NCBI RefSeq assembly: GCF_900101505.1
Contig: NZ_FMZI01000006.1
Location: 62,001 to 126,000, forward strand
Length of the DNA stretch: 64,000 nucleotides
Direction: 5' to 3'
From: Antarctobacter albus
Lineage (GTDB): Bacteria; Pseudomonadota; Alphaproteobacteria; Rhodobacterales; Rhodobacteraceae
Positions 1-64,000 of this stretch are shown here, piece after piece. The translations under genes were made by a program, and so were the position numbers. How positions within the stretch are numbered: position 1 is the stretch's first letter; each line of letters begins with the position of its first letter. The notes under the pieces are model-generated. The model was not told the DNA's origin, did not search any database, and was given only the letters and a program-made list of their open reading frames with translations.

Positions 1-387
1 CAGCCCGCCAAAGGCCAGCGCCGCCCCGGCCCAGCGCAGGGCCGGAGGGCGCTCTCCGCCGATCAGGCTGCCGCCGAACATGGTCACCTGGACCGTCCCG
101 AAGAGGATCAGCGCCCCAAGGCCCGCGTCCAGCGCCACATAGGCCACCGAGAACCCATAGATGTAGAGAACCAGCCCAAGCACCCCGGCCACCCGTCCGG
201 CGCCGCCCAGCGCAATTCGTCCGCGCAGCACCAGCCCCAGCAGCACCAGCATCGCCGCACCGGACCACAGGCGGATGGTGCCGAAACTCACCGCGTCGAT
301 CCCGCCCGCGGCCAGGGCAGCCCGGTTCAGGACAGAGTTCGCGGCAAAAGCCACCATTGTCAGGGCGATCAGAAGAAACAGGCGCAT
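1..387 (-). CDS. DMT/EamA-family transporter (partial, N-terminal part)
   Basis: The gene begins at ATG 387 and runs leftwards off the window, so only the first 129 codons are present. The visible protein starts MRLFLLIALTMVAFAANSVL and alternates hydrophobic segments with short polar loops, as in the drug/metabolite transporter superfamily; an N-terminal Asn-Ser-Val-Leu-Asn-Arg stretch after the first helix is typical of EamA repeats. Such proteins usually have ten helices in two repeats and export metabolites across the inner membrane. The substrate cannot be told. About 110 bp separate it from smc, which is also on the minus strand and upstream of it. Confidence 0.8.
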   Translation of the reverse strand, partial: MRLFLLIALTMVAFAANSVLNRAALAAGGIDAVSFGTIRLWSGAAMLVLLGLVLRGRIALGGAGRVAGVLGLVLYIYGFSVAYVALDAGLGALILFGTVQVTMFGGSLIGGERPPALRWAGAALAFGGL

Positions 388-496
388 GGGATACCGTAGC
401 GGAGAACCGGATCAAAGGAACAGCCCGCCCTACATGGCGCAATTGGCCCGTGGCGAAAACCCTTTGACGTGAACGTGACGGCGCCGTGTGCCTGGT

Positions 497-3400
497 TCAG
501 GCCACAAGGCTCTCGGCGCGCTTGAGGTCGACCGAGACAAGCTGGCTGACGCCCTGCTCCTGCATGGTCACGCCGAACAGCCGGTCCATCCGCGCCATCG
601 TCACCGCGTGGTGGGTGATGATCAGGAACCGCGTGTCCGTGCGACGGCACATCTCGTCCAGCATGTCGCAGAACCGGGTCACGTTGGCATCGTCCAGCGG
701 CGCGTCCACCTCGTCCAGCACACAGATCGGCGAGGGGTTGGCCATGAAGACCGCAAAGATCAGCGCCAGGCAGGTCAGGGTCTGTTCACCGCCAGACATC
801 AGCGACAGGGTCGACAGTTTCTTGCCCGGTGGCTGGCACATGATCTCCAGCCCGGCCTCCAGCGGGTCGTCGCTTTCGACCATCATCAGGCTGGCCTCGC
901 CGCCGCCGAAAAGATGGGTAAACAGCATCGAGAAATTGCTGTTCACCTGCTCGAAAGCGGTCAGCAGGCGTTCACGCCCTTCGCGGTTGAGGCTGGCAAT
1001 GCCCGAGCGCAGCGTCTTGACCGCCTCTTCGAGGTCGGATTTTTCCGCCACCAGCGTGTCATGCTCTTCCTGCACTTCCTTGGCGTCTTCCTCGGCACGC
1101 AGGTTGACCGCACCCAAGGCATCGCGTTGGCGTTTCAGGCGCGACACCTCGGCCTCGATCTTGTCCGAGGCGGGCATCTGGTCCGGGTCCACGTCCAATT
1201 GCTCCAAGAGCGTCGCCGGCGTGGTTTCCAACTCGTCGGTGATGCGCTCTGCGGCGGCCTCGACGGTTTCGCGGGCGGCCTCGGCCCGTGCCTCGGCCCG
1301 CGCCCGCGCCTCTCTCGCCTCACCGGCCTGACGTTCGGCGTCGCGTTCGGCGGTGATCGCCTCGCGCAGGGCGCTTTCAGCCGCCGACAATGCATCGCTG
1401 GCCGCCGCCTTGCGGTCTTCGGCCGTTTCCATCGCGCCGGTCAGGTCGTCGCGCTGCGCCTCCAACTCGCCGGGGACCTCCTCGGCCTGGGCCAGTTCCG
1501 CTTCGCTCTCGGCCTTGCGCTCGGCCAGTTCGGTGGCGCGTTTCTCGGCGGTTTCCAGGCGATGGCGCCAGCCCGACAGGTCCTTGGTCACCTGCTGGGC
1601 GCGCCCCTTGCGGGCCTCGCCGTCGCGGCGCAACTCGTCATGGGCAGAGCGGCGGGCCATCATGGTCATCCGCGCGGCCTCGACCGTCATCTTGATGTCT
1701 TCGGCCTGCGCGCGCGCCTCTTCGAGATCGTCCAACCCTTCGAGTGCGCGCTCGGCCTCTTTCAGCTGGCCGCGTGCCGCGCCGGCCTCGTCCTCGTAGC
1801 GCTTGACCGACAGGCTCGCGCTTTCCACCTTGCCCTCGGCCATGTCGCGTTCGGCCTCGGCGCGGCTTTGCGCCCGGGCGGCCTCTGTCACGGCCTGATC
1901 CGCCGCGCGCCGTGCCGCGCGCGCCGCCTTGTCGGCCTCGGTCAGCGCGCTCAACTGCGCCACCAGCGCCTCATGCGCGGCCTGCGTCCCTTCGAGCTGC
2001 GCCGAGGCGCGGGCCATTTCCTGTTTCAACCCTTCCAGCCGGTTAAGCTGTTCCAGCCGCAGCGCCGCCGCCGAGGGCTGATCCTCGGCCCAGGCGCGAT
2101 AGCCGTCCCAGCGCCAGAGATCGCCCTCCAGCGTCACCAGACGCTGACCGGGTTTCAGCAAGGCCTGCAGGCGCGGGCCATCCTCGGGGTCCACCAAGCC
2201 GATCTGGCTCAGCCGCCGTTCCAGCACGTCGGGAACAGAGACATGGCCCGCCAGCGGCGAGGCGCCATCGGGGAGCGGCTGCGTGGTGTCGTAGGCCGCC
2301 AACACGACCCAGCCGGTCGGCCCGTCGCCCTCGACCTCGGGGGCGCGCAGGTCGTCCGACAGCGCCGCACCCAGTGCCTTTTCATAGCCCTGTTCCACCT
2401 GCAGCCGATCCAGGATCTGCCCGCCCTCGGCGGTGTCGCGGTCCAACAAGCGGGCCAGCGCCGTCACCTCGGCCCGCAGGGCATTCATCTGGCCCTCGGC
2501 CTCGGAGCGTTCCCCACGCGCCTCGGCTTCGCGGGCCTGCGTATCGGCACGGGCGGCCTCGGCCTCGGTCAGGGTTACCTCGGCCTGCTCCGCCGCCTCC
2601 TGCGCCTCGGCCAGGCGGGCCTGCGCGGCCTCTGCCGCCTCGCGCGACCGGGCCTGTGCCTCCTTGGCGGTGTCGACCGTGGCACGCGCCCGGGCGGCCT
2701 CGCTTTCGTTCCGCTCAACCGTCTTGCGGCAATCGGCGAGGTAGCGCTGCGCGGATTGGTGGCGCGCGGACAGACGGGCGACATCCTCTGTCTGCTGTTC
2801 CAGCTCCGCCTCGCGGGCCTGCAACACGCCCGAGGCTTCGCGTGCAGCCTCATGCGCCTCGGCCAGCCGGTCCTCGTGCCCTTCCGAGGCCTTGGCAAGC
2901 TCTCGGGCCTCCCATTCCAGCCGCTCGATGGTCTCTCCGGCGTCGCGGTTCAGCCCCGCCTCGCGGTCCATGTCACGGACCAGTTGGGCGATCCGGTTGC
3001 GCAGGGTCTCGATCCGGGCCAGCGCCTGCTTTTCCTGATCGGACAGCGTGTCACGCTGGACGATCAATCGCTGCAGAACGGCCGCCGCGATTGCCTCTTC
3101 CTCGCGGAGGGGCGGCAGGGTTTCTTCGCGCTCGGCCCGGGTCTTTTCGGCGGCACGCGCCGCGGTTTCCGCCTGCGCGGCCCGTGTCACCGTCTCGCGC
3201 AATGCAGCCTCTGCCGCGGCACGGGCATCGTCAGCCTCGCGCCAGCGGCGATACAACAACATGCCCTCGGCCTGGCGCAGTTCGGTCCCGATGGCCCGAT
3301 AGCGCGCCGCCTGCCGGGCCTGTTTGGCCAGCGCGGCCAATTGTCCAGCCAGTTGCTCAACCACATCATCGACCCGCAACAAGTTCGCTTCGGTGTTCTT

Positions 3401-3952
3401 CAGCTTCAGCTCGGCCTCGTGCCGACGCTGGTACAACCCGCCGATCCCGGCGGCATCCTCCAGCACCTTGCGTCGGTTCTTGGGCTTGGCGTTGATCAAC
3501 TCGCTGATCTGCCCCTGCCGGACCAGTGCCGGGGAATGCGCCCCGGTCGCCGCGTCCGCGAACAGCATCTGCACGTCGCGCGCCCGCGTGTCCTTGGAGT
3601 TGACCTTGTAGGCGCTGCCGACGTCACGGGTGATGCGGCGCACGATTTCCAGATGATCGTGGTCGTTGAACCCCGCCGGGGCCAGACGGTCGGCGTTGTC
3701 GATATGCAGGCTGACCTCGGCAAAGTTGCGGGCGGGCCGCGACGAGGCGCCGGCAAAGATCACGTCCTCCATCCCGCCGCCACGCATCGCCTTGGCCCGG
3801 GTTTCGCCCATGACCCAGCGCAGCGCCTCCAAAAGGTTGGACTTGCCACAGCCGTTGGGACCGACCACGCCGGTCAGCCCGTCGTTGATGATCAGGTCCG
3901 TCGGATCGACGAAGCTCTTGAAGCCGGTGAGTCTGAGTCTGGAAAAGCGCAA
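497..3952 (-). CDS. smc: Chromosome segregation protein SMC
   Basis: A 1151-residue SMC ATPase that organises and segregates the chromosome, normally with ScpA and ScpB (not in this window). Visible architecture: Walker A GPNGCGKSN at residues 31-39 in the N-terminal head; long charged, Ala/Glu/Arg-rich coiled coil; a less charged, non-coiled hinge around residues 510-650; second coiled coil; then the ABC signature LMSGGEQTL at about 1051-1059 and Walker B ICVLDE at about 1076-1081 in the C-terminal head. Length matches alphaproteobacterial SMC. The start MRFSRLRLTGFKSF is the conserved N-terminus. The coding strand is so GC-biased at third positions that a long open frame also runs antisense (488-4072); it is a shadow. 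Confidence 0.97.
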   Translation of the reverse strand: MRFSRLRLTGFKSFVDPTDLIINDGLTGVVGPNGCGKSNLLEALRWVMGETRAKAMRGGGMEDVIFAGASSRPARNFAEVSLHIDNADRLAPAGFNDHDHLEIVRRITRDVGSAYKVNSKDTRARDVQMLFADAATGAHSPALVRQGQISELINAKPKNRRKVLEDAAGIGGLYQRRHEAELKLKNTEANLLRVDDVVEQLAGQLAALAKQARQAARYRAIGTELRQAEGMLLYRRWREADDARAAAEAALRETVTRAAQAETAARAAEKTRAEREETLPPLREEEAIAAAVLQRLIVQRDTLSDQEKQALARIETLRNRIAQLVRDMDREAGLNRDAGETIERLEWEARELAKASEGHEDRLAEAHEAAREASGVLQAREAELEQQTEDVARLSARHQSAQRYLADCRKTVERNESEAARARATVDTAKEAQARSREAAEAAQARLAEAQEAAEQAEVTLTEAEAARADTQAREAEARGERSEAEGQMNALRAEVTALARLLDRDTAEGGQILDRLQVEQGYEKALGAALSDDLRAPEVEGDGPTGWVVLAAYDTTQPLPDGASPLAGHVSVPDVLERRLSQIGLVDPEDGPRLQALLKPGQRLVTLEGDLWRWDGYRAWAEDQPSAAALRLEQLNRLEGLKQEMARASAQLEGTQAAHEALVAQLSALTEADKAARAARRAADQAVTEAARAQSRAEAERDMAEGKVESASLSVKRYEDEAGAARGQLKEAERALEGLDDLEEARAQAEDIKMTVEAARMTMMARRSAHDELRRDGEARKGRAQQVTKDLSGWRHRLETAEKRATELAERKAESEAELAQAEEVPGELEAQRDDLTGAMETAEDRKAAASDALSAAESALREAITAERDAERQAGEAREARARAEARAEAARETVEAAAERITDELETTPATLLEQLDVDPDQMPASDKIEAEVSRLKRQRDALGAVNLRAEEDAKEVQEEHDTLVAEKSDLEEAVKTLRSGIASLNREGRERLLTAFEQVNSNFSMLFTHLFGGGEASLMMVESDDPLEAGLEIMCQPPGKKLSTLSLMSGGEQTLTCLALIFAVFMANPSPICVLDEVDAPLDDANVTRFCDMLDEMCRRTDTRFLIITHHAVTMARMDRLFGVTMQEQGVSQLVSVDLKRAESLVA

Positions 3953-4068
3953 TGGGCCATGTCCGATTCCGGGATTGGACCTCAGCCTGCGCTTTCGGGG
4001 GGTGCCGAGTCAAGGAAAGGACGCCCCATATGGCGGCTTCGCACCACTTCTCCACAAGATATTGCGAC

Positions 4069-4476
4069 CTAACGCCGGCCTGCGCCGCAATCCAAGACCA
4101 AACCGCGCCGGGTCGCTCGCGGGGCGGGTTCATCAATGGCACATTGGATGGTGCGGGGCCGTCGGGGCATTTGCGGTGCAGGTTTGCCGTCGCAGGACAA
4201 TCCGATCCACATCATCGCCGGATCGCCCTCGACCCACTTGGCGCGGCAACCGGTTTCGATCTGCGCCGCGATGCCGGCCTTGCGAGCGATCTCTTCGAAC
4301 CGGGGCAACCATTCCGGGGAGGTGCGTGTGGCCTCGACCAAGGGGCCGCGGAACCTAAGGCTAAAGCGTGATCCTTCGACCGAGCGCATGTGTTTCTCTG
4401 CTCCATAAAAACCCGGCCCCGCCGATGCGCATCCGACGAGGCCGAGCAGAAGAAGAACACAGGGATAACCGCGCAT
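4069..4476 (-). CDS. Small putative lipoprotein, function unknown
   Basis: A 135-residue protein that I do not recognise. From ATG 4476 it begins MRGYPCVLLLLGLVGCASAG: a short positive N-terminus, hydrophobic core and a lipobox LVGC, so Cys16 is the likely lipidated residue and the protein probably sits in the inner or outer membrane facing the periplasm. An upstream in-frame ATG at 4545 would bury the signal peptide and is rejected. The mature part has three further cysteines (in ETGCRAKW, LSCDGK and IQCAID), so disulfides are possible. It lies upstream of smc on the same strand with about 115 bp between them. Confidence 0.65.
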   Translation of the reverse strand: MRGYPCVLLLLGLVGCASAGPGFYGAEKHMRSVEGSRFSLRFRGPLVEATRTSPEWLPRFEEIARKAGIAAQIETGCRAKWVEGDPAMMWIGLSCDGKPAPQMPRRPRTIQCAIDEPAPRATRRGLVLDCGAGRR

Positions 4477-4557
4477 GGCCAATTCTGGCCTGAACCTGGT
4501 TACGAAGTGGTTAATCCCGTCATGTGTGGCGTGCATGGCGGGCAATCGACGCCACCC

Positions 4558-4603
4558 TTTACATTCTTATTTTAGAATGTATATTACATTCCATCTGATG
4601 AAT
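4558..4603 (+). promoter_or_regulatory. Promoter with two ATTC-N8-GAAT operators
   Basis: A strikingly AT-rich island in GC-rich DNA, 29 bp before the start of the membrane protein gene. Probable -35 TTTACA (4558-4563) and -10 TATATT (4580-4585), 16-bp spacer. Two perfect palindromic sites ATTC-N8-GAAT lie at 4563-4578 (inside the spacer) and 4588-4603 (over the expected start point), 25 bp apart. I recall this motif as that of SqrR/BigR-type ArsR repressors, which release DNA on reaction with persulfides. The same motif recurs at 29888 and 31712. The sites are seen; the regulator is inferred. Confidence 0.7.
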
Positions 4604-4631
4604 GTTTACCTGCATGTCACAGGAGGCCCTC

Positions 4632-5843
4632 ATGGCCAACGCAGCACAAAGACCCGCAGACAGCTATTCCCCGATCTACTTTCTCGCCTCGCTGGGCGCC
4701 GGCGGCATCGCGGTCAGTTTCTTCATGTTCCTCATGTTCTGGGTGCCCCACCCCGGCCAGCCCGTCCCGGTGTTCGAAGACATCATGGCCGCCTGGGCCA
4801 AAGGCGGCCCCTACATTCAGGCCGCAATCTTGATCGCGATGGCGGGCATTGCCGGCTTTGCCTTTCTCAACATCAAGTCGCTGATCTGGAACCTTGCGTC
4901 CTACAGCGCCTTCAAGAAGGGCCCGGCCTACGAAGAGCTGCGCAATTCCAACGCCGAATCCACACTTCTTGCGATGCCGCTGGCGCTGGCAATGTCGGTG
5001 AACGTCGGTTTCATCATCGGCCTCGTCTTCGTGCCCCAACTCTGGAACGTGGTGGAATACCTGTTCCCCTTGGCCATGATCGGCTTTGGCCTGATTGCCG
5101 TGATCGCCTTCCGTCTGATCGGTGATTTCCTGGGCCGCGTGCTGGCCAAGGGTGGGCTGTTCGACGTGACCGCGCATAACTCCTTCGCGCAGCTCACCCC
5201 GGCCTTCGCGCTGTCGATGATCGCGGTCGGCTTTGCCGCCCCCGCCGCCATGAGCACAAGCGCCACGACCGTCGGTGTCGCCCTGGTGATCTCGACCATC
5301 CTCGGCACCATCGCGGTTCTCTACGCCGCGTTTGCCAGCATCACGGCCTTCGGCTCGATGTTGCAGCATGGCACCGCGCGCGAAGCCGGCCCGACCCTGA
5401 TGATCATCGTTCCGATCGTCACCGTGTTGGGAATCATGTTCCTGCGCCAGGATCACGGGCTGCACACCAGCTTTGACGCACATGGCAACGCCGGCGAAAC
5501 GATGGTCTTCCTTGCCCGCCTGCTGGGCATCCAGCTGGCCTTCCTTGGCCTCGGGGCAGTGGTGCTCAAGGCGCAGGGGTACTTCAGCGACTTCGTGATG
5601 GGGTCCAAGACCTCGCCGGGCTCCTACGCCCTGGTATGCCCCTTCGTGGCCCTGGCAGTGATGATCCACTTCTTTGCCAACAAGGGTCTGGTCGCAGCCG
5701 GTGTCGTGGACAAGTTCGACCTTGCCTACTGGGGCGTCACCGGGCTGGCCATCGCGTCGCAGGTGGTTGCCATCGCCCTGGTGCTGCGCCTGAACCGCCA
5801 GCACTTTGCCAAGGCAACCCCCGCAGCGGTTCCGGCCGAGTAA
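4632..5843 (+). CDS. Ten-helix inner-membrane protein, TsoY-like
   Basis: A 403-residue integral membrane protein with about ten hydrophobic helices and short loops; the N-terminus MANAAQRPADSYSPIYFLAS is cytoplasmic-looking. Start ATG 4632 follows AGGAGG (4621-4626) at ideal spacing. It resembles a family I know as TsoY, some members of which carry selenocysteine; no in-frame TGA is present here. That family assignment is from memory and tentative. The promoter carries two ATTC-N8-GAAT operators like those before the sulfide:quinone oxidoreductase and SulP genes at 29.9 and 31.8 kb, which suggests a role in sulfur-compound handling or transport. It appears monocistronic, with a strong terminator 34 bp downstream. 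Confidence 0.6.
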   Translation: MANAAQRPADSYSPIYFLASLGAGGIAVSFFMFLMFWVPHPGQPVPVFEDIMAAWAKGGPYIQAAILIAMAGIAGFAFLNIKSLIWNLASYSAFKKGPAYEELRNSNAESTLLAMPLALAMSVNVGFIIGLVFVPQLWNVVEYLFPLAMIGFGLIAVIAFRLIGDFLGRVLAKGGLFDVTAHNSFAQLTPAFALSMIAVGFAAPAAMSTSATTVGVALVISTILGTIAVLYAAFASITAFGSMLQHGTAREAGPTLMIIVPIVTVLGIMFLRQDHGLHTSFDAHGNAGETMVFLARLLGIQLAFLGLGAVVLKAQGYFSDFVMGSKTSPGSYALVCPFVALAVMIHFFANKGLVAAGVVDKFDLAYWGVTGLAIASQVVAIALVLRLNRQHFAKATPAAVPAE

Positions 5844-5876
5844 CATCTCCTCCAAATCCTTGGCCGGATTCATGGG

Positions 5877-5902
5877 CCGGACCTTCGGGTCCGGTCTTTT
5901 TT
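5877..5902 (+). terminator. Rho-independent terminator after the TsoY-like gene
   Basis: Perfect 7-bp stem CCGGACC/GGTCCGG closed by a TTCG tetraloop, followed within two bases by six T (5897-5902). It ends the 4632-5843 transcript. Confidence 0.9.
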
Positions 5903-5919
5903 CTTGCCGCCAAGGCGGC

Positions 5920-5969
5920 GCCGGGGGCTCTGCCCCCGGACCCCCGAAGAATTTCGTGCCCAAAGAAAC
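5920..5969 (+). repeat. Intergenic hairpin repeat (Rhodobacteraceae type), copy 1
   Basis: GC-rich hairpin CCGGGGGC-TCT-GCCCCCGG, then ACCCCCG, an AATTTC stretch and CCCAAAGAAAC. It has the layout of the copies at 15096, 41251 and 62791: GC palindrome, then a TATTTTC-like stretch, then an A-rich CAAGAA-like tail. It lies between convergent genes. Family membership is judged by eye. Confidence 0.5.
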
Positions 5970-6004
5970 ACGGGACGTTGTGAATCGCGCCCAACGCAGG
6001 ACGT

Positions 6005-6814
6005 CTAGAAGTTGACCGTGACGTCCGGGAGTTTCAGCGACTTGACGAGGTCACGCACCTCTTGCCGGGCCGCGATGTTCGAAAGGCTCAGGCTGCGCAC
6101 GCCGATGTCGCGCAGGTCCAGCAGGGTCAACCCGCGCGGGAACAGCTCTCGGAACACAACCCGTTCCGAGAAGCCGGGCGCAACGCGAAAGCCGATCCGC
6201 TTTGACAGGGTTGCGACCGCCTTTTCCATCTTGGCCTTGTTGATCATCTGCTGGGCACCGATCCGGTTGCGCAGCACGATCCAGTCCATCGGCTGCAGCC
6301 CGGCCTGTGCCCGGAGCTGACGCGCCGACCAGACCATCTCGGCATAGACCGACGGGCCGGCGATGGTCTCGCCGTCGCCCTCGATCCGGGCAAGAAGGTC
6401 GAAATCGACGAAACTGTCGTTCAGGGGCGTCACCAGCGTATCCGCCAGCGAATGCGCCACCTGCGCCAAACGGGTGTAGGCGCCGGGGCAGTCGATGATG
6501 ATGAAGTCGGACTTGGGCTCCAGCTCTGCGACCGCGCGGCTGAGGCGGTTGTCGGCGGCCTGCTCACCCGCCGCGAGGGCAGCGGGATCGGCCTCGGGCA
6601 AGGCCATGTACCCCGGCACGGGCAGGTCGTGTTCCTCTTTCTTCAGCCAGGCACGGCGGTTGGCAAGGTAGCGCCCCAGGCTCTGCTGACGCAGGTCCAG
6701 GTCCAGCGTCCAGACCCGATGATCCATGCGCGCAAGCGCCGTCGCGACATGCATCGCGATGGTCGACTTGCCCGCCCCGCCCTTTTCGTTCCCCACGACG
6801 ATGATATGTGCCAC
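6005..6814 (-). CDS. mipZ: MipZ-type division-positioning ATPase
   Basis: A 269-residue ParA/MinD-superfamily P-loop ATPase. Deviant Walker A KGGAGKST at residues 11-18, switch I-like DLDLRQQSLGRYL and Walker B-like FIIIDCPGAYT are visible. In alphaproteobacteria MipZ binds the ParB-origin complex at the poles and inhibits FtsZ polymerisation, so that the Z-ring forms at mid-cell; the protein fits in length and in the QSLGRYLANR segment. ParA proper is less likely because no ParB gene or parS-like repeat is adjacent. It sits just past the F0 ATP synthase operon on the same strand, after a hairpin. Confidence 0.88.
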   Translation of the reverse strand: MAHIIVVGNEKGGAGKSTIAMHVATALARMDHRVWTLDLDLRQQSLGRYLANRRAWLKKEEHDLPVPGYMALPEADPAALAAGEQAADNRLSRAVAELEPKSDFIIIDCPGAYTRLAQVAHSLADTLVTPLNDSFVDFDLLARIEGDGETIAGPSVYAEMVWSARQLRAQAGLQPMDWIVLRNRIGAQQMINKAKMEKAVATLSKRIGFRVAPGFSERVVFRELFPRGLTLLDLRDIGVRSLSLSNIAARQEVRDLVKSLKLPDVTVNF

Positions 6815-6911
6815 GCCTCAACCCTTGTTCTGGTGCGGCCGCGATGTCTCTCGCGGTCCGGTCTTGCTGCCTGTTCCGGCGATTAGGCCCACCGGGGGCC
6901 TGCAACGCGCA

Positions 6912-6935
6912 AGGCCCGGCACTTTGGCCGGGCCT
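6912..6935 (-). terminator. Hairpin ending the F0 ATP synthase operon
   Basis: Perfect 9-bp inverted repeat AGGCCCGGC/GCCGGGCCT with a 6-nt loop, 24 bp past the atpF stop on the minus strand. Only two T follow, so termination may be partial or Rho-aided. Confidence 0.6.
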
Positions 6936-6958
6936 CGTCACTGTCCCTCGGGACGCGG

Positions 6959-7519
6959 TCAGTGGAGCTTGGCGCTCACGTCTGCGATCGCGTCGTCGAT
7001 CAGTTTGCCCGCGCTGTCGGCAGTCATCTGCTCGGCCACCACGTTGCGCGCGGCAGCCACGGCCACGGCAGCGGCACGGTCGCGCACTTCCTTGACCGCT
7101 GCGGCCTCGGCCGATGCGATCTGGCCTTCGGCGGCCTGAAGGCGGCGGGCGATCGAGGCCTGGATGTCGGCCTTGGCCTGCTCGGCGGCCAGTTCGGCCT
7201 CCTGCTTGGCATGGGCAACGATGCGGTCGGCCTGGCCCTGAACTTCGCGCTGCTTGCGCTCGTAGCTCGCCAGCAACGACTGAGCTTCTTCACGCAGCTT
7301 ACGTGCCTCGTCCAGCTCGTCCTGAATGCCCTCGGCGCGCTTGTCCAGCAGGCCCATGAGCAGGCCCGGCACCTTGAAGTAGATCAGGACGCCGATGAAG
7401 ACGATGAAGCCAAGCAGCACCACGAAATCGGTGTTGCCCAGCGAAAAGAAGGGGCCGGATGCGGCGGCAGCCGGGGTCGCGGCCAGCGCTGCGATCACGG
7501 GAAGGATGAGTTTCTTCAT
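6959..7519 (-). CDS. atpF: F0F1 ATP synthase subunit b
   Basis: A 186-residue peripheral-stalk subunit. It has an N-terminal signal-like hydrophobic segment (about residues 1-20), a membrane helix at about 31-50 ([17 protein letters not shown]) and then a long, charged, Ala/Glu/Gln-rich coiled coil that reaches up to F1. Last gene of the atpI-B-E-X-F cluster, starting 4 bp after the b' gene ends, so the two stalk chains are probably made together. Subunit b rather than b' is assigned from gene order, as in Rhodobacter. Confidence 0.93.
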
Positions 7520-7523
7520 AACC

Positions 7524-8075
7524 TTACCCTTTCAGCTGCGCGTCGACCGCAGCGGCGATCTTGGCGTCGTCGGCGGATGCCCCCAGGGCGGCCACGATGG
7601 CGCCTGCGGTGTCCTTGGCCACGACTTCGACATTTGCAAGGGCGCTGTCGCGGATCTCGGCGATGGCCTTCTCCGACCCGGCAGCCTTGGCCGCGATTTC
7701 CGCGTCGGCCTTTTCCATTGCGACGTCGAGGTCGGCCTTGATGTCGTCACGCGCCTTTTGCGCAATAACCTGGGCCTCGGCCCGGGCATCGGCAAGCGCC
7801 TTGTCATAAGCGGCTTCGGCCTCTTCGGCCTTGCGCTTGAGATCTTCGGCGGCGGCGATGTCGTTGGTGATCGTCCCCTGGCGTTCCGCCAGAACGGCCG
7901 CGATGCGCGGCAGGGCGATGCGGGCCAGCACAAAGTAGATCACGACCAGCGTGATCACCAGCCAGAAGACCTGGTTGCCGATCCAGTCACCGCAGAGCTG
8001 CGGCATCCCGACGGCAGAGCCGTGCGAGTCCACGCAGGTGCTGACGGCTTCGGCTCCGTGAGTTTCGGTCGCCAT
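7524..8075 (-). CDS. atpX: F0F1 ATP synthase subunit b'
   Basis: A 183-residue second b-type subunit, found in photosynthetic bacteria and alphaproteobacteria, where b and b' form a heterodimeric peripheral stalk. It has an N-terminal soluble stretch (about residues 1-30), one membrane helix (about 33-52, [20 protein letters not shown]) and a charged coiled coil ending in an Ala-rich tail. It lies between atpE and atpF on the minus strand, 85 bp after atpE. Clear SD GGAGG precedes the ATG. Confidence 0.93.
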
Positions 8076-8160
8076 TTTGTCCTCCGTCGGAACTTGTCTC
8101 TACATCGGGCGGTCAGGCGTGCCTGACCGCCCGCGCGTAAGGATCGTTAAGTTCCGTGGA

Positions 8161-8382
8161 TCAGACGGCGAACATCAGCAGCAGCGAAACCAGGAACGAG
8201 AAGATGCCCAGTGCTTCCGCGAATGCGATGCCGATGAAGAGGGTGGCGGTCTGCGAAGCAGCTGCCGAGGGGTTGCGCAGGGCGCCGGCCAGGAAGTTGC
8301 CGGCAACGTTGCCCACACCGATGGCGGCTGCGCCCGAACCGATTGCTGCGAGACCGGCGCCGATGAAGTTGAGACCTTCCAT
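8161..8382 (-). CDS. atpE: F0F1 ATP synthase subunit c
   Basis: A 73-residue double-helix hairpin that forms the rotating c-ring. Helix 1 carries the Gly/Ala packing motif ([16 protein letters not shown]), a polar loop RNPS joins the helices, and Glu56 in FAEALGIF is the proton-binding carboxylate. I take ATG 8382 ([10 protein letters not shown]), preceded by AAGGAG; an upstream in-frame ATG at 8454 would add 24 polar residues not found in the family. The Glu and normal loop suggest a proton-type ring. Confidence 0.96.
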
Positions 8383-8459
8383 TGTGTATCTCCTTACGAT
8401 TGGAAGTTTCTGTATCGAGGTGTTCTGTGCGGTAGGATGGGTCGTCCGACCCATCTGCC

Positions 8460-9218
8460 TTAGTGATGCGGATGCAGTGCGTCCTTGAGGTAGACGCAGG
8501 TCAGGATCGTGAAGACGTAGGCCTGGATGAAGGCCACCAGGATCTCAAGGCCGTACATCGCCGTGATTGCCAGCACCGAAATCGGCGAGATGGCGGCGAT
8601 TGCGGCAAACCCCGCGAAGACCTTGATCACGGCGTGGCCCGCCATGACGTTACCCGCAAGACGAATGGAATGGCTGACCGGACGCACGAAGTACGAGATC
8701 AGTTCGATCAGGGCCAGGACCGGGCGCAGCGCCAAGGGTGCGCTGGAGACCCAGAAAAGGCTCAGGAAACCGGCGCCGTTCTTGACGAAGCCCAGCACGG
8801 TCACGGTCAGGAAGACCGAGAGCGCCAGAACCACGGTGACGGCGAAATGCGAGGTCGTGGTGAAGCTCATCGGGATCAGGCCAAGGAAGTTGGCGAAGAC
8901 GATGAACATGAACAGGGTCATGATGTAGGGGAAGTACTTCAGCCCGTCCTTGCCGGTCACGTCCTCGACCATCTTGTAGACGAAACCGTAGGCCAGTTCG
9001 GCCACCGACTGCGACCGCGACGGCACGATGGCGCGCTTGGAGGTGCCCAGAACCATCATCAGGACAACGGCGACGATGGCCAGGAACAGCCAGAGCGTCA
9101 CGTTGGTGATGGTGAACATGCCCACTTCACCGTGGCCGAACAGCGGCTTGACGATGAACTGGTCCATCGGGTGGAACACCAGGCCGCCGTCTGCCGTTTC
9201 TGCGCTTTCAGTCGCCAT
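8460..9218 (-). CDS. atpB: F0F1 ATP synthase subunit a
   Basis: A 252-residue polytopic membrane subunit that forms the proton half-channels against the c-ring. The essential arginine is in [13 protein letters not shown], and the C-terminal [20 protein letters not shown] helix is the family signature. Start ATG 9218 is preceded by GAGGGGAAA; an in-frame ATG five codons upstream (9233) is possible but leaves a poorer site. The start overlaps the end of atpI by 11 bp, implying translational coupling. Confidence 0.95.
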
Positions 9219-9624
9219 CTCTTTTCCCCTCATCCGCGCCGGTCAACCGGGCGTTGTCGTTCGTGCCCCCGTCGGGGCGGTCCGCCTTGGCCCGCTCAGG
9301 GCCTGTTCCGGACTGCGGTCCGGAACCCTGTCTCGCCTGGACCTCTTTCGCCGTCCGCAGCATCACGTTGATGCCCGCGGCGATGCCCAGCAATGCAAAC
9401 ACCACCATCAGCAACGGCTTGGTGCCCAAGAGAACGTCGAGCCCGTATCCGATCCCGAACCCGATCCCCAGACCGGCAACCATTTCCGTCACCATCCGCC
9501 AGGCGATATTGGCCTGCGAGTAGTGTTCTTCCTGATGGGCCTTCTCCACTTTGCGTCCCGCCTTGTAGGCGTTCAGCTTGGCGTCCAGGTCATCCAGCTT
9601 TCGCTTGGGGTCAGGGTCGCTCAC
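9208..9624 (-). CDS. atpI: ATP synthase accessory protein AtpI
   Basis: A 138-residue protein with a charged N-terminus ([19 protein letters not shown]), two membrane helices (about residues 48-70 and 74-92, with [13 protein letters not shown] between glycine-rich faces) and a hydrophilic tail. AtpI proteins help c-ring assembly or Mg2+ supply. I choose GTG 9624 because family members start at this point and because a promoter (-10 at 9656-9661) would place the upstream ATG 9654 ahead of the transcript start. First gene of the F0 operon. Confidence 0.85.
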
Positions 9625-9943
9625 GGTGCAGATGGCTCCGGTCAGGGTTGGCATGGTGCTAAGCTGGGGGGCGCATCGAGTCAACACGCATGGCGAGCCG
9701 AATATGGGCGCCTCAAGATACTGTAATTAAATGACTATTTCAGAGGCGCCAAGGCAGAGGTCATTCCGCCGCAGCCCGTTTGGGCGCCAACCATGCTGCA
9801 ATTGCAAATTCAACTTAGCGGTTGAGTTTTCCACGGGACCCGCCCAAACCGGCCTAAACCGCTCAGGATCGCCCCATGTTCGCCCGCCCCTTCCATTGCC
9901 GCCGACAAACGCCCGCGGCCACCGCTCTCCGCGCCAGGACAAG
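9625..9943. other. Intergenic region between divergent atpI and arsR-type gene
   Basis: 319 bp without a supported gene. It holds the atp promoter (9656-9684), a perfect 8-bp inverted repeat GGCGCCTC (9707-9714) / GAGGCGCC (9743-9750) flanking 28 bp of AT-rich DNA, and a weaker repeat AGCGGTT/AACCGCT nearer the regulator gene. The AT-rich segment may contain promoter elements for either direction. Confidence 0.5.
9656..9684 (-). promoter_or_regulatory. Probable promoter of the atpIBEXF operon
   Basis: On the minus strand TTGACT (9684-9679) is followed after 17 bp by TAGCAC (9661-9656), about 31 bp ahead of the chosen GTG start of atpI. The -35 is near consensus, the -10 weak. Confidence 0.5.
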
Positions 9944-10285
9944 ATGAGCGACCGGCTCGACACCGTCTTTGCCGCGCTCGCCGATCCGACGCGCCGCCGC
10001 ATCCTGTCGATGCTGCTGGAGGACGACATGGCGGTGACCGATGTCGCCCACCCGTTCGAGATGTCGCTGGCCGCGATATCCAAGCACCTCGTCATCCTGA
10101 CCCGCGCGGGCCTTATCAGCCAGGAAAAGCGCGGTCGCGTGAAATGGTGCAAGCTGGAACCCGACGCCCTGCGCGAAGCCAGCATCTGGATGCAGGCCTT
10201 TGGGCAGTTCGACCAGTTCGACCTCGACGGCTTTGAACGCTTCCTTGAACAGGAACTGGCCCCCGCGCCCGAGGACAAGCCCTGA
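9944..10285 (+). CDS. ArsR-family winged-helix transcriptional regulator
   Basis: A 113-residue winged-helix protein. DPTRRRILSMLLEDDMAVTD and the recognition-helix region SLAAISKHLVILTRAGLI (about residues 15-62) match ArsR/SmtB-type repressors, followed by a wing RGRVKWCKLEP. It has a single cysteine (in VKWCKL), so it lacks the metal-site and persulfide-sensing Cys pairs; it belongs with ArsR proteins of unknown signal that often pair with SRPBCC-type proteins. No such partner is adjacent. Start ATG 9944 follows CAGGACAAG. It is not a good candidate for reading the ATTC-N8-GAAT operators in this window. Confidence 0.85.
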   Translation: MSDRLDTVFAALADPTRRRILSMLLEDDMAVTDVAHPFEMSLAAISKHLVILTRAGLISQEKRGRVKWCKLEPDALREASIWMQAFGQFDQFDLDGFERFLEQELAPAPEDKP

Positions 10286-10306
10286 GGCCGCCACAGCCGG
10301 GGCATC

Positions 10307-11212
10307 TCAGGCCGCAGTCACTTCCTCGGGCTTTTCTTCGTCCTTGAGCAACAGGAGCAGCGACAAGGCAGTCAGCGCGACCCCCGGCAGGACCATCGCC
10401 GTCGGCACGCCCCGCCCCAGCACCAGCTCCCACAGGATCACGCAGGACGGCACGATGTAGGTGTAGGCCATGACCTTGGCTGCCGGCAGCCGCAGGGTCG
10501 CGTAGCGCAGGATCAGGAAGGTCACGCCCGTCGCCGCCAGCGAGACGTAGAGGATCGTCCACCAGACGATCATCGGCAATGCGGCCCAGTCCATCGCCAT
10601 CAGGCCCGGCCCCGCCCAGATGCACAGGATCACCGACCCGGCTGTCAGGATACCCGCGTTGAAGGCGATGCCGGATTCCCCGCGGCTCAGCTTGCGCAGC
10701 ATCGGCGCGTAGAGGGCATGCGCCACGCAGCCCCAGAAATAGATCGCCTCGCCGCGCCCGACCTCGAATCGCATCAAGGCCGCCAGGTCGGCATCGAAGA
10801 TCACCCAGAGCGCGCCGACCCCGCCCACGACGATGGCCAGCGCCATGCGGGCCGTGGTGACCTGGCGCACGACCATGTAGCCAAAGACCGCCGTCAGCGC
10901 CGGGTTCAGGGTAAAGACCGCCGCCATGCTGACCGGGGCCGCCGTCTTGAGCCCCTCGAACATGGTGACGAAATAGATGACGAAGAGTCCGGCTAGGACA
11001 AAGTACCGCCAGGGCGCATCAAAGACCGCGCGCGTCACCTTGCCCGTCGCCAGCGCCCAGCCCCAGAGCACCGCCCCCGCCAGCAGGAAACGCACCGCGT
11101 TCAGCACCTCGGGTTCGATGAAGGGGGCCGCCATCGCACCCAGCGAAAAAGATCCCGAAACCAGCATGGCAAAGCCCAGCATGGCCAGGTGCCCGCGCCC
11201 TGCCTCGCTCAT
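10307..11212 (-). CDS. DMT/EamA-family transporter
   Basis: A 301-residue membrane protein with ten predicted helices in two EamA repeats (first repeat about residues 10-135, with FIEPEVLNAVRFLLAGAVLW; second about 150-285) and a short acidic cytoplasmic tail. DMT proteins of this type export amino acids or other small metabolites. Its start overlaps the stop of the LysR gene by 4 bp (ATGA), so the two are one transcript; such LysR/EamA pairs commonly have the regulator controlling the exporter. The substrate is unknown. Confidence 0.88.
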   Translation of the reverse strand: MSEAGRGHLAMLGFAMLVSGSFSLGAMAAPFIEPEVLNAVRFLLAGAVLWGWALATGKVTRAVFDAPWRYFVLAGLFVIYFVTMFEGLKTAAPVSMAAVFTLNPALTAVFGYMVVRQVTTARMALAIVVGGVGALWVIFDADLAALMRFEVGRGEAIYFWGCVAHALYAPMLRKLSRGESGIAFNAGILTAGSVILCIWAGPGLMAMDWAALPMIVWWTILYVSLAATGVTFLILRYATLRLPAAKVMAYTYIVPSCVILWELVLGRGVPTAMVLPGVALTALSLLLLLKDEEKPEEVTAA

Positions 11213-12090
11213 CGGGCCGAACCTTCGCCCGCGAAGGCCTTAAGATGCGACAGGAAGGCCTGGACCTTGGCGGTCCGGTGCAGATCCACATGGGTCACCA
11301 GCCAGAGCGGCGAGGCCCAGTCCTCGCGCGGGGGCATGACCTGCACCAGCTCCGGGCGCATCGCGGCCTCCCGCGCGCCCATGAAGCCGATCCCCGCACC
11401 CTCGGCCACCGCGGCCTCCAGCACCCGGGAATCGGTACTGCGAAAGACGACGTGGTCCGCCGGCACATGCCCGCGCAGCCAGCGCGCAAAAGGCGCGCGG
11501 CTTTCGGGATCGTCGTGGGAGACGAAGAAATGATCCTTAAGGTCGCCTTCGCCCTCGGGCATCCCGTGCTTCGTGATGTAGTCGCGATGCGCATAAAGGG
11601 CGATGTCCTGGCGGGCAAAGCTTTGCACCACATTGTCCGGTTCCTGCGGGGCAGGACCGGCGCGCAGCGCCACATGCGCCTCACCGTATTCCAGCCGGAA
11701 CACCCGGTCGTCTGTCAGAAAACGCACGATCACGTCCGGGTATTGCGCGCGGAAACTGGTCAGCGCCGGGACCAGTAGCGGTGCGAAGGCCACCAGGGAC
11801 GTGACCAGAAGGTCACCCGCCACCTCGTTGCCGCGCCCCTTTATCCGGCCCTCCAGCTGCTGCAACTGGTCGTCGGTGGTCTGCGCCACGCGCATCAGGT
11901 CATGGCCCGCCTCGGTCGCCGTATAGCCACGCGCATGTCGCTGGAACAGCTTGACACCCAGCCTCCCCTCCAGTGCGTCGATATGACGGATCACCGTCGC
12001 GTGGTGCACGCCCAGCACCTCTGCGGCGCCGCTGACCGTTCCCAGCCGGGCGACCTGGTAGGCCGTGCGGATCTCATCCCAGTTGTCCAT
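11209..12090 (-). CDS. LysR-family transcriptional regulator
   Basis: A 293-residue LysR regulator: N-terminal winged helix-turn-helix (about residues 4-62, with TVSGAAEVLGVHHATVIRHI) and a two-lobe effector domain. ATG 12090 is chosen because GAGGGGCAG precedes it; the in-frame ATG at 12117 lacks a site and adds nine non-conserved residues. It is followed with 4-bp overlap by an EamA transporter and is divergent from the azoreductase gene 126 bp away, so the shared intergenic region is the likely operator for both directions. Confidence 0.92.
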   Translation of the reverse strand: MDNWDEIRTAYQVARLGTVSGAAEVLGVHHATVIRHIDALEGRLGVKLFQRHARGYTATEAGHDLMRVAQTTDDQLQQLEGRIKGRGNEVAGDLLVTSLVAFAPLLVPALTSFRAQYPDVIVRFLTDDRVFRLEYGEAHVALRAGPAPQEPDNVVQSFARQDIALYAHRDYITKHGMPEGEGDLKDHFFVSHDDPESRAPFARWLRGHVPADHVVFRSTDSRVLEAAVAEGAGIGFMGAREAAMRPELVQVMPPREDWASPLWLVTHVDLHRTAKVQAFLSHLKAFAGEGSAR

Positions 12091-12216
12091 CTGCCCCTCG
12101 CTTGGCCACCTGCGCATATGCGCACACCATTTGCGCTTGATGCGATATTGCGTTCAGAAATGCAATGATCAAGTTGTGGTCCATCGAATGCATCATTCCT
12201 GGAAAGGACCCGACTG

Positions 12217-12798
12217 ATGACCAACACCGTTCTCCGCATCGACGCCTCTGCCCGTGGCACCGATTCCGTCAGCCGCCAGCTTGCCGACGAGGTGATCTCG
12301 CGCCTGAACCCCGCCACCGTCGTTTCGCGCGACCTGGCAGAAACCGTGCCCCAGATCGACACCCGCTGGCTGGAAGCCAACGGCACCCCCGAGGCCGAGC
12401 GCACCCCTGATCAGCGCGCCCGCCTGGCCCTGTCCGACGCACTGATCGAGGAACTGCGCGCCGCCGACACGCTGGTGATCGCGCTGCCGATCTACAACTT
12501 CGGCGTGCCCTCCGGCTTCAAGGCCTGGTTCGACCAGATTGCCCGCGCCGGCATCGCGTTCCGCTACACCGAAGAAGGCCCCGAGGGCCTGATGAAGGGC
12601 AAGCGCGCCATCATCACCGTCGCCTCGGGCGGCACCGAGGTCGACGGCCCGATCGACTTTGCCACCCCCTGGCTGCGTCACGTCCTGGGCTTCATCGGCA
12701 TCACCGACATCCAGGTGGTGCGGTCGGACCGCCAGATGATCGACGCCGAAGCGTCGAAGGCCCGCGCGGCGGACGACCTGGCGCATCTGGCCGCCTGA
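12217..12798 (+). CDS. azoR: FMN-dependent NADH-azoreductase
   Basis: A 193-residue flavodoxin-fold quinone/azo reductase. Seen: N-terminal VLRIDASARGTDSVSRQLAD (FMN phosphate-binding SxxxxxSxS type), LPIYNFGVPSGFKAWFDQI around residues 91-109 and TVASGGTE near 141. Family members are homodimers that reduce quinones and azo compounds with two electrons, protecting against quinone and thiol stress. The gene is divergent from the LysR regulator, which is the plausible controller. A hairpin follows the stop. Confidence 0.92.
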   Translation: MTNTVLRIDASARGTDSVSRQLADEVISRLNPATVVSRDLAETVPQIDTRWLEANGTPEAERTPDQRARLALSDALIEELRAADTLVIALPIYNFGVPSGFKAWFDQIARAGIAFRYTEEGPEGLMKGKRAIITVASGGTEVDGPIDFATPWLRHVLGFIGITDIQVVRSDRQMIDAEASKARAADDLAHLAA

Positions 12799-12807
12799 TC
12801 CAACCAT

Positions 12808-12838
12808 CCGGGCGGCCCCCACGGGGCTGCCCGGATTT
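12808..12838 (+). terminator. Hairpin after azoR
   Basis: Stem ATCCGGGCGGCCCC / GGGGCTGCCCGGAT (one G-T pair) with loop CAC, 10 bp past the azoR stop, followed by TTG only. Likely terminator, though the T-run is poor. Confidence 0.6.
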
Positions 12839-12871
12839 GACCCGATGCGCCGACCTGCCTAACCTGAAGGC

Positions 12872-13348
12872 ATGGGCGTCATCCAGAACAGCGAAACCCG
12901 GTTCGAGGCCAGCATTCGGAGCTGGCTGGCCGGGTTTCTTCTGTCCGTCTTCGGCGTGCTCTTCACGGCGCTCGGCGTCACCGCCCTGGGGGCCGGAGAG
13001 GCACAAGGCGGCATCTTAGTGGCCGTGGGCCTGGGCATGATCGGGCTGGGCGTCTGGCTGCTGTCCCGCCGCACGCATATCCTCCTTGATCGCGAAACGG
13101 GCACGGCCACAATCCGTTTTGCCAGGCTTTTCGGCAGGCGCGACCTTACCCTACCGCTGGCCTCCATCACCCGGGCACAGGTCCTGCGCCGACGCACATC
13201 CGGCAACCGCCTCTACAAGCTGGTCCTGCAGGTGTCAGGGGGCGAACACTCCGGCACCCATTCGCTGACAGGCGGCTACAGCTCCGGCGGATGGCGCAAG
13301 GGCCGCATGGCCCGCGCCATCAACGCCTGGCTGGGGGTCGAGGACTGA
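12872..13348 (+). CDS. Small membrane protein, function unknown
   Basis: A 158-residue protein that I do not recognise. It has two hydrophobic helices (about residues 18-40 and 46-66, the second being GGILVAVGLGMIGLGVWLL), then a soluble C-terminal part beginning RRTHILLDRETGTATIRFARLF. The predicted beta-rich stretch after two helices resembles PH-like membrane proteins, but this is only a topology impression. It lies between azoR and ffh on the plus strand with its own short upstream gap, and the ffh promoter follows just after its stop. Confidence 0.7.
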   Translation: MGVIQNSETRFEASIRSWLAGFLLSVFGVLFTALGVTALGAGEAQGGILVAVGLGMIGLGVWLLSRRTHILLDRETGTATIRFARLFGRRDLTLPLASITRAQVLRRRTSGNRLYKLVLQVSGGEHSGTHSLTGGYSSGGWRKGRMARAINAWLGVED

Positions 13349-13362
13349 CAAGACCGCGGGCC

Positions 13363-13392
13363 TTGACTCGCAGCCAACCTCCTCTCTATATG
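13363..13392 (+). promoter_or_regulatory. Probable ffh promoter and long leader
   Basis: TTGACT (13363-13368), 17 bp, then CTATAT/TATATG (13386-13392). A start near 13398 gives a leader of about 170 nt before the ffh ATG. The leader contains CCGT...ACGG enclosing GCGC-GTT-GCGC (about 13455-13483) and other GC pairing. I looked for the SRP 4.5S RNA tetraloop signature here and did not find it. Confidence 0.55.
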
Positions 13393-13570
13393 CACCCAAC
13401 CTCCGGGAGTCCTCTGGCCTTCCGGTCCCTTGGGCTATGCCCGGGATCGCCCTCCGTCAGCGCGTTGCGCCCACGGGGGCTCTCGCGCTTTGACCCATCC
13501 GATTGTGATGCACGCCGCGCGCCCTTACCTTGAGTGGCGCAATACGAAGGAAAAGGAGGCCCTGCGCCCC

Positions 13571-15073
13571 ATGTTCGAAAATCTCTCCGAACGCCTCGGC
13601 GGCGTCTTCGACCGTCTGACCAAGCAGGGCGCCCTGTCCGAGGATGACGTCCGCACCGCCCTCCGCGAAGTTCGCGTGGCCCTGCTCGAGGCCGACGTTT
13701 CGCTGCCCGTGGCACGCCAGTTCATCAAGGCCGTCGAAAAGAAGGCGACCGGCGCTGCTGTCACCAAGTCCGTCACCCCCGGTCAGCAGGTCGTCAAGAT
13801 CGTCCATGACGAGCTGATCGCCGTCCTGGCCGGCGAAGATGGCGACCCCGGCAAGCTGCGCATCGACAGCCCGCCCGCGCCGATCCTGATGGTCGGCCTG
13901 CAGGGCGGCGGCAAGACCACGACCACCGCGAAACTGGCCAAGCGCCTCAAGGAGCGCGACGGCAAGAAGGTCCTGATGGCCTCGCTTGACGTCAACCGCC
14001 CGGCGGCGATGGAACAGCTGGCCATCCTCGGCCAGCAGATCGGCGTCGACACCCTGCCCATCGTCAAGGGCGAGGACCCGGTGGCGATTGCCAAACGCGC
14101 CAAGACCCAGGCGGGCCTCGGCGGCTACGATGTCTACATGCTGGACACCGCCGGGCGCCTTTCCATCGACGAAGAGCTGATGGCCCAGGTCGAGGCGGTG
14201 CGCGACGTCGCCAACCCGCGCGAGACCATCCTTGTCGTCGACGGCCTGACCGGCCAGGACGCTGTGCACACCGCCGAGAATTTCGACAGCCGCATCGGCA
14301 TCACCGGCGTCGTGCTGACCCGGATGGACGGCGACGGCCGTGGTGGTGCGGCGCTCTCGATGCGCGCCGTGACCGGCAAGCCGATCAAGTTCGTCGGCCT
14401 TGGCGAAAAGATGGACGCGCTCGAAACCTTCGAGCCGGACCGCGTCGCGGGCCGCATCCTGGGCATGGGCGACATCGTCGCGCTGGTGGAAAAGGCGCAA
14501 CAGACGCTCGAGGCCGAACAGGCCGAGCGCATGATGAAGCGCTTCCAGAAAGGTCAGTTCAACATGAACGACCTCAAGATGCAGCTCGACCAGATGATCA
14601 AGATGGGCGGCATGGAGGGCATGATGTCCATGATGCCCGGCATGGGCAAGATGGCCAAGCAGATGGACGGCGCGGGCATCGACGACAAGATGCTGCGCCA
14701 GCAGATCGCGCTCATCAACTCGATGACGAAAAAGGAACGCGCCAACCCGCAGATCCTGCAGGCCAGCCGCAAGAAACGCATCGCGGCGGGCGCGGGCATG
14801 GAGGTCGCCGACCTCAACAAGCTGCTGAAAATGCAGCGCCAGATGTCCGACATGATGAAGAAGATGGGCAAGATGGGCAAAGGCGGCATGCTGAAACAGG
14901 CGATGCGCGGCATGTTCGGCGGCAAGGGAGGCCTTCCCCCGGAAATGGCGCAGGGCATGGATCCCAAGGCGCTGGAGGCCGCGGCCAAGCAGATGGGAGC
15001 CAAGGGCGGCATGCCCGGCCTCGGCGGCGGCGCCCTGCCCCCCGGCCTCTCCGGTTTCGGCAAGAAGAAGTAA
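13571..15073 (+). CDS. ffh: Signal recognition particle protein Ffh
   Basis: A 500-residue SRP54 GTPase that brings nascent membrane proteins to FtsY and the translocon. Domains: N domain (about 1-95), G domain with P-loop GLQGGGKTTTTAKLA at about 109-123, DTAGR, and the closing GMGDIV, then a methionine-rich M domain (about 325-480) with runs such as MEGMMSMMPGMGKMAKQM, which bind signal sequences and 4.5S RNA, and a Gly-rich tail. ATG 13571 gives the conserved MFENLSERLG start, after AAAAGGAGG. First gene of the block leading to rpsP-rimM-trmD-rplS. Confidence 0.97.
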   Translation: MFENLSERLGGVFDRLTKQGALSEDDVRTALREVRVALLEADVSLPVARQFIKAVEKKATGAAVTKSVTPGQQVVKIVHDELIAVLAGEDGDPGKLRIDSPPAPILMVGLQGGGKTTTTAKLAKRLKERDGKKVLMASLDVNRPAAMEQLAILGQQIGVDTLPIVKGEDPVAIAKRAKTQAGLGGYDVYMLDTAGRLSIDEELMAQVEAVRDVANPRETILVVDGLTGQDAVHTAENFDSRIGITGVVLTRMDGDGRGGAALSMRAVTGKPIKFVGLGEKMDALETFEPDRVAGRILGMGDIVALVEKAQQTLEAEQAERMMKRFQKGQFNMNDLKMQLDQMIKMGGMEGMMSMMPGMGKMAKQMDGAGIDDKMLRQQIALINSMTKKERANPQILQASRKKRIAAGAGMEVADLNKLLKMQRQMSDMMKKMGKMGKGGMLKQAMRGMFGGKGGLPPEMAQGMDPKALEAAAKQMGAKGGMPGLGGGALPPGLSGFGKKK

Positions 15074-15095
15074 CGAAAGGACAGACCGACACGGC

Positions 15096-15130
15096 GTTTC
15101 TTTGGGCTGAAAATACCTCCCGCCGGAGGC
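15096..15130 (-). repeat. Intergenic hairpin repeat (Rhodobacteraceae type), copy 2
   Basis: Read on the minus strand: GCCTCCGGCGGGAGG, then TATTTTC, then AGCCCAAAGAAAC. Same layout as the copies at 5920, 41251 and 62791. It separates ffh from the acetyltransferase array. Confidence 0.5.
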
Positions 15131-15173
15131 ACCCGCCCTCGCCACAGGAACCGCCGATCACGTTGACTCGCCC

Positions 15174-15707
15174 ATGCCCGCCCCCACGCTGCATACTCCG
15201 CGCCTGACACTGCGCCCCCATGTCGAAAGCGACATGACCCCGTTCTGGGACTTTCACCAGAGCGACCGGGCCGCCTATGTCTGGCGCCCGAAAAGCCTGA
15301 CGCACCAATGGCTCGGCTTCGCGTCGGAGGTCGGCAGTTGGGATCTTCTGGGGCACGGGGGCTGGGGCGTCGACCTCAAGGATGGCCGGGTCATCGGCCA
15401 GGTGGCGATCACCCGCCCCCCGATATTCCCCGAGCGCGAAATCGGCTGGATCTTCTTCGAAGGCTTCGAGGGCAAGGGCTATGCCACCGAGGCCGCCACC
15501 GCCGCGTTGCACTGGGCCTGGGCGCAGGGCTGGTCCACGCTGGTCAGCTACATCCACCCCGACAACACCCGGTCCCGTGCCCTGGCCGAACGGCTGGGCG
15601 CGGTACACGACCCCGACGCGCAACTGCCCGAGGGCGAGACGGCGCAGGAAACGCTGGTCTATCGCCACAGCCCCGACGCGGACGGCAGCCCGGAGGCCTA
15701 CGCATGA
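15174..15707 (+). CDS. GNAT acetyltransferase, array member 1
   Basis: A 177-residue GNAT-fold N-acetyltransferase of the RimJ/RimL type. Family features: N-terminal LHTPRLTLRPHVESDM, a central beta-strand EIGWIFFEGFEGKGYATEA that carries the acetyl-CoA pyrophosphate loop (GKGYA), and a late SYIHPDNTRSRALAERLGA helix. The acceptor is unknown; homologues act on protein N-termini or small molecules. First of five tandem, 4-bp- or 1-bp-overlapping paralogues between ffh and the chorismate mutase gene, hence one transcript. Confidence 0.88.
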   Translation: MPAPTLHTPRLTLRPHVESDMTPFWDFHQSDRAAYVWRPKSLTHQWLGFASEVGSWDLLGHGGWGVDLKDGRVIGQVAITRPPIFPEREIGWIFFEGFEGKGYATEAATAALHWAWAQGWSTLVSYIHPDNTRSRALAERLGAVHDPDAQLPEGETAQETLVYRHSPDADGSPEAYA

Positions 15708-16231
15708 GCCTCACCAATGCCCCCCGCCTGGAAACCGACCGCCTGATCCTGCGCGGCCCCGAAAAACGCGACGCCGAAGCGGTCATCGCCTTCCTGCAGG
15801 ATCCGGTGCGCGCCGACGGTTTTGGCCACATCCCGCAACGGGGCGACGCCTGGCGCTGGTTCACCATGAACGTCGGCCACTGGCACTGGCATGGCTTTGG
15901 CTACTTCGTGATCGAGGTGAAGGACACCGGCGAGGCCGCCGGCATCTCCGGCATCTGGTTCCCGGAATCCTGGCCGGAACCGGAACTGGGCTGGGTCGTT
16001 TTCGACGGGTTCGAAGGCAAGGGCATCGCGCGCGAGGCCGCGGAACGCGCCCGCCGCTGGGCCTATGACGACCTGGGGTTCACCACGCTCACCTCGAACA
16101 TCGTTCCCGGCAACGACAGGTCCAAGGCGCTGGCGCGCCGCCTTGGTGCCGCCTACGAGCGCACCTATCACAACGAGAACATGGGCGAGGACGAACTCTG
16201 GCGCCACCCCGGTCCGGAGGCGCTGGCATGA
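15704..16231 (+). CDS. GNAT acetyltransferase, array member 2
   Basis: A 175-residue RimJ/RimL-type acetyltransferase. N-terminal RLETDRLILRGPEKRDAEAV, CoA loop in LGWVVFDGFEGKGIAREAAE, and a C-terminal SNIVPGNDRSKALARRLGA helix. ATG 15704 overlaps the previous stop by 4 bp (ATGA). It differs from member 1 by several aromatic residues (WRWFTMNVGHWHWHGFGYF) in the central acceptor-side region, which may alter substrate choice. Confidence 0.88.
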   Translation: MSLTNAPRLETDRLILRGPEKRDAEAVIAFLQDPVRADGFGHIPQRGDAWRWFTMNVGHWHWHGFGYFVIEVKDTGEAAGISGIWFPESWPEPELGWVVFDGFEGKGIAREAAERARRWAYDDLGFTTLTSNIVPGNDRSKALARRLGAAYERTYHNENMGEDELWRHPGPEALA

Positions 16232-16734
16232 TCCCTCAGATCACCCTGACCAGCGATCGCCTCACCCTGCGTACGCCGCTGGAAGAGGACTATCCTGTCA
16301 TTTCCGCCTTCATGGCCTCGGACCGCGCGCGTTTTGTCGGCGGGCCGGTGACCGATGAATTCGACCAGTGGCGCGGTTTCCTGTCCGGTTTCGGCCACTG
16401 GGCGCTGCGCGGCTACGGCTTTTTCATGGTTCTGCACGACGGGCAAAAGGTCGGACGCGTGGGCATCGTCAACCATGTCATGTGGGACGAGCCCGAACTG
16501 GGCTGGCACATCTTCGACGGGTTCGAGGGACAGGGCTTTGCCACCGAGGCAGCGGCCCGCATCCGGGACTGGGCCGGCACGGAACGCGGTCTTGGCCCGC
16601 TGATCTCCTACATCCATCCCGACAACGCGCCCTCACGCAGGGTTGCAGAACGGCTGGGCGCGCATTTTGAACGGGATACGGACCTGCTGGGTCATGCCGC
16701 CCAGGTCTGGCGCCACACCGGGGGGCAGGCATGA
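16228..16734 (+). CDS. GNAT acetyltransferase, array member 3
   Basis: A 168-residue RimJ/RimL-type acetyltransferase with LTSDRLTLRTPLEEDYPVIS at the N-terminus, CoA loop in LGWHIFDGFEGQGFATEAAA and SYIHPDNAPSRRVAERLGA near the end. Starts with a 4-bp ATGA overlap on member 2. Of the array it is closest by eye to member 1 in its last third. Confidence 0.88.
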   Translation: MIPQITLTSDRLTLRTPLEEDYPVISAFMASDRARFVGGPVTDEFDQWRGFLSGFGHWALRGYGFFMVLHDGQKVGRVGIVNHVMWDEPELGWHIFDGFEGQGFATEAAARIRDWAGTERGLGPLISYIHPDNAPSRRVAERLGAHFERDTDLLGHAAQVWRHTGGQA

Positions 16735-17300
16735 CCGCGCCCTGCGAACGTCATATCCCGGGACCCGGCGCCCGCGTCGCCGCCCGGTTGGGTGGCCGGC
16801 TGCCGGTGCTCGACACCCGGCGCCTGCAGTTGCGCGGCCCGCGGATCTACGATTTCGACGCCTACGCGACGATCCTCTGTTCCGAGCGCGCGGTCCACAT
16901 GGGCGGCCCGATGACCCGCGAGGGCGCCTGGGCGGATTTCACCAATTACTGCGCCTGCTGGCTGCTGCACGGCTTCGGGCTCTGGACCATCGATGCCAGC
17001 ACCACGCCCTCGGCGGGCTTTGCGCTGATCGGCTACGAATACGAAGACCCCGAGCCCGAGCTTGGCATCTTCCTGACCGCCGAGGCCGAAGGGCAGGGCT
17101 ATGCCACCGAGGCGGTCGAGGCCGTGCGCGCCCATGCCTTCGAGGCGCTGAAGTGGGACAGCATCGTGTCCTATGTCGCCCCCGGGAACGACCGCAGCAT
17201 CGGCCTGATGACCCGGCTTGGCGCCCGTCGCGACGCCGAGGCAGAGGCCGCGCTGACCGATGGCACCCTTGTCTTCCGCCACTACAAGGAGGCCGCCTGA
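16731..17300 (+). CDS. GNAT acetyltransferase, array member 4
   Basis: A 189-residue RimJ/RimL-type acetyltransferase with an N-terminal extension of about 20 residues before the conserved PVLDTRRLQLRGPRIYDFDA. CoA loop in LGIFLTAEAEGQGYATEAVE; C-terminal SYVAPGNDRSIGLMTRLGAR. It lacks the FDGFEG/FEGFEG sequence of members 1-3, having TAEAEG instead, so it is the more divergent copy together with member 5. ATGA overlap with member 3. Confidence 0.87.
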   Translation: MTAPCERHIPGPGARVAARLGGRLPVLDTRRLQLRGPRIYDFDAYATILCSERAVHMGGPMTREGAWADFTNYCACWLLHGFGLWTIDASTTPSAGFALIGYEYEDPEPELGIFLTAEAEGQGYATEAVEAVRAHAFEALKWDSIVSYVAPGNDRSIGLMTRLGARRDAEAEAALTDGTLVFRHYKEAA

Positions 17301-17902
17301 TGGGTCATCGCGACATCCCCGTCCTGGAAACCAGGCGGCTGATCCTGCGTGGGCCGGAGCCCCATGATTACCCCGATTTCAAGGCCACCTTTGCCTCGTA
17401 CCGGTCGCGTTTCATGGGCGGGCCGCTGAATGCCTACGAAACCTGGATGCTCTACGCCGCCGAGATCGGCCATTGGGAAATCCGCGGGTTCGGCATGTGG
17501 ATGATCCACCTTCGCGAAACCGGCGAAACCGTGGGCATGGCTGGTGGCTGGTTCCCCGCGAAATGGCCCGAGCGCGAGATCGCCTGGATCATCTGGCCGG
17601 ACCAGGCCGGCAAGGGCTATGCGCTGGAGGCGACCGACCGGGTGCGGCGGCATTTCTACCATGATCTTGGGTGGGAAAGCGCCGTCAGCTACATCGACCC
17701 CAAGAACCTGGACTCGATCCGCCTGGCCGAACGCCTCGGCTGCAAGAAGGACGCAACCGCGCCCTCGATCGACGGCAGCGACGCGGTCTACCGCCATCCC
17801 TCGCTCGACGAACTGCGCGGCCAGGTCGGTCATGGGGTCGCGATGGAAATCGCGCATTACCAGGACCCGTTGTTCAAACCGAAAGGCTGGGCCGTTGACT
17901 GA
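17300..17902 (+). CDS. GNAT acetyltransferase, array member 5
   Basis: A 200-residue RimJ/RimL-type acetyltransferase: PVLETRRLILRGPEPHDYPD at the N-terminus, CoA loop in IAWIIWPDQAGKGYALEATD, then SYIDPKNLDSIRLAERLGCK. It has a longer C-terminus than the others, with a tail (YQDPLFKPKGWAVD) missing from members 1-4. ATG 17300 overlaps the previous TGA by 1 base. It closes the array; the chorismate mutase gene follows after 36 bp. Confidence 0.88.
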   Translation: MGHRDIPVLETRRLILRGPEPHDYPDFKATFASYRSRFMGGPLNAYETWMLYAAEIGHWEIRGFGMWMIHLRETGETVGMAGGWFPAKWPEREIAWIIWPDQAGKGYALEATDRVRRHFYHDLGWESAVSYIDPKNLDSIRLAERLGCKKDATAPSIDGSDAVYRHPSLDELRGQVGHGVAMEIAHYQDPLFKPKGWAVD

Positions 17903-17938
17903 CATCGCCCGCCCCGTTTCGCCCGAAAGGACCGCACA

Positions 17939-18235
17939 ATGACCGATCCCGTCATCCGCGCCGCGGAACTGTTGAAGGAGCATCGCGAAAGCATCGACCG
18001 GCTCGACGCGATCCTTGTCTTCACCCTGGCCGAACGGTTCAAGCACACCCAGGCCGTGGGCGTCCTCAAGGCGCAGCACGAGCTTCCCCCATCCGACCCC
18101 GCGCGTGAGGAAAAACAGATCGCGCGGCTCCAGGATCTTGCGACCCAGGCCGACCTCGACCCGGAATTCGCCAAGAAATTCCTGAACTTCGTCATTCAGG
18201 AAGTCATACAGCACCACAAGCAACACCAGACGTAA
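17939..18235 (+). CDS. Chorismate mutase (AroQ class)
   Basis: A 98-residue all-helical AroQ-type chorismate mutase that converts chorismate to prephenate for Phe/Tyr synthesis. Helix 1 [20 protein letters not shown] carries the first Arg and Asp of the active site; Arg-Lys-Gln positions continue in the middle helix ([14 protein letters not shown]) and last helix ([12 protein letters not shown]). It lacks a signal peptide, so it is cytoplasmic and monofunctional. It sits between the acetyltransferase array and rpsP, on the same strand. Confidence 0.88.
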
Positions 18236-18279
18236 GACGGCCCTGTCCGTCTTCAGCCATTCGACAAAGGAGAAAACAA

Positions 18280-18642
18280 ATGGCAGTCAAGATTCGTCTC
18301 GCCCGCGGCGGCTCGAAAAAGCGTCCCTTCTACCGCATCGTGGCCGCCGACTCGCGCATGCCGCGCGACGGTCGCTTCATCGAGAAGCTGGGCACCTACA
18401 ACCCGCTCCTGCCCAAGGACAGCGAAGAGCGCGTCAAGATGGACGTCGAGCGCATCCAGTACTGGCTGGGCGAAGGCGCACAGGCCACCGACCGCGTGTC
18501 GCGCTTCCTCGAAGCCGCTGGCGTGATCGAGAAGAAAGAGCGCAACAACCCCAAGAAGGGCACCCCGGGCAAGAAAGCCCAGGAACGCGCCGAAGAGAAG
18601 GCCGAAAAGGCCGCCGCAGCGGCTGGCGCCGACGCGGAATAA
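18280..18642 (+). CDS. rpsP: 30S ribosomal protein S16
   Basis: A 120-residue S16: [20 protein letters not shown] is the conserved start, and [20 protein letters not shown] follows as in all S16 proteins. The C-terminus is extended by a Lys/Ala/Glu-rich tail of about 35 residues, as is common in alphaproteobacteria. AAGGAG precedes the ATG. First of the rpsP-rimM-trmD-rplS ribosome assembly set, here interrupted by two unrelated genes. Confidence 0.97.
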
Positions 18643-18654
18643 GATCCGTACAGC

Positions 18655-18681
18655 GGGACGGCGGGCCAGCCCCGCCGTCCC
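18655..18681 (+). terminator. Strong hairpin between rpsP and the 47-residue ORF
   Basis: Perfect 11-bp inverted repeat GGGACGGCGGG / CCCGCCGTCCC with a 5-nt loop, 12 bp after the rpsP stop, without a T-run. It may attenuate or act as an RNA processing or stability element that makes S16 more abundant than the downstream products. Confidence 0.5.
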
Positions 18682-18693
18682 GTCCCATTCCCC

Positions 18694-18837
18694 ATGTTTC
18701 GCCTGTTGCGCAGTTTCTTCCTGTTGGTGATCGCCTTCACCGCCGGGTTTCTCTATTCCGAATTGACATGGCATGATCGCTGTGAGGACAAGGGAGGCGA
18801 GGCCCGTGATGGCGTCTGTTTCGGAATATCCCAATGA
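18694..18837 (+). CDS. 47-residue membrane-anchored protein coupled to rimM
   Basis: A short gene giving [20 protein letters not shown] followed by a soluble part with two cysteines (HDRCEDK and DGVCFG). Topology: Arg-flanked single N-terminal helix, then about 25 residues outside, so likely an inner-membrane anchor with a periplasmic tail whose cysteines could pair. Its stop overlaps the rimM ATG (ATGA at 18834-18837), as expected for translational coupling. No function is known to me; I believe similar small proteins occur at this position in other Rhodobacteraceae. Confidence 0.72.
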
Positions 18838-19340
18838 CTGACACGATCTGCGTTGGCGCGATCGCGGGCGCCTTCGGCGTCCACGGTGAGGTGCGCCTCA
18901 AGAGTTTCACATCCGATCCGCTTGCGGTGGCCGACTATTCGCCGCTGAGCACCGAGGACGGCGCGCGCCTCTTCGACATCGAGATCACCCGCGAAATCAA
19001 GAACGGCTTTGCCGCCCACCTGTCCGGGGTTCGGACGAAGGAAGAGGCGGATGCGCTCAAGGGCACTCGCCTTTACGCCCCGCGTGACCGGTTGCCCAAT
19101 CTTCCCGACGACGAATACTACCACGCCGACCTGATCGGCCTGCCGGTCTTCGACGCCGGCGGTGTTGAACTGGGCAAGGTCCGCGCGGTCCAGAACCACG
19201 GTGCCACCGACCTGCTGGAGCTTCAGGTTCCGGGCAAGTCCAGCACCGTGCTCCTGCCCTTCACGCTGGCGGCGGTACCCACCGTCGACCTGACCGCGGG
19301 CCGGATCGTGGCAGACCCTCCCGAGGGCTTGTTCGACTGA
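18834..19340 (+). CDS. rimM: Ribosome maturation factor RimM
   Basis: A 168-residue RimM that binds S19 and assists maturation of the 30S head. N-terminal beta-barrel begins [20 protein letters not shown]; the PRC-barrel half has [19 protein letters not shown] and [19 protein letters not shown]. Length is normal. Its ATG overlaps the stop of the 47-residue gene. The next gene of the usual set, trmD, comes about 1.45 kb later, after an inserted gene of unknown function. Confidence 0.96.
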
Positions 19341-19625
19341 GTGCCCGGCCTACGCCGGTTGCGCAAATCGCGCCATAGTTGATCCCGCACGCGCCACGGC
19401 AACCCCTGCCCGTGACTCGTTTTGGTCCCGTTTCGATCTGGACTTTTGCCGCATCCCGGCCGCGCCCTGAGGGATTTCACGCACCCCGAAAACAACCACA
19501 CAGAACAGCCCGCAATGTCACCACCTGCGAAACGCAGGCCGGGAATTTGGGCCGTTTCGCGCCACGATCAAGCCGCAATTTTCGGCCAATTTTAGCCGCA
19601 TTCGACGTGGATTTGAGGGGCTACC

Positions 19626-20717
19626 GTGGACGCATTCGTGTATCGATTGGCACTGGCAGGTGTGGCCATCGGCCCAGCCTTTCTGGCCACGCTGTTGCCG
19701 GCTTCTGCCATCGGCGTGCCGATCGGTCTGGCCATCGGCGGGATAGGCAGCCTCTATGCACTCATGACGTCGTTACGCGGACGCAAGGCGCGCCCGCGCC
19801 CGGCCGGCCCCGTCCTTTTGCGGCGCGCCTCTCTGCGCCGACCTGACGACACCCTGCCCTCGACCGCGGATCAGCGCCTTGCACTGGCCGATGCCCTGGC
19901 CGCCGCCGTGGACCTGCGCGCCGAACCCGAGGCCCCGCCGACCCGGGAAACCGCCATCGCGCGCATTCTGGGACGCATCCTGGACAGCTGGAAGGTCACG
20001 GACCTTGCAGAACTGCCGCGCGACATGACGATTGCACTGACCCAGCTGGAACGCCTGCTGAAAGCGGATCCGGGCGAGGCCGGCCGCATCGCCCAGATGT
20101 TCCAACGTCCCGACGTGGTGCTGAGCCTGCGCGAAGAGATCGAAAGGATCACCGAGGCGCGCGCCGCCTACGACCGGGCCTTTGCCGCCTTTCAGGCCAC
20201 CCGCCTGATGTTCGCCGCCAGCCCGCAGCCCGGCACCCTGACCGAGGCGCTGCAAAGCCTAGGCACGGTGGACAGGGACCTGTGGCATCGCATCGTTCTG
20301 GAGCACGACCCAGCAGACCCCGCCCAGCGCAGCGCGGCGCTGTGGTGCGTGACCCAGCCCGACTGCGATCGCGCGACGGTTGCCGCCTACCTGGCCCGCC
20401 TGACCGATGAGTCCCAGTTGCAGAATGCCGAGATCGACGGCGACCTCGGCTTTCTGGGCCAGGTGCGCCGGATCATCGACAACTGCAACGCCGGGATCTA
20501 CCGCAGCCAGGAACTGGCCTATGCGCCGGACAGCGACAGTGCCGCCGCCCTGGTACGGGAACTGGACGGGCTTGCGGTGCTGAACCGCGAACCGCGCTGG
20601 CCGGACCCGCAGTGCATCCTTGTCCTGCACGAAGGCCGCGAGGCCCGTCCGCGCCCGGCCTGGGACATCGTCCTGGGACGGCTCGTCGCCGCGCCGAACC
20701 GGGCCGACTATCTCTGA
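19626..20717 (+). CDS. Protein of unknown function with DUF4274-like segment
   Basis: A 363-residue protein from GTG 19626, which follows GAGGGG at 5-bp spacing. Two N-terminal hydrophobic helices (about residues 5-28 and 30-48) anchor it to the membrane; the remainder is soluble and largely helical. The segment around residues 225-270 (SAALWCVTQPDCDRATVAAY) resembles DUF4274 domains, which have a WxxxQPxCDxxTA-type core. I infer a cytoplasmic helical domain of unknown role. It separates rimM from trmD, an unusual place for an insertion. Confidence 0.7.
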   Translation: MDAFVYRLALAGVAIGPAFLATLLPASAIGVPIGLAIGGIGSLYALMTSLRGRKARPRPAGPVLLRRASLRRPDDTLPSTADQRLALADALAAAVDLRAEPEAPPTRETAIARILGRILDSWKVTDLAELPRDMTIALTQLERLLKADPGEAGRIAQMFQRPDVVLSLREEIERITEARAAYDRAFAAFQATRLMFAASPQPGTLTEALQSLGTVDRDLWHRIVLEHDPADPAQRSAALWCVTQPDCDRATVAAYLARLTDESQLQNAEIDGDLGFLGQVRRIIDNCNAGIYRSQELAYAPDSDSAAALVRELDGLAVLNREPRWPDPQCILVLHEGREARPRPAWDIVLGRLVAAPNRADYL

Positions 20718-20788
20718 GATCGGGCACATCCTTGCCCCCTGCCCCCGGCTCGGGCTAAAGGGCGCGTCAAAGCAGGACGCCCTTACCC

Positions 20789-21592
20789 ATGACAGACAAG
20801 TCCCCCCCGGCCCGGTCCCACGGGCGCAAGACGATCCGCCCCACGCTCAAGCCCCGCGAGCTGATGGACCCGGAGGCAGAACTGGCCCGCGCCTGGCGCG
20901 CTCAGGTCATCACCCTTTTCCCCGAGGCCTTTCCGGGGACGCTTGGCCTGTCCCTGACCGGCAAGGCGCTGAAGGACGGGCTCTGGCAGTTGAATACCGT
21001 GCCGCTGCGTGCCTTCGGCGAGGGCAAGCACCGCAACGTCGATGACACGCCCGCCGGCGGCGGCGCGGGAATGGTGCTGCGCCCCGATGTCATGGGCGCG
21101 GCGATCGAGACCGCGCGCGCCACCCAGCACGCCGGGGCACCGCTGGTCTACCTGTCGCCACGCGGACGGCCATTCACGCAGGGCATGGCGCGCGATCTTG
21201 CCACGCGTCCCGGGATCACCTTGATCTGCGGCCGCTTCGAGGGTCTGGACCAGCGCGTGATCGACCATTTCAACATCGCCGAGGTGTCCATCGGTGACTA
21301 CGTTCTGACCGGCGGAGAAATCGCCGCGCAGGTCATGCTGGATGCCATTGTACGCCTCTTGCCCGGCGTCCTGGGCAATGCCGAGTCCGCCGAGGAAGAA
21401 AGCTTTTCCGACGGACTGTTGGAACATCCGCAATACACCCGTCCCGCCGAATGGCAGGGCCGGGCAATCCCGCCGGTTCTGCTGTCCGGCAATCACGGCG
21501 CGGTCGAGACCTGGCGCCGCGCGGAATCCGAGAAGCTGACACAGGAACGCCGACCGGATCTCTGGCAGGCGCATCTTGGCACGGAGGACTGA
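20789..21592 (+). CDS. trmD: tRNA (guanine-N1)-methyltransferase TrmD
   Basis: A 267-residue SPOUT-class enzyme that makes m1G37 in tRNAs with G36, preventing +1 frameshifting. The trefoil-knot SAM site is clear: [29 protein letters not shown] and [20 protein letters not shown]. An extra N-terminal stretch of about 33 residues precedes the usual start ([16 protein letters not shown]). I keep ATG 20789, but GTG or later starts cannot be excluded. Confidence 0.96.
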
Positions 21593-21596
21593 CCCC

Positions 21597-22049
21597 GTGA
21601 TCCGCTTTCGCCGCGCCACCGCCGAGGACCTGCCTGCCATCGTCGCCCTGCTGGCCGATGATGACCTTGGCGCGGCGCGCGAGGACGCCTCTCTGCCACT
21701 GAACCGGGCCTATATCTCTGCCTTCGCCGGGATCGACGCGGACCCGAACCAGTTGCTTGCCGTATCGGTCCGAAACCAGGAAATCCTTGGCTGCCTGCAG
21801 ATCACGTTCCTGCCCGGCCTGTCCCGCATGGGCGCCTGGCGGGGCCAGATCGAATCCGTGCGCATCGCCCGCGCGGCGCGGGGCGAGGGGCTTGGCCGGC
21901 AGATGTTCGACTGGGCCATCGAGACCTGTCGCGCCCGCGGGTGCACCCTTGTCCAGCTGACCTCGGACACGGCCCGGCCCGAGGCGCATCACTTTTACGA
22001 AAGCCTCGGCTTCACCGGCAGCCACACCGGCTTCAAGCTGGCGCTCTGA
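21597..22049 (+). CDS. GNAT-family acetyltransferase
   Basis: A 150-residue GNAT acetyltransferase of another subgroup than the array at 15-18 kb. Seen: N-terminal IRFRRATAEDLPAIVALLAD, CoA-binding IESVRIARAARGEGLGRQMF (RGEGLG loop) and ARPEAHHFYESLGF near the end, the usual hydrophobic-tyrosine C-terminal strand. GTG 21597 is chosen as it lies 4 bp past the trmD stop; the in-frame ATG 21576 would overlap trmD by 17 bp. Acceptor unknown. Probably cotranscribed with trmD. Confidence 0.85.
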   Translation: MIRFRRATAEDLPAIVALLADDDLGAAREDASLPLNRAYISAFAGIDADPNQLLAVSVRNQEILGCLQITFLPGLSRMGAWRGQIESVRIARAARGEGLGRQMFDWAIETCRARGCTLVQLTSDTARPEAHHFYESLGFTGSHTGFKLAL

Positions 22050-22110
22050 GCGGCTTTACAGGCCGGATGGCGCGTGCCAGCCTACCCCGGTCCAGCCTTG
22101 GAGAACCGTC

Positions 22111-22446
22111 ATGCGCCTTGTCCCCGCCCTTTCCCTTTGCCTTTTGGCCATGCCGGCCCTGGCCTGGGAACACACCGTGGAATGGCGGTTCCAGGGGCCG
22201 GAAATCGCCGGATTTCGGGCCATCTCCCCCGATTTCGACGAGGACCCGGAGATGCTCGAGGTCTCGCTGTCCCACCAGCACCACGGCGATACCATCATCA
22301 CCATCGAGGCCGACAACGGGCTGGGCGAATGTGCCGACACGCTGTCCTATGCCCAGGGCAATCCCTTTGTGACGGTGGTCCTGACCGCGAACCTGAACGC
22401 GCAGACCATGAACGGCACAACGCTGGCGCAATGTTCGACACGATGA
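22111..22446 (+). CDS. Small secreted protein, function unknown
   Basis: A 111-residue protein with a signal peptide (MRLVPALSLCLLAMPALAWE, cleavage probably after ALA). The mature part of about 93 residues is acidic with two cysteines (GLGECADT and LAQCSTR), which may form a disulfide. GGAGAA precedes the ATG. I do not recognise the family. It follows the GNAT gene by 61 bp and precedes a 470-bp intergenic stretch. Confidence 0.65.
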   Translation: MRLVPALSLCLLAMPALAWEHTVEWRFQGPEIAGFRAISPDFDEDPEMLEVSLSHQHHGDTIITIEADNGLGECADTLSYAQGNPFVTVVLTANLNAQTMNGTTLAQCSTR

Positions 22447-22919
22447 CCCCCTCGCACCCTTGACGCGACGGCACGTCAATTCGGCATTCACTTTCGGGGC
22501 CTTCTGGCTATCTTTCTGAAAACTTGATTGTTTCGGGATAGCCATGTCCATCTTTGACCATTGCGGAGGCGTTTTCTGCCCCACACCGTCCGGTCCGGAT
22601 TTTCCGGGCCGCACTGCCAGCCCCAGACAGCGCACAGCGCGCTCCCCACACATGAGACATGTGTCCCTGACGGTGCTGCAACCGGGCCACTAACGCGCTC
22701 TGCGCGTCGGCCCTGAACGACCCGGACGGCCCACCGCACCCCCGCGCGTGCCCTACCACCCCATCCCCTGACAGACCGTCGGCACATCAGACCATCCACC
22801 GCGCGAGCCCTCGGTTCGCGCGCCTTGCAACGACATGTGGCGCCCGCTGCGGACGCCCTGTCGAACGGATCAGACAGGCCTGCGCGCCAAAAGATTGTAC
22901 CAAAAAGGAGTGACCCCAA
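22447..22919. other. Long intergenic region before the Hint-domain gene
   Basis: 473 bp without a credible gene. It contains an inverted repeat TGGCTATC (22505-22512) / GATAGCCA (22537-22544) with 24 bp between the arms, and a perfect 17-bp palindrome ACACATG-AGA-CATGTGT at 22648-22664. Base composition is lower in GC around the first repeat. The palindrome is about 255 bp upstream of the Hint gene start and looks like a regulator binding site. Confidence 0.55.
22648..22664. promoter_or_regulatory. Perfect 17-bp palindrome, probable operator
   Basis: ACACATG, spacer AGA, CATGTGT: both 7-base arms match perfectly. Size and spacing fit a dimeric helix-turn-helix repressor. No regulator gene is adjacent, so the binder is unknown. 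Confidence 0.45.
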
Positions 22920-23840
22920 ATGCCAAACTTCCAAGCAACGGACATGCTGTATTTCCGAGGCTCGGACAGCGGTTCGACCCTGACGCCCTCCGGGAACTAC
23001 GTTCTCTACACCTCGAACACGACCGTGGTGGACGGCAACACTGATGGCCAGGTCAACCTTGGCTTCGACTATCTTCAGTGGGGCAGCAGCACGCTGTCCT
23101 TCAGCAGCTTTACCATCACGATCAACGGCAACGAATATGCCATCTTCCAGGACGGCCGGGATTTCTACATCCCCTTCGATTCCAGCATCGACGACCTGTC
23201 GACGCTGAACGGCAGCGCCGTCACGCAGCCCATTTCTTCGCCCACCGCATCCGCCAGCACGATCAACTGTTTTGCGGCAGGCACCCGGATCGCGACCGCC
23301 CGGGGCGAAGCCGCCGTCGAAACGCTGACAGCGGGCCAGGAGATCCTGCGCGCCGATGGCGGCACCACCCGGGTACGTTGGGTCGGCCACCAGGCGGTGC
23401 GTCCCGTCGACGGCCACCTGATCGTGATCCGTGCCGGCGCGCTGGGTGCTGGGCTACCGCTGCGCGACCTGATCGTGACCGGCGATCACGGAATGGTTCT
23501 GGACGGGCATGTCGTCAACGCCTCTGTCCTGGTGAACGGGCGCGGGATCACCTGGGCCGACCCGGCGCAGATGCCCCAGACCGTTAACGTCTACCATGTC
23601 GAGACCGAGACCCACGAGGCGCTGCTGGCGGAAGGCGCCCCGGCAGAAACCTATGTCGATTACGCCGGGCGTGGCGCCTTTGCCAACTACCAGGAATACC
23701 TCGACCTGAACGGCGCAGACCGGCTCATCCACGAGATGGCCCTGCCCCGGATTTCCAGCCGCCGTTTCCTGCCCGATAGCCTCCGCGCCCGGCTGGACGA
23801 CGATGCCCCGCGGCACGCGGATTTCGCGCAAAGCGCCTGA
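22920..23840 (+). CDS. Hint-domain (Hint_2) protein
   Basis: A 306-residue protein with an N-terminal region of about 110 residues rich in Ser, Thr, Gly and beta-prone sequence (SSTLSFSSFTITINGNEYAI), followed by a Hint (hedgehog/intein) domain starting at Cys117 in NCFAAGTRIATARGEAAVET. Further Hint features are DLIVTGDHGMVLDG (TxxH-type) and VNVYHVETETHEALLAEG. Such domains can self-cleave at the Cys; roseobacters carry many, with unknown purpose, often attached to secreted proteins. No signal peptide is seen. SD AAGGAG precedes the ATG. A second Hint protein at 55.1 kb lacks this Cys. Confidence 0.85.
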   Translation: MPNFQATDMLYFRGSDSGSTLTPSGNYVLYTSNTTVVDGNTDGQVNLGFDYLQWGSSTLSFSSFTITINGNEYAIFQDGRDFYIPFDSSIDDLSTLNGSAVTQPISSPTASASTINCFAAGTRIATARGEAAVETLTAGQEILRADGGTTRVRWVGHQAVRPVDGHLIVIRAGALGAGLPLRDLIVTGDHGMVLDGHVVNASVLVNGRGITWADPAQMPQTVNVYHVETETHEALLAEGAPAETYVDYAGRGAFANYQEYLDLNGADRLIHEMALPRISSRRFLPDSLRARLDDDAPRHADFAQSA

Positions 23841-24068
23841 TCGCGACGCACCTTGCGGGCCGTGGGTCTTGGTCCTTGATTTAGCTCCGGCGCGCATGTA
23901 AGGACACGCATCTTTCGGTGCCGGGGCGACTCGGCGCCGATTGGTTTTGTTGCCCGGAAACGGGCGACACCCGAACAAAGAACAGCTGGTCATCTTTTTC
24001 CCGACAGGGGGAAAGCACTGCCCAGACATCTCCGCGGGAAAACCGCGACGAACATAGGAGAAGGTCAG
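23841..24068 (+). promoter_or_regulatory. Structured leader region before rplS
   Basis: 228 bp with several possible hairpins: a GGTGCCG...CGGCGCC pair around 23917-23939, GTTGCCCG-GAAA-CGGGCGAC (23948-23967) and CTTTTTCCC...GGGGGAAAG (about 23993-24015). Three consecutive hairpins before a ribosomal protein gene suggest an autoregulated leader, but I cannot match it to a known family. Confidence 0.35.
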
Positions 24069-24464
24069 ATGGATCTGATCGCACAGCTCGAGGCAGAACA
24101 GATTGCCTCGCTCGGGAAGAGCATTCCCGATTTCAAGCCCGGCGACACCGTGCGCGTCGGCTACAAGGTGACCGAAGGCACCCGCACCCGTGTGCAGAAC
24201 TACGAAGGCGTCTGCATCAGCCGCAAGAACGGCAAGGGCATCGCGGGTTCGTTCACCGTTCGCAAGATCTCTTTCGGTGAAGGCGTGGAACGTGTGTTCC
24301 CGCTGTACTCGACCAACATCGAGTCGATCGAAGTCGTCCGTCGTGGCCGCGTCCGCCGCGCCAAGATGTACTACCTGCGCTCGCGCCGCGGCAAGTCGGC
24401 CCGTATCGCAGAGGACACCACCTACAAGCCGCTCAAAGGCAAGAGCGCTGGCGCTGACGCGTAA
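24069..24464 (+). CDS. rplS: 50S ribosomal protein L19
   Basis: A 131-residue L19 at the 30S-50S interface. Conserved: [40 protein letters not shown] and [26 protein letters not shown] sits before the ATG. The C-terminal tail ([10 protein letters not shown]) is family-typical for alphaproteobacteria. rpmE follows after 12 bp and is cotranscribed. Confidence 0.97.
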
Positions 24465-24476
24465 GGAGCCCGCGAT

Positions 24477-24698
24477 ATGAAAAAGAATCTGCACCCCGAT
24501 TATCACCTGATCACCGTCAAGATGACCGACGGGACCGAGTATCAGACCCGTTCGACCTGGGGCAAAGAGGGCGACACGCTCGTTCTCGACATCGACCCCA
24601 CCGTGCACCCGGCCTGGACCGGCGGTACGGGCCGCATGCTCGACCAGGGCGGCCGCGTGTCGAAGTTCAAGAAGAAATACGAAGGCCTCGGCTTCTGA
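24477..24698 (+). CDS. rpmE: 50S ribosomal protein L31
   Basis: A 73-residue L31: [20 protein letters not shown] and the closing [13 protein letters not shown] match the family. It has no CxxC zinc motif, so it is the zinc-independent form as usual in alphaproteobacteria. SD TAAGGAG overlaps the end of the 12-bp gap after rplS; a strong terminator follows. Confidence 0.96.
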
Positions 24699-24721
24699 GC
24701 CTTCCGCCTTTCGAAACAGGA

Positions 24722-24747
24722 CGCCGCCCCTCGGGGCGGCGTTTTTC
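24722..24747 (+). terminator. Rho-independent terminator after rplS-rpmE
   Basis: Stem CGCCGCCCC / GGGGCGGCG with 2-nt loop (TC) followed by five T. Ends the rplS-rpmE transcript. Confidence 0.92.
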
Positions 24748-24779
24748 GTTTGGCAGACCGCGAACGGCCGTTCGAGCGG

Positions 24780-24968
24780 TCATTTCTTGACGCTCAGCCC
24801 CATCCCGGACACGGTCTTGGGGCCGCTGGGGGCATGCAATTCATCCGGCACACAGGTTGTCCATTTCACCTGTCCCGGGCTGACCTTGGGCATGCAGGGC
24901 GGGGTGTCCGCCACGGCGACATTGGCCAGGGCAACAAGGGTTGTCATCGAAAGCAAAGCTATACGCAT
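24780..24968 (-). CDS. Small secreted protein, function unknown
   Basis: A 62-residue protein with a signal peptide MRIALLSMTTLVALANVAVA, leaving about 42 mature residues with two cysteines (TPPCMPK and WTTCVPD) that could form a disulfide. ATG 24968 is preceded by GAGGAG at good spacing; the in-frame ATG at 24986 is rejected since it would hide the signal. It faces the rplS-rpmE terminator and is divergent from the aminotransferase gene. Not recognised. Confidence 0.6.
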   Translation of the reverse strand: MRIALLSMTTLVALANVAVADTPPCMPKVSPGQVKWTTCVPDELHAPSGPKTVSGMGLSVKK

Positions 24969-25195
24969 TGTAATCTCCTCAATCAAAATTCGGGGCCTGG
25001 AACACCCCGCCGGTCAAAGCTACGCCGGCCGGTCGCGGCGCGTCAGTCTGATTTCCCTCACCCGGACCCGGCTGGTTCTTGCGCATCTCAGGCCCCGTGC
25101 CTGCGGCATTCACCATACCGAAGGCGCGTCGCCCCACTGGACAGCCCGTCACGCCCCTGCCAATTTGATCAAAACCTGCAGCCGGAGTCGCCGCC

Positions 25196-26545
25196 ATGAA
25201 GGACGAGAACTTTCTCAAGGAAAACAACGCCCGCCAACTCTGGCACCCGATGGGCGCCCCGGGCGACGCACAGGCCAACCCGCCCAAGATCATCAAGGGC
25301 GCCGAGGGTAGCAGCATCACCGACATCGACGGGCACTCTGCCGTGGACGCGGTGGGCGGCCTGTGGTGCGTGAACCTTGGCTATTCCAACGACCGGGTGA
25401 AACAGGCCATCGCGGATCAGCTGTTCGACCTGCCCTATTACTCGGCCTTCGCCGGCACCTCGAACCCGCCGGCGATCGAGGCCGCCTATGCGGTGCAGGA
25501 GTTCTTTGCCCCTGACGGCATGGAGCGGGTGTTCTTCACTTCGGGCGGATCGGACTCGGTGGAAACCTGCCTGCGGCTGGCGCGGCAGTACCACCGCCTG
25601 CGGGGCGAAGCGACGCGCACCAAGTTCCTCAGCCTGAAAAAGGGCTATCACGGCACCCATTTCGGCGGCGCGAGCGTCAACGGCAACAACCGCTTCCGCA
25701 TCAACTATGAACCGCTCCTGCCCGGCTGTTTCCACCTGCCCTCTCCCTACCCCTATCGCAACCCGTTCAACGAGACGGACCCGGCGAAACTGGCCCAACT
25801 GATCGCGCAGACGATGGAAGACGAGATCCAGTTCCAGGGCGCAAACACCATCGCGGCCTTCATCATGGAACCGATCCAGGGCGCCGGGGGCGTGATCGTA
25901 CCGGATGCGACCTTCATGCCGCTGATGCGCGAGATCTGCGACCGGCACGGCATCCTCCTGATCTCGGACGAGGTCATCACCGGCTTTGGCCGCACCGGCG
26001 ACTGGTCCGGCGCGCGGCACTGGGGCGTGCAGCCCGACATGATGAGCACCGCCAAGGGCATCACATCGGGCTATTTCCCGGTGGGCGCGGCGCTGATGTC
26101 GGGCAAGGTGGCCGAGGTCTTCGAAGGTGCGGGCGCCGATGGCGGCATCTACCACGGCTACACCTATTCCGCGCATCCGGTGGGCGCCGCGGCGGTGATC
26201 GCCTGCCTCGAAGAGACCCTGCGCCTCGACACGAAAACCAACGCGGCGGCACGCGGCAAGCAGCTGTATGACGGGGTCTGCAAGCTGGCCGAACGCTATG
26301 ACATCATCGGCGACGTGCGCGGCGGCCACGGACTGATGACCGGGATCGAGATCGTCAGCGACCGCGCGGCCAAGACGCCGATGGACGGTGAAACCATGAA
26401 GCGCATCCACCAGACCGCCTACGAGGCTGGCGCGATGGTCCGCCTTGGCATGCACAACATCCTGATGTCGCCGCCGCTGACCATCACCGAGGGCGAGATC
26501 GACACCATCCTCACCGCCCTGGACAAGGGGTTTGCCTCCGCCTGA
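25196..26545 (+). CDS. Class III (omega-type) aminotransferase
   Basis: A 449-residue fold-type I PLP aminotransferase of the omega-amino acid:pyruvate group. Seen: FFTSGGSDSVETCLRLARQY (PLP phosphate region), EPIQGAGGVIVPDATFM, ISDEVITGFGRTGDWSGA (the Asp that contacts the PLP ring nitrogen) and the Schiff-base lysine in MSTAKGITSGYFP. Such enzymes move the amino group from beta-alanine, taurine, GABA or putrescine-type donors to pyruvate; the donor cannot be told from sequence alone. It is monocistronic, ending in a terminator hairpin. Confidence 0.9.
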   Translation: MKDENFLKENNARQLWHPMGAPGDAQANPPKIIKGAEGSSITDIDGHSAVDAVGGLWCVNLGYSNDRVKQAIADQLFDLPYYSAFAGTSNPPAIEAAYAVQEFFAPDGMERVFFTSGGSDSVETCLRLARQYHRLRGEATRTKFLSLKKGYHGTHFGGASVNGNNRFRINYEPLLPGCFHLPSPYPYRNPFNETDPAKLAQLIAQTMEDEIQFQGANTIAAFIMEPIQGAGGVIVPDATFMPLMREICDRHGILLISDEVITGFGRTGDWSGARHWGVQPDMMSTAKGITSGYFPVGAALMSGKVAEVFEGAGADGGIYHGYTYSAHPVGAAAVIACLEETLRLDTKTNAAARGKQLYDGVCKLAERYDIIGDVRGGHGLMTGIEIVSDRAAKTPMDGETMKRIHQTAYEAGAMVRLGMHNILMSPPLTITEGEIDTILTALDKGFASA

Positions 26546-26555
26546 CAGCGGGCCG

Positions 26556-26582
26556 GGGGCCGTGAAACGACACGGCCCCTTC
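26556..26582 (+). terminator. Terminator hairpin after the aminotransferase
   Basis: Perfect 9-bp stem GGGGCCGTG / CACGGCCCC with loop AAACGA, followed by TT. Lies 11 bp after the stop. Confidence 0.7.
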
Positions 26583-26712
26583 CAGCCCTTTCGGTGCGCG
26601 TCACCCGCCGGCGCACCGCACTGTCGCTGCTCCGGCAGTTTGACATTTGGCCCGTGCCGCATCCGTGATAAGCTGAATCCAGCATCAATGACGCGGCGTC
26701 GGAGCCAGGTGC

Positions 26713-27552
26713 ATGATCTTGCCCGGCGTCACGCGCAAACCGTTGGGTGCGGACATGCCGACAGACTTGACCTTTGCAGACCGTTACCAGTCGATCCTGG
26801 TACCGGTGATCTTCAGGCCCTGGGCAGAAGAGCTCGTCCGCCGCGCTGAACCCGGGGCGGGGGAACATATCCTTGATCTTGCCTGCGGCACGGGCGTGGT
26901 CACGAGGCTGGTCTCTTCGCTCGCGTTCCAACCGGGCAGTCTCACTGGCTGCGATCACAGCCCCGACATGCTGCGCGTCGCACGGACCCTCGCCGACAAC
27001 GCCGCAAGGGATGTCGAATGGGTCGAAGCCGATGCGGCACACCTGCCCTTCCCGGACGACCGCTTCGATCTGGCATTTTGCCAGCAAGCCTTGCAGTTCT
27101 TCCCGGACAAGCCCGCCGCGCTGAGCGATCTGCACCGCGTCATGAAACCGGGCGGGCGGGTTGTCTTCTGCGTGCAACGAGAGCTGGACGTCAACCCGAT
27201 GCTTCGGGCGCAGGCCGCCGCGCTTGACGCCTGTGTCGGCAGCACCGCCGGGGATGCTGTCCGGGCCATCTGCAGCCTGCCGGACGGCAATGAGCTGAGG
27301 CAGTTGTTCAAAGAGGCGGGTTTCCGGGACATCGAAGTCGACCCCGTGACCCTGACGCTGCATCACCCTGATGCCCGCGCCTTTGCGATCGGGGCAATGG
27401 GCGGCATGCACACGGGGGACAAGCTGTCAGACCTGGCAAGGGATGGCGTTGCGCGCGCCGTGGGGATCTTTCTGGATGGGCTGGAGGACTGTTTCGACGG
27501 AACGGCGATGACATTTCCACACGCGTCGCACGTCGTGGTCGCCAAAGCCTGA
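26713..27552 (+). CDS. Class I SAM-dependent methyltransferase
   Basis: A 279-residue methyltransferase of the UbiE/Methyltransf_11 type. Motif I is ILDLACGTGVVTRL (about residues 56-69), motif II-like VEWVEADAAHLPFPDDRFDLAF and the post-motif LSDLHRVMKPGGRVVF follow in canonical order. Substrate unknown; the C-terminal part (about 170-279) is not distinctive. GGAGCCAGG precedes ATG 26713; ATG 26755 (MPTDLTFADR) is an alternative start that fits family N-termini as well. Confidence 0.86.
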   Translation: MILPGVTRKPLGADMPTDLTFADRYQSILVPVIFRPWAEELVRRAEPGAGEHILDLACGTGVVTRLVSSLAFQPGSLTGCDHSPDMLRVARTLADNAARDVEWVEADAAHLPFPDDRFDLAFCQQALQFFPDKPAALSDLHRVMKPGGRVVFCVQRELDVNPMLRAQAAALDACVGSTAGDAVRAICSLPDGNELRQLFKEAGFRDIEVDPVTLTLHHPDARAFAIGAMGGMHTGDKLSDLARDGVARAVGIFLDGLEDCFDGTAMTFPHASHVVVAKA

Positions 27553-27620
27553 TCCACTGTACCGGGCTTCAAACGCCCTTTGTCCGCAGGCCCCCGGATC
27601 GGTCAATGACGGATTTGTGC

Positions 27621-27648
27621 GGCAGGGGGCCAAACCCGGCCCCCTGCC
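27621..27648 (-). terminator. Hairpin after the Na+/alanine symporter gene
   Basis: Perfect 11-bp inverted repeat GGCAGGGGGCC / GGCCCCCTGCC with a 6-nt loop, 17 bp past the symporter stop on the minus strand. No T-run on either side; it lies between convergent genes and may serve both. Confidence 0.55.
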
Positions 27649-27664
27649 TGCGCTGTTGCAAGCC

Positions 27665-29218
27665 TCAGTGCTTGAACTTCTTGATTTCGCCGGATTTCAG
27701 GCGGTCGAGGTAGCTGTTCACCTCGCGCTTGACGATCGGCATCAGGAAGTAGAGGCCGATGATGTTGACCACCGCCATCGCAAAGATCGCCGCATCCGAG
27801 AAGTCGATCACCGGGCCAAGGCTGGCCGAAGCGCCGATAATCACGAAGATGCAGAAGATCACCTTGAACACCAGTTCCTTGGTCTTTCCCTCGCCGAACA
27901 GGAAGGTCCAGGCCTTCAGGCCGTAGTAGGACCAGCTGATCATGGTCGAGAAAGCAAAGAGGATCACGGCAATGGCAAGGATCGTCGGGAACCAGCTGAA
28001 GGAGCTGCCGAAGGCCGCCGCCGTCAGGCCCACACCCGAGGTATCGCCAACCGTCCTGATCGCGGTTCCGGCCTCGTTCAGCAGGTAGTTGCCCGTCGCC
28101 TCGTCGATCACCAGTTGCTGGGTGATGATGATCACCAGCGCCGTCATGGTGCAGATCACCACCGTGTCGATGAAGGGTTCAAGCAAGGACACGAAGCCTT
28201 CGGTGATCGGCTCCTTGGTACGCACGGCAGAGTGTGCGATGGCCGCCGAACCGACGCCCGCCTCGTTCGAGAAGGCCGCCCGCTTGAACCCCTGGATCAG
28301 CGCGCCGACCATGCCGCCCGCGACACCCAACCCGGTAAAGGCACCGGCAAAGATCTGGCCGAATGCCCAGCCGATCATGTCGGCGTTCATGATCAGGATG
28401 ATCAGCGCCGTGCCGACGTAGATCACCGCCATGAAGGGCACGACCTTTTCCGTCACCGAGGCGATGGATTTCAGCCCGCCGATGATGACGACAAAGACGA
28501 TCGCCGCAAAGATCAGCCCGGTGATGAAGCCGGGATAATCCCCCAGCACCCCGGTCAGCGCCTGGTGTGCCTGGTTGGCCTGGAACATGTTGCCGCCGCC
28601 CAGCGACCCCAGGATACAGAAGATCGAGAAGAGCACCGCCAGGATGCCGCCGCCCGGCAGTCCGCGTTCGGCAAAGCCCTTGGTCAGGTAGTACATCGGG
28701 CCGCCCGAGACATGGCCGTCCTCGAACTCGTTTCGGTATTTCACGCCCAGCGTACATTCGGTGAATTTCGACGCCATGCCCATGAGACCGGCGAGGATCA
28801 TCCAGAAGGTCGCCCCCGGCCCGCCGATGCCCACGGCCACCGCGACACCCGCGATATTGCCCAGGCCGACCGTGCCCGACAGCGCCGTGGCCAGCGCCTG
28901 GAAGTGGCTGACCTCGCCCGCGTCATCAGGATCGGAATAGTCGCCTTTGACCAGCGCGATGGAATGCGGAAAGGCCCGGAACTGGATGAAGCCGAAGTAG
29001 ATGGTGAAGACGGTTGCCGCGATCACCAGCCAGGCGACGATCCAGGGAAAGCTGGTGCCGGGAAAGGGGCTGAAGATGAAGCTCACGAACCAGCCGGTTG
29101 CGCCGCTGAAGACCGCGTTGATCCTGTCGTCGATGGTCTGCTCCTGCGCGGCGGCAGCGCCCGCAAAAAGCAGAAAAGCCGTGGCGGCAAGCGCCGCACG
29201 TTGTGTCAATCTGTTCAT
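27665..29218 (-). CDS. Sodium:alanine (AgcS-type) amino-acid symporter
   Basis: A 517-residue AGCS-family carrier that imports alanine or glycine with Na+. It begins with a cleavable-looking signal (about residues 1-24) and has about 11 helices. Family signatures: LSGTVGLGNIAGVAVAVGIGG, MWILAGLMGMASKFTECTLG-like region with TLGVKYR, and NEAGVGSAAIAHSAVRT. Its C-terminus is short and basic. The universal stress protein gene lies 25 bp upstream on the same strand, so the pair may be cotranscribed. Confidence 0.93.
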   Translation of the reverse strand: MNRLTQRAALAATAFLLFAGAAAAQEQTIDDRINAVFSGATGWFVSFIFSPFPGTSFPWIVAWLVIAATVFTIYFGFIQFRAFPHSIALVKGDYSDPDDAGEVSHFQALATALSGTVGLGNIAGVAVAVGIGGPGATFWMILAGLMGMASKFTECTLGVKYRNEFEDGHVSGGPMYYLTKGFAERGLPGGGILAVLFSIFCILGSLGGGNMFQANQAHQALTGVLGDYPGFITGLIFAAIVFVVIIGGLKSIASVTEKVVPFMAVIYVGTALIILIMNADMIGWAFGQIFAGAFTGLGVAGGMVGALIQGFKRAAFSNEAGVGSAAIAHSAVRTKEPITEGFVSLLEPFIDTVVICTMTALVIIITQQLVIDEATGNYLLNEAGTAIRTVGDTSGVGLTAAAFGSSFSWFPTILAIAVILFAFSTMISWSYYGLKAWTFLFGEGKTKELVFKVIFCIFVIIGASASLGPVIDFSDAAIFAMAVVNIIGLYFLMPIVKREVNSYLDRLKSGEIKKFKH

Positions 29219-29243
29219 GTCGGTTGTCCTGTTCTACGGCGCT

Positions 29244-29678
29244 TCAGGGGACGATGGTGCAGGGCACCGGGGCGGTCTGGACCAGCGACCCGGCGACAGA
29301 GCCGAAGACCCGGCTGCCGAAACGCGAATGCCCGTTCCGCCCGATGAAGATCTGGGCCGCCTCCATCTTGTCGGCGACCTCGCACAGCGTGTCGGCGATA
29401 TGGCCGTAACGCAGCACCGTCTCGACCGGCACGCCCTTGCCCTCGACCGCGGCCTTGGCGGGCGTGATGATCGATTTCTCGGCCCGGTTCAGCTCTTCCT
29501 TGCGGCGCATGTGGCGCTCTTCAAGCTCGGTCGGGGTCAGGAAGGAGTAGGGCGACCATTCCAGCACATGGGCGATCACAACCGTCGCTCCCTGCGCCGC
29601 GTCGCGATCCATCGCGAAGTCCAGCGCACGCCGCGCCGCTTCGCTGCCGTCATATCCGACGACAAACTTATCGTTCAT
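29244..29678 (-). CDS. Universal stress protein (UspA family)
   Basis: A 144-residue single USP domain. N-terminal VVGYDGSEAARRALDFAMDR and the ATP-binding signature GRNGHSRFGSRVFGSVAGSL (G-x2-G-x9-GS form) are seen, with the terminal TAPVPCTIVP strand. The ATP-binding motif is intact, so this is probably the nucleotide-binding type. Located ahead of the amino-acid symporter on the minus strand and divergent, across 272 bp, from the sulfide oxidation locus. Confidence 0.93.
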   Translation of the reverse strand: MNDKFVVGYDGSEAARRALDFAMDRDAAQGATVVIAHVLEWSPYSFLTPTELEERHMRRKEELNRAEKSIITPAKAAVEGKGVPVETVLRYGHIADTLCEVADKMEAAQIFIGRNGHSRFGSRVFGSVAGSLVQTAPVPCTIVP

Positions 29679-29880
29679 CTTGATTGTCCCTGTTCCGTTT
29701 ATTCGCCTTATGGCTGAGTGAAGAGTAACAACGGTGTGACAGGGGATTTTCCCGAAAACATGTCAAACGCATGCCGGTTCGACCGAATTATCCAATTTTT
29801 CGCGCCTGAGGCGAAACATCTCCCGGTTTTTATGCGGTAAGGGGCCGGTTTTGCCCCATCAGCCTGCGACCGTTTCGCCC

Positions 29881-29910
29881 ATGACGCATTCGCAGAAATG
29901 AATGTATACT
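29881..29910 (+). promoter_or_regulatory. Promoter with ATTC-N8-GAAT operator before the SQR fusion gene
   Basis: Perfect ATTC-N8-GAAT at 29888-29903. A good -10 TATACT lies at 29905-29910 with a weak ATGACG (29881-29886) as -35, so the operator fills the spacer. The same motif occurs before the genes at 4632 and 31788. The proposed repressor type (SqrR/BigR) is recalled, not proven here. Confidence 0.7.
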
Positions 29911-29950
29911 TTCGCATAACCCGATTCCCCGCATGCAGGAGGTGCAGGCC

Positions 29951-31624
29951 TTGGAATTCCGCAAGATCACCGACGACATCACCGTCTCTCCCCAGATCAC
30001 CGCAGATCACCTGCAAGAGATCGCCGACGCCGGCTATCGCGCCGTCATCTGCAACCGCCCGGATGGCGAGGGCGCCGATCAGCCGACCTTTGACGAGATC
30101 GCAGCGGCGGCCAAGGCCAAGGGGCTGGAGGTCCGCTATCAGCCCGTGACCTCGGGCAAGGTCCGGGACGAGGACGCCGAGGCCTTTGGCAAGCTGCTGC
30201 GAGAATTGCCCGGCCCGGTCTTTGCCTACTGCCGCACCGGCACGCGGTCGGCGACGCTCTGGTCGCTGAGCCAGGCCAATGCGCTGGCCCCGGCGACCAT
30301 CCTCGCCGCGACCAAGGGCGCCGGCTATGACATGGCCGGTGTCGTGCGGCGCATCGTGAACGGCGGCAAGACCCCCACGGACGAGGGCGACGCCAAGTTC
30401 GACGTCGTGATCGTGGGCGGCGGCGCGGCGGGGATCGCCGTGGCCTCCAGCCTCAAGGCACGCAAGCCGGGGCTGGGCATCGCCATTCTGGACCCGGCCG
30501 ACGTGCACTATTACCAGCCCGGCTGGACGATGGTCGGCGGCGGCGTCTTCGAGGCCGCGACCACGGCCCGCACGATGGGCAGCCTGATCCCGCAGGGTGT
30601 CCACTGGATCAAATCCGCCGTCGCCGCCTTCGAGCCGCAGAACAATGCCGTGGTGCTCGATGGCTGCCGCGTGGTGAAATACGACCGGCTGATCGTCTGC
30701 CCGGGGCTGAAACTGGACTGGCACGGTGTCGAGGGGCTGGTGGACACGCTGGGCAAGAACGGCGTGACCTCGAACTATCGCTATGACCTGGCGCCCTACA
30801 CCTGGGAACTGGTCAGCAAGATGCGCGAGGGGCGCGCGCTGTTCACCCAGCCGCCGATGCCGATCAAATGCGCCGGCGCACCGCAAAAGGCGATGTACCT
30901 GTCGGGCGACCATTGGTTCCGCACCGGTCGACTGAAGGACATCGACATCCAGTTCATGAACGCCGGCGGCCTGCTCTTCGGGGTCAAGGACTATGTCCCA
31001 GCGCTGATGGACTACGTCAGGAAATACGACGCCTCGCTGAACTTCTTCCACAACCTGATCGCCGTGGACGGCCCCGGAAAAACGGCGACCTTCAAGGTCT
31101 CCAAGCCAGACGAAGAGCCGACCGAGGTCACGGTCGACTTCGACATGATGCATGTCTGCCCGCCGCAGGTGGCACCGGATTTCATCCGCGTGTCACCGCT
31201 GGCCGATGCCGCCGGATGGGTCGACGTGGACCAGGCCACGCTGCGGCACAAGACCTATGACAACATCTGGTCGCTCGGGGACGTGATGAACGCGCCCAAC
31301 GCCAAGACCGCCGCCGCCGCCCGGATGCAGGCGCCCGTGGTGGCCGAGAACGTGGTGGCCGACACACGCGGCCTCAGCCCGCATGCGGTCTACAACGGTT
31401 ACGGGTCCTGCCCGCTGACGGTGGAGAAGGGCAAGATCGTTCTGGCCGAGTTCGGCTATGGCGGTGCGCTGCTGCCCTCCTTCCCCAAGTGGGTGATCGA
31501 CGGCACCAAGCCGACGCGCGCCGCCTGGTTGCTCAAGGAACAGATCCTGCCGCCCGTCTACTGGAAGGCCATGCTGCGCGGGAAGGAATGGATGGCCAAG
31601 CCGGAAAGCGTCTCGGCCGGATAA
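29951..31624 (+). CDS. DUF442 phosphatase-like domain fused to sulfide:quinone oxidoreductase-like flavoprotein
   Basis: A 557-residue two-domain protein. Residues 1-115 are a DUF442 (BLH/tyrosine-phosphatase-like) domain with the P-loop CRTGTRS at 94-100, where the HCxxGxxR motif has Tyr in place of His. Residues 148-557 are an SQR-type FAD oxidoreductase: GGGAAG at 156-161, and cysteines in IKCAGAPQK and GSCPLT that I equate with the redox pair of mitochondrial-type SQR. SQR oxidises sulfide at the membrane and passes electrons to quinone, making persulfide or polysulfide. I start at TTG 29951 because AGGAGGT (29937-29943) precedes it at 7 bp; ATG 29933 would overlap that site. It has an ATTC-N8-GAAT promoter and its own terminator. 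Confidence 0.88.
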   Translation: MEFRKITDDITVSPQITADHLQEIADAGYRAVICNRPDGEGADQPTFDEIAAAAKAKGLEVRYQPVTSGKVRDEDAEAFGKLLRELPGPVFAYCRTGTRSATLWSLSQANALAPATILAATKGAGYDMAGVVRRIVNGGKTPTDEGDAKFDVVIVGGGAAGIAVASSLKARKPGLGIAILDPADVHYYQPGWTMVGGGVFEAATTARTMGSLIPQGVHWIKSAVAAFEPQNNAVVLDGCRVVKYDRLIVCPGLKLDWHGVEGLVDTLGKNGVTSNYRYDLAPYTWELVSKMREGRALFTQPPMPIKCAGAPQKAMYLSGDHWFRTGRLKDIDIQFMNAGGLLFGVKDYVPALMDYVRKYDASLNFFHNLIAVDGPGKTATFKVSKPDEEPTEVTVDFDMMHVCPPQVAPDFIRVSPLADAAGWVDVDQATLRHKTYDNIWSLGDVMNAPNAKTAAAARMQAPVVAENVVADTRGLSPHAVYNGYGSCPLTVEKGKIVLAEFGYGGALLPSFPKWVIDGTKPTRAAWLLKEQILPPVYWKAMLRGKEWMAKPESVSAG

Positions 31625-31636
31625 ACCCAAGGGCAC

Positions 31637-31668
31637 AAGGGGCCGGAGCCAATGGCCCGGCCCCTTTT
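31637..31668 (+). terminator. Rho-independent terminator after the SQR fusion gene
   Basis: Perfect 10-bp stem AAGGGGCCGG / CCGGCCCCTT with a 10-nt loop and four T at the 3' side. It separates the SQR gene from the SulP gene, which then needs its own promoter, consistent with the operator at 31712. Confidence 0.9.
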
Positions 31669-31705
31669 CGTCTGCCGAAGTCGTCTGGCGAATGCGCACT
31701 GCCCC

Positions 31706-31734
31706 TTTTAAATTCTGATTCCTGAATATATATA
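31706..31734 (+). promoter_or_regulatory. Promoter with ATTC-N8-GAAT operator before the SulP gene
   Basis: -35 TTTTAA (31706-31711), perfect ATTC-N8-GAAT (31712-31727) filling the 17-bp spacer, -10 TATATA (31729-31734). The whole 30 bp is AT-rich within GC-rich DNA. Same architecture as at 4558 and 29881. Confidence 0.7.
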
Positions 31735-31787
31735 CGAGTTCCAAACGCGACTCGGGGGATGAACCCGACCCGAAAGCAGGATTCGCC

Positions 31788-33554
31788 ATGCAACTGCCAC
31801 GCCAACTGACCCGCTACCTGCCCATTCTCGACTGGGCGCGGACTTATGACCGCGAAACCGCCTCTGCCGATGGGCTGGCGGCGGTGATCGTGACGATCAT
31901 GCTGATCCCGCAATCTCTGGCCTACGCGCTGCTGGCGGGCCTGCCCGCCGAGATGGGCCTTTACGCCTCGATCCTGCCGCTGGTGGCCTATGCGATCTTT
32001 GGCACCAGCCGCGCGCTTGCCGTCGGCCCCGTGGCCGTCGTCTCGTTGATGACCGCCGCCGCCATCGGCAACCTGGGCCTGTCGGACCCGGTGGACATTG
32101 CGCTGGCCGCCGGAACGCTGGCCTTCATCTCTGGCGTGATCCTGTCCTTGCTGGGGCTGTTCCGGCTGGGCTTTCTGGCCAATTTCCTGTCGCACCCGGT
32201 CATCGCAGGGTTCATCACCGCCTCCGGCGTGCTGATCGCCGCCTCGCAGCTGAAACATATCTTCGGCATCGACATGCACGGTCACACCCTGACCGAGTTG
32301 ATCCGCACCATGTTCGCGCATCTGGGCGAGACCAACGGCTATACCCTCGTCCTGGGCCTGACGGCGCTGGCCTTCCTGTTCTGGGTCCGCAAGGGGCTGA
32401 AACCGCTGCTGCTGAAAAAGGGGGTCCCGCCGAAACTGGCCGACGTGCTGACCAAGGCCGGGCCGGTGGCCGCCGTCGTCGTGACCACGCTGGCCACCTG
32501 GGTCTTTGGCCTGTCGAATGCCGGGGTCAAGATCGTCGGCGAGATCCCGATGGGCCTGCCGCCGCTGACCGCACCCAGCTTTTCGCCGGCGCTCTGGAAT
32601 GAGCTCTTCATGTCCGCGCTGCTGATCTCGATCATCGGCTTCGTGGAATCCGTGTCCGTCGCGCAGACGCTGGCCGCCAAGCGGCGCCAGCGCATCTCGC
32701 CCGACCAAGAGCTGATCGGCCTGGGCACCTCGAACATCGCCTCGGCGGTCTCGGGCGGCTTTCCGGTGACGGGTGGTTTCTCGCGCTCGGTGGTGAACTT
32801 CGACGCCGGCGCCGCAACCCCGGCGGCGGGCGCCTATACCGCCGTGGGCATCGCCGTTGCGACGCTGCTGCTGACGCCCTTGCTGTTCTTCCTGCCCAAG
32901 GCGACGCTGGCCGCGACGATCATCGTGGCCGTCCTCAGCCTTGTCGATTTCTCGATCCTCAAGAAGGCCTGGGGCTATTCCAAGGTCGATTTCGCCGCTG
33001 TCTTTGCCACCATCGTCCTGACGCTGGGGTTCGGCGTGGAACTGGGCGTTTCGGCGGGTGTGCTGATCTCGATCGGCCTGCATCTCTACAAGACCTCGCG
33101 CCCGCATGTGGCAGAGGTCGGGCTGGTGCCGGAGACCCATCATTTCCGCAACATCAAGCGTCACAAGGTCGAAACGCTGCCGCACCTCGTCACGCTGCGG
33201 GTGGACGAAAGCCTGTATTTCGCCAACGCGCGTTTCCTCGAGGACTACGTTCTTGGCCGCGTCACCTGTGACGAGCCGATCGAACATGTCGTGCTGATGT
33301 TCCCGGCGGTCAACGAGGTCGACATGAGCGCGCTGGAAACGCTGGAAGAACTGAATCGCCGCCTGTCGGAAATGGGCATTCAGTTGCACCTGTCCGAGGT
33401 CAAGGGCCCGGTGATGGACCGGCTGAAACGGTCGCATTTCCTGGACGAGCTGACTGGCAAGGTCTTCCTGTCGCAATACGACGCCTGGCAAGCCCTGCAA
33501 GAGCCTGCCCCCAGCCCGGAACAGGGTTCACCCGCCAAGGTAGGTGCGGCCTGA
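31788..33554 (+). CDS. SulP-family anion transporter with STAS domain
   Basis: A 588-residue SulP/SLC26 carrier: an N-terminal Sulfate_transp domain of about 12 helices (residues 10-435, with ADGLAAVIVTIMLIPQSLAY and SVSVAQTLAAKRRQRISPDQ) and a C-terminal cytoplasmic STAS domain (about 450-565, with ALETLEELNRRL). SulP proteins exchange sulfate, bicarbonate or other anions. Position next to the SQR fusion and a shared operator type point to export of sulfur oxidation products such as sulfite or sulfate, which is an inference. The last 27 bp overlap the convergent phosphoesterase gene. Confidence 0.92.
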   Translation: MQLPRQLTRYLPILDWARTYDRETASADGLAAVIVTIMLIPQSLAYALLAGLPAEMGLYASILPLVAYAIFGTSRALAVGPVAVVSLMTAAAIGNLGLSDPVDIALAAGTLAFISGVILSLLGLFRLGFLANFLSHPVIAGFITASGVLIAASQLKHIFGIDMHGHTLTELIRTMFAHLGETNGYTLVLGLTALAFLFWVRKGLKPLLLKKGVPPKLADVLTKAGPVAAVVVTTLATWVFGLSNAGVKIVGEIPMGLPPLTAPSFSPALWNELFMSALLISIIGFVESVSVAQTLAAKRRQRISPDQELIGLGTSNIASAVSGGFPVTGGFSRSVVNFDAGAATPAAGAYTAVGIAVATLLLTPLLFFLPKATLAATIIVAVLSLVDFSILKKAWGYSKVDFAAVFATIVLTLGFGVELGVSAGVLISIGLHLYKTSRPHVAEVGLVPETHHFRNIKRHKVETLPHLVTLRVDESLYFANARFLEDYVLGRVTCDEPIEHVVLMFPAVNEVDMSALETLEELNRRLSEMGIQLHLSEVKGPVMDRLKRSHFLDELTGKVFLSQYDAWQALQEPAPSPEQGSPAKVGAA

Positions 33555-34262
33555 CGCTTCGAGCGTGAAGATCGCGCCATTGTCCTCAAGAACGGCAACG
33601 CCGGGCGGGCGCCCGTAGCCCGCCCCGGTATCCAGGTTCAGGCGGTTGGGTTTCAGCTCGGGCGCCTCCACCGGCGTATGCCCGTGCACGATCAACGCCC
33701 CGTGGTCGCGCGGGTCATCGTGGAACTCTTGCCGGATCCACAACAGGTCTTCCTCGTCCTGCTGATCCAGCGGTACGCGGGGGCGGATGCCCGCATGGAC
33801 AAAGACCTTGCCCGCCTCGCGGTGCATCAGTTTCAGCCCCTGCAAGAAGGCTAGGTGTTCCGGCGGCACGGCGGCCCGGAACTCGGCGGCCAGATCCTTG
33901 CGCCGGATCCGAGTGGGCACGTCGACACCGTAGGAGTCCGCCGTGTCCAGCCCGCCGATGCGTTCATGGAACCAGTCGTAGCCCAGCAGCAGGTAAGGGT
34001 CCTGGCGCGGTGCGGGCGGCGCGATGAACCATTCGAACAGGCGGTCGTGGTTGCCTTTCAGGCAGACCCAGTTTCGCCCCTCGGCCAGACCCCGGCTCAG
34101 CCGTTCGATCACCCCGCGAGAGTTCGGCCCGCGGTCGACGTAATCGCCCAGGAAGATCACGCGCGCATCCGGCCCGCCGTCCTGCTCGATCCGGTCCAGC
34201 GCGGTGTTCAGCATGGCCAGCTGGCCGTGTATGTCGCCAATGGCGTAGATCGTGTCACCCAT
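33528..34262 (-). CDS. PPP-type metallophosphoesterase (serine/threonine phosphatase-like)
   Basis: A 244-residue metallophosphoesterase with the three dimetal motifs in order: IGDIHGQLAML (about residues 8-18), FLGDYVDRGPNSRG (about 38-51) and LKGNHDRLF (about 70-78), then the histidine IVHGHTP near 190. This is the bacterial PPP pattern of PrpA/Ap4A-hydrolase-like enzymes, so it may act on phosphoproteins or dinucleoside polyphosphates. It runs convergently into sulP with a 27-bp coding overlap, and diverges from the GFA gene. Confidence 0.9.
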   Translation of the reverse strand: MGDTIYAIGDIHGQLAMLNTALDRIEQDGGPDARVIFLGDYVDRGPNSRGVIERLSRGLAEGRNWVCLKGNHDRLFEWFIAPPAPRQDPYLLLGYDWFHERIGGLDTADSYGVDVPTRIRRKDLAAEFRAAVPPEHLAFLQGLKLMHREAGKVFVHAGIRPRVPLDQQDEEDLLWIRQEFHDDPRDHGALIVHGHTPVEAPELKPNRLNLDTGAGYGRPPGVAVLEDNGAIFTLEASGRTYLGG

Positions 34263-34369
34263 GCCCGCCGCCTAGCATGTTCCCCGGGGCCGGGCCAGAG
34301 CGCCCGCACCTCTGGCAGGGGCTGCGGGTTGCGCCTAGGGTGCGGCCAGGAAACAGCCAAGGAAACATC

Positions 34370-34825
34370 ATGCCGACGCCTTCCCTGCCCCTCGACGGGT
34401 CCTGCCGCTGCGGCCAGGTCCACATCCGGATCACCAAGCCGCCCCTGATGACCGCCGCCTGCCATTGCCGGGGCTGCCAGAAAATGTCCTCGAGCGCCTT
34501 TTCCCTGACCGTCATGGTCCCGGCGGACGGGCTGGACGTGACAAAGGGCGCGCCGGTCGAATGCGGCACCCACGGGCCGAACCAAGACCACATGGGCTGC
34601 CCGCATTGCATGAGCTGGATGTTCACCCGCATCACCGGGATCGACGCCTTCGTGAACGTCCGCCCGACGATGTTCGACGACACCAGCTGGTTTTCGCCCT
34701 TCATCGAGACCATGACCAGCGCCCGCCTGCCCTGGGCCACCACCCCGGCGCGGCACAGCTACGTGGAATGGCCGCCGATGGACCGGTTCGAAGAGCTGAT
34801 CGCCGAATACCACGCGCAGGGCTGA
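34370..34825 (+). CDS. GFA-family zinc protein
   Basis: A 151-residue protein of the GFA (glutathione-dependent formaldehyde-activating enzyme) family. Zinc ligands are seen as DGSCRCGQVHI and AACHCRGCQKMSSSAF at the N-terminal half and GCPHCMSWMF later. Known family members bind glutathione and metals, but most have no proven reaction; the formaldehyde role of this one is doubtful without other formaldehyde genes nearby. Start ATG 34370 lies 9 bp past GGAAACATC, a weak site. Confidence 0.85.
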   Translation: MPTPSLPLDGSCRCGQVHIRITKPPLMTAACHCRGCQKMSSSAFSLTVMVPADGLDVTKGAPVECGTHGPNQDHMGCPHCMSWMFTRITGIDAFVNVRPTMFDDTSWFSPFIETMTSARLPWATTPARHSYVEWPPMDRFEELIAEYHAQG

Positions 34826-34835
34826 CACCCGGACA

Positions 34836-34870
34836 AGAAAAGACCCTCCCCCGGCGCGCGGGAGAGGGTC
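34836..34870 (-). terminator. Terminator after serA
   Basis: Minus-strand stem GACCCTC / GAGGGTC extended by CCC/GGG pairs around a CG-rich loop, followed by TTTTC. It lies 26 bp past the serA stop, between convergent genes, and can also act on the GFA transcript. Confidence 0.8.
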
Positions 34871-34895
34871 GTAGCCGTCAGGGCTGACGCCAGGT

Positions 34896-36497
34896 TCAGG
34901 CCACGTCGAATTGCAGCGGCTTGATCTGGTTGAACAGGCCGGTTTCTGCCAACTGCGCGCGGGCCTCGGCCGGGACCGGCTCATCGACGTACAGCAGCGC
35001 GATGGCCTCGCCGCCCGCATCCTTGCGCCCCAGGGTAAAGTTCGCGATGTTCACGCCGTTTTTGCCCATCGTATGCCCCAGCGCACCAATGATGCCCGGT
35101 TCATCGTTGTTGGTGGTATACAGCATGTGGCGACCGACCTCGGCGTCGATGTTGATGCCCTTGATCTGGATGAAGCGCGGCTTGCCGTCGCTGAACACCG
35201 TCCCGGCGATCGAGCGTTCGCGCTTTTCGGTCACGACCGTCACCTTGATGTAGCCCTCGAAGGCGCCCGACTGCTCCTGGTTGGTGGTCGAGATCTTGAT
35301 GCCACGCTCGCGCGCCACCATCGGCGCCGAAACCATGTTCACCTCGGGATTCACCGATTTCATGATCCCGGCAATCAGCGAACAGTTCAGCGCCTCCAGG
35401 TTCATGGTCGCCGCTTCGCCGTCGTAAAGGATGTTGATCGCCTTGATCGCCTCGTCGGTCATCTGGCCGATGAAGCTGCCCAGGTGATCGGCCAGCTTGA
35501 TCCAGGGCCCCATGACCTTGGCCTCTTCGGCGGTGACACTGGGCATGTTCAGCGCGTTCTGCACCGCGCCGGTCAGCAGGTAATCCGACATCTGTTCCGC
35601 CACCTGCAGGGCGACGTTTTCCTGCGCCTCGCTGGTAGAGGCGCCAAGGTGCGGCGTGCAGACCACGTTCGGCAGGTTGAACAGCGGGTTTTCCTTGGCC
35701 GGTTCCTCGGCAAAGACGTCAAAGGCCGCGCCGGCCACGTGGCCGGACTTGATCAGCTCTGCCAGCGCCGCCTCGTCGACCAGGCCGCCACGGGCACAGT
35801 TGATGATGCGCACGCCTTTCTTGGTCTTGGCCAGGTTCTCCTTCGACAGGATATTGCGGGTCTGGTCGGTCAGCGGAACGTGCAGCGTGATGAAATCGGC
35901 GCGCTTCAACAGGTCGTCCAGGTCCTCGACCTTTTCCACCTGCATCTTGCCGGCCTTCTCTTCCGACAGGAAGGGATCATAGGCCACGACCTTCATCTTG
36001 AGGCCGCGCGCGCGGTCGCAGACGATGCCGCCGATATTGCCGGCGCCGATCACGCCCAGGGTCTTGCCGGTCAGCTCGACCCCCATGAACTTGGATTTCT
36101 CCCACTTGCCTGCATGGGTCGAGGCGCTGGCCTCGGGGATCTGGCGGGCGCAGGCGAACATCATGGCGATGGCATGTTCGGCAGTGGTGATCATGTTGCC
36201 GAAGGGCGTGTTCATCACGATCACGCCCTTTTTCGACGCCGCTTCCTTGTCGACGTTGTCGGTGCCGATCCCGGCGCGGCCCACCACCTTCAGTTTGTGG
36301 GCATGTTCCAGGATCGAGGGAGTCACCTTGGTGGCCGACCGGATGGCAAGGCCGTCATACTGGCCGATGATCTCGGCCAGCTTTTCCTTGTCCTTGCCCA
36401 CGTCGGGCAGGAAATCGACATCGATGCCGCGATCGCGAAAGATCTGGACGGCGGTTTCCGAGAGCTTGTCGGAGACGAGAACTTTGGGTGCAGTCAT
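34896..36497 (-). CDS. serA: D-3-phosphoglycerate dehydrogenase
   Basis: A 533-residue PGDH of the long form, the first step of serine synthesis from 3-phosphoglycerate. Domains: substrate-binding part, NAD-binding Rossmann core with GKTLGVIGAGNIGGIV (about residues 138-155), the catalytic-loop histidine in VCTPHLGAST, an intervening ASB domain and a C-terminal ACT domain (about 455-530) that may bind serine. I choose ATG 36497 (MTAPKVLVSDKL); a GTG three codons upstream is possible. Follows serC by about 90 bp on the minus strand. Confidence 0.97.
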   Translation of the reverse strand: MTAPKVLVSDKLSETAVQIFRDRGIDVDFLPDVGKDKEKLAEIIGQYDGLAIRSATKVTPSILEHAHKLKVVGRAGIGTDNVDKEAASKKGVIVMNTPFGNMITTAEHAIAMMFACARQIPEASASTHAGKWEKSKFMGVELTGKTLGVIGAGNIGGIVCDRARGLKMKVVAYDPFLSEEKAGKMQVEKVEDLDDLLKRADFITLHVPLTDQTRNILSKENLAKTKKGVRIINCARGGLVDEAALAELIKSGHVAGAAFDVFAEEPAKENPLFNLPNVVCTPHLGASTSEAQENVALQVAEQMSDYLLTGAVQNALNMPSVTAEEAKVMGPWIKLADHLGSFIGQMTDEAIKAINILYDGEAATMNLEALNCSLIAGIMKSVNPEVNMVSAPMVARERGIKISTTNQEQSGAFEGYIKVTVVTEKRERSIAGTVFSDGKPRFIQIKGINIDAEVGRHMLYTTNNDEPGIIGALGHTMGKNGVNIANFTLGRKDAGGEAIALLYVDEPVPAEARAQLAETGLFNQIKPLQFDVA

Positions 36498-36587
36498 GGG
36501 ATACACACCCCGGACCTGATCCGGGGCCTCCTGTTGAGAGGATATGGGGGAGAGGCCCCGGGTCAGGCCCGGGGCGCGCGTGTTGTC

Positions 36588-37742
36588 TCAGGCGGCTTGC
36601 GCTTGCGCCGCGATCTCTGCCGCAAAGGCGTGTTCCAGCCAGGGCATCAGGGCCTCGATGTCCGAGGTTTCCACCGTGGCGCCGCACCAGATGCGCAGGC
36701 CCGCCGGGGCGTCACGATAGGCGCCGATGTCCAGCGCCACGCCCTCAGCCTCCAGCCGCTTGGCCACGGCCTTGGCAAAGGCGGCCCCGTCCTTGATCCG
36801 GTCGTCGGTGAACTTCAGGCAGACACTGGTGTTCGACCGCGTCGCCGGGTCCTCTGCCAGGTTGGCGATCCAGTCGTGCGTATCGCAGAAATCCCAGATC
36901 ACCTTGGCGTTGGCGTCGGCGCGGGCCATCAGCGCGGTCAGACCGCCGATCTCGCGCGCCCAGTCCAGCGCCACCAGGTAGTCCTCGACCGCCAGCATCG
37001 ACGGCGTGTTGATCGTCGCGCCGGTAAAGATGCCGTCGATCAGCTTGCCGCCCTTGGTCAGGCGAAAGATCTTGGGCAGCGGCCATGCGGGGGTGTAGCT
37101 TTCCAGCCGCTCGACGGCGCGGGGGCTGAGGATCAGCATCCCGTGCGCGGCCTCGCCGCCCATGACCTTTTGCCAGGAAAAGGTCGTCACATCCAGCTTG
37201 TCCCAGGGCAGGTCCTGCGCAAAGGCCGCCGAGGTGGCGTCGCAGATGGTCAGGCCCTGGCGGTCCGCCGGGATCACGTCGCCATTGGGGACGCGCACGC
37301 CCGAAGTGGTGCCGTTCCAGGTAAAGACGACGTCGGTGTCATAGTCGATCGCGGCCATGTCCACGATCTCGCCGTAGCCGGCCTCTTTCACATCGGCGTC
37401 GATCTTGAGTTGCTTGACGACATCGGACACCCAGCCCGAGCCAAAGCTTTCCCAAGCCACCATTGTCGCCTTGCGTGCGCCCAGCATCGACCACATGGCC
37501 ATCTCGACCGCGCCGGTGTCGGACGCGGGAACGATGCCGATCTTGTAGTCAGCCGGGATGCCCAGGACTTCGCGCGTGCCTTCGATGGCCGCTTTCAGCT
37601 TATCCTTGCCCACCGCCGCGCGGTGTGACCGGCCCAGGGCCGCGTCGGACAGCTTGTCCAGGGAGAATGTGGGGATCTTGGCGCAGGGGCCAGAGGAAAA
37701 ACGCGGATTAGCCGGCCGCGTTGCCGGTGCTTGGGGTGCCAT
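36588..37742 (-). CDS. serC: Phosphoserine aminotransferase
   Basis: A 384-residue class V PLP aminotransferase that makes phosphoserine from 3-phosphohydroxypyruvate. Seen: [20 protein letters not shown] at the start, [27 protein letters not shown] and the PLP lysine in [16 protein letters not shown]. It belongs to the long alphaproteobacterial subtype, somewhat longer than E. coli SerC. ATG 37742 follows GGAAGG (37759-37754); the SD lies just past a hairpin that resembles the serC leader. First gene of serC-serA. Confidence 0.96.
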
Positions 37743-37762
37743 AGCTGAGCTAACCTTCCAGA

Positions 37763-37805
37763 TAGATGCCCCTCGTTGGGGAGGGGTGTCCCACGAACGC
37801 ATCTA
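37763..37805 (-). promoter_or_regulatory. Probable serC leader RNA element
   Basis: Minus-strand RNA directly before serC. Inner hairpin GAGGGG/CCCCTC (37769-37774 with 37781-37786, loop of 6) is enclosed by TAGATG (37805-37800) pairing with CATCTA (37768-37763); an extra GTGGG and the CCCAAC loop could form a pseudoknot-like contact. The SD GGAAGG starts 4 nt after the outer stem. I recall a conserved serC motif in alphaproteobacteria at just this place, and this fits in position and form, but I could not compare it with a model. Confidence 0.55.
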
Positions 37806-37917
37806 CGGCAGGGCCGGAGACTCGGCAAGTCGGTTTTTGCACCTATTGCGTCGGGTTTCAGGCCCGCAAGCGGTGGCCCTGACGCCAATCGGAAACTCGA
37901 CAAGGCCACTCCAAACG

Positions 37918-37943
37918 GAAAAAGGCGCCCGCAGGCGCCTTTC
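37918..37943 (-). terminator. Rho-independent terminator after paaK
   Basis: On the minus strand AAAGGCGCC, loop TGCG, GGCGCCTTTTT: 6-bp GC stem extended by AAA/TTT, then T5. It lies 61 bp past the paaK stop and ends that transcript before the serC leader. Confidence 0.88.
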
Positions 37944-38003
37944 AGGGACGGTGGGCGGGGCGACGTCGGGCCGCATGGCCCGGCAAGCGTCGCCCGATGG
38001 CCC

Positions 38004-39308
38004 TCAGGTCTTGGGCCGGTTGTCGACGATCCGCACCGCCTTGCCCTGGCTGCGGGCCACGCCGCCGGGGTCGGCAACCTCGACCTTGACGGTCACGCCG
38101 ACCACCTGCTTGACCTTGGCCGCCAGTTCGCGTGCGGCCTCGGCGCCGCCTTCGACGGAATGCGGCCAGGGTTCGACGACCACCTTCATGACGTCCTTGT
38201 GGTCGACCCGGTCCAGTTCCAGCTGGAAATGCGGTGCAAGCGCCTTGACCGTCATCAGCTGTTCCTCGATCTGGGTCGGGAAGACGTTGACGCCGCGCAG
38301 GATGATCATGTCATCCGACCGCCCCGTCACCTTCTCCATCCGCCGCATCGACCGCGCCGTACCGGGCAGCAGGCGCGTCAGGTCACGGGTCCGGTAGCGG
38401 ATCACCGGGAAGGCCTCCTTGGTCAGCGAGGTGAAGACCAGTTCCCCCAGCTCGCCGTCCGGCAGCACCTCGCCCGTCTCCGGGTCAATGATCTCGGGGT
38501 AGAAGTGGTCTTCCCAGATATGCAGGCCGTCCTTGGTCTCGACGCATTCATTCGCCACGCCCGGCCCCATGACCTCGGACAGGCCATAGATGTCGACCGC
38601 GTGCATGTCGAAGGCCTCTTCGATCTCCAGCCGCATGGCGTTGGTCCAGGGCTCGGCGCCAAATATCCCGACCTTCAGCGGAGACTTGCGCGGGTCGCGG
38701 CCCTGCGCGGCATATTCGTCGATGATCGACAGCGCGTAAGAGGGCGTGACCGTGATTCCCGTGGCCTGGAAATCCTCGATCAGGCGCACTTGGCGCTGGG
38801 TCATGCCGCCGGAAATCGGGACCGTGGACAGGCCCAGCTTGTCGGCGCCCAGGTGGATGCCAAGACCGCCGGTGAACAGCCCGTAGCCATAGGCATTGTG
38901 CAGCACGTCGCCGGGCTTCAGCCCCGCCGCCCGCAGGCTGCGCGCGACCACCGTCCCCCAGGCATCCAGGTCGTTGTCGGTATAGCCCACGACCGTCGGC
39001 TGACCCGTGGTGCCGGACGACGCATGGATGCGCCGCACCTTTTCGCGCGGGACGGCGAACATGCCGAACGGATAGTTGTCGCGCAGGTCGGTCTTGACCG
39101 TGAAGGGGAACTTGGCCAGGTCCGCCAGCGAGGTCAGGTCATCCGGGTGCACGCCCGCCGCGTCAAAGCTCTGCTTGTAGAACGGCACGTTGTCATAGGC
39201 ATGGCGCAGCGACCATTTCATCCGCTGCAACTGCAGGGCGGAAATCTCATCGCGCGAGGCGATCTCGATCGGGTCAAGGCTGTCCTTGGACGGGGTGAGG
39301 TCTTCCAT
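38004..39308 (-). CDS. paaK: Phenylacetate-CoA ligase
   Basis: A 434-residue AMP-forming CoA ligase of the PaaK family, which activates phenylacetate as phenylacetyl-CoA. The nucleotide motif RIHASSGTTGQPTVVGYTDN is intact (about residues 88-107), and the C-terminal hinge RSDDMIILRGVNVFPTQIEE matches. The gene upstream on the same strand is paaI, and no other paa genes (paaABCDE ring-hydroxylation set) are in the window, so the catabolic genes may lie elsewhere or the ligase acts on a related aromatic acid. Confidence 0.93.
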   Translation of the reverse strand: MEDLTPSKDSLDPIEIASRDEISALQLQRMKWSLRHAYDNVPFYKQSFDAAGVHPDDLTSLADLAKFPFTVKTDLRDNYPFGMFAVPREKVRRIHASSGTTGQPTVVGYTDNDLDAWGTVVARSLRAAGLKPGDVLHNAYGYGLFTGGLGIHLGADKLGLSTVPISGGMTQRQVRLIEDFQATGITVTPSYALSIIDEYAAQGRDPRKSPLKVGIFGAEPWTNAMRLEIEEAFDMHAVDIYGLSEVMGPGVANECVETKDGLHIWEDHFYPEIIDPETGEVLPDGELGELVFTSLTKEAFPVIRYRTRDLTRLLPGTARSMRRMEKVTGRSDDMIILRGVNVFPTQIEEQLMTVKALAPHFQLELDRVDHKDVMKVVVEPWPHSVEGGAEAARELAAKVKQVVGVTVKVEVADPGGVARSQGKAVRIVDNRPKT

Positions 39309-39335
39309 CGGGTCTCCTCCGGCAGTGCTGGCGCG

Positions 39336-39788
39336 TCAGGCGCGATCTTCCTGGGTCAATTCGTCTTCGGGGAAATGCTGGCCCTTCACGGTGCGCGACA
39401 GGCCGCGCATCAGCGCCACCTTGCGACCATCCCCGCCGGTCACGGTCACGTCGTAGACGCCGGACCGGCCGGCCAGCGCCTGTTCCTCGGCAGTGGCGGT
39501 CAACCGTTCGCCCAGCTGGCCCGGCGCCAGGAAGGTGATCTGGTTTTCCTGCGCGACGGTCAGGGTGTTGTAGCTGTTGCAGGCATAGGCAAAAGCGGTG
39601 TCGGCCAGGGTAAAGATGATCCCGCCATGACAGATGCGGTGGCCGTTCAGATGCGCTGGCTGAACCTCCATCGACAGCACGGCCCGACCGGGACCCACCG
39701 CCTCGACCTGCATCTTCATCTCCTGCGCGGCGGTATCCTTGGCATACATGGCCTCGGCCGCACGCTCGGCGCGTTGCTGCGGTGTCAT
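39336..39788 (-). CDS. paaI: PaaI-type hotdog thioesterase
   Basis: A 150-residue hotdog-fold thioesterase of the PaaI family, which hydrolyses off-path hydroxyphenylacetyl-CoA and other CoA esters and rescues CoA. Seen: HLNGHRICHGGIIFTLADTA, the catalytic region with GG-Asp, and NTLTVAQENQITFLAPGQLG. ATG 39788 follows GGGAGGAG at ideal spacing, so the in-frame ATG 39815 is rejected. It is 27 bp upstream of paaK and probably cotranscribed. Confidence 0.92.
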   Translation of the reverse strand: MTPQQRAERAAEAMYAKDTAAQEMKMQVEAVGPGRAVLSMEVQPAHLNGHRICHGGIIFTLADTAFAYACNSYNTLTVAQENQITFLAPGQLGERLTATAEEQALAGRSGVYDVTVTGGDGRKVALMRGLSRTVKGQHFPEDELTQEDRA

Positions 39789-39902
39789 CTCGCTCCTCCC
39801 TCGGTGGCGCGACACTGCCCAAAACCGACCGCTCGGTCAAGTAATTTCTGAACCTCCATCCACCCCCTTGATTTATTGCCGGAAGGGCGCAACTCTGAGG
39901 GT

Positions 39903-40244
39903 ATGAACAGCTTGACGCCCTTCCCCGGCCAAGGGTCCGCGCATGAGGTGGTCGCCTTTCAGCGGCCCGAGCTCAACGTCATCCTATCGCTCTATGGACG
40001 CATGGTCGCCGCCGGCGAATGGCGCGACTACGGGATTTCCAGCCTGCGAGAGGTGGCTGTCTTCTCGGTTTTTCGCCGCACCGCCGAACACCCGCTTTAC
40101 CGGATCGAGAAACGCCCGAAGCTGCGCAATAAACAGGGCGAATACGCGGTCTACGGGATGGAGGGGCAGGTCCTGAAACGTGGCCACGACCTCAAGACCG
40201 TGCTGCGGGTGCTGGAACGCAAGCTGATCCGCCCGGTCGACTAG
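39903..40244 (+). CDS. DUF2794 family protein
   Basis: A 113-residue cytoplasmic protein with the DUF2794 pattern: VAFQRPELNVILSLYGRMVA, EWRDYGISSLREVAVFSVFR and a basic C-terminal part VLKRGHDLKTVLRVLERKL. The family is restricted to alphaproteobacteria and I know of no function for it. It is divergent from paaI and convergent with the agmatinase gene. ATG 39903 has no evident SD; the in-frame ATG 39876 is another possibility. Confidence 0.82.
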   Translation: MNSLTPFPGQGSAHEVVAFQRPELNVILSLYGRMVAAGEWRDYGISSLREVAVFSVFRRTAEHPLYRIEKRPKLRNKQGEYAVYGMEGQVLKRGHDLKTVLRVLERKLIRPVD

Positions 40245-40276
40245 GGACAGGCAGGGCACCGCCCTGCCCCAAGCCG

Positions 40277-41230
40277 TCACTTGGCCAGCATGGCGCAAAG
40301 CAGTTCGAACATGATCGACACGCCCAGGAAGGCGGTTCCGCCGGATTGATCGAAGGGCGGAGAGACCTCGACCAGGTCCGCGCCTACGATGTCCAGCCCT
40401 TCCAGTTCTCGGCAAACCTGCAACGCCTGGTAACTGTTGGGGCCGCCCACTTCCGGCGTGCCGGTCCCGGGCGCAAAGGTCGGATCGACAAAGTCGATGT
40501 CGTAGCTGACGTAACAGGGCGCGCTGCCCACGGTTGCGCGCGCCTCTTCCATGACCTCGGCCACGCCACGGGCAAAGAACTCCTCGATCGGGACGATGCG
40601 GATGCCGTTCGCGGCGGCGAAATCGCGGTCCTCGGAATCGTACATCGTGCCGCGAATGCCGATCTGGATGACCCGTTTCGGATCCAGCAATCCCTCTTCG
40701 ACGGCCCGGCGGAAGGGCGTGCCATGCGTGTACATCGTGCCCCCGAAATAACTGTGGAAGAGATCCGTGTGGCTGTCGAAATGCACCATGCCCAGCGGAC
40801 CGTCCTTGGCCAGCGCCCGCAGGACCGGAAGCGAGGTCAGGTGGTCGCCACCCGCCGTCAGCGGCCGAATGCCCGCCTGCCGCAGCTGCGTGTAAAAGGC
40901 GGTGATGCGCGCCATGCTGTCGGGGATGTCCGCCGGGTTCGGCCCGACATCGCCAAGATCGGCGCAATTGGCTGCCTCGAAGGGGCGCACGCCGTTCGCC
41001 GCGTGCTGGGCCCGGATCATGGTCGAGGCATCGCGCAACTGACGCGGGCCGTGACGCGGCCCGGGACGGTTGGTGGTGCCACTGTCCCAGGGCACGCCGA
41101 CAAGGCCGATCTGCACATCCTTGAACCGCGGGTGGTCCGGCGTCAGGTGTGGCAGGCGCATGAAGGTCGGCACCCCGGCAAAGCGCGGCAGGTCGAAACC
41201 GGAGACGGGGTGAAAGAACGGGTCGGACAT
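40277..41230 (-). CDS. speB: Agmatinase (ureohydrolase family)
   Basis: A 317-residue ureohydrolase. The Mn-binding motifs are seen as GGDHLTSLPVLRAL, MVHFDSHTDLFHSYF and YVSYDIDFVDPTFAPGTGTP. The family includes agmatinase (agmatine to putrescine and urea) and guanidinobutyrase or guanidinopropionase; agmatinase is the usual annotation, but substrate within this group cannot be fixed from sequence alone. Minus strand, upstream of the NlpC/P60 gene, with a repeat copy between them. Confidence 0.87.
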   Translation of the reverse strand: MSDPFFHPVSGFDLPRFAGVPTFMRLPHLTPDHPRFKDVQIGLVGVPWDSGTTNRPGPRHGPRQLRDASTMIRAQHAANGVRPFEAANCADLGDVGPNPADIPDSMARITAFYTQLRQAGIRPLTAGGDHLTSLPVLRALAKDGPLGMVHFDSHTDLFHSYFGGTMYTHGTPFRRAVEEGLLDPKRVIQIGIRGTMYDSEDRDFAAANGIRIVPIEEFFARGVAEVMEEARATVGSAPCYVSYDIDFVDPTFAPGTGTPEVGGPNSYQALQVCRELEGLDIVGADLVEVSPPFDQSGGTAFLGVSIMFELLCAMLAK

Positions 41231-41250
41231 TGCAGGCTCCAGTCGTTGCG

Positions 41251-41311
41251 GGGGCGAGGGGCCAGCCCCTCGCGCTCCCCGGGAGTATTTTCACCAAGAA
41301 GAAGACAGGGG
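41251..41311 (+). repeat. Intergenic hairpin repeat (Rhodobacteraceae type), copy 3
   Basis: CGAGGGGCCAGCCCCTCG hairpin, then GCTCCCCGGGAGTATTTTC and ACCAAGAAGAAG, ending ACAGGGGCGT. It matches copy 4 at 62791 nearly base for base in the last third. It lies between the speB start and the NlpC gene stop, within a minus-strand cluster. Confidence 0.7.
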
Positions 41312-41316
41312 CGTAC

Positions 41317-42174
41317 TCAGGCGGTCAAGCGGGCGTGGCGGGTGACGGGGCCATCTCCCTGTTGCCGGATGCGGGATATGGCCTCTTTGATCGGCTCGTA
41401 GGCGACGGCCATGTGGTAGGCATTGGCATGGATCAGCGTGTCGGGGTCCGCGACCCAGGCCACATGGCCCTTCCAGAACATCAGGTCGCCGCGTTCGGGA
41501 GGCGTGCCGGGGGGCAGGGCCCGGCCCAGTGCCTCTTGCATGTCGCTGTCGCCGGGGCAGTCTTGCCCGCAGGCGTGCAGCGCGATCTGGACGAGGCCTG
41601 AACAGTCGATGCCCAAGGCGCTGTTGCCTCCCCAGAGATAGGGGGTGTTGAGGAGCCGTTCGGCCACGGCGACGGGATCGGCCTCTGGATGGTCGACAGG
41701 CGCAAGGTGTTGGCCCGGGATGTACAGATCACGCGGGGTGGCCCCCCGAGCCCAGGCGACCCGCGCCCAGCCGTCGATTTCTTCGATAACGGCCAGTCGG
41801 GTTCCCAGTGACAGTGGCGTGATTTGCCCCATCTGCTTGAGACCTGGGGTGGTTTTGCCATAGCTCCGAGCGCTGGCGATACGGTGGGTCTCGGGTTCCT
41901 TGGGTATCCCGACCAGATCGCTGGCCGCGACCCAGCCCACGTAGCCGTCCCGTTCCGCGAACCCGTAGGCCCAGCCGTCTGCCAGTTCCAGAACCTGAAA
42001 CGGCGCGCCGCGCAGCAACTGCCGGTCGCGGGCGCCCTTGGGTTTTGTCAGCAGGTCCGCGATGGGGGCAGCGATCCGGTGCCGCTCGCCCTCGACGAAA
42101 CGGTCCGCCTCGACTTGCCCTGTCAGCGAGACATGGGCCACCCGGCCATTGAAGGGCGTCAGGCGGCGGTCCAT
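41317..42174 (-). CDS. NlpC/P60 cell-wall peptidase with SH3-like domain
   Basis: A 285-residue peptidase. N-terminal SH3-like region (about residues 25-150), with GAPFQVLELADGWAYGFAER and VGWVAASDLVG, then an NlpC/P60 domain from about 165: catalytic Cys in GIDCSGLVQIALHACG, His in MFWKGHVAWVADPDTLIHAN. Family members cleave D-Glu-DAP bonds in peptidoglycan stems or act on cytoplasmic muropeptides; no signal peptide is seen, so it is likely cytoplasmic. Its start overlaps the M17 peptidase stop, which suggests joint use in muropeptide recycling. Confidence 0.9.
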   Translation of the reverse strand: MDRRLTPFNGRVAHVSLTGQVEADRFVEGERHRIAAPIADLLTKPKGARDRQLLRGAPFQVLELADGWAYGFAERDGYVGWVAASDLVGIPKEPETHRIASARSYGKTTPGLKQMGQITPLSLGTRLAVIEEIDGWARVAWARGATPRDLYIPGQHLAPVDHPEADPVAVAERLLNTPYLWGGNSALGIDCSGLVQIALHACGQDCPGDSDMQEALGRALPPGTPPERGDLMFWKGHVAWVADPDTLIHANAYHMAVAYEPIKEAISRIRQQGDGPVTRHARLTA

Positions 42175-43565
42175 CAGAGGTTCAGAACCTGCGGCAGCGC
42201 ATCGAGGATCGCCCGCGGGCCCTGCATCAGCCCGCCCTTGGCACGGCCCGGTTCGGGCTTGGGCTGCCAGGAATAAATGTCGAAATGCGCGTAGCGTGCG
42301 GCCTGCCCGGTGAAGCGGCGCAGGAACAGCGCGGCGGTGATCGAGCCGGCAAAGCCGCCCGACGGCGCGTTGTCGAGGTCGGCGATGCCCGGTTCGATCA
42401 TTGCCTCGTAGGGCGCGTGGAAGGGCAACCGCCAGACCGGGTCTGCGGCACCGGGGGCAGCACCCGCCAGCGCGCCGGCAAAATCCTCGGCATCGGTGTA
42501 GAAAGGCGCCAGGTCCGGCCCCACGGCCACGCGGGCCGCCCCGGTCAGCGTCGCCATCGAGATCATCAGGTCCGGCGTTTCCTCGTCGCCATAGGCCAGT
42601 GCATCTGCCAGCACCAACCGCCCCTCGGCGTCGGTATTGTTGATCTCGACCGTCAGCCCCTTGCGTGACTGCAGGATGTCGCCGGGGCGGAAGCTGTGGC
42701 CGGATACGCTGTTTTCCACCGCCGGGATCAGCAGCCGCAGCCGCAGCCGCAGGTCCAGCGCCATGATCGCCTGCGCCAGCCCGATGGTATTGGCCGCACC
42801 GCCCATGTCCTTTTTCATCAGCCCCATCGAACCGCCGGGTTTCAGGTTCAGCCCCCCGGTGTCGAAACAGACCCCCTTGCCGACCAGCGTCAGCATAGGC
42901 CCCGAACGGCCCCAGCGCATGTCGATCAGCCGCGGCACCTGCCCGGCGGCGCGGCCTACCGCGTGGATCATCGGGAAATATGTCTTTTCCGACAGCAGGT
43001 CGTCGCCTGCGATGACCGCGACCTCGGCACTGAACCGGCCTGCCAGCGCCCGCACCTCGGCCTCCAGCGCCTCCGGCCCCATGTCCGAGGCCGGCGTGTT
43101 CACCAGATCGCGGGTCAGCGTCTCGGCCTCTGCCAGGATCTCGATCCGGCGGGGGTCGATGCCCTCGGGCGCGACAAGCGTCCGTTCGCGCCCCCCCTGT
43201 TCGCGGTAGCGACCGTAGGAATACCCCGACAGCAGCCAGCCCAGCGCCTCGGTCGCCGCGCATTCCGGCGGCAGGCCGGAGGCAATCCGGTAACTCCCCG
43301 GCGCCAGCCCCGGGATCGCACCGGCCAGCGGGAACCGATGGCGCGCGCGCGCGTCGGAACTGCCGTAGCCCGCAAGCGCCCCCACCGGCGTGCCATCCGG
43401 CCCCGGCAGCATCAGCGCCGTGCCCAGCCCGCCGGCAAAGCCGCTGGCCTCGACCCAGGCGCGTGTCGGTGCGTCCTGCCCGTCCAGCCAGGCGGCCAAG
43501 GCATCGGCTTCGATCACGTAGAGCGGCAGGGGGGAAGTATCGGGCGTGGCAAAGGACACGGGCAT
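42174..43565 (-). CDS. M17 leucyl aminopeptidase family protein
   Basis: A 463-residue metallo-aminopeptidase. The M17 motifs are seen: VGKGVCFDTGGLNLKPGGSM with KKDMGGAAN, and NTDAEGRLVLADALAY. Length is slightly shorter than E. coli PepA, with a reduced N-terminal domain. It removes N-terminal residues from peptides in the cytoplasm. ATG 43565 follows AGGAG; the in-frame ATG 43619 is rejected. The NlpC/P60 gene follows with a 1-base overlap. Confidence 0.93.
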   Translation of the reverse strand: MPVSFATPDTSPLPLYVIEADALAAWLDGQDAPTRAWVEASGFAGGLGTALMLPGPDGTPVGALAGYGSSDARARHRFPLAGAIPGLAPGSYRIASGLPPECAATEALGWLLSGYSYGRYREQGGRERTLVAPEGIDPRRIEILAEAETLTRDLVNTPASDMGPEALEAEVRALAGRFSAEVAVIAGDDLLSEKTYFPMIHAVGRAAGQVPRLIDMRWGRSGPMLTLVGKGVCFDTGGLNLKPGGSMGLMKKDMGGAANTIGLAQAIMALDLRLRLRLLIPAVENSVSGHSFRPGDILQSRKGLTVEINNTDAEGRLVLADALAYGDEETPDLMISMATLTGAARVAVGPDLAPFYTDAEDFAGALAGAAPGAADPVWRLPFHAPYEAMIEPGIADLDNAPSGGFAGSITAALFLRRFTGQAARYAHFDIYSWQPKPEPGRAKGGLMQGPRAILDALPQVLNL

Positions 43566-43637
43566 GGAGGCTCCTGTAACAAGGTGCCGCCAGCCTATTG
43601 CCTGCGCCGCCCGCCGCAAGCGGATTTCACGACCCGT

Positions 43638-44018
43638 TCAGACGGTGAACTCGTTGAGATCCCAGAGCTCGGTCAACGAGCGTTCGCCCACCCGCGCCAG
43701 CCGGGCCAATGTCGCCGCTTCGGCCACCGCGTCGCCCAGCTCGATACAGGCCATGACATCATGGGCCACCTCGCTCAGCGAACACAGGCCGATCTGGTCG
43801 GCAATCGCCGCAAGGGCGCGCAGCCCCTTGTGCATGTCCTCGCGCGGCCCTTTCAGGGCCTGGGTCTGGATAAGGCACATACGCTGTGCCAGTTCCTCCA
43901 TCGCGCGGCAAACCACGTCTTCGGCCGCCGGTCTGCCCAGATCGGTGCACAGCGTCTCGATCTGCGCCGGATCAACGGCGGGTCGTTCCGCCGGTGCCAG
44001 ATAGGTAACCTCTTTCAC
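43638..44018 (-). CDS. Small helical protein of unknown function
   Basis: A 126-residue cytoplasmic protein, almost wholly alpha-helical by sequence, starting MKEVTYLAPAERPAVDPAQI. The centre (MHKGLRALAAIADQIGLCSLSEVAHDVMACIELGD) looks like a four-helix bundle of the HPt type, but the phosphorylatable His is not identifiable with confidence. Three cysteines lie in the helices. No family is recognised. It precedes the M17/NlpC pair on the minus strand, divergent from the carbonic anhydrase gene. Confidence 0.65.
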   Translation of the reverse strand: MKEVTYLAPAERPAVDPAQIETLCTDLGRPAAEDVVCRAMEELAQRMCLIQTQALKGPREDMHKGLRALAAIADQIGLCSLSEVAHDVMACIELGDAVAEAATLARLARVGERSLTELWDLNEFTV

Positions 44019-44164
44019 ATCTCACCCCATTCAAGTGCCCCACGCAGGGCGCAACATGCCCTCGGCGGGGTTCTCAAAAGGTTATTCCAGAGACGTGTTT
44101 TCGCTCGAATTTCCCGTGAATTCATCGTAGTTGGACCGAACCCTTGCGACGACCGGAGGATTTC

Positions 44165-44806
44165 ATGGAATTCGCTCGCCCCCTGCCCGGATTTCTACTG
44201 CAGCGCTATCATGGCTGGAAAGCCACCACGCACGCTGAAAACAGTGCCTGGTACCGCCGTCTTGCCGATGAAGGCCAGCGGCCGCGGGCGATGGTGATTT
44301 CCTGCTGCGATTCGCGAGTCCACGTGACGTCGATCTTCGGCGCGGATCAGGGCGAGTTCTTCATTCACCGCAACATCGCCAACCTGGTGCCCGTCTACGA
44401 ACCCGATGGCCAGCACCACGGCACCTCGGCGGCCGTGGAATACGCGGTCATGGCGCTCAAGGTCGCGCATCTGATCGTGCTGGGACATTCCAGCTGTGGC
44501 GGTGTGCAGGGATGTCTGGACATGTGCGAAGGCCGCGCCCCCGAACTGGAGGAAACCGGCAGCTTCGTCGGCCGCTGGATGGACATCCTGCGCCCCGGAT
44601 ACGAGGCGGTGAAGGGCGACGCGGACATGCCGCACGCCCTGGAACGCGAGGCCGTTTCCGTGTCGCTGCGCAACCTGATGACCTTCCCCTTCGTGCGCGA
44701 GGCGGTCGAGGCGGGCAAGCTGGGTCTTCACGGTCTCTGGGTCGATATCGGCAGCGGCGAGTTGCAGAACCTCGACGGCAAGTCCGGCCAGTTCGTCCCG
44801 GTCTGA
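44165..44806 (+). CDS. Beta-class carbonic anhydrase
   Basis: A 213-residue beta-carbonic anhydrase that interconverts CO2 and bicarbonate. Zinc ligands and active-site dyad are visible: SCCDSRV (Cys, Asp, Arg), FIHRNIANLV and VLGHSSCGGVQG (His, Cys). The Asp-Arg pair and normal ligands point to an active enzyme of the bacterial CynT/Can type. ATG 44165 lies 7 bp after GGAGG; an upstream ATG at 44144 is not favoured. It ends in a strong terminator. Confidence 0.94.
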   Translation: MEFARPLPGFLLQRYHGWKATTHAENSAWYRRLADEGQRPRAMVISCCDSRVHVTSIFGADQGEFFIHRNIANLVPVYEPDGQHHGTSAAVEYAVMALKVAHLIVLGHSSCGGVQGCLDMCEGRAPELEETGSFVGRWMDILRPGYEAVKGDADMPHALEREAVSVSLRNLMTFPFVREAVEAGKLGLHGLWVDIGSGELQNLDGKSGQFVPV

Positions 44807-44832
44807 CGCCGGCCTCACACAAACCGTCTTTT

Positions 44833-44860
44833 GGCCCGGCTGTGTCCGGGCCTTTTCGTT
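44833..44860 (+). terminator. Rho-independent terminator after the carbonic anhydrase gene
   Basis: Perfect 7-bp stem GGCCCGG / CCGGGCC, loop CTGTGT, then TTTT and CGTTT. Confidence 0.9.
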
Positions 44861-44868
44861 TCCGCCCT

Positions 44869-45237
44869 TTAGGCGCGGGCCGCACGGGCCGCAGCGCGCG
44901 GCAGATCCAGTTCGCCGGTCTGTCCGGTCCGATGCGCGCGAACGCAGGGCCGCCCGATCCGGGCCGAAATGGTGGCCAGGGGGACACCCAGGTCGCTGCC
45001 GGTGCAAAGCCCCTCGCCGGTGTCGTTCAGGATGACCATGTGGCCCCGGCGAAAGACCAGCCGGAACCCCTTGGCGCAGAGCTGTTCATGAAGGGCCTGC
45101 CAACTGGCGGCGCGTTCCAGGATCGGCGTCAGGAACAATCGCAGCAGCGACAGGGCCTCACTGTCCAGAGGCCTGGGCAGGCCGGATGTCCGGGGGGCAT
45201 TCGGCCAATTGGCCTGCGGTATGGCAGTGTGAAACAT
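44869..45237 (-). CDS. Small protein with KGFRL domain, function unknown (pair member A)
   Basis: A 122-residue basic protein from ATG 45237, preceded by AAGGAG. The part from about residue 28 to 100 holds a domain with the pattern SWxxLxxxLxxKGFRL...GxxLCTxxDL...RIGR. The divergent neighbour at 45370 has the same pattern, including KGYRL and ICTLAAL, with 14 identical residues in the first 29 aligned by eye. I have an impression of similar segments in mobilisation/relaxase-type proteins, but cannot confirm it. N- and C-terminal ends are Arg- and Pro-rich and not conserved. Confidence 0.65.
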   Translation of the reverse strand: MFHTAIPQANWPNAPRTSGLPRPLDSEALSLLRLFLTPILERAASWQALHEQLCAKGFRLVFRRGHMVILNDTGEGLCTGSDLGVPLATISARIGRPCVRAHRTGQTGELDLPRAAARAARA

Positions 45238-45369
45238 CCTACGTCTCCTTGCCGATCCAGAAAGCGTGGCACCGAATTGCGGCAAAACTTGGGCAACTCC
45301 GGCCGCCCGCCCAGAATTCGACACGAAAGGAAAACCGGGCGTTAACCATGCGTGCGGCACGGTAACAGC

Positions 45370-45822
45370 ATGGAAGAGACGGAAATCACCCTGCGCCTGC
45401 CGCGTCCCCTGCACGATGCGGCGACCCGCCTGTCGGCCCGGCAGGGCACGACGTTGGATCACCTCCTGCAAAAGGCATTGACCCGCACGGTCCGGGACGC
45501 GGCCGCACACAGGGCCGCCCCCGGTCCCGCGTTGGCCGCGTGCCTTCGGGACAGGCTGTCACCGGATTTCGCCAGGGCGCGCAGTTGGCCCGAACTCCAG
45601 GGCCGGCTGCTGCTCAAGGGCTACCGCCTGCGCCAATCGGTGGAGGGGCTCGTGCTATACCACCAACCGGGAGGGCAGCGGATCTGTACGCTTGCGGCTC
45701 TGGACCAATGCGCCGAGGCACTGGCCAGGAGGTTCGGGCGCGCCTTCCCCGCCCATGCCAACAGCTGGATACCGGACACGGCACACGCCACGGAACGGGA
45801 CGCTCTGCGGCCCGCGGGATAG
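45370..45822 (+). CDS. Ribbon-helix-helix-like protein with KGYRL domain (pair member B)
   Basis: A 150-residue protein. The N-terminus EITLRLPRPLHDAATRLSAR followed by QGTTLDHLLQKALTRTV resembles a ribbon-helix-helix DNA-binding unit (beta-strand, helix, turn, helix). The C-terminal half (about residues 58-135) carries SWPELQGRLLLKGYRL and RICTLAALDQ, matching the divergent neighbour at 44869-45237. A DNA-binding part fused to the shared domain suggests a regulator or DNA-processing factor, by inference. ATG 45370 has no clear SD. It could alternatively start at ATG 45352. Confidence 0.65.
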   Translation: MEETEITLRLPRPLHDAATRLSARQGTTLDHLLQKALTRTVRDAAAHRAAPGPALAACLRDRLSPDFARARSWPELQGRLLLKGYRLRQSVEGLVLYHQPGGQRICTLAALDQCAEALARRFGRAFPAHANSWIPDTAHATERDALRPAG

Positions 45823-45836
45823 CCCCGGATACGAAA

Positions 45837-45861
45837 GAACCCGCGCACGTGGCGCGGGTTC
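45837..45861 (-). terminator. Hairpin between pair member B and asd
   Basis: Perfect 10-bp inverted repeat GAACCCGCGC / GCGCGGGTTC with a 5-nt loop, followed by TTT on the minus strand and TGTTG on the plus strand. It may serve both convergent transcripts, the asd stop lying 85 bp away. Confidence 0.65.
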
Positions 45862-45946
45862 TGTTGATGCCTATGGCCGGAACGCGGCCCGTGACCTGGG
45901 AAACCTCCGCCGGAGGTGCCGCCGCGCCGTCGCGCGGCGCCTCAAA

Positions 45947-46969
45947 TCACCCTTTCTTGAGCGCCTTCTGGCCCAGCACCTCGGCGATCTGCACCGCATT
46001 CAGCGCCGCGCCCTTGCGCAGGTTGTCGCTGACGCACCACAGGTTCAGACCGTTGTCGATGGTCGAGTCCTGGCGGATGCGGCTGATGAAGGTGGCGAAA
46101 TCGCCCACGCATTCGACCGGCGTGACGTAACCACCGTCCTCGCGCTTGTCGATCACCATGATGCCGGGCGCCTCGCGCAGGATGTCGCGCGCCTCGTCCT
46201 CGTCGAGGTAGTCCTCGAACTCCAGGTTGATCGACTCGGCGTGGCCGACAAAGACCGGAACGCGCACGCAGGTGGCCGTGACCTTGATCGACGGATCGAC
46301 GATCTTCTTGGTCTCGGCGACCATCTTCCACTCTTCCTTGGTCGAACCGTCTTCCATGAAGACGTCGATATGCGGAATGACGTTGAAGGCGATCTGCTTC
46401 TGGAACTTCTTCGGCGCGACCTCGTCTGTCGGGTTGTAGACCGCCTTGGTCTGGTCCCACAGCTCGTCCATGCCTTCCTTGCCGGCGCCGGAGACCGACT
46501 GGTAGGTCGACACGACGACGCGCTTGATCTTGGCGCGGTCATGCAGCGGCTTCAGCGCCACGACCATCTGCGCGGTCGAGCAGTTCGGGTTCGCGATGAT
46601 GTTCTTCTTGGTATAGCCCATGACCGCGTCGGCATTCACCTCGGGCACGATCAGCGGCACGTCCGGGTCGTAGCGGTAGAGCGACGAGTTGTCGATCACC
46701 ACGCAGCCCGCGGCCGCGGCCTTGGGGGCGAATTCCTTGGTCGGCCCCGAACCCACGGCGAACAGCGCCATGTCCCAGCCGGTGAAGTCGAAGGTGGCAA
46801 GGTCCTGGGTCTTGAGGGTCTTGTCGCCAAAGCTCACCTCGGTGCCCAGCGATTTTCGCGACGCAAGCACGGCAATCTCGTCGACGGGGAACGCCCGTTC
46901 GGCGAGGATGTTGAGCATCTCGCGGCCCACGTTGCCCGTGGCGCCTACGACGACAATACGGTAGCCCAT
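45947..46969 (-). CDS. asd: Aspartate-semialdehyde dehydrogenase
   Basis: A 340-residue ASADH that makes aspartate semialdehyde, the branch point to lysine/DAP and to threonine and methionine. NADP-binding VVGATGNVGREML at the N-terminus and the catalytic cysteine in IIANPNCSTAQMVVALKPLH are seen, along with SVSGAGKEGMDELWDQT. ATG 46969 follows AGGAGGG; longer upstream frames are rejected. With dapD (51.2 kb) and dapE (56.3 kb) it places three DAP-pathway genes within 11 kb, but as separate units. Confidence 0.97.
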   Translation of the reverse strand: MGYRIVVVGATGNVGREMLNILAERAFPVDEIAVLASRKSLGTEVSFGDKTLKTQDLATFDFTGWDMALFAVGSGPTKEFAPKAAAAGCVVIDNSSLYRYDPDVPLIVPEVNADAVMGYTKKNIIANPNCSTAQMVVALKPLHDRAKIKRVVVSTYQSVSGAGKEGMDELWDQTKAVYNPTDEVAPKKFQKQIAFNVIPHIDVFMEDGSTKEEWKMVAETKKIVDPSIKVTATCVRVPVFVGHAESINLEFEDYLDEDEARDILREAPGIMVIDKREDGGYVTPVECVGDFATFISRIRQDSTIDNGLNLWCVSDNLRKGAALNAVQIAEVLGQKALKKG

Positions 46970-47336
46970 CTGGCCCTCCTCTGGATCTGCGCCGCCGGAA
47001 GCAGGCGGAATGCCCCGCCGGCGGACTGGCGCGGTACTTATCGCAGGTGCAGCATGGGCGAAAGCCCCCATCGGCGTCACAAACGCTTCAGAAGCGCGCA
47101 AAGGGCCACCTGATCCACCGGAACGCGCCCAAAAATTCGGCATGTGGGACAAGTGATAATCCGCCGGTACTCGCAACTGCAGAAATAAGCAGCTTGCCTG
47201 TTTGGTGTTCAGTAACCTAAGAGTTGAAAAAACGGAGCACTCGCATCAGGCGAACTGGCCCACTTCGACACACGTCGATTTCGGGTCTGAGCTTGGGTAT
47301 AAGCTTCGCACGGCCATAAGCGAGGGACAGGGCTGA
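46970..47336. other. Intergenic region between asd and the divergent capD-type gene
   Basis: 367 bp with no credible gene. Near the plus-strand gene a TATAAG (47298-47303) with TCGATT 17 bp upstream could be its promoter. The stretch around 47195-47245 is lower in GC. No repeats stood out. Confidence 0.4.
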
Positions 47337-49205
47337 ATGTTCTACAAGATCGTGACGGCATTGTCCCGGGCGCAGAAACAGGCGCTCTTCATCCTGATGG
47401 ATGCCATTGTCGTCCCGCTTGCCATGTTCGCCGCCCTGGTCCTGGCCGCAACCGTCACCCCCGACAGCACGACCGTCTCAGCCCTCTTGCCATTGGTGCT
47501 GATCCTCAACGTCACGGCCGTTGGCCTGGGCTGGTGGCTGGGGCTGACGCGGATCACGCTGAATGCCTATGAAATGCGCGGAGTCATCCGCACCGCCACC
47601 TATGCCGGCCTGCTGGCCGCGCTGGGCCTGGCCCTGAACGCGGCGATGGGCACCGGCCTGCCGCTGGGCGCCTTCGTCATCTTCGGCCTGCTGTTGCTGG
47701 TCATGTCAGCCACATGGCGCATCGCCCTGCGCCAGTTCACCCTGCATGTCTACCGTCACGGCAAGGACCGGATGCGGGTGCTGATCTACGGCGCCGGGCA
47801 GACCGGGCAACAGCTGGTTGCGGCCCTCCGCCATGACGAGGCGATCCTGCCGGTCGCCTTCATCGACGACAACCCGACCCTGCAAAGCCTCATGGTCTCG
47901 GGCCTGCGCGTGCACGCGCCCTCCAGCCTCAAGAAACTGGTGCTGGACAAGGACATCGACCGTGTCGTGCTGGCCATGCCCTCGATCAGCCAGCCCGCGA
48001 TCGCCCGGATTGCGCATAAACTGCGCCACATCGGCTGCGAGGTGCACGCCCTGCCCTCCTTTGCCGCGATGGTCGGCGAGGGCGAGATCCGCAAGCAGGT
48101 CAGCCCGGTCTCGATCCAGGACCTTCTGGGGCGCAGCCGCCTGGAAAGCGAGCTGCCCGGCGTCAGCCACGTCTATTCCGGCCGCCGCATCCTCGTCTCC
48201 GGCGCGGGCGGGTCCATCGGGTCGGAACTCTGCCGCCAGCTGATCGCCTGCAAACCGGCCTGCGTGGTGCTGGTCGATCACTCGGAACTGGCGCTCTACA
48301 ACATCGACAAGGAACTGCGTGACATCGGTGACGGGCTGCACATCGTGCCCGTTCTGGCCTCGGTGCTGGACGAACAGCTGATGCGCGACGTCCTGATCGA
48401 ACACGACATCGACGTCGTTCTGCACGCCGCCGCCTACAAGCATCTGCCGCTGGTGGAAAAGAACGTCATGGCGGGCCTGCGCAACAACGTGCTGGGCACC
48501 AAGGTTCTGGCAGAGGCATCGCGCGCCGCCGGGGTCGACCGGTTCATCCTGGTATCGACCGACAAGGCCGTGCGCCCGACCAATGTCATGGGCGCGTCCA
48601 AACGCCTGGCCGAACTGGTGATCCAGGATCTCGCCGCCCGCACCCCCGGCACGCGCTTCTCGATGGTGCGCTTCGGCAACGTGCTGGGCTCGTCCGGGTC
48701 GGTCATCCCGCTGTTCGAGGAACAGATCGCACGCGGCGGTCCCGTCACGCTGACCGATCCGCAGGTGACGCGCTATTTCATGACGATCTCCGAGGCCGCG
48801 CGCCTGGTCCTGCTGGCCGGGTCCTTCGCCCGCGGCGGTGACGTCTTTGTGCTGGACATGGGCGATCCGGTCCCGATCCGCAAACTGGCCCGCCAGATGA
48901 TCGAGGGCGCGGGGTTCTCTGTCCGCGACAATGACAATCCGGACGGCGACATCGAAATCAAGATCACCGGCCTGCGCCCGGGTGAGAAACTGCACGAAGA
49001 ACTGCTGATCTCGCCCGACATGCTGACAACGCCGCACACCAAGATCCTGCGCGCCCAGGAAAGCTTTCTCTCGGAATTCGAGATGGCCACCGCGCTCAAG
49101 GACCTGCGCCTGGCCATCGAGGCCTACGACGAGTCCGCCGCCCGCGCCGTCATCCTGCGCTGGGTGGAACAGGCAGAGCTGGACGAGGCCGCGCAGTCGG
49201 TCTGA
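47337..49205 (+). CDS. Membrane nucleotide-sugar 4,6-dehydratase/epimerase (CapD/WbpM type)
   Basis: A 622-residue inner-membrane protein. Four N-terminal helices (about residues 15-135) precede a first Rossmann-like domain (VLIYGAGQTGQQLV at about 149-162) and then an extended SDR domain with ILVSGAGGSIGSELCRQL (about 284-301). The catalytic part holds STDKAVRPTNVMGASKRLAE, where Met and Lys replace the usual Tyr-x3-Lys, the hallmark of FlaA1/WbpM-type dehydratases acting on UDP-GlcNAc. Used for capsule, O-antigen or exopolysaccharide sugars. No other polysaccharide genes are in the window. Confidence 0.92.
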   Translation: MFYKIVTALSRAQKQALFILMDAIVVPLAMFAALVLAATVTPDSTTVSALLPLVLILNVTAVGLGWWLGLTRITLNAYEMRGVIRTATYAGLLAALGLALNAAMGTGLPLGAFVIFGLLLLVMSATWRIALRQFTLHVYRHGKDRMRVLIYGAGQTGQQLVAALRHDEAILPVAFIDDNPTLQSLMVSGLRVHAPSSLKKLVLDKDIDRVVLAMPSISQPAIARIAHKLRHIGCEVHALPSFAAMVGEGEIRKQVSPVSIQDLLGRSRLESELPGVSHVYSGRRILVSGAGGSIGSELCRQLIACKPACVVLVDHSELALYNIDKELRDIGDGLHIVPVLASVLDEQLMRDVLIEHDIDVVLHAAAYKHLPLVEKNVMAGLRNNVLGTKVLAEASRAAGVDRFILVSTDKAVRPTNVMGASKRLAELVIQDLAARTPGTRFSMVRFGNVLGSSGSVIPLFEEQIARGGPVTLTDPQVTRYFMTISEAARLVLLAGSFARGGDVFVLDMGDPVPIRKLARQMIEGAGFSVRDNDNPDGDIEIKITGLRPGEKLHEELLISPDMLTTPHTKILRAQESFLSEFEMATALKDLRLAIEAYDESAARAVILRWVEQAELDEAAQSV

Positions 49206-49210
49206 CCGGT

Positions 49211-49234
49211 TCGGGACGGGCCGTCAGGCCCGCC
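49211..49234. terminator. GC-rich hairpin between convergent capD-type and LOG genes
   Basis: GGGACGGGCC / GGCCCGCCCC with a GTCA loop (one mismatch), 5-30 bp after the stop of the dehydratase gene. No T-run; it may act in both directions between convergent genes. Confidence 0.45.
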
Positions 49235-49248
49235 CCGTGGACTTTGCC

Positions 49249-50091
49249 TTAGCGGTCCGGAATGTCCGTCCGCGCGTCCAGCGGTCCCCAGGTCTCGACG
49301 ATCTCCATCGCTTCGGCCGCATTCTCGACATAGCGGAACAGGTCCAGGTCCTCGCGGCTGATCGTGCCCGCGTCGGCCAGCGCATCCCAGTTGATGATCC
49401 GCTCCCAGAACGCGCGCCCGAACAGCAGCATCGGCACCCGCTGCATGCGCCCCGTCTGGATCAGGGTCAGCGTCTCGAACAGCTCGTCCAGCGTGCCGAA
49501 CCCGCCGGGAAAGACGCAGATCGCCTTGGCCCGCATCAGGAAATGCATCTTGCGGATGGCGAAGTAGTGAAAGTTGAAGGCCAGCTCCGGCGTGACATAG
49601 GGGTTCGGCGCCTGCTCGTGCGGCAACACGATGTTCAGGCCGACCGAAACGCCCCCCTCTTCATGCGCGCCCAGGTTGCCCGCCTCCATCACGCCCGGCC
49701 CGCCGCCGGTGCAGACGACGTATTCGCGGTTGCCCGTCTCCTTGGACTTGCGCGTCATCAGCCGGGCAAACTCGCGCGCCTCGTCGTAAAAGCGGGACAG
49801 GTCGGCCAGTGTCTGCGTCCGCGCATTGTCCTTGTCCGCGGGCGCGGGGATGCGCGCCCCGCCGAACAGCACCACGGTCGAGTCGATCTGGTACTGGTCC
49901 ATCAGCATCTCGAACTTCAGCAGTTCCAGCTGCAGACGCACCGGGCGCAATTCCTCCTGGCCCATGAAATCCACGTCCGCAAAGGCCAGCCGATAGCTGG
50001 GCGATTGCGTCTGCGGGGTCTGCGGGACGTGCTCGGCCGTGCTCCGGTCGAGGTTGGCGTCGCGCAGCGGGCTGCGGCGGTCTTCTTTCAT
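49249..50091 (-). CDS. LOG-family (TIGR00730-type) Rossmann protein
   Basis: A 280-residue protein of the LOG/lysine-decarboxylase-like family. Seen: VVLFGGARIPAP, VCTGGGPGVMEAGNLGAHEE and the signature VFPGGFGTLDELFETLTLIQ with nucleotide-binding PGGxGTxxE. Such proteins hydrolyse the N-glycosidic bond of cytokinin-type nucleoside monophosphates or of AMP/pyrimidine nucleotides; the old label lysine decarboxylase is incorrect. It is longer at the N-terminus than minimal LOGs (about 70 extra residues). ATG 50091 is chosen over ATG 50214, which lacks a site. Confidence 0.88.
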   Translation of the reverse strand: MKEDRRSPLRDANLDRSTAEHVPQTPQTQSPSYRLAFADVDFMGQEELRPVRLQLELLKFEMLMDQYQIDSTVVLFGGARIPAPADKDNARTQTLADLSRFYDEAREFARLMTRKSKETGNREYVVCTGGGPGVMEAGNLGAHEEGGVSVGLNIVLPHEQAPNPYVTPELAFNFHYFAIRKMHFLMRAKAICVFPGGFGTLDELFETLTLIQTGRMQRVPMLLFGRAFWERIINWDALADAGTISREDLDLFRYVENAAEAMEIVETWGPLDARTDIPDR

Positions 50092-50201
50092 GTCGCGGCT
50101 CCTTGTTCGCCTCTTCTCAGGACTATAGCCTGCCGGACCGAAGCGCCAGTTGCCGCGTGCCCCCGCGGCCCGGCGGCGCCCCCTGCCGCAGGAGACCGCA
50201 C

Positions 50202-51119
50202 ATGGACTGGACATCGGAAATCGAAAACGCCGCCGGCAGGATCGCGGGCTACACGGTCCGGACCCCGGTCATGCACAGCGACGCCCTGTGGGACCGCGAC
50301 ATCGGCCTGAAACTGGAACAGTGCCAGCACACCGGCAGCTTCAAGGCGCGCGGGGCCTTCAACACCCTGCGCGCCTCGGATGTGCCGGCGGGTGGCGTGG
50401 TGGCGGCCTCGGGCGGCAACCACGGTGCTGCTGTGGCCTTTGCCGCGCAGCGGCTGGGTCATCGGGCAGGCATCTTCGTCCCGGAAATCGCAGGGCCCGC
50501 CAAGATCGCGCTTATCGAACGCACCGGGGCCGAGCTGACCGTGGTGCCGGGCGAATACGCCGACGCGCTGGACATGGCCCGCCGTTACGAGGACGAACAG
50601 GGCGCCATGCAGATCCACGCCTATGACGCGCCGCTGACCGTGGCGGGCCAGGGCACCCTGCTGCGCGAGTGGGAGGCGCAGGGGCTGGACGCCGACACGG
50701 TTCTGATCGCCGTAGGCGGCGGCGGGCTGATCGCCGGCGCGCTGGCCTGGGCACAAGGCGCGCGCAAGATCGTCGCCGTCGAACCCGTGCCCTGCAACGC
50801 GCTGGAGGCCGCGCGGGCGGCGGGCAAGCCCGTGGACGTGGCGGTGTCCGGTGTCGCGGCCAACGCGCTGGGGGCGCGGCGCATCGGCGACATCTGCTTT
50901 GGCCTCGCACAGCAGTTCGACACGCCGGTCGTCACCGTCCCCGACGCCGCCATCCTCGACGCGCAAGCCGCGCTCTGGCAGGCGCACCGCCTGCTGGTGG
51001 AACCGGCAGGTGCCACGGCCCTCGCCGCCCTGCGCTGCGGCGCCTATGTGCCCGAACCAGGCGAACGGGTGGCAGTGCTGGTCTGCGGCGGCAACATCGC
51101 GCCCGACCCGCTGGGCTGA
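50202..51119 (+). CDS. PLP-dependent threonine/serine dehydratase
   Basis: A 305-residue fold-type II PLP enzyme of the threonine dehydratase/serine racemase group. PLP lysine in [11 protein letters not shown] (about residue 48), [20 protein letters not shown], the glycine loop [16 protein letters not shown] and the terminal [10 protein letters not shown] are clear. It has no regulatory ACT domain, so it is catabolic-type rather than biosynthetic IlvA. GGAGA precedes the ATG. Likely role: deamination of Ser/Thr or hydroxyaspartate. Separate from dapD, which has its own promoter. Confidence 0.9.
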
Positions 51120-51160
51120 CTGCGCCGGAAACCTGCCTGCCCCTGGGGCAGCGGATAGGA

Positions 51161-51189
51161 TTGTCCCACCCGGGCAAGGCCGCTATAGG
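51161..51189 (+). promoter_or_regulatory. Probable dapD promoter
   Basis: TTGTCC (51161-51166), 17 bp, TATAGG (51184-51189). About 35 bp before the dapD ATG, whose SD GGGGAGAGGA lies at about 51210-51219. Confidence 0.6.
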
Positions 51190-51223
51190 GCTTCGGAACA
51201 ATATTTCGTGGGGAGAGGACCGC

Positions 51224-52051
51224 ATGTCCAACGCACAACTTGAAACGGCCATCGAAGCCGCCTGGGAAAACCGCGCCGAGATCACGCCCTCGACCGGCGG
51301 CGAAACGCGCGAGGCGATCGAGGACACGCTGAACGCGCTCGACAGCGGCAAGCTCCGCGTAGCCGAACGCCAGGACAACGGCGACTGGCACGTCAACCAG
51401 TGGGCCAAGAAGGCCGTGCTGCTGGGCTTCCGCCTCAAGGACATGGAACAGCAGGACGGCGGCCCGCAGGGCGGCCACTGGTGGGACAAGGTCGACAGCA
51501 AGTTCAAGGGCTGGGGCGACAATGAATGGAAAGCCGGCGGCTTCCGCGCCGTCCCCAATGCCATCGTCCGCAAATCCGCCTTCATCGCGCCCGGCGTGGT
51601 GCTGATGCCCTCTTTCGTGAACCTCGGCGCCTATGTCGACGAGGGCACGATGGTCGACACCTGGGCCACCGTCGGCTCCTGTGCGCAGATCGGCAAGAAC
51701 GTGCACCTGTCGGGCGGCGTCGGTATCGGCGGCGTGCTGGAACCGATGCAGGCCGGCCCCACCATCATCGAGGACAACTGCTTTATCGGCGCCCGCTCCG
51801 AAGTGGTCGAAGGCTGCATCGTCCGCGAAGGCTCGGTCCTGGGCATGGGTGTCTTCATCGGCCAGTCCACCAAGATCGTCGACCGTGAAACCGGTGAGGT
51901 CTTCATGGGTGAGGTGCCGCCTTACTCGGTGGTGGTTGCAGGCTCGATGCCGACCAAGAACAACCTGAACCTCTATTGCGCCGTGATCGTGAAGCGCGTC
52001 GACGAGCGGACCCGCTCCAAGACCGGCATCAACGAACTTCTCCGCGACTGA
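51224..52051 (+). CDS. dapD: Tetrahydrodipicolinate N-succinyltransferase
   Basis: A 275-residue DapD that succinylates tetrahydrodipicolinate in the lysine/DAP pathway. N-terminal helical domain (about 1-100), then a left-handed beta-helix of hexapeptide repeats: [40 protein letters not shown] and [21 protein letters not shown]-terminal segment ([15 protein letters not shown]) follows. Works with DapE (gene at 56.3 kb), confirming the succinylase branch. Confidence 0.97.
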
Positions 52052-52117
52052 TCGCGGAACCACTGACAGCCGGGCGGGTTCAAGACGCATGACCGACACG
52101 CGCCTCCCCCGCCCGGC

Positions 52118-53149
52118 ATGATCGCCAGCCTCTCTCTCCTGCCGCTGCTGGCGGTCTTTGCCGGTTCGGCGGCGGTCCTCGTGATCACCGCCATCCGCGC
52201 CACCGACCTGGCCGACATCCTGGCCGACCGCACCCGCATGGGCGAGGCGCTGGTCGGCGCGGTTCTCCTGGGCGCGGCCACCTCGCTGGCAGGCACCATC
52301 GTCTCGATCAACGCCGCGGCCTCCGGCGATGCCTCTTTCGCCTTTTCCAACGCCGTGGGCGGGATCGCCGCCCAGACGCTGTTCCTTGCGCTGGCCGACC
52401 TGACCTATCGCAAGGCCAATCTCGAACATGCCGCCGCAGAGCCGGCCAACCTGTTCCAGTCGGTGCTGCTGATCCTGCTGCTCTGCCTGCCGCTGGCCGC
52501 AATCGCAGGACCGAATATCAGCTTCTGGGGCATTCACCCGGCCTCGCCCCTGCTGGTCATGGTCTACCTCGGCGGGTTGCACCTGACGGCACGCCTGCGC
52601 GATGAACCCATGTGGCAGCCGGTCCAGACCCCCGAAACCCGCACCGATACGCCAGAGGACAGCAGCGAACCGCACCGCTCGGCCCTGAAACCGGCGCTGG
52701 GATTCGCCGCGCTGGTGGCGGTCCTGGGCCTCTGCGGCTGGGTCATCAGCCAGGTCGGCGGGACGCTGATCGCGCGCTTCGGTATGGGCTCGACGCTGGT
52801 GGGCGCGCTGGTCACCGCTGTCGTCACCTCGATGCCGGAACTGGTGACGACGCTGGCCGCCACCCGGCGCGGGGCGCTGCAACTGGCGCTTGGCGGGATC
52901 ATCGGCGGCAACACCTTCGACACCCTGTTCCTGGTCTTCGCCGATACCGCCTACCGCGAGGGGTCGCTCTATCACGCGGTGGGGACGCAAGACCTATACT
53001 GGCTGGTGACGGGGCAGATGATGACCGCCGTCCTCTTGGCCGGGCTGATCCTGCGGCAACGCCACGGCCCCGCGCAGATCGGGTTGGAGAGCCTTCTGCT
53101 GATCCTGATCTACGGCGGGGCTGTGGCCCTCGCGGTGGTCGGCGGCTGA
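52118..53149 (+). CDS. Sodium/calcium exchanger family (CaCA) membrane protein
   Basis: A 343-residue membrane protein with about ten helices in two inverted alpha-repeats: GEALVGAVLLGAATSLAGTI (about residues 42-61) and GSTLVGALVTAVVTSMPELV (about 223-242). The second holds the family's TS-x-PE; the first has TSLAG, missing the usual Glu. A Pro- and charge-rich loop (about 165-190) separates the halves. Homologues exchange Ca2+ or other cations for Na+ or H+. The missing Glu in repeat 1 makes calcium transport uncertain. ATG 52118 has no clear SD. Confidence 0.85.
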   Translation: MIASLSLLPLLAVFAGSAAVLVITAIRATDLADILADRTRMGEALVGAVLLGAATSLAGTIVSINAAASGDASFAFSNAVGGIAAQTLFLALADLTYRKANLEHAAAEPANLFQSVLLILLLCLPLAAIAGPNISFWGIHPASPLLVMVYLGGLHLTARLRDEPMWQPVQTPETRTDTPEDSSEPHRSALKPALGFAALVAVLGLCGWVISQVGGTLIARFGMGSTLVGALVTAVVTSMPELVTTLAATRRGALQLALGGIIGGNTFDTLFLVFADTAYREGSLYHAVGTQDLYWLVTGQMMTAVLLAGLILRQRHGPAQIGLESLLLILIYGGAVALAVVGG

Positions 53150-53251
53150 GACGTCATATCCCGGCGAGGCTTTCAGTTCTGGACCCTGGGTGCGGCCAGG
53201 TTCCACGATCCAATCTCCAGGGGGGCAAGGGCGCATCCCGCGCCCCTGCCC

Positions 53252-54490
53252 TTACTCCGCCGCCACGGCCTCGGCCCCGGCCACCAATCCCTCTGCCGAT
53301 GAGGCCGCCACCGGGTCCTGCGCATGGCTGAGCAGCCAGCCCTGCAATGCCGCCGGTGTCACCCGGCGCGGCCCCAGTGCCTCGGCGAACCGCCTTGCCA
53401 GCGCCTCTTCCCCCGGGAAGAACCGGCGGAACAGGTCCGCCGCGACCGATGCCGGAACCGGCCCGAGTTCCAGATGCACATCCGCCCGTCCCGGACGGAT
53501 CAGCGCCGGGTCCAGCCGCTCGGGGTGGTTGGTGGTCATGACCAGAACCCGCCCCTCCTGCGCCGCCACCCCGTCGATGGCATTGAGCAGACCGGAAAAG
53601 CTGATGCCCGACCGGGCCTCTCCCTGACCACGCCCGGCAAAGCTGGCGTCGATGTCCTCCAGCACCAGGAAGGCGCCCTTGGGGGCCGAGGCCAGCCCAC
53701 TGCGCAGGTCCTCGTCCGTCAGGCCGGGACTCGCCAGGCTGACACTGGCCAGGTCCTTGCCCAGGTCGCTGGCCAGCGCGCGGATCACGCTCGACTTGCC
53801 GGTGCCCGGCGGCCCGTACAGCAGGTAGCCCCGCCGCCAGGGCACGCCCCGCGTCCGGTACCAATCCTCGTTGCCGTAGAACCAGGCCATGTCGTCGCGC
53901 AGCCGCTCGATCCGGTCGTCCTCGGCCAGGATCGTGTCCAGCGCGCGGCGCGGCATCTCGCAGACATGGTCCCACCAGTCGCCCCGCAGGACGTGCAGGA
54001 TCGGCGCACGCTCTTCCTCGGCGGCGCAGATCGCGGCGCCATCGTCGACCCAGCTCCGCAGCACCTCGGACCGGCCGAACAGCATGGTCACGGTCAGCAC
54101 CTCCATCGGGCCGCCGTCGCCGCCGACACGGGTCTTTTCCCGCAGGGACCGCTCAAAGGAACACAGCCGCCCGCCATGCAGGAACCAGTGGCGCCCCTCG
54201 GCGGGGGCAAAGATCTCGGCCCGGCCCGCGCGGACACCTGTGGCCTGCACCTGCCGGATGCGCCGAAGCACACCCTTGCGGTCCAGCCAGACATAGAGAT
54301 GCCGGTAGGCCTCGGACCGGTTGTCGACGGTCAGTGACACCGCCCAGCGGCGCCGCGCCTGCGCGCGGGCCATGCCATAGACCATGCGCAGGATGCCGAT
54401 CGCGGCCCCGAAGACGCCCAGCGCAAGGCCACCGGCAAAGAAATCGCTGCCCACCGCGCGGGTGAGCATATCTGTCAGGAAACTGTCCAT
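53252..54490 (-). CDS. BCS1-like membrane-anchored AAA ATPase
   Basis: A 412-residue AAA protein. One N-terminal helix (about residues 15-40), then a BCS1-specific middle domain with TLTVTMLFGRSEVLRSWVDD (about 131-150), then the AAA core: GYLLYGPPGTGKSS (P-loop 225-233), Walker B FLVLEDIDASFA, sensor VLVMTTNHPERLDPALIRPG and arginine finger RPGRADVHLEL. Mitochondrial Bcs1 moves the folded Rieske protein across the inner membrane; bacterial homologues are of uncertain role. A tiny ORF with strong SD precedes it by 63 bp. No Rieske gene is in the window. Confidence 0.88.
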   Translation of the reverse strand: MDSFLTDMLTRAVGSDFFAGGLALGVFGAAIGILRMVYGMARAQARRRWAVSLTVDNRSEAYRHLYVWLDRKGVLRRIRQVQATGVRAGRAEIFAPAEGRHWFLHGGRLCSFERSLREKTRVGGDGGPMEVLTVTMLFGRSEVLRSWVDDGAAICAAEEERAPILHVLRGDWWDHVCEMPRRALDTILAEDDRIERLRDDMAWFYGNEDWYRTRGVPWRRGYLLYGPPGTGKSSVIRALASDLGKDLASVSLASPGLTDEDLRSGLASAPKGAFLVLEDIDASFAGRGQGEARSGISFSGLLNAIDGVAAQEGRVLVMTTNHPERLDPALIRPGRADVHLELGPVPASVAADLFRRFFPGEEALARRFAEALGPRRVTPAALQGWLLSHAQDPVAASSAEGLVAGAEAVAAE

Positions 54491-54553
54491 GAAACCATCG
54501 GCGCATCACGCGCCGCTCTTGGAAAATCAGCCCCGCACGGGGGCAGTCGGGTC

Positions 54554-54598
54554 TTAAAGGATGGGGCCCGCGAGGGCGGCTAGCTTTTCGATTGTCAT
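54554..54598 (-). CDS. Possible 14-residue peptide upstream of the BCS1-like gene
   Basis: ATG 54598 to TAA 54554 reads MTIEKLAALAGPIL. A perfect SD AAAGGAGG (54612-54605) sits 6 nt before the ATG, the strongest ribosome site in this area, whereas the BCS1-like gene 63 bp downstream has none evident. A hairpin GGCGC/GCGCC separates the two. It could be a leader peptide or a translation-coupling device; a chance ORF cannot be excluded. Confidence 0.35.
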   Translation of the reverse strand: MTIEKLAALAGPIL

Positions 54599-54781
54599 AG
54601 GCGCCCTCCTTTCCGTCGAGGTGTTTCGGATGCGCCCTGATACCGCCACCCCGCGATTCGGGCCAAGTGAGGTTTTCCCGACGCCCCGCACTGCCGTGAC
54701 CGGAATGCCACAGGCCCCGGCTTGACAGCCCGCCCGCAAAGGCACATCCCACGGCGCGTAATGCCACGAAGGAGCGCGGAT

Positions 54782-55102
54782 ATGCCGGGCAAGAAACCGC
54801 AACAGGTCTACACCCTGCTGGTCGAGGTCGGCCGCAAGTCCGGCGATGGCCTGCCCGACAAGGCAACCGGCGCGGGCCTGATGTGCTACGCCTCCGGCGT
54901 GGACGAGGCAGAGGCCGTGCGCGAAACCGTCGCCATCCTGAAACAGGCCGACATGGCGCCTCTGGATGTCACCGGCTACGGCACCCGCGAGGAACGCGAG
55001 GCACAGGGCCACGAGATCGACGACGACGAAGCGACCCTGATGGATCGCGCGCTGGCAGAAAATGCGGTGATCGTGGCGCAGGTCTCGCCCTTCTTCGACT
55101 GA
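54782..55102 (+). CDS. Small conserved-looking protein, function unknown
   Basis: A 106-residue cytoplasmic protein: MPGKKPQQVYTLLVEVGRKS, then AVRETVAILKQADMAPLDVTGYG and an acidic segment EIDDDEATLMDRALAENAVIV. The alternating strands and helices suggest a small alpha/beta (ferredoxin-like) fold. GGAG lies 9 bp before the ATG. No family is recognised. It ends 3 bp from the convergent Hint gene stop. Confidence 0.7.
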   Translation: MPGKKPQQVYTLLVEVGRKSGDGLPDKATGAGLMCYASGVDEAEAVRETVAILKQADMAPLDVTGYGTREEREAQGHEIDDDEATLMDRALAENAVIVAQVSPFFD

Positions 55103-55105
55103 TCG

Positions 55106-56146
55106 TCAGGCGGCGCGGGTCTCGGCCAGGGTGATCGCCTCGAAGGGCGCCAGCGCTTTCAGCGAACGGCCACCATGTTCCGGCATCAGCCCCGGCGGCA
55201 CCTCTGCCAGCAGGGTTTCGCGCAGGATCTCGCGGCGGCGCCGCAGTCGTCCGACGTAAAGGCTCTCGATCCCGGCGCCTTCGGACACCAGCGCCTCGTG
55301 CCCCGGCAGCAGCAGCTGGTGCCATGTCACCAATGGCCCGGTGTCCTCGAAGACCGCCGCGCGACCGTTCACCAGCGCCGAGGCGGGCACCAGCACCGCC
55401 TCGCAGCCGAAAAGATAGGCGACGTCCGTGCCGGAGACGACCAGGCTTTGCCCCGGCGCCACCACCAGGTCCGCGCGCAGCCCGAAATAGGGCGCCCGCA
55501 GGCGCACCGGGCGGAACGATCCGCGCGCCGGAACGCGGCGCTCCAGCGGCGCCAGCACCGGCACCACCGCCCCGCTCCGCGTCAATACCGTGTCGCCACA
55601 GCGCAGATCGGCCACCGACCGCGCGCCCTGCGGTGTCTCGACCTGCGTTGCCGCGTCCAGCGTCGGCACCGGCCCCAGCGGCTCGACCGCCTCGCTGAGC
55701 GCGCACAGCGCCAGCCCCTGTCCGTCCAGCGCCTGTGCATCCGCTGCCAGCAACGGCGGCGGCGCCGCGATGTCTCGGAGCGCCAGCAGCGTGCCATCGG
55801 TGCGTTCCGCCGCGACCCGTCCCCGCCGCGCCGGGCTGTCCCAGGCATAGGTGATCCGCAAGCCGCCCTCGCGCCGGTCCAGGTCCAGCGGCAGCACCGC
55901 CTGCACCACTTGGGTGCCCTGCGTCACCACCAGCGCAAGTCCCTCGCCCGGCAGGGCCGTCAGGGACAGGCTCCCCGGCCAGGGCGTTTCACGCTCCAGC
56001 GTCACCAGCCGCTCGGGCCGGGTGGCCCCGGTGACAGGCACCTCCACCATCAGCGTTCCGCGTGGCAGCAGGCGATCTGCCGGGCTCTCCGCCCAATCCT
56101 GCCGCAGCCAGCGACCGCCCTCATCCGCCACTGCAATCCAGCCCAT
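55106..56146 (-). CDS. Hint-domain (Hint_2) protein lacking the catalytic Cys
   Basis: A 346-residue protein. An N-terminal beta-rich segment (about residues 1-155, with [20 protein letters not shown]) precedes a Hint_2-like domain beginning [20 protein letters not shown]; compared with the gene at 22920 (NCFAAGTRIATARGEAAVET) the initiating Cys position is Thr162. [20 protein letters not shown] and [19 protein letters not shown] keep the family frame. Loss of the nucleophile predicts no self-cleavage. No signal peptide. Faces the 106-residue gene across 3 bp. Confidence 0.82.
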
Positions 56147-56261
56147 GCCGCCCCACTCTTGCCCCTGTGCAACAGGCCTAGCACGCTCACCCGTCCCGCG
56201 CCATTTGCCAAGCGCCGCAGGGCGGGGTAGCCCTGTGCCACGTCACACCAAGGAGCCGCCG

Positions 56262-57404
56262 ATGACCACCGATCCGGTCGATCTTACCGCCCGCCTCGTG
56301 CAATGCCCCTCTGTCACGCCGGAAGAGGGCGGCGCCCTTGTCCTGTTGCAGGACCTGCTGGAAGGCGCGGGCTTTGCCTGCACCCGTGTCGATCGCGGCG
56401 AGGTGTGCAATCTCTTTGCCCGCTGGGGCGACAAGGGCCACGCCCGCAGCTTCGGCTTCAATGGGCACACGGACGTGGTGCCCATCGGCAACCCCGACGA
56501 CTGGACCCACGCCCCTTTCGGCGCCGAGATCGAGGACGGGTTCCTCTATGGCCGGGGCGCCACGGACATGAAATCCGGCGTCGCCGCCTTTGCCGCCGCT
56601 GCCATCGACTATGTCACCGACACCCCCCCGGACGGCGCCCTGATCCTGGCCATCACCGGCGATGAAGAGGGCGATGCCGTGGACGGCACCACCGCCCTGC
56701 TCGACTGGATGTCCGAGAACGACGAACAGATGAGCGTCTGCATCGTCGGCGAACCCACCTGCCCCGACCACATGGGCCAGATGATGAAGATCGGGCGGCG
56801 CGGCTCGATGAATGCCCATTTCACCGTCACCGGCAAGCAGGGCCATTCCGCCTATCCCCACCGCGCGGTGAACCCGATGCACGCGATGGCGCGGCTGATG
56901 GACAGGCTGGCCTCGCATGAACTGGACCAGGGCACGGAACATTTCGATCCCTCCACCCTGGCCGTCGTCACCATCGACACCGGCAACCCGGCCACCAACG
57001 TGATCCCGGCGCAGACGCGCGGCACGGTCAACATCCGCTTCAATGACACCCATACGGGCGCCGCGCTGTCCGACTGGCTGCGCGAAGAGGCCGCAAGGGT
57101 GGACGCGGAATTCGACACCACCACCGAGGTCCGGATCAAGATCTCGGGTGAGAGCTTTCTCACACCGCCGGGACCGCTGTCCGACCTCGTGTCGCGCGCG
57201 GTCGCGGTGGAAACCAACATCACGCCAGAGATGTCCACCACGGGCGGCACGTCGGATGCGCGGTTCGTCAAGGATCACTGCCCGGTGGTGGAATTCGGCC
57301 TCGTGGGCAAGACCATGCACGCGGTCGACGAACGGGTCGAGATCGCCCATGTGCACCAGCTCAAGGCGATCTACACCCGGATGCTGCGCGACTATTTCGC
57401 CTGA
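56262..57404 (+). CDS. dapE: Succinyl-diaminopimelate desuccinylase
   Basis: A 380-residue M20 metallopeptidase that releases L,L-diaminopimelate from the succinyl form. Metal motifs in order: [13 protein letters not shown] (about residues 65-77), [15 protein letters not shown] with the bridging Asp, and [12 protein letters not shown] with the catalytic Glu; EPTCPD and the final [12 protein letters not shown]-type histidine follow. GGAGCCGCCG precedes the ATG. With dapD it completes the succinylase branch. The DUF2064 gene starts 8 bp later. Confidence 0.97.
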
Positions 57405-57412
57405 CCGCCACC

Positions 57413-58012
57413 ATGCAACGCACCCTGATCGTCATGGTCAAGGAACCGCGCCCCGGCCGGGTCAAGACCCGGCTGGCGCGGGACATTGGCAGCGTGGCCG
57501 CCGCCTGGTGGTTCCGGCACCAATGCGCGCGCCTGTTGCGGCGCCTGCGCGATCCGCGCTGGCGGATCGTGCTGGCGGTCTCGCCTGACCGCGACGGCAT
57601 GGCCTCGCGCTGCTGGCCCGACGACCTCACCCGCCTGCCGCAGGGCTCCGGCGATCTTGGCGCCCGCATGGCCCGGGCGATGCGATCCGCGCCCCCCGGT
57701 CCGGTTTGCGTGATCGGCGCCGATATTCCCGGCATCACCCGTGCCGCGGTCTGGCGTGCCTTCCGCGCCCTGGGCAAGGCTGGGGTGGTCTTTGGCCCGG
57801 CCGAGGACGGCGGCTATTGGCTGGTCGGTGTGCGAAACGCCCGACGATTTCCGCAAGGGCTGTTCCGTGACGTGCGCTGGTCCACCGAACACGCGCTGAG
57901 CGACACCGAAGCCTCGGTCGCCGGGCACCGGGTCGCGCGGATCGATGTCCTGGCGGATGTGGACCGGGCCACGGACCTCGACAGGGGGACACGCCGCTTC
58001 GAAGCGGCTTGA
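57413..58012 (+). CDS. DUF2064 glycosyltransferase-like protein
   Basis: A 199-residue protein of the DUF2064/TIGR04282 family, a GT-A-like fold. Seen: TLIVMVKEPRPGRVKTRLAR at the start (nucleotide-binding-like KxPxxGxxKTRL), VCVIGADIPGITRAAVWRAF, and FGPAEDGGYWLVGV. The family often occurs with glycosyltransferases or with sugar-nucleotide genes, but no reaction is known to me for these proteins. It lies 8 bp past dapE and is probably cotranscribed with it. Confidence 0.87.
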   Translation: MQRTLIVMVKEPRPGRVKTRLARDIGSVAAAWWFRHQCARLLRRLRDPRWRIVLAVSPDRDGMASRCWPDDLTRLPQGSGDLGARMARAMRSAPPGPVCVIGADIPGITRAAVWRAFRALGKAGVVFGPAEDGGYWLVGVRNARRFPQGLFRDVRWSTEHALSDTEASVAGHRVARIDVLADVDRATDLDRGTRRFEAA

Positions 58013-58093
58013 GGCAAGCGTTCCCAAACGCGTTGCCCCTCACCCCGCCGGTTTCGACATGACGCCGCCCCGCGCCCATGCTACGCCAACCTC

Positions 58094-60391
58094 ATGAGCA
58101 AGCTGCCCACCAAGGCGGATGTCCTCGACTGGATCTCCGCCAACCCGACCCTCACCTCGAAACGCGACATCGCCAAGGCCTTTGGCATAAAGGGGGCTGA
58201 CCGGATCGACCTCAAGCGCATCCTGCGCGAGCTGGAGGACGAGGGGCACCTTGAAAAGCGCCACAAGACCTATCGCGACCCGGATCGCCTGCCGCCTGTC
58301 AGCGTGCTGCAGGTCAAGGCGCCGGACGACAACGGCGACCTTTTTGCGCGCCCCCTGGAATGGCACGGCGAAGGGGTCGAACCCACCGTGCTGATCATCG
58401 CCCGCGCCAATGACCCGGCCCTGGGCGAAGGCGACCGCATCCTGGCCCGCCTGCAGGTGGTCCATCACGCAGATCACAACTACGAGGCCCGCCTGATCCG
58501 CCGCATCGGCACCTCACCCCGCAAGGTGGTGGGCATCTTCCGCAAGGGCGCCGAGGGCGGGCGCATCCTGCCCATCGACAAGGGCTCGGACAAGGAATGG
58601 ACGGTCTCGCCCGATGCCACCGGCGGCGCCCAGGATGGAGAGCTGGTCGAGGCGGAACAGGCCGGGCCCAAGGGCCGCATGGGCCTGCCCAAGGCGCGCA
58701 TCGTGCTGCGGCTGGGCGATCCCACCGCGCCGCGCGCGGTGTCGCTGATCGCCATCCACCAGCACGGCATTCCCGACGATTTCCCCGAACAGGTTCTGGC
58801 CGAGGCCGACAGCATGAAGCCCGCCGGCCTCAAGGGCCGGACCGACCTGCGCGAGCTGCCGCTGATCACCATCGACCCTTCCGATGCCCGCGACCATGAC
58901 GATGCGGTCTTTGCCGAACCGGACGAGGACCCTCAGAACGAGGGCGGGCATGTCCTCTGGGTCGCCATTGCCGACGTGGCCCATTACGTCACCCCCGGCT
59001 CGGCGCTCGACCGCGAGGCCAAGATGCGGGGCAACTCCTCGTACTTTCCCGACCGGGTGGTGCCGATGCTGCCCGACCGGCTGTCCGGCGATCTGTGTTC
59101 GCTGCACGAGGGCGTGCCGCGCGCCTGCATCGCGGCGCGCATCCGCATCGACGCCGAGGGCAACAAGCTGGGGCAGAAATTCTACCGCGCCCTGATGCGC
59201 TCGCCTGCCTCGCTCAGCTACCAGGAGGTGCAGGCGGCCATCGACGGGCAGCCCAACGACAAGTGCGGACCGCTGCTGGAGCCGGTGCTGAAACCGCTCT
59301 ACGCCGCCTATGCCGCCCTGCGCGCGGCCCGCGAACGCCGCCAGCCGCTGGACCTCGACCTGCCGGAACGCAAGATCGCGCTGGACGAGGACGGCAAGGT
59401 CACATCCGTCAATTTCGCCGACCGGCTGGATGCGCACAAGCTGATCGAGGAATTCATGGTACTGGCCAATGTCGCCGCCGCCGAAACCCTGATCGCCAAG
59501 GACACGCCGCTGTTGTTCCGCGTCCACGAGGAACCGCCCGTCGACAAGCTGGAGTCGCTCCGCGACACGGCTCAGGCCGCCGGGCTGACGCTGGCCAAGG
59601 GACAGGTGCTCAAAACCCGCCACCTCAACCAGCTGTTGCACCAGGCGGCCAAAACCGGCGAGGCGGAACTGATCAACCTCGCCACCCTCAGGTCGATGAC
59701 GCAGGCCTATTACAGCCCCAAGAACTTTGGCCACTTCGGGCTGGCGCTGCAAAACTACGCGCATTTCACCTCGCCCATCCGGCGGTATTCCGACCTGATC
59801 GTGCACCGCGCCCTGATCACCGCCCACAAGTGGGAGGGCGACGGCCTCAGCCAGGAGGACATCGAGCGGCTGGACGCCACAGCGCAGCACATATCAGACA
59901 CCGAACGCCGGTCGATGATGGCAGAGCGCGACACCACCGATCGCTACCTGGCCGCCTACCTCTCTGACCGGCTGGGGGCGGAATTCACAGGCCGCGTTTC
60001 CGGGATCGCCAAGTTCGGGATCTTCGTGAAACTCGACGAGACCGGCGCCGACGGGCTGGTGCCCATCGGCACGCTGGGCAACGAGTATTTCCATTTCGAC
60101 CGCGACGCCGGCACGCTGATGGGCGGCGACACGGGCCGGATCATCGGGCTGGGGATGCGCGCGCGGGTGAAACTGGTCGAGGCCGCGCCGGTGACAGGCG
60201 GCATCGCGTTTGAACTTCTGGAGCTGGACGACGAGGAATACGAAAGCCGCCAGGGCGGACGGTTTTCGCGCGGCAAGGGCCGCCCCCGTGGCAAATCCGG
60301 CCCTTCGCCCCGCCGCAAACAGGCCAAGGCCAAGGCCAAGGATGCCAAGACCAAGCGCAAGGTGACCCGGCAGCGGCGCTCAAAGGGCTAG
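58094..60391 (+). CDS. rnr: Ribonuclease R
   Basis: A 765-residue 3'-5' exoribonuclease that degrades structured RNA. Order: N-terminal winged helix (about 1-70), cold-shock-like OB domains, RNB catalytic domain with ITIDPSDARDHDDAVFAEPD (about 256-275; the Asp cluster binds Mg), GLALQNYAHFTSPIRRYSDL, then S1 domain (about 635-715) and a Lys/Arg-rich tail (RRKQAKAKAKDAKTKRKVTR). The long basic tail distinguishes RNase R from RNase II. The stop overlaps the convergent GST gene by 4 bp. Confidence 0.96.
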   Translation: MSKLPTKADVLDWISANPTLTSKRDIAKAFGIKGADRIDLKRILRELEDEGHLEKRHKTYRDPDRLPPVSVLQVKAPDDNGDLFARPLEWHGEGVEPTVLIIARANDPALGEGDRILARLQVVHHADHNYEARLIRRIGTSPRKVVGIFRKGAEGGRILPIDKGSDKEWTVSPDATGGAQDGELVEAEQAGPKGRMGLPKARIVLRLGDPTAPRAVSLIAIHQHGIPDDFPEQVLAEADSMKPAGLKGRTDLRELPLITIDPSDARDHDDAVFAEPDEDPQNEGGHVLWVAIADVAHYVTPGSALDREAKMRGNSSYFPDRVVPMLPDRLSGDLCSLHEGVPRACIAARIRIDAEGNKLGQKFYRALMRSPASLSYQEVQAAIDGQPNDKCGPLLEPVLKPLYAAYAALRAARERRQPLDLDLPERKIALDEDGKVTSVNFADRLDAHKLIEEFMVLANVAAAETLIAKDTPLLFRVHEEPPVDKLESLRDTAQAAGLTLAKGQVLKTRHLNQLLHQAAKTGEAELINLATLRSMTQAYYSPKNFGHFGLALQNYAHFTSPIRRYSDLIVHRALITAHKWEGDGLSQEDIERLDATAQHISDTERRSMMAERDTTDRYLAAYLSDRLGAEFTGRVSGIAKFGIFVKLDETGADGLVPIGTLGNEYFHFDRDAGTLMGGDTGRIIGLGMRARVKLVEAAPVTGGIAFELLELDDEEYESRQGGRFSRGKGRPRGKSGPSPRRKQAKAKAKDAKTKRKVTRQRRSKG

Positions 60392-61101
60392 AGCGTCAGC
60401 GGCAACCCCGCGTAGAGCCGCTCCCGCCCCCGCGCGACATAGCCCATCAGGTTGTCGCGCCCCCGCAGGTTCGCGCGCAGCGGCGTCTGTACCGGCAAGT
60501 GGTCGATCATGCTCAGCACCGGCAGAGTGCTGGCATCCGCGGCCGTGGGCTGATCCCCGAACAGCCAGTCCTTCTCGCCCAGTTGCACCGTCAAACTGTC
60601 CAGGTCTGCGCCCATCTGGGTCAGGCGATCCCCCTCCGAGAAACGCGCAATACCGTGGCTTTTCAGCCCCTTGACCACCCTGCCCCGCATGATCCCCGAG
60701 ACGATGCCACGGAGAGGCGCGGGGACCGTGGCGAAAAACACCGGCCCCATCACGGCCCAGCAGTCGTCCCGCGCCCAACGGTCATGCACCAGCCCCTGCC
60801 GCAGCGTGTCTTCGACCATGCGCATCAGTACATGCGCCCGCGCCCGCTCTTCCAGCCCAAGGCCCGGGAACAGGTCCGCCCCCTGCCCGGTCAGCCAACG
60901 CAGGATCAGGGTGCTGTCGGGCACGATCCCGTCGGGCGTGCGCAGCGCGGGCAGCTTGCCCAGCGGCGCCTTGCGCGGGTCCGGATGCCAGTCCGGTTCC
61001 CAGTCGACACCCGCCAGTTGCAAGAGAATCATCGCCTTGGCGCAAAAGGGGCTGTGGCTGGGCTCGTCGAGACCGGGCGGGAACGTCATCAATTGCAGCA
61101 T
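60388..61101 (-). CDS. Glutathione S-transferase family protein
   Basis: A 237-residue GST-fold protein. Thioredoxin-like domain begins MLQLMTFPPGLDEPSHSPFC with PFCAKAMILL and VPDSTLILRWL (Ser in the glutathione contact), followed by a helical C-terminal domain ending in WLFGDQPTAADASTLPVLSM. A Cys in SPFCAK near the N-terminus suggests a beta/omega-like Cys type. Detoxification or disulfide reduction is typical, substrate unknown. ATG 61101 follows GAGAGG; upstream ATGs give non-family sequence. Confidence 0.87.
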   Translation of the reverse strand: MLQLMTFPPGLDEPSHSPFCAKAMILLQLAGVDWEPDWHPDPRKAPLGKLPALRTPDGIVPDSTLILRWLTGQGADLFPGLGLEERARAHVLMRMVEDTLRQGLVHDRWARDDCWAVMGPVFFATVPAPLRGIVSGIMRGRVVKGLKSHGIARFSEGDRLTQMGADLDSLTVQLGEKDWLFGDQPTAADASTLPVLSMIDHLPVQTPLRANLRGRDNLMGYVARGRERLYAGLPLTL

Positions 61102-61281
61102 CGGAAAACCTCTCTTGGGCGGGATACCAACAGAATGGTCCATGCCGCCGGGCATATCCATGTTTCGTGCAACACCCCACCGGGGGCGGCGGGAATCTGC
61201 ATGCGGTGTCGCGGATGGCTTCGCAATTGCGCCCGGGCACGCTAATCTCTTGTAAAACCAAAGAGCAGCAGGACCCGATCC

Positions 61282-62751
61282 ATGATGTGGCGCGCAACAA
61301 CCGGGCTGATCGCCCTTGCCCTTTTCGCCCCGCTGGCGGCGGCGGAGGCGGTCGAGGTCTCCTTGCGCCCCGTCGCGCGTGGGGAACTGGAGGCCCGCGT
61401 GACCGACCGCGCCATTCCCGCCTCTCCCCGGCCCGTCGGACGCGGCGAGGCGCCCGAGGTCGAGGATCGCCCGCTGATCGTCGACGGCGTGCCGGAGGAT
61501 GAGCTGGAGCTGGTCAGCCGCGCCGCCACGCTGACGCCCAGCCTGCTGGCGCCTTCTGGCTCGTTGCGCCCCGTCCTGCGCCCTGCCGCGCTGGAAACAC
61601 TGGCCGCACATTCCGCCCGGATCACCGGCACGCAGGCCGGGTTCCGCGACTGGGTGCGCGCGTTTCGCCCCCGCGCCCTGGAACAGGGGATCGAACCGGC
61701 TGTCTTCGATGCCGCCTTCAAGGGGGCAAAGTTCGACCGCAAGGTGGTGGAACGCGACCGTAACCAGTCCGAGTTCACCAAGACGATCTGGGACTACCTC
61801 GACAGCGCCGCCTCGGCGACCCGCATCCGCAACGGCAAGGCAGCGCTGAAAAAGCACCGAAAGCTGTTGGACAAGATCGAGGCGGAATACGGCGTGCAGA
61901 AAGAGATCGTCGTGGCGATCTGGGGCCTGGAATCCGCCTATGGCACCTTTCGCGGCAGCACCCCGGTGATCGAGGCGATGGCCAGCCTCGCCTATGACGC
62001 GCGGCGCGCCGAATTCTTCGAGGGAGAGCTGATCGACGCGCTGAGAATCCTGCAGGACGGGCACACGACACAGGCCAACCTGCGCGGATCCTGGGCCGGG
62101 GCGATGGGGCACACCCAGTTCATGCCCGGCTCGTTCCAGCGGCTCTCGGTGGATCACGACGGCGACGGCAAGCGCGACATCTGGGGCGACGACCCCGCCG
62201 ATGCCCTTGCCTCGACCGCCAATTACCTGAAATCCAACGGCTGGAAGACCGGCGTGCCCTGGGGGGTCGAGGTCCGCGTGCCCAAGGGCTTCGACTACAT
62301 GCAGGCCAAGCGCGAGGTGACCCGCCTGCCCTCGGAGTGGGCCGACCTGGGCGTGCTGGACATTGATGGCAAGCCGGTCGAGGATTTCGGCCCGGCCTCG
62401 GTGCTGCTACCCGCCGGGCATACCGGCGCGGCCTTCCTCGTCTTCGACAATTTCGAGGTGATCGAGACCTACAACACCGCCGATGCCTACGTCATCGGCG
62501 TCGGCCACCTGGCGGACCGCATCGCGGGCGGCAAGGCGATCCAGGGCAAATGGCCCCGGGGCGACCGGGCGCTGAGTTTCGAGGAACGCATCGAACTGCA
62601 ACAGCGCCTGACCGCCGCCGGCTTCGACACCGAGGGCATCGACGCCAAGATCGGCCCGTTGACCGTCGAGGCGGTGCGCCAGTACCAGAGATCCCAGGGG
62701 CTGGTGCCGGACGGCTATGCCTCGCTCTCGGTGTTGAAGCGGCTGCGGTAA
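61282..62751 (+). CDS. Lytic murein transglycosylase (MltB family) with peptidoglycan-binding domain
   Basis: A 489-residue periplasmic enzyme. A signal peptide (MMWRATTGLIALALFAPLAA) is followed by a Pro-rich linker of about 90 residues, an MltB-type SLT_2 domain (about 125-420) with the catalytic Glu in WGLESAYGTFRG and GAMGHTQFMPGSFQRL, and a C-terminal PG_binding_1 domain (about 430-489) with GIDAKIGPLTVEAVRQYQRS. It cleaves glycan strands to 1,6-anhydro-MurNAc ends. The linker before the domain is longer than in E. coli MltB. Confidence 0.93.
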   Translation: MMWRATTGLIALALFAPLAAAEAVEVSLRPVARGELEARVTDRAIPASPRPVGRGEAPEVEDRPLIVDGVPEDELELVSRAATLTPSLLAPSGSLRPVLRPAALETLAAHSARITGTQAGFRDWVRAFRPRALEQGIEPAVFDAAFKGAKFDRKVVERDRNQSEFTKTIWDYLDSAASATRIRNGKAALKKHRKLLDKIEAEYGVQKEIVVAIWGLESAYGTFRGSTPVIEAMASLAYDARRAEFFEGELIDALRILQDGHTTQANLRGSWAGAMGHTQFMPGSFQRLSVDHDGDGKRDIWGDDPADALASTANYLKSNGWKTGVPWGVEVRVPKGFDYMQAKREVTRLPSEWADLGVLDIDGKPVEDFGPASVLLPAGHTGAAFLVFDNFEVIETYNTADAYVIGVGHLADRIAGGKAIQGKWPRGDRALSFEERIELQQRLTAAGFDTEGIDAKIGPLTVEAVRQYQRSQGLVPDGYASLSVLKRLR

Positions 62752-62790
62752 GGTTTCTGCTTTCGCCCGGCCTGCGGCCAGGCGACCCGC

Positions 62791-62845
62791 TGGGGGGCCA
62801 GCCCCCCAGACCCCCCGGGGGTATTTCCGCCAAGAAGAAGCAGGG
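62791..62845 (+). repeat. Intergenic hairpin repeat (Rhodobacteraceae type), copy 4
   Basis: CTGGGGGGCCAGCCCCCCAG hairpin, then ACCCCCCGGGGGTATTTCC and GCCAAGAAGAAG, ending CAGGGG. Near-identical in its last third to copy 3 at 41251. Lies between convergent genes. Confidence 0.7.
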
Positions 62846-62854
62846 GCGTGGGGA

Positions 62855-63343
62855 TCAGAACCCGCGTTCCTCGCAGGGGCCACCGGCAAGACAGCTGTGG
62901 ACCCGGTCCAGATCATGCCGGTGCGGGTTCGGGTAGAGCCAGCTGCCGCAGGGGTCGGCCTGCAGCACGCGCTTGCCGTTTTCATGCTTGATGAAAGCCA
63001 GGTAACGCGTACCGCTTTTCGGATGTGCGCACCAGGGGCCGAAGCAGAGCACCCGCAGGGTCACATTCGCCTGGAACAGGGTGTCAAAGCCGTTCATGTC
63101 CAGCGAATGTCCGATGAACTGTGCCCGCAGATCGGTCCGTGGAGGCACCCGGTCCTGGCGGGCCCAGTCGACCCTGGGCAGGCGCCCCTCGTCGAAATCG
63201 AGCCGGCCGACGGCGATCCCCCAACGATCGCCGGACGCTTCGGCCGCCTTGAAATCGCGCACCGGGTCCGCCGGGCGACAGGAAAGCGCCAGCGCCGGAG
63301 AGGCCGCCAGCAGCGACAGGACAAGGGCCAGCCAGCGTATCAC
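62855..63343 (-). CDS. Secreted protein of unknown function
   Basis: A 162-residue protein with a signal peptide ([20 protein letters not shown]), leaving about 142 residues with six or more cysteines ([30 protein letters not shown]), so several disulfides are likely in the periplasm. It contains [20 protein letters not shown], reminiscent of TIMP/netrin-like small beta domains, a weak impression only. Its start overlaps the rppH stop by 4 bp (ATGA), so it is coupled to rppH. Confidence 0.7.
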
Positions 63344-63843
63344 AAATGCCCCCGGAAGGCATCGACGACCTGTTCATAGACCGGACGCTTGAACGGCACG
63401 ATCTGTTCCACGACCTCATCGGCTGGCAGCCAGCACCATTCCGAGAACTCCTGGTGGTCGTCCGCATCCAGCCGCACCTGGTCGTCCGTGCCGTGAAAGC
63501 GCAGCAGGAACCATTTCTGCTCCTGCCCCTTGTAGCGGCCCTTCCAGATCCGGGGCACGATGTCATGCGGCAGGTCGTAGGCGATCCAGCCCTCGGTTTC
63601 CGCCTCGACGGTGACGAGGTCGCGGCTCACGCCGGTTTCCTCTTCCAACTCGCGCAGCGCCGCGTCGCGCGGGTCTTCACCCTTGTCGATGCCGCCCTGG
63701 GGCATCTGCCAGGCGGGCACCTCGCTGTCGATGCGCTGGCCGACAAAGGCATGGCCCTTGGCGTTGACCAGCATCACGCCGACGTTGCGGCGGTAGGGGA
63801 GGGCGGCGATGTCTTCGGGGGTCATCGGGCGGGTCTTGCTCAC
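63340..63843 (-). CDS. rppH: RNA pyrophosphohydrolase (Nudix)
   Basis: A 167-residue Nudix enzyme that removes pyrophosphate from the 5' end of mRNA and so starts RNase E decay. Nudix box: [20 protein letters not shown], with REL and EE intact; upstream [20 protein letters not shown] and downstream [17 protein letters not shown] match RppH. I prefer GTG 63843, preceded by AAGAGG at 6 bp; ATG 63825 ([15 protein letters not shown]) is the usual family start and is also possible. A 22-bp palindrome lies 35 bp upstream. Confidence 0.92.
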
Positions 63844-63856
63844 CTTGGGCCTCTTT

Positions 63857-63899
63857 GTACGTTTTGCCGGAAATCGCGTACGTTTTGTACAAAACGTAC
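63857..63899. promoter_or_regulatory. Perfect 22-bp palindrome plus an extra half-site before rppH
   Basis: A perfect palindrome at 63878-63899 has the half-site GTACGTTTTGT and its complement. A further copy of GTACGTTTTG at 63857-63866 starts exactly 21 bp before, two helical turns away. On the rppH strand the extra half-site is immediately followed by the SD. It looks like a cooperative operator; the regulator is unknown. Confidence 0.6.
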
Positions 63900-64000
63900 A
63901 GGATCCACGGGCACTCCTGCCTTCTCGTGCATACACCCGCCGGACCCGTTTTCAAAGCGGTCGGGCGCGCGGACCATGGCGCATTCTAAACGAAAACCGG

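Follow-up and report, generated by a model that had tools for sequence, protein, structure and literature searches.

The window, i.e. the whole 64-kb stretch of DNA analysed, contained four exact copies of the palindrome ATTC-N8-GAAT, which are listed in Table 1 together with the genes they precede. Two of these copies, offset by 25 bp, were found upstream of tsoY, on the promoter where the sequence-only reading had reported two perfect palindromes, and both fitted the extended form ACATTC-N8-GAATGT. Given the position of the hexamers TTTACA-16-TATATT, operator 1 would cover the promoter spacer and operator 2 the likely start point of transcription, with 28 bases between the end of operator 2 and the start codon of tsoY. 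This start codon had AGGAGG a short distance 5' of it and was backed by relatives, the open frame being readable already from the ATG at position 4602. In the window, tsoY was a lone gene, without an adjoining sulfur gene. Judged from the sequence, it is well supported that the palindrome pair represents a double operator of a two-cysteine ArsR repressor of the SqrR/BigR/SoxR type, which would regulate tsoY. The other two copies preceded the genes for a rhodanese-like/sulfide:quinone oxidoreductase (SQR)-like fusion protein and a SulP permease, in agreement with the earlier claim that the motif also occurs at the SQR and SulP loci.

Table 1. Operators, promoter and genes associated with the ATTC-N8-GAAT palindrome in the window
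Feature	Position	Strand	Characteristics
sigma70-like promoter TTTACA-16-TATATT	4558-4585	+	10/12 consensus matches; 1 found versus 0.2 expected in shuffles
operator 1, ATTC-N8-GAAT	4563-4578	.	ATTCTTATTTTAGAAT; overlies the -35/-10 spacer
operator 2, ATTC-N8-GAAT	4588-4603	.	ATTCCATCTGATGAAT; around the likely transcription start
tsoY, 403 amino acids	4632-5843	+	TsoY family, Cys form (NF047644 score); C336 in CPFV
third ATTC-N8-GAAT site	29888-29903	.	before the rhodanese-SQR fusion gene
rhodanese-like/type III SQR-like fusion	29933-31624	+	TIGR01244 over cut-off; NF049943 188 bits, below the cut-off of 525
fourth ATTC-N8-GAAT site	31712-31727	.	before the SulP gene
SulP family anion permease	31788-33554	+	TIGR00815 443 bits, cut-off 380

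The sequence-only reading took the palindrome for the SqrR/BigR motif, and it equals the deduced SqrR site of Rhodobacter capsulatus given in the excerpted text of PMC9774250; a word-start search of the texts of PMC9143464 and PMC9995734 gave no match to the motif. In the window, the four copies compared with 0.52 expected, and at least four were reached in none of 100 dinucleotide shuffles. When the spacers N5 to N11 were pooled, five sites were found versus 4.04 expected, i.e. no overall excess, four of the five being N8. The count of four given by the sequence-only reading held, and its placement of all sites in promoters held in the window but not genome-wide. Indeed, 28 sites were retrieved from the genome (36 contigs, 5.26 Mb), 14 of them intergenic and 14 within genes predicted by a simple ORF caller. 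This intergenic share exceeded expectation (binomial p of about 1e-6 at a coding share of 88%, measured with the same caller on the 64-kb window only, and 4e-4 at 80%). Frequent occurrence in non-promoter DNA, which the sequence-only reading had held against its own claim, thus applied to half of the copies, although the intergenic ones were in excess. Compared with the other spacers (N4 to N7 and N9 to N12; mean 19.5 sites), N8 was mildly over-represented (28 sites, p 0.04). The flanked form [CT]ATTC..GAAT[AG] was present in 9 of the 14 intergenic versus 4 of the 14 genic sites of this genome, which is only suggestive (p 0.064). A reversed-pattern control (3 versus 28 sites) was set aside as evidence, because the reversed core contains TAA, and words containing TAA are presumably rare in this genome; the spacer controls were used instead. 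As the 8-base core was equally common within and between genes, a single exact match is weak evidence, and the claim of an operator before tsoY is therefore carried by comparative data.

Besides the four window sites, the 14 intergenic sites included three that preceded soxC-like, soxX-like and YeeE-type genes, the former two names being assigned from Pfam and neighbouring genes. A SoxB gene was located between the soxC-like and soxX-like genes of this sox cluster, which contained two motif sites. The remaining seven intergenic sites had genes for MBL-fold, glutamate synthase-like, TetR, SPOR or ECF sigma proteins as neighbours, or none close by, and no sulfur link was evident from these neighbouring genes. 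Motif sites preceded MBL-fold protein genes at L013:1501-1516 and L026:1954-1969, the former, counted as genic, actually lying 26 bases 5' of the likelier ATG of its gene. Another site (C34:587632-587647; L034:4433) was found 59 bp 5' of a putative ALA synthase gene (hemA, by look), with an ECF sigma gene on its opposite side.

The comparative data consisted of 57 related tsoY loci with 41-96% protein identity, the nearest named relative being that of Mameliella sp. CS4 (96%); 56 of the records were of Rhodobacteraceae type or alphaproteobacterial, and the other was a gammaproteobacterial MAG. The exact palindrome was present within 250 bp 5' of tsoY in 45 of these loci, whereas none of the other spacers between N4 and N12 occurred in more than one of the 57. 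It also ranked first when all 4-mer palindromes were counted without a preset motif in these upstream regions, where 77 sites occurred, all from -110 to -31, versus three across the remaining 694 kb of the loci. At least two sites were found in 32 loci, spaced by 24-26 bp in 28 of them. A -35-like hexamer preceded site 1 by 5 bases in 25 of the 29 tandem upstream regions (28 loci plus the window), and the -10-like hexamer had no single position (10 at +1, 13 at +5 and 2 at +3). The N8 columns were variable (0.15-0.59 bits), indicating that the upstream regions are not near-copies of each other. Since 33 of the 57 loci had a smc-like neighbour in common, 32 of them with an exact site, most of the operator conservation resides inside one inherited locus, with a minor share found elsewhere. 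This share comprises 13 exact-site loci without a smc-like neighbour in the ORF calls, five of which (Shimia type) have a neighbourhood of their own. The Marivita loci were considered as a separate genomic setting and rejected as such, the smc-like neighbour being present there too. That the palindromes are chance matches without function would fit the commonness of the 8-base core and the location of half of its genomic copies within genes, but 45 of the 57 relatives keep the motif at most 110 bases from the tsoY start; this conservation already refutes the idea, which is hardly conceivable any longer.

Twelve loci lacked the exact site, among which L062 had a site with one mismatch and L092 and L095 had none. 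The nine others (L074, L075, L076, L077, L079, L081, L082, L090 and L097) formed one clade (support 98/97), with a stray one-mismatch match in L077 and L082. All nine carried a second palindrome, GTGAY-N3-GTCAC, 67-69 bases 5' of tsoY, which occurred neither in the window nor in any of the 48 remaining loci. It recurred elsewhere in six of the nine loci. In L075, L081 and L097 it preceded CydA-type genes, in L077 it preceded an SQR-III-type gene, and in L076 it separated a Crp/Fnr gene from a stretch of YeeE and persulfide dioxygenase type; two further places had no known target. The tsoY flanks contained genes of the Crp/Fnr, YeeE, persulfide dioxygenase-like and rhodanese-SQR types in L076; Crp/Fnr, SQR-III-like, cytochrome b561, SLAC1 and again Crp/Fnr in L077; and CydD/CydC-like and CydA in L075, L081 and L097 (CydA of the former two being named by likeness to that of L097, and several flank-gene names lying below NCBIfam cut-offs). 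No such sulfide-type genes were seen in the flanks of L074, L079, L082 and L090. GTGAY-N3-GTCAC is likely the operator of a Crp/Fnr-type regulator that would also cover the cydA-, SQR- and persulfide dioxygenase-type genes. Control of tsoY by a sulfide circuit thus seems to have survived a change of regulator, the simplest candidate for the new one being the Crp/Fnr-type protein encoded nearby.

In L146, which stems from a member of the Pseudomonadota outside this family, one strand carried tsoY together with rhodanese-SQR and SulP genes within approximately 10 kb, in the order peroxiredoxin, SLAC1, tsoY, multiheme cytochrome c, an unassigned 1.7-kb stretch, rhodanese-SQR, SulP and rhodanese, so that all three gene types sharing the motif in the window were included. 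No sulfur neighbours of tsoY were present in L147 and L148. Overall, tsoY clusters elsewhere contained persulfide dioxygenase-like, YeeE, SQR-like, SulP, rhodanese and cytochrome bd genes. Together with the operator conservation in relatives, these clusters support the link of the membrane protein with sulfide/persulfide metabolism proposed by the sequence-only reading. Bona fide SLAC1 (PF03595) genes adjoined tsoY in L146 (L146:8966-10093) and lay near it in L077 (L077:10336-11331), so that a single sulfur locus would encode two proteins of channel fold. Furthermore, two similar-looking 1-Cys peroxiredoxin genes flanked tsoY in L095 (L095:3448-4107 and 7416-8075), and one lay two genes from tsoY in L146. 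Among 198 genomes of the family, one per genus and with statistics that ignore phylogeny, rhodanese-SQR was present in 25 of 53 tsoY genomes versus 24 of 145 others (p 2e-5), and SoxB in 47 of 53 versus 80 of 145 (p 5e-6). Of 54 genomes with a match to tsoY, 53 were entered as tsoY genomes, the fragment in G510 (E 2.7e-4) being entered as without tsoY, and the match in G538 was a fragment of 136 residues; among the 49 genomes with rhodanese-SQR, two (G482 and G527) matched over the SQR part only. The rhodanese-SQR gene of G341 (G341:C83:1330-3003) had one in-frame TGA, representing either a selenocysteine (Sec) codon or a broken gene. Across the Pseudomonadota, tsoY was rare (12 of 398 genomes).

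Concerning the regulator, a search of the genome with the HTH_5 profile (PF01022) retrieved nine places, ArsR proteins missed by that model staying invisible in this survey. Two of the nine proteins were SqrR-like, as judged by eye from the translations, and only these two were compared with the PDB. The first was encoded by a lone gene on contig C9 (best PDB match with the SqrR set 6o8l-6o8o, 3e-31); the second was encoded inside the sox cluster on contig C35 (PDB match 2e-34) and is probably SoxR. In both proteins, the cysteines in LMILCHL and YD(I/L)FC aligned with those of the SqrR PDB chains. An ArsR protein with two conserved cysteines, which the sequence-only reading had proposed to look for, is thus encoded in two copies. 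Both proteins scored under the cut-off of 155 of the NCBIfam BigR equivalog (110 and 94.5 bits), and the ArsR gene within the window (9731-10285) lacked the SqrR cysteine pair. Neither SqrR-like regulator gene adjoined tsoY, and there are two candidates. It is a distinct possibility, albeit not the favoured one, that the operator is read by the C35 protein SoxR instead of the C9 protein, or by both, the signal being thiosulfate-derived sulfane sulfur. Indeed, Hyphomicrobium SoxR shares 53% identity with SqrR and responds to sulfane sulfur, according to the excerpted text of PMC10451225, and two motif sites were located in the sox cluster of the present genome; yet, the published motif belongs to SqrR of R. 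capsulatus, and C9 and C35 are equally compatible with the operator found here. Such a reading by SoxR would be a variant of the best explanation and could hold alongside it.

The product of tsoY belonged to the TsoY family NF047644 (514.3 bits, cut-off 150) and scored 67 bits with the selenoprotein TsoY equivalog NF047643, under its cut-off of 250. The sequence-only reading had called it an uncharacterised membrane protein, which was right as to function, but the family had already been named. Codon 336 was TGC (Cys), no Sec codon being present there, and C336 was the sole invariant cysteine in all 58 sequences, located in CPxV on direct translation. The CxxV around it fits the motif UxxV tabulated for selenoprotein TsoY in the excerpt of PMC13188914, where Tso stands for three selenoprotein operon, where both YeeE/TsuA and TsoY are tabulated with Sec forms, and which states no function of TsoY. 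A Pfam search of TsoY up to an E value of 1 retrieved no families, including neither PF03595 nor PF04143.

An AlphaFold2 model of TsoY (pLDDT 89, pTM 0.88), built from an alignment of 53 of the 58 sequences (leaving out L054, L056, L064, L065 and L091), displayed ten helices of at least 22 residues, in line with the ten-helix membrane protein read from the sequence earlier. A Foldseek search against the PDB yielded TehA, SLAC1 and SLAH structures at all ranks from 1 to 19 (probability 0.99-1.00), with no E value below 0.001 and the best match at 3.1e-3 (TMq 0.52, TMt 0.65). A TehA/SLAC1 fold of TsoY is tentatively predicted by the model. A profile of TsoY had a single chance match among the PDB sequences (E 3.6), and HMMER comparisons of TsoY with the SLAC1 family were not significant (E 61 for the SLAC1 model on TsoY; best E 0.26 in reverse). 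Aligning the TsoY and SLAC1-family alignments with hhalign gave a probability of 1-2%, with P values of 0.046 and 0.025 for this one pair, and the -glob option aligned seven columns only. Without a confidence cut, this weak profile alignment spanned TM1, TM7 and TM9 in order, placing C336 on F262 of Escherichia coli TehA and P337 on the following residue. In the HiTehA chain, this residue pairs with index 262, and HiTehA F262 is the equivalent of the SLAC1 gate residue F450, which is followed by the helix breaker P451, as described in the excerpted text of PMC10645844. The TM9 motif read YALVCPxVAL in TsoY versus WALSFPLAAL in the SLAC1 family, with YAL(V/I)CP in 57 of 58 TsoY rows and WALSFP in 13 of 23 SLAC1-family rows. 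In this weak alignment, a cysteine hence occupies the place of the gate phenylalanine of TM9. As the Foldseek, Pfam, HMMER and profile matches fell short, the register of C336 and F262 rests on this weak alignment and the helix order.

Catalytic redox sites typically have a lone invariant cysteine that Sec can replace. This favours TsoY being a membrane redox enzyme or sulfur transferase of merely TehA-like fold, whose C336 or Sec would pass on or reduce sulfane sulfur, and the 1-Cys peroxiredoxin genes near tsoY in L095 and L146 point in the same direction. The absence of a second conserved cysteine and of a Pfam domain, the 19 best fold matches all being anion channels, and the bona fide SLAC1 genes beside (L146) or near (L077) tsoY speak against such an enzyme, which is considered unlikely. 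A route for tellurite, selenite or C4-dicarboxylate, induced by sulfide only within a wider stress response, would suit the nearest fold, TehA having been named for tellurite resistance. Both the clusters and the operators instead suggest a connection with sulfide genes, and neither tehB nor a dicarboxylate gene was noticed beside tsoY among the annotated neighbours, which makes this route distinctly improbable.

With the operators and their conservation, the presence of regulators, the gene clustering and the TsoY family taken from the sequences, it is rather probable that an SqrR-type repressor frees tsoY under persulfide and that TsoY is a SLAC1-fold pathway for sulfur anions with a thiol gate. 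At low persulfide, repressor dimers would cover the start site as well as the -35/-10 region, keeping tsoY off. When sulfide is oxidised and persulfides accumulate, the two repressor cysteines would become sulfur-bridged and the repressor would be released, so that tsoY would be made together with the rhodanese-SQR, SulP, YeeE-type and Sox genes. Repression by two dimers and release upon persulfidation represent the standard SqrR scheme as it may apply to tsoY, from which we infer repressor binding and induction. The invariant cysteine of TsoY, a selenocysteine in relatives, would replace the pore-gating phenylalanine in helix 9, and TsoY would most likely let one of the small sulfur anions (sulfite, thiosulfate or (per)sulfide) pass the inner membrane, with the gate under the control of the thiol or selenol; the gate position of C336, the substrate and the direction of transport are what we infer from the fold and the regulon. 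A carrier for sulfur species, as supposed by the sequence-only reading, would be plausible. Yeast Ssu1, a sulfite exporter, belongs to the TehA/SLAC1 superfamily, which helps the first guess that TsoY may export sulfite or thiosulfate after sulfide oxidation.

Compared with known systems, the locus resembles the SqrR regulon of R. capsulatus in its motif, the cysteine pair of the ArsR family regulator and an SQR-type gene under the motif, but it differs in the tandem operator of tsoY and in the two SqrR-like paralogues, as predicted from sequence. TsoY fits its family by score and by the match of its cysteine motif with the Sec motif, whereas it is the Cys form, below the cut-off of the Sec equivalog. 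With the TehA/SLAC1 channels (PF03595), it shares the ten-helix fold suggested by Foldseek and the proline after the gate position in TM9, but not a Pfam match, and the gate phenylalanine is a cysteine in the weak alignment. Like the YeeE/TsuA thiosulfate transporters (PF04143), it is a membrane protein of a (predicted) sulfide regulon, and Sec forms occur in both, according to the excerpt of PMC13188914; in contrast, TsoY has no PF04143 match and only one conserved cysteine. The SqrR operator type and the name of the TsoY family were already known. The link between TsoY and an SqrR regulon, the SLAC1-like fold and the idea of a Cys/Sec gate are provisionally new in the literature compared, which did not cover the primary description of TsoY.

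The Cys form of TsoY is now placed in a predicted sulfide/persulfide regulon, with a proposed fold and one residue to mutate, which ties this orphan selenoprotein family to bacterial sulfide handling, and the role of its Cys/Sec becomes testable in a culturable marine bacterium. More tentatively, TsoY may be a SLAC1-fold anion channel that is controlled by persulfide or relays it, with a sulfur- or selenium-reactive Cys/Sec gate and with a control by sulfide that outlasted a swap of regulators. If true, this would represent a channel with a thiol or selenol as the gate in its pore, kept under sulfide control despite a change from an SqrR-type to probably a Crp/Fnr-type regulator.
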